Shown here in pieces: positions 1-11,119 of a stretch of DNA of 11,119 nucleotides (positions are counted from its first letter, which is position 1; each line of letters starts with the position of its first letter). A program made the translations under genes and the position numbers. Source of the stretch: Methylophilus sp. (GTDB lineage Bacteria; Pseudomonadota; Gammaproteobacteria; Burkholderiales; Methylophilaceae). The stretch lies in contig JAIXZQ010000017.1 in assembly GCA_027489475.1 (NCBI GenBank), positions 1-11,119 on the forward strand. The letters run 5' to 3'. The notes under the pieces were generated by a model, which was not told the DNA's origin, searched no databases, and saw only the letters and a program-made list of their open reading frames with translations.

Positions 1-952
1 CGAGCAAAAGCGGGCCGCCTACGATCAGTATGGCCATGCCGGAGTAGACCCCAGCATGGGGGGTGGCACTGGTTTTGGCGGCTTTGGCTCTGGGGGCTTT
101 AGCGATGCATTCGGCGATATCTTTGGAGATATCTTTGGCGGTGGCCGTGGTGGTCAACGTTCTAACGTCTACCGTGGTGCCGATTTACGCTACAACCTCG
201 AAATTTCGCTAGAGGAAGCGGCGCGCGGCACAGAAACTAAGATTCGTATTCCGGTGCAAACCAGTTGCGAAACCTGTCATGGCAGTGGTGCGCGTCCCGG
301 CACCTCGCCAGTCACCTGTTCGACCTGTAACGGCCATGGTCAGGTGCGCATGCAACAAGGCTTTTTCTCGGTACAGCAAACCTGCCCTAAATGTCACGGC
401 ACCGGCAAGATGGTGAAAGAACCTTGCCCCACCTGTCATGGCGGTGGCCGCGTTAAGCAAAACAAAACGCTCAACGTCAAAATCCCCGCCGGCGTGGATG
501 AAGGTGATCGCATTCGCTTGAGCGGCGAGGGGGAGGCTGGTGTCAATGGCGGGCCGACCGGTGATTTGTATGTGGTGGTGCATTTGAAACCGCATGCCAT
601 GTTCCAGCGTGATGGCGCCAACCTGCATTGCGAAATGCCGATTAGTTTTAGCACTGCGGCCTTGGGCGGAGAAATTGAAGTGCCTACCCTCGATGGCGCG
701 GCAAAAATGAAGATTCCCGCAGAAACGCAAACCGGCAGCGTGTTTAGACTGCGTGGCAAAGGCATTAAACCGTTACGCGCCAGTGAGCATGGTGATTTGA
801 TGGTGCATGTGGTGGTGGAGACCCCAGTGCGGCTGACTGAAAAACAGCGTGAACTGTTGCGCGAATTTGAGACCAGCACGCAGGCCGACGCGGGTAAGCA
901 CAGCCCAAAAAACAAAAGCTGGGTAGACAAGGCACGCGATTTTTTTAGCTAA
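1..952 (+). CDS. dnaJ: Chaperone protein DnaJ (Hsp40), 5'-truncated by window edge
   Basis: DnaJ is the cytoplasmic co-chaperone that delivers unfolded substrates to DnaK and stimulates its ATPase. The reading frame is open from base 2 to a TAA at 950-952, giving 316 visible residues. It enters at the end of the J-domain ([14 protein letters not shown]), so the HPD motif and roughly the first 60 residues lie outside the window. A Gly/Phe-rich linker follows (codons about 56-180). Next is the zinc-binding region with all four CxxCxGxG repeats ([32 protein letters not shown]; bases 266-448). After that come the two beta-barrel substrate-binding domains and a C-terminal end in KARDFFS. It is a type I (DnaJA) chaperone, not CbpA, because the zinc region is complete. 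The internal ATG at 56 is not the start. The usual upstream partner dnaK would lie to the left. No damage is visible. Confidence 0.97.
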
Positions 953-960
953 TTTTATAT

Positions 961-1004
961 TGCCCCAGTGATACATGACTACGAGGTGATGGTGGGCTGG
1001 GGCA
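961..1004 (+). repeat. Inverted repeat in dnaJ 3' UTR
   Basis: TGCCCCAG (961-968) and CTGGGGCA (997-1004) are perfect 8-bp inverted arms separated by 28 bases, starting 8 bases after the dnaJ stop. No T-tract follows the right arm, so this is not a standard intrinsic terminator. It could be a 3'-stabilising hairpin or contribute to termination together with the T-run further on. Confidence 0.4.
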
Positions 1005-1037
1005 GCGCGACATGGTTGAATCGGCTTCAAACGTCTT

Positions 1038-1058
1038 AAGCAAGTGCTTGTTTTTATT
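1038..1058 (+). terminator. Weak candidate terminator of dnaJ
   Basis: AAGC (1038-1041) and GCTT (1046-1049) form a 4-bp stem with the loop AAGT, followed by GTTTTTATT. The T-tract is good but the stem is very short. The stronger terminator at 1246-1273 may be the real transcript end. Confidence 0.25.
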
Positions 1059-1139
1059 AAAGTTACAATTTAATAACAATTGAATTTTGACTTTTACATT
1101 TCAGTTACAGCTTGGTCAAATAACTGCAATATCTGCGCC

Positions 1140-1217
1140 CTAAAATTGTACCATCGTTAAATGAAACACACCCTGTTTTGTTTGATGGCTGGTTAAGTTG
1201 ATTACGAAGACTAGCAT
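1140..1217 (-). CDS. Candidate small ORF, 25 aa, with perfect Shine-Dalgarno; function unknown
   Basis: Minus-strand ATG at 1217-1215 is preceded by AGGAGG (1229-1224) at an ideal spacing of 6 bases. It is followed by 24 further sense codons and a TAG at 1142-1140. The predicted peptide starts MLVFVINLTSHQ and ends TMVQF; the first half is mildly hydrophobic. No family is recognised. Apart from the pilin gene, no other start in the window has so complete an SD, and that is the only support for translation. The alternative is that CCTCCT on the plus strand belongs to a transcript ending at the 1246-1273 terminator and the ORF is coincidental. Confidence 0.3.
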   Translation of the reverse strand: MLVFVINLTSHQTKQGVFHLTMVQF

Positions 1218-1245
1218 TGATTTCCTCCTGATCCAAACCCCCTTT

Positions 1246-1273
1246 AACCCGCCTGCGCGGGTTTCTTTTTTTC
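1246..1273 (+). terminator. Strong intrinsic terminator
   Basis: AACCCGC (1246-1252), loop CTGC, GCGGGTT (1257-1263) is a perfect 7-bp GC-rich stem. It is followed at once by TCTTTTTTTC. It lies about 300 bases downstream of dnaJ and 145 bases upstream of the parA-like gene. It ends either read-through from dnaJ or a small RNA made in the gap. On the minus strand the hairpin has no T-tail, so it acts in one direction only. Confidence 0.8.
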
Positions 1274-1287
1274 TAGTGCGCATCTTT

Positions 1288-1323
1288 AAACCCCCGCACG
1301 CGTAAATCATCGTTGCGTGGGTT
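1288..1323. repeat. Imperfect hairpin upstream of parA-like gene
   Basis: AACCC and ACGC, split by a four-base bulge, on the left (1289-1302 region) can pair with GCGTGGGTT on the right (1315-1323). The loop is about 12 bases. It lies between the strong terminator and the parA-like gene, so it could be an operator or leader structure. It could equally be chance in a GC-rich stretch. Confidence 0.2.
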
Positions 1324-1360
1324 ACAGGTTTATCCAGTGGTGTAGGCTGAAAACATCGTT

Positions 1361-1366
1361 TATGAT
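1361..1366 (+). promoter_or_regulatory. Possible -10 box for parA-like gene
   Basis: TATGAT matches the sigma70 -10 consensus at 5 of 6 positions and lies 50 bases before the parA-like ATG. No convincing -35 box is seen 16-18 bases upstream. A short palindrome, AGAGA-TTG-TCTCT (1376-1388), follows near the expected transcript start. Confidence 0.22.
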
Positions 1367-1416
1367 GCTGAGCATAGAGATTGTCTCTGACCACTTGCGG
1401 ATTATGACGCCAGACC

Positions 1417-2202
1417 ATGTTGAAGATTGCCCTGTTTAATCAGAAAGCCGGTGTCGGCACCACCACCACCACGCTTAATCTGGCGGCGGCTTATCATCGC
1501 AAGCAGCGGCCAGTCATTATGTTGGATATGGATCCGCAATCTAGACTCACAGAGGTGTTTAGGCACACGGGCATTGATCCTCAGCAGGCGTTGATTCGGC
1601 ATTATCGCGATGGCGTTCCGCTCGCTGAGTTATTACAGCCCCTGCGCAACGGTATGCAATTGATTCCGGCACATGCCGAGCTGATGCAATTGGATACTGC
1701 TTTTGGTCGTGGCCCGGATACTTTGCGTAGACTCAGTGTGGCGCTGCAAGCCGCAGCCTTTCAACATTCGCGCGGCGTGGTGTTGATGGATTGCTGTCCT
1801 GTTTTGGGGGTGATTGCGCTCAGCGCAGTGGTGGCCAGCGATTTGGTGTTGATTCCGGTGTCTTGCGACTACCTGTCGATTAATTCTGCTGTCAAAATGG
1901 ACAAAGCGCTAAACGCGCTGACGCCGGTTCTCAAACGGCCTGTGCCCCGTCGATATCTGCTGACCCGCGCTGACAAGCGCAAAGCCATGACCAGCGAGGT
2001 CGAACAAGAAATGCGGCGCTTATTTGGCAATGAGGTGTTACTCAGCAAGCTATACGAACAGGCGTCATTGGCAGAAAGCCTGCGCATGGGCCAGCATATT
2101 TTTGAGCATGAGGCAGACGGTGCCGCCGCGCAAGATGTGATGGCCTTATACTATGAGTTACAAGATGTGGTCAAACAGTTGCCTGGCGCAGTGGCTGCCT
2201 GA
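1417..2202 (+). CDS. ParA/Soj/MinD-like ATPase with altered Walker A motif
   Basis: This 261-residue protein belongs to the ParA/MinD deviant-Walker P-loop family, whose members dimerise on ATP and position DNA, proteins or machines in the cell. The N-terminus reads LFNQKAGVGTTTTTLNLAAAY, aligning with the family's KGGxGKTT. The signature lysine is kept (Lys10), but the P-loop lysine position is Thr15 and Gly11 is Ala. The DxDPQ motif (DMDPQ, 37-41) and the second aspartate strand (VVLMDCCP, Asp125) are present, as is a SCDYLSI segment near 149-155 like the family's P-x-x-x-x-S switch region. There is no ParB partner or parS-like site nearby, so an orphan role is more likely than chromosome partitioning. 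The start is fixed by an in-frame stop at 1405-1407, although no good SD precedes the ATG. It converges on corA with a single base between stops. The family is certain; the cellular role is not known. Confidence 0.85.
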   Translation: MLKIALFNQKAGVGTTTTTLNLAAAYHRKQRPVIMLDMDPQSRLTEVFRHTGIDPQQALIRHYRDGVPLAELLQPLRNGMQLIPAHAELMQLDTAFGRGPDTLRRLSVALQAAAFQHSRGVVLMDCCPVLGVIALSAVVASDLVLIPVSCDYLSINSAVKMDKALNALTPVLKRPVPRRYLLTRADKRKAMTSEVEQEMRRLFGNEVLLSKLYEQASLAESLRMGQHIFEHEADGAAAQDVMALYYELQDVVKQLPGAVAA

Positions 2203-2203
2203 G

Positions 2204-3289
2204 TTAAGGGGTATGTGTGGCCTGTCTGCCCAGCCATTGACGTCGCCAGAACACTAAGCACATGGCCAGGGCAATCAGCCCCATCAACCCCATCGCCCAC
2301 CAAAAGCCCTCTGGTGAATGTAGCCAAGGCATCTGTTCGAAGTTCATGCCAAAAATACCGGCAATCAAGGTTGCCGGCATAAACAACATGGCCACCACGG
2401 TTAACGCCCGTACCTCTAAATTCACCCGTTGACTCAAACTGGTCATATAAATATCCATCAGTCCACTCAAGGTGTCACGGATGGCCTCTAACGACTCGGT
2501 AAAATGCACAGTATGGTCGTAGAGGTCGCGCAAGTAGGGCACCGTCTGCGGGCCAAAAAAGCCATGTTCATTGCGTATCATGCTATTGAGGACTTCACGC
2601 AATGGCCAGACCGCCCGCCGCAACTGTATGCTCACATGCTTGAGTCTATGGATATTTTGCAGGTCTTCATGGCTGGGATGATTTAGTAGCCGATGTTCAA
2701 GTTGCTCAGCATCCTCATTAATGGCCTCAAGCACCTGAAAATAGCGTTCCATCAAGCTATCGAGCAAGGCATAACATAAATAGTCGGCATCACTCTGCCG
2801 CAATAAGGCTTGCCCCTGCCGCAAGCGTTCCCGCACCGGCTCAAAGCTGCCTGAGGGACGTTCTTGAATGGTCAGCAACCAGTGACGGCCTAAGGCGAGG
2901 CTGATTTGTTCTGAGCTGACCGTCATGCTGTTGCTGTCATAGTAGAACAAACGCGTTTCTAGAAACAGATAGTCGCTATAGGTATCGAGTTTGGGCCGCT
3001 GTTCAGTATTCAGAATGTCATCCAGCACCAGCGGGTGCAGGCTAAAGCGGCGGGCGACGGCCTGAAGCAAGCCAATATCCAGCACGCCATGGACGTTGAT
3101 CCAGGCCACTTCACCGTTGGGCAATGGCCAGTCTGCCAAGCTTTCTTGCGTCAAGGTCGCGGTGTCAAAAGTCTGCGCGTTATAACAAATGGTATGCACG
3201 CTGGCCGTGACGTGATCAATGCGTGTCGTCGCAGACCTTGGGTTGCCGAGCAGTCGGTGTTTTCGAGGGAGATGCTTACGTTTGGCCAT
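2204..3289 (-). CDS. corA: CorA-family magnesium/cobalt transporter
   Basis: CorA forms a pentameric inner-membrane channel for Mg2+ (and Co2+) influx, gated by cytoplasmic divalent binding. The 361-residue protein has a large acidic and helical cytoplasmic N-terminal domain. Two C-terminal membrane segments follow (about 296-313 and 330-348), with the diagnostic GMN motif (IFGMNFE) between them and a basic cytoplasmic tail (WRRQWLGRQ). An upstream in-frame ATG exists at 3295, but AGAGG at 3300-3296 abuts it directly. The same AGAGG lies 6 bases before the ATG at 3289, so MAKRKHLPRK is the better start. The gene is divergent from aroC and convergent with the parA-like gene. Family members lacking strict Mg2+ preference exist, so the exact ion is inferred. 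Confidence 0.93.
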   Translation of the reverse strand: MAKRKHLPRKHRLLGNPRSATTRIDHVTASVHTICYNAQTFDTATLTQESLADWPLPNGEVAWINVHGVLDIGLLQAVARRFSLHPLVLDDILNTEQRPKLDTYSDYLFLETRLFYYDSNSMTVSSEQISLALGRHWLLTIQERPSGSFEPVRERLRQGQALLRQSDADYLCYALLDSLMERYFQVLEAINEDAEQLEHRLLNHPSHEDLQNIHRLKHVSIQLRRAVWPLREVLNSMIRNEHGFFGPQTVPYLRDLYDHTVHFTESLEAIRDTLSGLMDIYMTSLSQRVNLEVRALTVVAMLFMPATLIAGIFGMNFEQMPWLHSPEGFWWAMGLMGLIALAMCLVFWRRQWLGRQATHTP

Positions 3290-3316
3290 AGCCATCCTCT
3301 ATCAGTGGGCTGTGCC

Positions 3317-3345
3317 AGCATAAGCGTTCAGGCCAATGAAATCAA
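3317..3345 (-). promoter_or_regulatory. Sigma70-type promoter for corA
   Basis: On the minus strand TTGATT (3345-3340) and TATGCT (3322-3317) are separated by exactly 17 bases, each matching consensus at 4 of 6 positions. Transcription would begin near 3310, leaving a leader of about 20 bases before the corA ATG at 3289 with its AGAGG ribosome binding site. Confidence 0.5.
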
Positions 3346-3372
3346 CCTGCGGGCGGGTGGTCTGACACTCTA

Positions 3373-3381
3373 TGTTAGAAT
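3373..3381 (+). promoter_or_regulatory. Possible extended -10 promoter for aroC
   Basis: TG-T-TAGAAT is an extended -10 element (5 of 6 in the hexamer) about 28 bases before the aroC start. No good -35 hexamer is present at 17 bases. The aroC ribosome binding site AGGA (3399-3402) lies 7 bases before the ATG at 3410. Confidence 0.35.
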
Positions 3382-3409
3382 ACTAGCAATTATTATTTAG
3401 GACCTGAGC

Positions 3410-4501
3410 ATGTCTGGCAACACCATAGGCACCCTGTTTACCTTGACAACATTTGGCGAATCCCATGGCCCAGCCATTGGTGGGATTGTGGATGGCTGCC
3501 CACCCGGTTTGCCTCTCAGTGCCGAAGATTTGCAGGTTGATTTAGACAGACGTAAACCTGGGACTTCGCGGCATGTGACACAGCGTAATGAAGCGGATGC
3601 GGTCGAAATTTTGTCTGGCGTGTTTGAAGGTAAAACCACGGGCACGCCGATTGGCCTGTTAATCCGCAATACCGATCAGCGCTCGCAGGATTACAGCAAA
3701 ATCATGCATACCTACCGGCCTGGGCATGCGGATTACACCTATGACCAAAAATACGGCTTTCGCGATTATCGCGGTGGCGGCCGATCAAGCGCACGCGAGA
3801 CGGCGGTGCGTGTCGCTGCGGGCGGCATCGCAAAAAAATGGCTAAAACAGCAATGGGGCGTAGAGATTCGCGGCTATCTGAGCCAATTAGGTGAAATTGC
3901 GATTCCATTTGTCAGTTGGGAGGCCTTGGCGCATGAGGGCAATGCCTTCTTCTCGCCTAATTTAGAAATTTTGCCGCAGCTCGAAGCCTATATGGATCAG
4001 ATACGGAGTGAGCGCGATTCTGTAGGCGCTAAAATCACAGTGGTTGCCAGTCGGGTGCCGGTTGGTCTGGGTGAGCCGATTTTTGACCGTCTGGATGCCG
4101 ATATCGCGCATGCCATGATGGGTATCAATGCGGTGAAAGGCGTTGAAATCGGTGCGGGATTTGATTCGATTGCGCAACGCGGTAGCCAGCACTGTGACGA
4201 AATCACGCCAGAGGGTTTTGCCACCAACCATGCAGGCGGTATTTTGGGGGGGATTTCCAGCGGTCAGGAGATTATTGTGAATGTGGCCTTCAAACCCACT
4301 TCTAGCATTCCACAGGCGCGGCGCTCAATCACGCAAGACGGTGAGGCTGTGATGATGCAAACCACCGGTCGGCATGACCCCTGTGTGGGCATCCGGGCCA
4401 CGCCTATCGTCGAAGCCATGCTGGCCTTGGTGTTGATGGACCATGCCTTACGTCACCGCGGTCAGAATGCCGACGTGCAGCCAACCCACCGCCAGCCTTA
4501 A
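3410..4501 (+). CDS. aroC: Chorismate synthase
   Basis: AroC converts 5-enolpyruvylshikimate-3-phosphate to chorismate, the last shikimate-pathway step and branch point to aromatic amino acids, folate and ubiquinone. It uses reduced FMN without net redox change. The 363 residues match the usual bacterial length. All family signatures are present: [10 protein letters not shown] (16-25), [20 protein letters not shown] (120-139) and [17 protein letters not shown] (321-337). The [10 protein letters not shown] segment (45-54) and the [11 protein letters not shown] segment (276-286) are also typical. The start is supported by AGGA 7 bases upstream and the conserved [11 protein letters not shown]-terminus. 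A permease gene follows on the same strand after about 50 bases, so the two are probably co-transcribed. No oddities were seen. Confidence 0.98.
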
Positions 4502-4511
4502 CGCGAGTCAC

Positions 4512-4530
4512 GCCCAGTCCCCGACTGGGC
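4512..4530 (+). repeat. Hairpin in aroC–MFS spacer
   Basis: GCCCAGTC (4512-4519) and GACTGGGC (4523-4530) form a perfect 8-bp stem with a CCC loop, starting 11 bases after the aroC stop. The following ATTCACCTTT is a poor T-tract, so full termination is unlikely. It could attenuate read-through into the permease gene or protect the aroC mRNA 3' end. Confidence 0.5.
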
Positions 4531-4555
4531 ATTCACCTTTGAGCGCAGATTGTCT

Positions 4556-5725
4556 ATGAGTCATGCCCTGCACCACACCCTGTCGCGCTTTTATTTTATT
4601 TATTACTTCTTTGTCGGCGCATTTGTGCCCTACTGGGGCCTGTATCTGACGGCTGAGTCTTTCTCGCCCGCAGACATTGGGGTGCTGATGTCCTTGTTTC
4701 AGCTCAGCCGTATTATTGCCCCTAATTTGTGGGGATGGCTGGCAGACCACACCCGACAACGGGTACGCTGGATACGCACCACGGCATGTTTGGGGCTGAT
4801 CGGCTTTATCCTGATTTTCTGGGCGCATGACTTTACCAGCATGTTTGTGGTCATGATTGCCTTAAGCTTGTTCACCAGTTCTACCTTGCCCTTGTCTGAG
4901 TCTTTGGTATTGGCGCATTTGGCCAGCACCAATGGCCATTACAGCAAAATCCGGCTGTGGGGCTCTTGGGGCTTTATGGTGGCCTCGATTGTATTAGGTT
5001 TTTTAACCGATTGGTTGGGCATCCGCAGTTTGTTGTGGTTTATTTTGGCAGTGCAATGCGTGTTGTTTGGCTTGACCTGGCGCTTGCCTGAGGCGCATGT
5101 GCCACCGCATGCCCATGACCAGTTTTCTGTCTGGCAAATTTTACGGCAGCCTACCGTGTTTTCATTGCTCATCGGCTGCGCCATGATGGTGACCGCGCAT
5201 GGCCTGATGTATAACTTTTATTCGATTTATCTGACCCAACATGGCTACAGCAAAGCCACTATAGGCTGCTTGTGGTCACTTGGCGTGTTGTGTGAAATCG
5301 GCATTTTTATCAAGATGCCTTGGATCATGGCGCGCTTCAAGCTAAAAACCATTTTGCTCAGCAGTTTGGCCATTGGCGTATTGCGCTTTGCCCTCATGGG
5401 ATTGGTGCCAGAACAATGGGGCTGGTTATTGCTAGCGCAAACCTTGCATGCCTTCACCTTTGGCAGTTTTCATGCCGCCTCGGTTGAGGTGGTCACCCAG
5501 TATTTTAATGGGCGCCATCAGGCCAAAGGGCAGGCCATCTATAACAGTGTGGCCTACGGGATTGGCGGCGCATTGGGGGGCTTGCTAGGCGGTTTTGCTT
5601 TGCAATCACTGGGTGGACAGTGGACATTTACCTTGGCTGCCTTATTTCCGCTGGCGGGGGCCATCATCATTGCCTGGGGCTTGCGCTTGGCACAGCCATA
5701 TGCGCGTCAGGGGATGTTCTCTTAG
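4556..5725 (+). CDS. MFS permease, phenylpropionate-permease (HcaT)-like family
   Basis: This 389-residue inner-membrane protein is hydrophobic throughout and consistent with 12 transmembrane segments. The first segment (FYFIYYFFVGAFVPYWGLYL), the loop GWLADHTRQRVRW (an MFS motif-A variant) and the RLWGSWGF motif around residue 133 resemble the PPP/HcaT and MFS_1-like transporters. Substrate cannot be read from sequence; naming it a phenylpropionate transporter would be over-interpretation. An in-frame TTG at 4550 would add two residues, but the ATG at 4556 is preferred. GAG at 4541-4543 is the only SD-like element and is spaced better for the TTG, so the start is uncertain by two codons. It probably shares the aroC transcript and ends before the bidirectional terminator at 5771-5800. 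Confidence 0.88.
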   Translation: MSHALHHTLSRFYFIYYFFVGAFVPYWGLYLTAESFSPADIGVLMSLFQLSRIIAPNLWGWLADHTRQRVRWIRTTACLGLIGFILIFWAHDFTSMFVVMIALSLFTSSTLPLSESLVLAHLASTNGHYSKIRLWGSWGFMVASIVLGFLTDWLGIRSLLWFILAVQCVLFGLTWRLPEAHVPPHAHDQFSVWQILRQPTVFSLLIGCAMMVTAHGLMYNFYSIYLTQHGYSKATIGCLWSLGVLCEIGIFIKMPWIMARFKLKTILLSSLAIGVLRFALMGLVPEQWGWLLLAQTLHAFTFGSFHAASVEVVTQYFNGRHQAKGQAIYNSVAYGIGGALGGLLGGFALQSLGGQWTFTLAALFPLAGAIIIAWGLRLAQPYARQGMFS

Positions 5726-5770
5726 CGCAACTCAACCATCGCGCTGACCTGCGCCAGACTTTTCAGTCAT

Positions 5771-5800
5771 AAAAAAAGCCGTCCATAAGACTGCTTTTTT
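5771..5800. terminator. Bidirectional intrinsic terminator between MFS and folE2
   Basis: AAAAAAGC (5772-5779) pairs with GCTTTTTT (5793-5800). Inside it GTC (5781-5783) pairs with GAC (5789-5791) around the loop CATAA, with one C/T mismatch between the stems. The T-run on either strand allows termination from both sides: the permease on plus and folE2 on minus. It lies 20 bases past the stop of the displaced folE2 end (5822-5820) but about 150 bases past the present folE2 stop. Confidence 0.75.
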
Positions 5801-5819
5801 ACCACGACTGAGGTACTGA

Positions 5820-5887
5820 TTAATTCACGCGTTTGTCACGTTCAATCAACGCATACGCTGAGTGATTATGAATAGACTCGAAATTTT
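5820..5887 (-). pseudogene. Remnant of a second folE2 3' end (about 21 codons)
   Basis: Reading minus from 5885 to 5820 gives [19 protein letters not shown] then VN and a TAA. This repeats the C-terminus of FolE2, whose present end is the same 19 residues followed by DNA. An in-frame TAA lies directly upstream of the remnant, so it is not translated as part of any ORF. The first 45 bases are 43/45 identical to folE2. The rest encodes the same residues with different codons (GAA CGT GAC AAA CGC here, GAG AGG GAT AAA AGA in folE2). Its position 20 bases before the terminator suggests this was the original end of the gene. Confidence 0.85.
5843..5887. repeat. Direct repeat, copy 1 (folE2 3'-end repeat)
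   Basis: This 45-bp segment is repeated at 5979-6023 with two mismatches (C5850/T5986 and A5871/G6007), both silent in the folE2 frame. The offset is 136 bp. Similarity ends abruptly on the right after AAATTTT, and on the left it weakens to protein-level only. Confidence 0.9.
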
Positions 5888-5948
5888 AGTTTCGGTCGCT
5901 GGGCTTAACATTGAAATCGATGTTAGCCTACACTGAAATTTCGAGTCT
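5874..5948. repeat. Large inverted repeat with nested palindrome in folE2 3' UTR
   Basis: AGACTCGAAATTT (5874-5886) and AAATTTCGAGTCT (5936-5948) are perfect 13-bp inverted arms. They extend inward by AGT/ACT after one T-G pair. Nested inside, GGC-T-TAACAT (5902-5911) pairs with ATGTTA-GCC (5920-5928) with one bulged T. The whole 75-base unit could fold as a long RNA hairpin or a cruciform. The left arm is part of direct-repeat copy 1; the right arm is an inverted third copy of the same folE2-derived sequence. Confidence 0.85.
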
Positions 5949-5952
5949 GGTG

Positions 5953-6762
5953 TTATGCGTTATCTCTTTTATCCCTCTCAATCAATGCATACGCTGAGTG
6001 ATTATGGATAGACTCGAAATTTTCGGACTCAACCACATATTGCACGATGCGTTTCTCATCGTTGAGTTGGGCGGCCACATCGCGCACCATGTCTTCAACA
6101 AATTTTGGATTGTCGTACGCGCGTTCAGTCACATATTTTTCATCTGGACGCTTGAGCAAGCCATACAACTGGCAAGAGGCTTGGTCTTCAATCAGGGTAA
6201 TCAAATCTTCTAGCCACATAAACTCGTTGAGCGTGGCGGTGACTGTGACGTGTGAACGCTGGTTGTGTGCACCATAATTAGAGATTTTTTTGCTGCATGG
6301 ACACAAACTGGTCACCGGCACCATGACTTTGACGGTGATTTCAAATTGGCCATTTTTGATTTCGCCGATAAAAGTCACTTCATAATCCAACAAGCTTTTG
6401 ACCCCAGACACCGGAGCTGCTTTGTTGATAAAGTAAGGGAAGCGCATTTCAACATAGCCAGATTCGGCTTCAAGACGCTCGACCATTTGACGCAAAATCG
6501 ACTCAAAGGAATCGATGGAAATCGCATGCGCATTCATGTTTAAAATCTCGACAAAGCGAGACATGTGCGTGCCTTTAAAGTTATGTGGCAGATGCACATA
6601 CATGTCAAACACCGCAACGGTATGCTGTTCGCCACCGGTTTTGTCTTTCACAATCACCGGATGACGGATGGATTTAATGCCGACTTTGTTGATATCCAGT
6701 CTGCGTACATCTGGGGTATTTTGAACATCTTCGATGGTGGTGGGGATCACGGGTTGGTTCAT
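5953..6762 (-). CDS. folE2: GTP cyclohydrolase I type IB (FolE2)
   Basis: FolE2 converts GTP to 7,8-dihydroneopterin triphosphate, the first step of folate and related pterin synthesis in the cytoplasm. It is the type IB enzyme of the tunnelling-fold superfamily, which can work with metals other than zinc. The protein has 269 residues, the usual length. Family features are RHPVIVKD near 33-40, the metal/active-site cysteine segment [21 protein letters not shown] (151-171), and the C-terminal IHNHSAYA (252-259) carrying a histidine known in the family as a metal ligand. The C-terminal codons use AGG and AGA arginines, unlike the CGT/CGC in the remnant copy downstream, so the last part of the gene looks replaced. 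The start is ATG at 6762 with only a weak SD (GGAA). It follows dxs by 47 bases and has its own promoter. Confidence 0.96.
5979..6023. repeat. Direct repeat, copy 2 (inside folE2 3' coding end)
   Basis: This is the partner of 5843-5887, 43 of 45 bases identical. It covers codons for NFES through ALIE of FolE2. Together the two copies bracket a 136-bp repeat unit, resembling the left and right attachment sites of an integrated element. Confidence 0.9.
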
Positions 6763-6803
6763 GAGGGTTCCAAGCGGGCAGCGCCGACAATAATTAATAG
6801 TTG

Positions 6804-6832
6804 AGTATACTACTCGGAAATAAAATTCTCAA
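6804..6832 (-). promoter_or_regulatory. Sigma70 promoter for folE2
   Basis: On the minus strand TTGAGA (6832-6827) and TATACT (6809-6804) are separated by exactly 17 bases, each matching consensus at 5 of 6 positions. The -35 box lies in the last codons of dxs and the -10 box directly after the dxs stop (6812-6810). Transcription would start near 6797, giving a leader of about 35 bases. This is the best promoter in the window and argues that folE2 is expressed independently of the dxs cluster. Confidence 0.65.
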
Positions 6833-8654
6833 CGTTTGCGAGAATTCCATTTTTGTCTAGACCGCATGCCGCGAGCATAGTTTCATGACTGCCGTGTTCG
6901 ATAAAGCTATCTGGTAAGCCCAAACAGCGAATCGGGGTTGTGACGCCATGCGCTTGTAGGCATTCCATCACCGCAGCCCCTGCGCCGCCCATGACGGCAT
7001 TTTCTTCTATGGTGAGTAGCGCACGGTGCGTGCGCGCCATCTCCAATACCATTGCGCTGTCCAATGGTTTGACAAAACGCATATTCACCACTGTGGCATT
7101 ACAGACTTCGGCGGCCTGCAAGGCGGGTGCCAACATACTACCAAAAGCCAACATGGCCACACCTTGGCCTTGGCGTGCCAATGCCGCTTTGCCTATGGGC
7201 AGTGCTGTCAATGCCGGTTGCACTGTTGCACCCGGGCCGCTGCCGCGGGGATAACGCACAGCGGCGGTGCCTGGATACTGATAGCCTGTTGTGAGCATCT
7301 GCCTGCATTCTTGTTCATCACTGGGCGTCATGATGACGATATTCGGGATGCAGCGTAAAAAACTGAGATCAAAACTGCCGGCATGGGTGGGACCATCGGC
7401 ACCGACCAGTCCGGCACGGTCTATCGCCAGCAACACATCGAGCTGCTGCAAGGCAATGTCATGAATCAGCTGGTCGTAGGCACGTTGTAAAAACGTCGAG
7501 TAAATGGCGACCACTGGCTTAAGACCGTCACAGGCCATGCCTGCGGCAAACGTCAACGCATGTTGTTCGGCAATTCCGACATCAAAATAGCGTTGCGGAA
7601 ACTGTTCGGCAAAGCGGTTGAGCCCAGAACCATCACACATGGCGGGCGTGATGCCCACTAGCAGCGGGTCCACACTGGCCATGTCAACCAGCCAGTCACC
7701 AAAAATCTGCGTATAAGTGGGTCGCTCTTGGGTGGTTAAACTGTGGCCGTTATGCGGATCAAACTTGCTCACGCCGTGGTATTTGTTCGGGTTGTCTTCA
7801 GCTGGACTATAGCCTTTGCCTTTTTGCGTGACCACGTGTAAAAACTGCGGGCCTTGCAACTGACGGATATTGCCCAAGGTGTCAATCAGCGTATCTAGGT
7901 CATGGCCATCAATGGGGCCAATATAGTTAAAGCCAAATTCTTCAAATAAGGTGCCGGGCGTGACCATGCCTTTGGCATGCTCTTCGGCACGGCGGGCAAA
8001 CTCTTTGACCGGAGGCATGATATCTAGCACTTTTTTGCCACTGCGGCGCACGCGGTCATATAACTGGCCCGACATCAGACGCGCCAGATAATTATTCAAG
8101 GCACCGACATTGTTGGAGATGCTCATGTCGTTGTCGTTGAGAATCACCAAAATGTTGGTGTCCATGTCGCCCGCATTATTCAAGGCTTCAAACGCCATGC
8201 CAGCAGTCATCGCGCCATCACCGATAATGGCCACACTGCGGCGCGTTGAGCCAGTGGCTTTGGCTGCGACCGCCATGCCTAGCGCAGCCGAAATCGAGGT
8301 GCTGGAGTGACCGGTGCCAAAGGTGTCATAGACACTCTCATCGCGTTTTGGAAAACCGGCAATGCCACCCGCTTTGCGTAGTTGCGCCATTGCCTCACGG
8401 CGACCAGTTAAAATTTTGTGTGGATAGGTCTGATGACCCACATCCCAAACCAAGCGATCTTCTGGGGTTTGGTAGATGTAGTGCAGGGCAAGCGTCAGTT
8501 CGACCACGCCCAGATTAGAGGCGAGATGCCCGCCGGTTTGCGATACGCTTTGAATCAAAAACTCACGTAACTCAGCGGCTAACGCTTTGAGCTGAGCGCG
8601 ATCTAGCGAGCGCAGATCAGCCGGAGAGTCTATGCGGGAAAGCAGCGAGGTCAT
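6810..8654 (-). CDS. dxs: 1-deoxy-D-xylulose-5-phosphate synthase
   Basis: Dxs condenses pyruvate and glyceraldehyde 3-phosphate in a thiamine-diphosphate-dependent reaction. This is the entry step of the MEP isoprenoid pathway, which also feeds thiamine and pyridoxal synthesis. The 614 residues match the family length. Visible motifs are GGHLASNLG (41-49, with the catalytic-region His), [10 protein letters not shown] (71-80), and the ThDP/Mg2+ motif GDGAMTAG (145-152) to NDNDMSIS (173-180). The pyrimidine-domain DVGIAEQHA (358-366) carries the catalytic glutamate (about 363), and [15 protein letters not shown] (412-426) is also present. The ATG at 8654 is only 2 bases after the ispA stop and has no clear SD, so translation is probably coupled to ispA. 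Its 3' end contains the -35 box of folE2. Confidence 0.98.
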
Positions 8655-8656
8655 GG

Positions 8657-9547
8657 TTAAAAAGACCGTTCACAAATAAAGTGGGCAATGCCGCGTAGCG
8701 GGTCAGCCGCTTGGCCGTAGGGCGCCAACAATGCACGCGTATGCTCATGTAGCTGGTTCACCAGTGTGCGGGCGGCTTCCAGCCCGAGCAGGCTCACATA
8801 GGTTGACTTGGCTTGTCGTGCATCTTTGCCTGCGGTTTTACCCAAGGTTTGGCTGTCTGCGGTGGCATCTAGAATGTCATCCACCACCTGAAAAGCCAGT
8901 CCCATGTGGCGGCTGTAGGTGGTCAATGTATTTATCAACGGCAGCGGTGTCTGGTTGGCGGCATAGGCGCCCAGCAAGGTTGCGGCCTCAATCAATGCGC
9001 CCGTCTTGTGCTGGTGCATCTGTTCTAGCGCTGTCAGTGATAACTGTTGCCCGGTGCTTTGCAAATCCAAGCTTTGGCCGCCGCACATGCCGCGAGACCC
9101 GGTGGCGCGTGCTAACACCTGAATTTGCTTTAAGGCTTGTGGTGCTTGACTCTCGGCCAGACACTCAAAAGCCAGACTTTGTAAGGCATCGCCCACCAAC
9201 AAGGCGGTGGCGTCATCATACTGTTTGTGGCAACTGGGTTTGCCACGCCGCAAATCATCGTCGTCCATGCAGGGCATGTCATCATGCACCAATGAAAACG
9301 CGTGTATCAACTCGACCGCAGCCGCACTCGGATCGGCTGTGAGTACCGGCGTGCCTGCCAATTCGGCCGCCGCATAACTCAGCAAAGCACGCACCCGTTT
9401 GCCGCCCCCCAGAACTGCATAGCGCATGGCTGCATGCAGTCGTGGCGGTAAAGCAGTATCTTCGGGCAGTACCCGGGAGAGGACATGCTCGATGCGCTGC
9501 TGATGGCTGGCAGCCCAGCGGTCAAAAACAAATTCGGCGGTGGTCAT
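8657..9547 (-). CDS. ispA: Farnesyl diphosphate synthase (polyprenyl synthetase family)
   Basis: IspA adds two isopentenyl diphosphates to dimethylallyl diphosphate to make farnesyl diphosphate, precursor of undecaprenyl carrier lipid and the ubiquinone side chain. The 296-residue protein has the first aspartate-rich motif [17 protein letters not shown] (about 89-105) and the second motif VVDDILD (about 221-227). It also has the GGGKRVR (47-53) and GGQSLDL segments. The two residues between the aspartates in the first motif (DDMPCMD) are typical of bacterial short-chain FPP synthases. A TTG one codon earlier (9550) is possible, but ATG at 9547 is taken. The gene starts 13 bases after the xseB stop and ends 2 bases before dxs, in the usual xseB-ispA-dxs order. 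Confidence 0.96.
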
Positions 9548-9560
9548 CAATCAGGCGGGA

Positions 9561-9806
9561 TTATTCGGTCTCAAAAGGCACCAGTTGTTGTTGCTGGTTG
9601 AGCAGCATCACGGTGTGTTCGGCTTGCTGTAAATCGCGCTGACAGGCTTGCAGCAGTTGCATGCCTTCACTGTAGGCGGTTAAGGCGGCTTCTAGTGGCA
9701 ACTCCCCAGACTCCATGCGTTTGACAATAGCTTCCAGTGCTGACAGTCGTTCAGCAAAGGTCTGCTCCGCAGGAGCGGGTGTCTGGGAAGGTGAAGGGGA
9801 TGCCAT
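9561..9806 (-). CDS. xseB: Exodeoxyribonuclease VII small subunit
   Basis: XseB is the small helical subunit that assembles in several copies on XseA to form exonuclease VII, which degrades single-stranded DNA from both ends. The 81 residues contain the family core FAERLSALEAIVKRMESGELPLEAALTAY spread over about 17-45 and a second helix to about 72. The N-terminal MASPSPSQTPAPAEQ is a low-complexity Pro/Ala/Ser extension. XseA is not in the window. It is the first gene of the tight xseB-ispA-dxs cluster. No clear SD precedes the ATG, but a hairpin lies just upstream. Confidence 0.95.
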   Translation of the reverse strand: MASPSPSQTPAPAEQTFAERLSALEAIVKRMESGELPLEAALTAYSEGMQLLQACQRDLQQAEHTVMLLNQQQQLVPFETE

Positions 9807-9814
9807 GCGCGTAC

Positions 9815-9832
9815 GCCTGTAAAAAAACAGGC
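9815..9832. repeat. Hairpin in xseB leader
   Basis: GCCTGT (9815-9820) and ACAGGC (9827-9832) form a perfect 6-bp stem around an A6 loop (T6 on the minus strand). It lies 9 bases before the xseB start on the minus strand and would fall at the very 5' end of a transcript from the candidate promoter. On the plus strand it is followed by TTATTTT, but no plus-strand gene is present to terminate. Confidence 0.45.
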
Positions 9833-9834
9833 TT

Positions 9835-9843
9835 ATTTTAGCA
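9835..9843 (-). promoter_or_regulatory. Possible extended -10 promoter for xseB-ispA-dxs
   Basis: On the minus strand TG-C-TAAAAT is an extended -10 element (5 of 6 in the hexamer) about 29 bases upstream of the xseB ATG. No recognisable -35 box is at the right distance. It falls in the 72-base gap between the esterase and xseB. Confidence 0.33.
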
Positions 9844-9878
9844 AAATCGCCCCGACTTGCGGGATTAATCTAGGGAGA

Positions 9879-10541
9879 TTAGCCGCTGATGGCGGGTAAG
9901 ACCTGCAGTAAAAATTGCCGGATATCGTCGATTTCATCGTCACATACACTGTGGGCCATGGCGTAGGTGTGCCAGGTGACGGGCAAGCCTGCCTGAAGCA
10001 AAGTATCACGAGCAGCTAGCGCCGTAGAGAGCGGAATCACGCTGTCGTCCACCCCATGCGCCATCCAAATTGGACACGACTGGTTAGCCTGATGCAGTTC
10101 TGCCGCACATTGTTCTTTGAGCGGTAGGTAGGTCGACAATGCCAGCACCCCAGCCAGCGGCATGGGATAACGGAGGGCTGTATGTAGCGCCATGGCCCCC
10201 CCTTGTGAAAAACCCGCTAGCAGTAAACGTTGCGATGGTAAGCCCGTTGCCAGCTCATCGGACAGCATCTGCCCCAAGCTGCGCTGCATTTCGGCGATGC
10301 CAGCAGCGTCTTGTGGGCTATTGGGCTGTAGCCCCAAAATGTCATACCACGCACGCATTTCGTAGCCTTGGTTGAGCGTCACAGGGCGATAGGGCGCGTG
10401 CGGAAAAATAAATTTGAGATGGGGCAGCCCCAGCCGTTCGGCTACAGGGGCAAAGTCATGGCCATCGGCACCCAAGCCATGAAGCCAAATGACGGTTGCG
10501 GTCGGGTGTGCAGAAGTACAAATGATTTCAGCGGGCAGCAT
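9879..10541 (-). CDS. Phospholipase/carboxylesterase family serine hydrolase
   Basis: This 220-residue cytoplasmic alpha/beta hydrolase belongs to the phospholipase/carboxylesterase (acyl-protein-thioesterase-like) family. The order of elements is WLHGLGADGHDF (19-30, oxyanion region), FPHAPYRPVTLNQG (46-59), MRAWYDI (62-68) and the nucleophile elbow AGFSQGGA (109-116) with Ser112. The acid HGVDDSVIP (162-170, Asp166 by alignment) and MAHSVCDDEI with His197 complete the triad. All catalytic residues are present and the length is normal. The physiological ester substrate cannot be read from sequence. No signal peptide is seen. It lies 72 bases upstream of xseB on the same strand, and the pilin gene is upstream of it. 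Confidence 0.93.
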   Translation of the reverse strand: MLPAEIICTSAHPTATVIWLHGLGADGHDFAPVAERLGLPHLKFIFPHAPYRPVTLNQGYEMRAWYDILGLQPNSPQDAAGIAEMQRSLGQMLSDELATGLPSQRLLLAGFSQGGAMALHTALRYPMPLAGVLALSTYLPLKEQCAAELHQANQSCPIWMAHGVDDSVIPLSTALAARDTLLQAGLPVTWHTYAMAHSVCDDEIDDIRQFLLQVLPAISG

Positions 10542-10575
10542 GGTTCACAGCGAGATTAAACAATGGAGTGAAAAC

Positions 10576-10601
10576 ACAACCACACTAAAGCCGGTGGTTG
10601 T
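10576..10601 (-). terminator. Candidate terminator of the pilin gene
   Basis: ACAACCAC (10576-10583) and GTGGTTGT (10594-10601) form a perfect 8-bp stem with a 10-base loop. On the minus strand it is followed by GTTTTCAC, a modest T-run. It lies about 95 bases downstream of the pilin stop and upstream of the esterase gene, the right place for a pilin terminator. Confidence 0.45.
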
Positions 10602-10619
10602 TGGCAGTAAATTCTTAAC

Positions 10620-10628
10620 AGTATAGCA
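10620..10628 (-). promoter_or_regulatory. Possible extended -10 promoter for the esterase gene
   Basis: On the minus strand TG-C-TATACT is an extended -10 element (5 of 6 in the hexamer) about 79 bases before the esterase start. No -35 hexamer is evident. If used, the transcript would include the hairpin at 10576-10601 in its leader. Confidence 0.28.
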
Positions 10629-10696
10629 CTGGGGAAATGAGAGATAGCGGCACTTTATGCGGGTTCAATGTGCGGTTGATGGCATCAGAGATTTTG

Positions 10697-11050
10697 TCAT
10701 GGCTGAATGCTGCAAGGGGTACCAGCGTTTAAGTCGCAGCTGATGGTGGCGTCGCCCGGCGATTTGGCAATCGAATTAAAACTGGTGATGGTGGTGACTT
10801 TTACGCCGTTGTTAATGCTCAAACAGGCAATCGGTCGTGGGGCGGTGATGCTGTCTACGGGTTTATTCAGTTGAATATCAGCATATACCCGCTTGGCATA
10901 AATATTGGCCTCAAGTACACAGGCGTTGTTGGCTGCACTGCGCGTGTAATCCTGATAGGCAGGAATTGCAATGGTGGCTAAGATGCCAATAATCGCGACA
11001 GTGATAATCAGTTCGAGCAGGGTAAACCCAGACGGACGCTTGGCGTACAT
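10697..11050 (-). CDS. Type IV pilin (PilA/PilE-like major or minor pilin)
   Basis: This 117-residue prepilin is exported, cleaved and N-methylated by the prepilin peptidase PilD and assembled into type IV pili (adhesion, twitching, DNA uptake). It has a short basic leader MYAKRPSG and the cleavage site G|FTLLE with the conserved Glu5. The hydrophobic assembly helix follows ([22 protein letters not shown]). The mature protein is 109 residues, small for a major pilin. The globular part has four cysteines: one after the helix (NNACVLEA), one in PIACLSI and a C-terminal pair [11 protein letters not shown] typical of the D-region disulfide. A GTG at 11056 is in frame but directly abuts the SD, whereas AGGAGG (11062-11057) is 6 bases before the ATG at 11050, which is therefore the start. 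Whether it is the major pilin is unknown. Confidence 0.93.
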
Positions 11051-11067
11051 GACCACCCTCCTTTAAG

Positions 11068-11093
11068 CACAAAGCCCCTAACGGGGCTTTGTG
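11068..11093. terminator. Strong hairpin just upstream of the pilin ribosome binding site
   Basis: CACAAAGCCCC (11068-11078), loop TAAC, GGGGCTTTGTG (11083-11093) is a perfect 11-bp stem. On the minus strand it ends 5 bases before the pilin AGGAGG. It looks like the terminator of a gene beyond the window edge, but its only T's are within the stem and CTT after it. It may instead be a leader hairpin controlling pilin expression. Confidence 0.55.
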
Positions 11094-11099
11094 ATGGTA

Positions 11100-11112
11100 T
11101 GAATCAGATTCA
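11100..11112. repeat. Short palindrome upstream of the pilin gene
   Basis: TGAATC-A-GATTCA is a 6-bp inverted repeat with one central base, next to the 11068-11093 hairpin at the window edge. It could be an operator or chance; nothing more can be said from this window. Confidence 0.25.
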
Positions 11113-11119
11113 CAAATGA

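Follow-up and report, generated by a model that had tools for sequence, protein, structure and literature searches.

A probable small mobile cassette with a predicted folded core at the 3' end of folE2 in Methylophilus and at many other gene ends

The folE2 gene in an 11,119-nucleotide stretch of Methylophilus sp. DNA (contig JAIXZQ010000017.1; hereafter the window) ends in a 136-bp unit that is probably a non-coding, non-autonomous, site-specific mobile cassette, inserted precisely as a folded single strand with the help of an arm that contributes to the choice of the cut. The unit has three parts: a replacement gene end (R'), an arm whose sequence is complementary to the beginning of R', and a core of about 40-65 nt predicted to form a three-way junction. 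Such units insert exactly at G|ANAA, without target duplication beyond the gene end that they bring, and R' keeps the target gene complete. The order R', arm, core with covarying stems, and displaced native end recurs at many genes, also in tandem. The features of the window are as follows.

5953..6762, minus strand: folE2, now with the replacement end (open reading frame; NCBIfam NF010200, GTP cyclohydrolase FolE2, 311 bits, cut-off 215).
5888..6023, minus strand: whole inserted unit of 136 nt (replacement end, arm and core); boundary G|AAAA; architecture like that of the 134-bp insertion in the related genome G015.
5953..6023, minus strand: replacement (foreign) gene end R', stop codon included; identity over 66 nt of 93.9% with the unit in genome G013 and of 90.9% with the one in G007.
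6010..6022, minus strand: start of R', pairing partner of the arm; 13/13 positions complementary to 5936-5948.
5936..5948, minus strand: arm (minus-strand sequence AGACTCGAAATTT), with complementarity to the starts of R' and of the displaced end (inverted repeats; 11/11 positions pair in the unit comparison).
5888..5935, minus strand: conserved core with a predicted three-way-junction fold (36.5 bits in the search with covariance model R1; genome-wide E 6.2e-7).
5820..5887, minus strand: displaced native folE2 end (..ERDKRVN*), a direct repeat with final codons similar to those of the single-ended genes in related Methylophilus.
5770..5802, minus strand: terminator-like hairpin and T run past the displaced end, recognized by eye; empty-site relatives have a similar hairpin directly after their single end.

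The original prediction of two folE2 3' ends 136 bp apart was confirmed. A repeat search of the window returned 5832-5887 and 5968-6023 as a direct repeat of 56 nt with 89% identity and a spacing of 136, of which a 45-bp part (5843-5887 and 5979-6023) differs at two positions only. The folE2 frame now terminates in ..ERDKRDNA*, while the displaced copy downstream terminates in ..ERDKRVN*, and four of the five ERDKR codons differ between the current end (GAG AGG GAT AAA AGA) and the displaced one (GAA CGT GAC AAA CGC). The latter stands about 20 nt ahead of the terminator-like hairpin, as judged by eye. The repeat search also found an inverted copy of the start of the repeat at 5936-5948, between both end copies, and the minus strand of the region folds better than shuffled sequences (z -3.68 for 5820-6030, with 0/200 shuffles equally good; z -5.82 for 5872-5950). 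Because double folE2 ends are also present in other, independent genomes, chance and an assembly artefact were dismissed.

A search for folE2 in 81 genomes gave a match in 72. Extra C-terminal fragments were located just 3' of the gene in G008, G019, G015, G007, G013, and G029, and G068, which belongs to another family, encodes five folE2 end fragments in tandem, about 145 bp apart. Among the 22 Methylophilus genomes, a folE2 unit was found in seven (G000, G007, G008, G013, G015, G016, and G019); the unit of G016 was overlooked by the motif test and was recovered by the covariance model search. The other 15 have a single end, as seen in the motif test, and in none of them did the covariance model search detect a core close to folE2 (E<=0.001). 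Two side observations belong here. G068 also carries integron integrase fragments (G068:C1:1442478-1442951). In G023 and G045, another repeat unit, unrelated and about 135 bp long, is present just after folE2 in one and two copies, respectively (L041 and L042), and likewise duplicates the folE2 end; its GC-rich middle is a different one, and its TTCGAAATT arm matches gene sequence immediately upstream of the boundary.

G015 and G021 were the one near-identical filled/empty pair seen; their folE2 bodies are 97.1% identical over 480 nt. G021 has an empty site with one end, and in the alignment G015 carries 134 additional bp inserted exactly at G|AAAA, its recipient sequence reaching both boundaries. 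The end displaced in G015 matches that of G021 at 98.5% identity, and the new end is 97% identical to the unit of a distant species, G008; the folE2 bodies of G008 and G015 share at most 84.2% identity. The unit of G015 arrived with a foreign gene end and, since recipient sequence extends up to both boundaries, without donor flanks, in this one pair. An exact loss from G021 would look identical and would amount to such an event running backwards. The new end in the window is foreign as well, as had been supposed: G013 and G007, the genomes with the matching units, have folE2 bodies at most 83.3% identical to that of the window and lie outside its five closest bodies. The view that incoming DNA with its own folE2 3' end displaced the native one is thus upheld by the 15/22 single-ended Methylophilus genomes, by the foreign end in the window, and by the comparison of G015 with G021. 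In contrast, the reading of the 45-bp near-identical stretch as an att core was not supported. The two copies are 71% identical in G007 and 67% in G013, and in G015 they diverge from the fifth base on; the shared stretch is therefore ANAA only, and the 45-bp identity in the window is probably due to later gene conversion.

A restriction to folE2 was not supported either, as the same core was found at many other gene ends. Cores lie behind the ends of smpB, proB, nrdA, transketolase, metK, pilT, gapA, gyrB, yggX, and dps according to NCBIfam, which was queried with at most the last 330 residues, so that nrdA, transketolase, gapA, and gyrB fall below whole-protein cut-offs; Dps is also below its cut-off. 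Our own reading of the sequence adds acs, dnaJ, a motA-like gene, xerC-like genes, argF, galU, and ftsW. The dnaJ gene that ends in the window (2-952) has its counterpart as a core target in another genome (L175). Further cores are present at tRNA-Ser (anticodons GGA, TGA, and CGA), tRNA-Phe, and tRNA-Leu, and ARAGORN predicted an intact tRNA in 12 of 15 tRNA loci. The target gene is restored by the element in the folE2 units, at the mapped gene ends, and in those 12 tRNA loci.

The site analysis used 54 of 174 cores, in which the arm has a gene end no more than 60 nt away. It gave 28 distinct gene ends, mapped through the arm, with an error in mapping for one site (L005) and a wrong gene frame for L192, and including the same gene from different species (folE2, 5; proB, 5; metK, 3). 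G precedes and A follows the boundary in 27 of them, 26 read G|ANAA, and in 26/28 the boundary splits a codon behind its first base. The other end of the core is mostly GCC, but also GAC, GTC, or ACT, followed by the next A. Unit length tracks the distance from the site to the gene end (80-99 bp at proB, 103 at nrdA, 125-129 at metK, and 136-145 at folE2), and an early assumption of a fixed length of about 140 bp was dropped.

The predicted fold of the core comprises an outer stem, a GTA/GRA internal loop, a second stem, and two end hairpins, and unaided DNA folding of L060 and L187 also gave this three-way junction. The covariation score over 30 of the 44 less-similar cores was 0.212 versus 0.099 for shuffled alignments (0/500 as high; slid versions reached at most 0.060). 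The number of further pair types was not above shuffles (457/500 as high), and that of pairs changed on both sides was only moderately so (17/500 as high). It should be noted that most cores were collected with patterns fixing GTAGGCTAAC..GTTAAGC, and some also GGCCGRAG; the invariance of these columns proves nothing, and only free columns were therefore counted as covariation. Among 147 distinct cores, the outer stem is GGC/GCC in 112, GTC/GAC in 13, GGT/GCC in 8, GGC/GTC in 5, AGC/GCT in 2, GAC/GTC in 1, and another in 6, and a C..A mismatch at the boundary is retained in 144. Six stretches had folding z-scores of -5.8 (the window), -5.6, -2.5, -5.1, -0.75, and -3.3, the fifth being L126, which folds no better than shuffles and has a non-matching right flank. 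Since G.T exceeds A.C among the outer-stem mismatches (14 versus 2), the strand shown is favoured as the folding one; this is countered by the opposite strand, which in L178 folds almost as well as the strand shown and in the tested cases of L060 and the window equally well or better, and on these models the folded form may be either RNA or DNA.

A strict core pattern matched 38 times in 18/399 genomes of the order, versus 3 times for the reversed pattern. A scan of a large contig collection (genome_contigs) with one strict pattern gave at least 105 stretches, which is a lower bound; the taxon labels of core-bearing contigs are betaproteobacterial groups or unspecific (for example, Proteobacteria), with one Gammaproteobacteria. 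The covariance model detected the core in 19/22 Methylophilus genomes and in 7/398 genomes of a phylum sample. Within the genus, G004 had the most matches (16), and G009, G012, and G014 had none. Two genomes of the phylum sample are outside the order: the match in G626 (62 bits) looks real, and that in G469 (27 bits) resembles chance. A 72-nt composite query had no match among phages and plasmids at E<=1. Viral contigs gave 11 pattern matches; those inspected are without complementary stems and were rejected as chance. An Rfam search of nine loci (E up to 5) identified no family for the core, only two tRNAs reaching the gathering score. As further observations, a tRNA-Ser adjoining a unit on the minus strand of L097 (4115-4265) is overlapped by a match to sRNA family sX4 that, with 45.8 bits, stays below the cut-off of 70; core pairs of opposite orientation, about 97 bp apart, are found in G004, G007, and G021; and several cores of G004 are located at the ends of contigs, an indication of a longer multicopy repeat.

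In many units, the arm is matched to the gene end of its own unit. A complement of the arm, with at most 2 mismatches in 11, was found in the own gene end for 31 of the 54 cores of the site analysis, versus 1.2% for shuffled arms. In a table of 53 distinct units, arms pair on average at 8.15/11 positions with their own end versus 5.48 with the ends of other units; pairing at 9/11 or more is seen with the own end in 24/53 and with 2.5% of foreign ends. The 124/178 cores for which no upstream copy was detected are omitted from this table, as are G015 and G016. In 14/53 rows, the arm pairs at 6/11 or fewer positions with its own end; registration was automatic and is wrong in some rows (for example, L070, L195, and L324). 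The arm fits its own end better than the displaced end in 21 of the 53 units, equally well in 26, and worse in 6. In the array of L178, the units at 1781 and 1929 have different gene ends, and each arm matches its own. Because arms match their own ends, those of neighbouring array units included, the arm and R' belong to one unit.

Other arrangements of the same parts were also observed. At the tRNA and xerC-like targets, a left hairpin (ACAACACGCC..GGCTTGTTGC) stands ahead of the core and the captured gene half behind it, and four cores in a row are present at tRNA-Phe copies in L187. In some genomes, core modules 69-76 bp apart occur in tandem within longer repeats. As these tandem modules lack gene ends, we infer that arm and core form the basic unit, which suggests that the gene end is an addition needed where a gene is hit. 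Modules of this kind, often in tandem, were seen inside dispersed longer repeats in one Burkholderiales MAG (L096, L105, L118, L166, L173, L183, and L191) and in Curvibacter (L119 and L168); these repeats have inverted ends (CTGCATAAC../..TTATGCAG or similar), as if a MITE had taken up the core.

We clustered 4680 open frames near cores and inspected the 40 largest clusters by eye; they contained target and neighbour genes and frames inside repeats, with no transposase or integrase except the xerC-like targets. A response-regulator family was present in 13 core loci at a median distance of 1.6 kb and was taken as a common domain. The original prediction had explained the double end by the collapsed attL/attR of an integrase-encoding island at folE2. 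The foreign end does replace a native one, as it does in islands that use gene ends, but the flank repeats at 131 cores (most loci covering 3 to 8 kb) delimited units of 69-155 bp only, and neither a larger, kilobase-sized insertion with an integrase between the same repeats nor an integrase recurring beside cores was found. In addition, a unit family with one conserved core of its own serves many targets, and in the window only 136 nt, with no recombinase gene, separate the folE2 ends. An integrase island, collapsed or miniature, is thus largely refuted and hardly credible. It is also very unlikely that homologous recombination, transformation, and hairpin slippage spread these gene ends with no dedicated element. 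The gene ends are homologous, the tandem copies of L032/L060 and L080 can come from slippage, and the window's 45-bp identity has the appearance of gene conversion; against this, recipient sequence in G015 runs to both boundaries and donor sequence starts exactly there, and the same G|ANAA boundary and the same core are found at unrelated genes.

The units might instead be moved by an enzyme known from other systems. Movement by an integron integrase (IntI), the units being unusual cassettes with an attC-like hairpin and gene ends the secondary sites, is unlikely. In keeping with it are the arrangement in tandem, insertion without duplication, and a folded single-strand site whose end loops vary. 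We searched for IntI in 22 core-bearing genomes, 399 genomes of the order, and 22 of the genus: it is above cut-off in 17/22 core-bearing genomes, nearly universal in Methylophilus (20/22), and enriched at the order level (13/18 core-positive versus 131/381 other genomes; Fisher p 0.0018). Integrons recombine in the folded site at the consensus G|TTRRRY, yet the junctions of the units are G|ANAA and GCC|ANAA (26/28 mapped boundaries reading G|ANAA), 0/54 IntI loci hold a core (flanks of about 1.5 kb on each side), and G018, which is 99% complete and has four cores, lacks IntI above 1e-40. IntI is so common in the order (144/399) and in the genus that kinship can explain the association. The enrichment is thus at odds with the junctions, the IntI loci, and G018, and integron attC was set aside. 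The remaining candidate, REP-like elements moved in trans by a RAYT (Y1 HUH) transposase, was largely refuted and is highly improbable. The pairing of the arm with the cut site resembles the guides of IS200/IS605, and the core begins with GTAG and a hairpin, as do REPs (PMC2817692); GTAG is common at the core start, with other bases at the second position, although most cores were collected with GTAG in the pattern. PF01797 was searched for in 22 genomes bearing cores or folE2 units and in 16 further Methylophilus. Y1_Tnp is present in 14/22 core-bearing genomes and absent from eight, complete ones among them; none of 30 Y1_Tnp loci holds a core, and its presence is unrelated to core copy number, G004, with the most cores (16), being without it and the coreless G009, G012, and G014 having it. 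Moreover, the core has three helices versus one in the REPs listed in PMC2817692.

Each single feature of the units has a precedent. Phages, ICEs, and satellites integrate in conserved gene ends and in tRNA anticodon loops, and the element restores the gene end. The units share the restored gene end and the tRNA and conserved gene-end sites; they differ in measuring 136 bp versus kilobases, in having no integrase, and in using one core for many targets. The single-strand transposons of the IS200/IS605 group select their cut sites by pairing with a short guide in the element and produce no target duplication, and both traits, guide-like pairing at the cut site and absence of duplication, have their likeness here. 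However, the pairing of the units is up to about 12 nt long versus about 4, gene ends are carried as cargo, and no transposase was found beside a unit, which with its 136 bp is too short to encode a Y1 transposase. Like integron cassettes with their attC, the units are small, arranged in tandem, precisely inserted, and provided with a folded single-strand site with a variable end loop. Unlike these, their cargo is the end of the target gene, the junction is ANAA instead of GTTRRRY, and the core is a three-way junction of conserved sequence scattered over gene ends and found at 0/54 IntI loci. REPs and REPINs, with their RAYT, are likewise short, palindromic, non-autonomous repeats starting with GTAG (PMC2817692). 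The units, in contrast, have three helices, a target-matched arm, and gene-end cargo, lie inside genes rather than in extragenic positions, and show no association with Y1_Tnp. Finally, SE elements (strand-biased circularizing integrative elements) are described in PMC9345347 as about 7 kb long with tyrosine recombinases of their own. Their formation of a single-strand circle is a possible model for the moving form of the units, which differ in their 136 bp and in having no recombinase of their own.

The units unite three features known to us only separately: a site formed by a folded single strand, a pairing arm matched to the target, and the replacement end of a gene. A search of the open literature, with subscription papers and preprints outside its scope, found no description of such units, nor any precedent for their combination of features and for the use of one core for many targets through different arms.

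The moving form of such a cassette may be a circle or a single strand of R', arm, and core, in which the arm, the core, and the start of R' would make one branched hairpin. A trans-acting recombinase would recognize the core, and the arm would help to place the cut, paired on one side with the start of R' and on the other with that of the target. The gene end would be a cargo by which insertion does no harm to an important gene; at the tRNA and xerC-like targets, the gene is oppositely oriented, with the captured half on the other side of the core. More tentatively, with slightly less than even confidence, we propose a target-programmable cassette system, in which a single-stranded three-way-junction core and a guide arm of about 12 nt direct precise insertion into particular gene ends by pairing, the gene end being repair cargo. 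If this is true, a new arm would mean a new target, which would explain one core at folE2, smpB, proB, gyrB, tRNAs, and others, and the arm, if it is a guide, would represent a new kind of nucleic-acid-guided integration. The pair G015/G021, together with G004 and its 16 cores, makes movement and the search for the enzyme directly testable. The units would rank among the smallest site-specific movers into housekeeping gene ends that also repair them, and would offer a route by which conserved genes gain foreign C-termini across species unnoticed.
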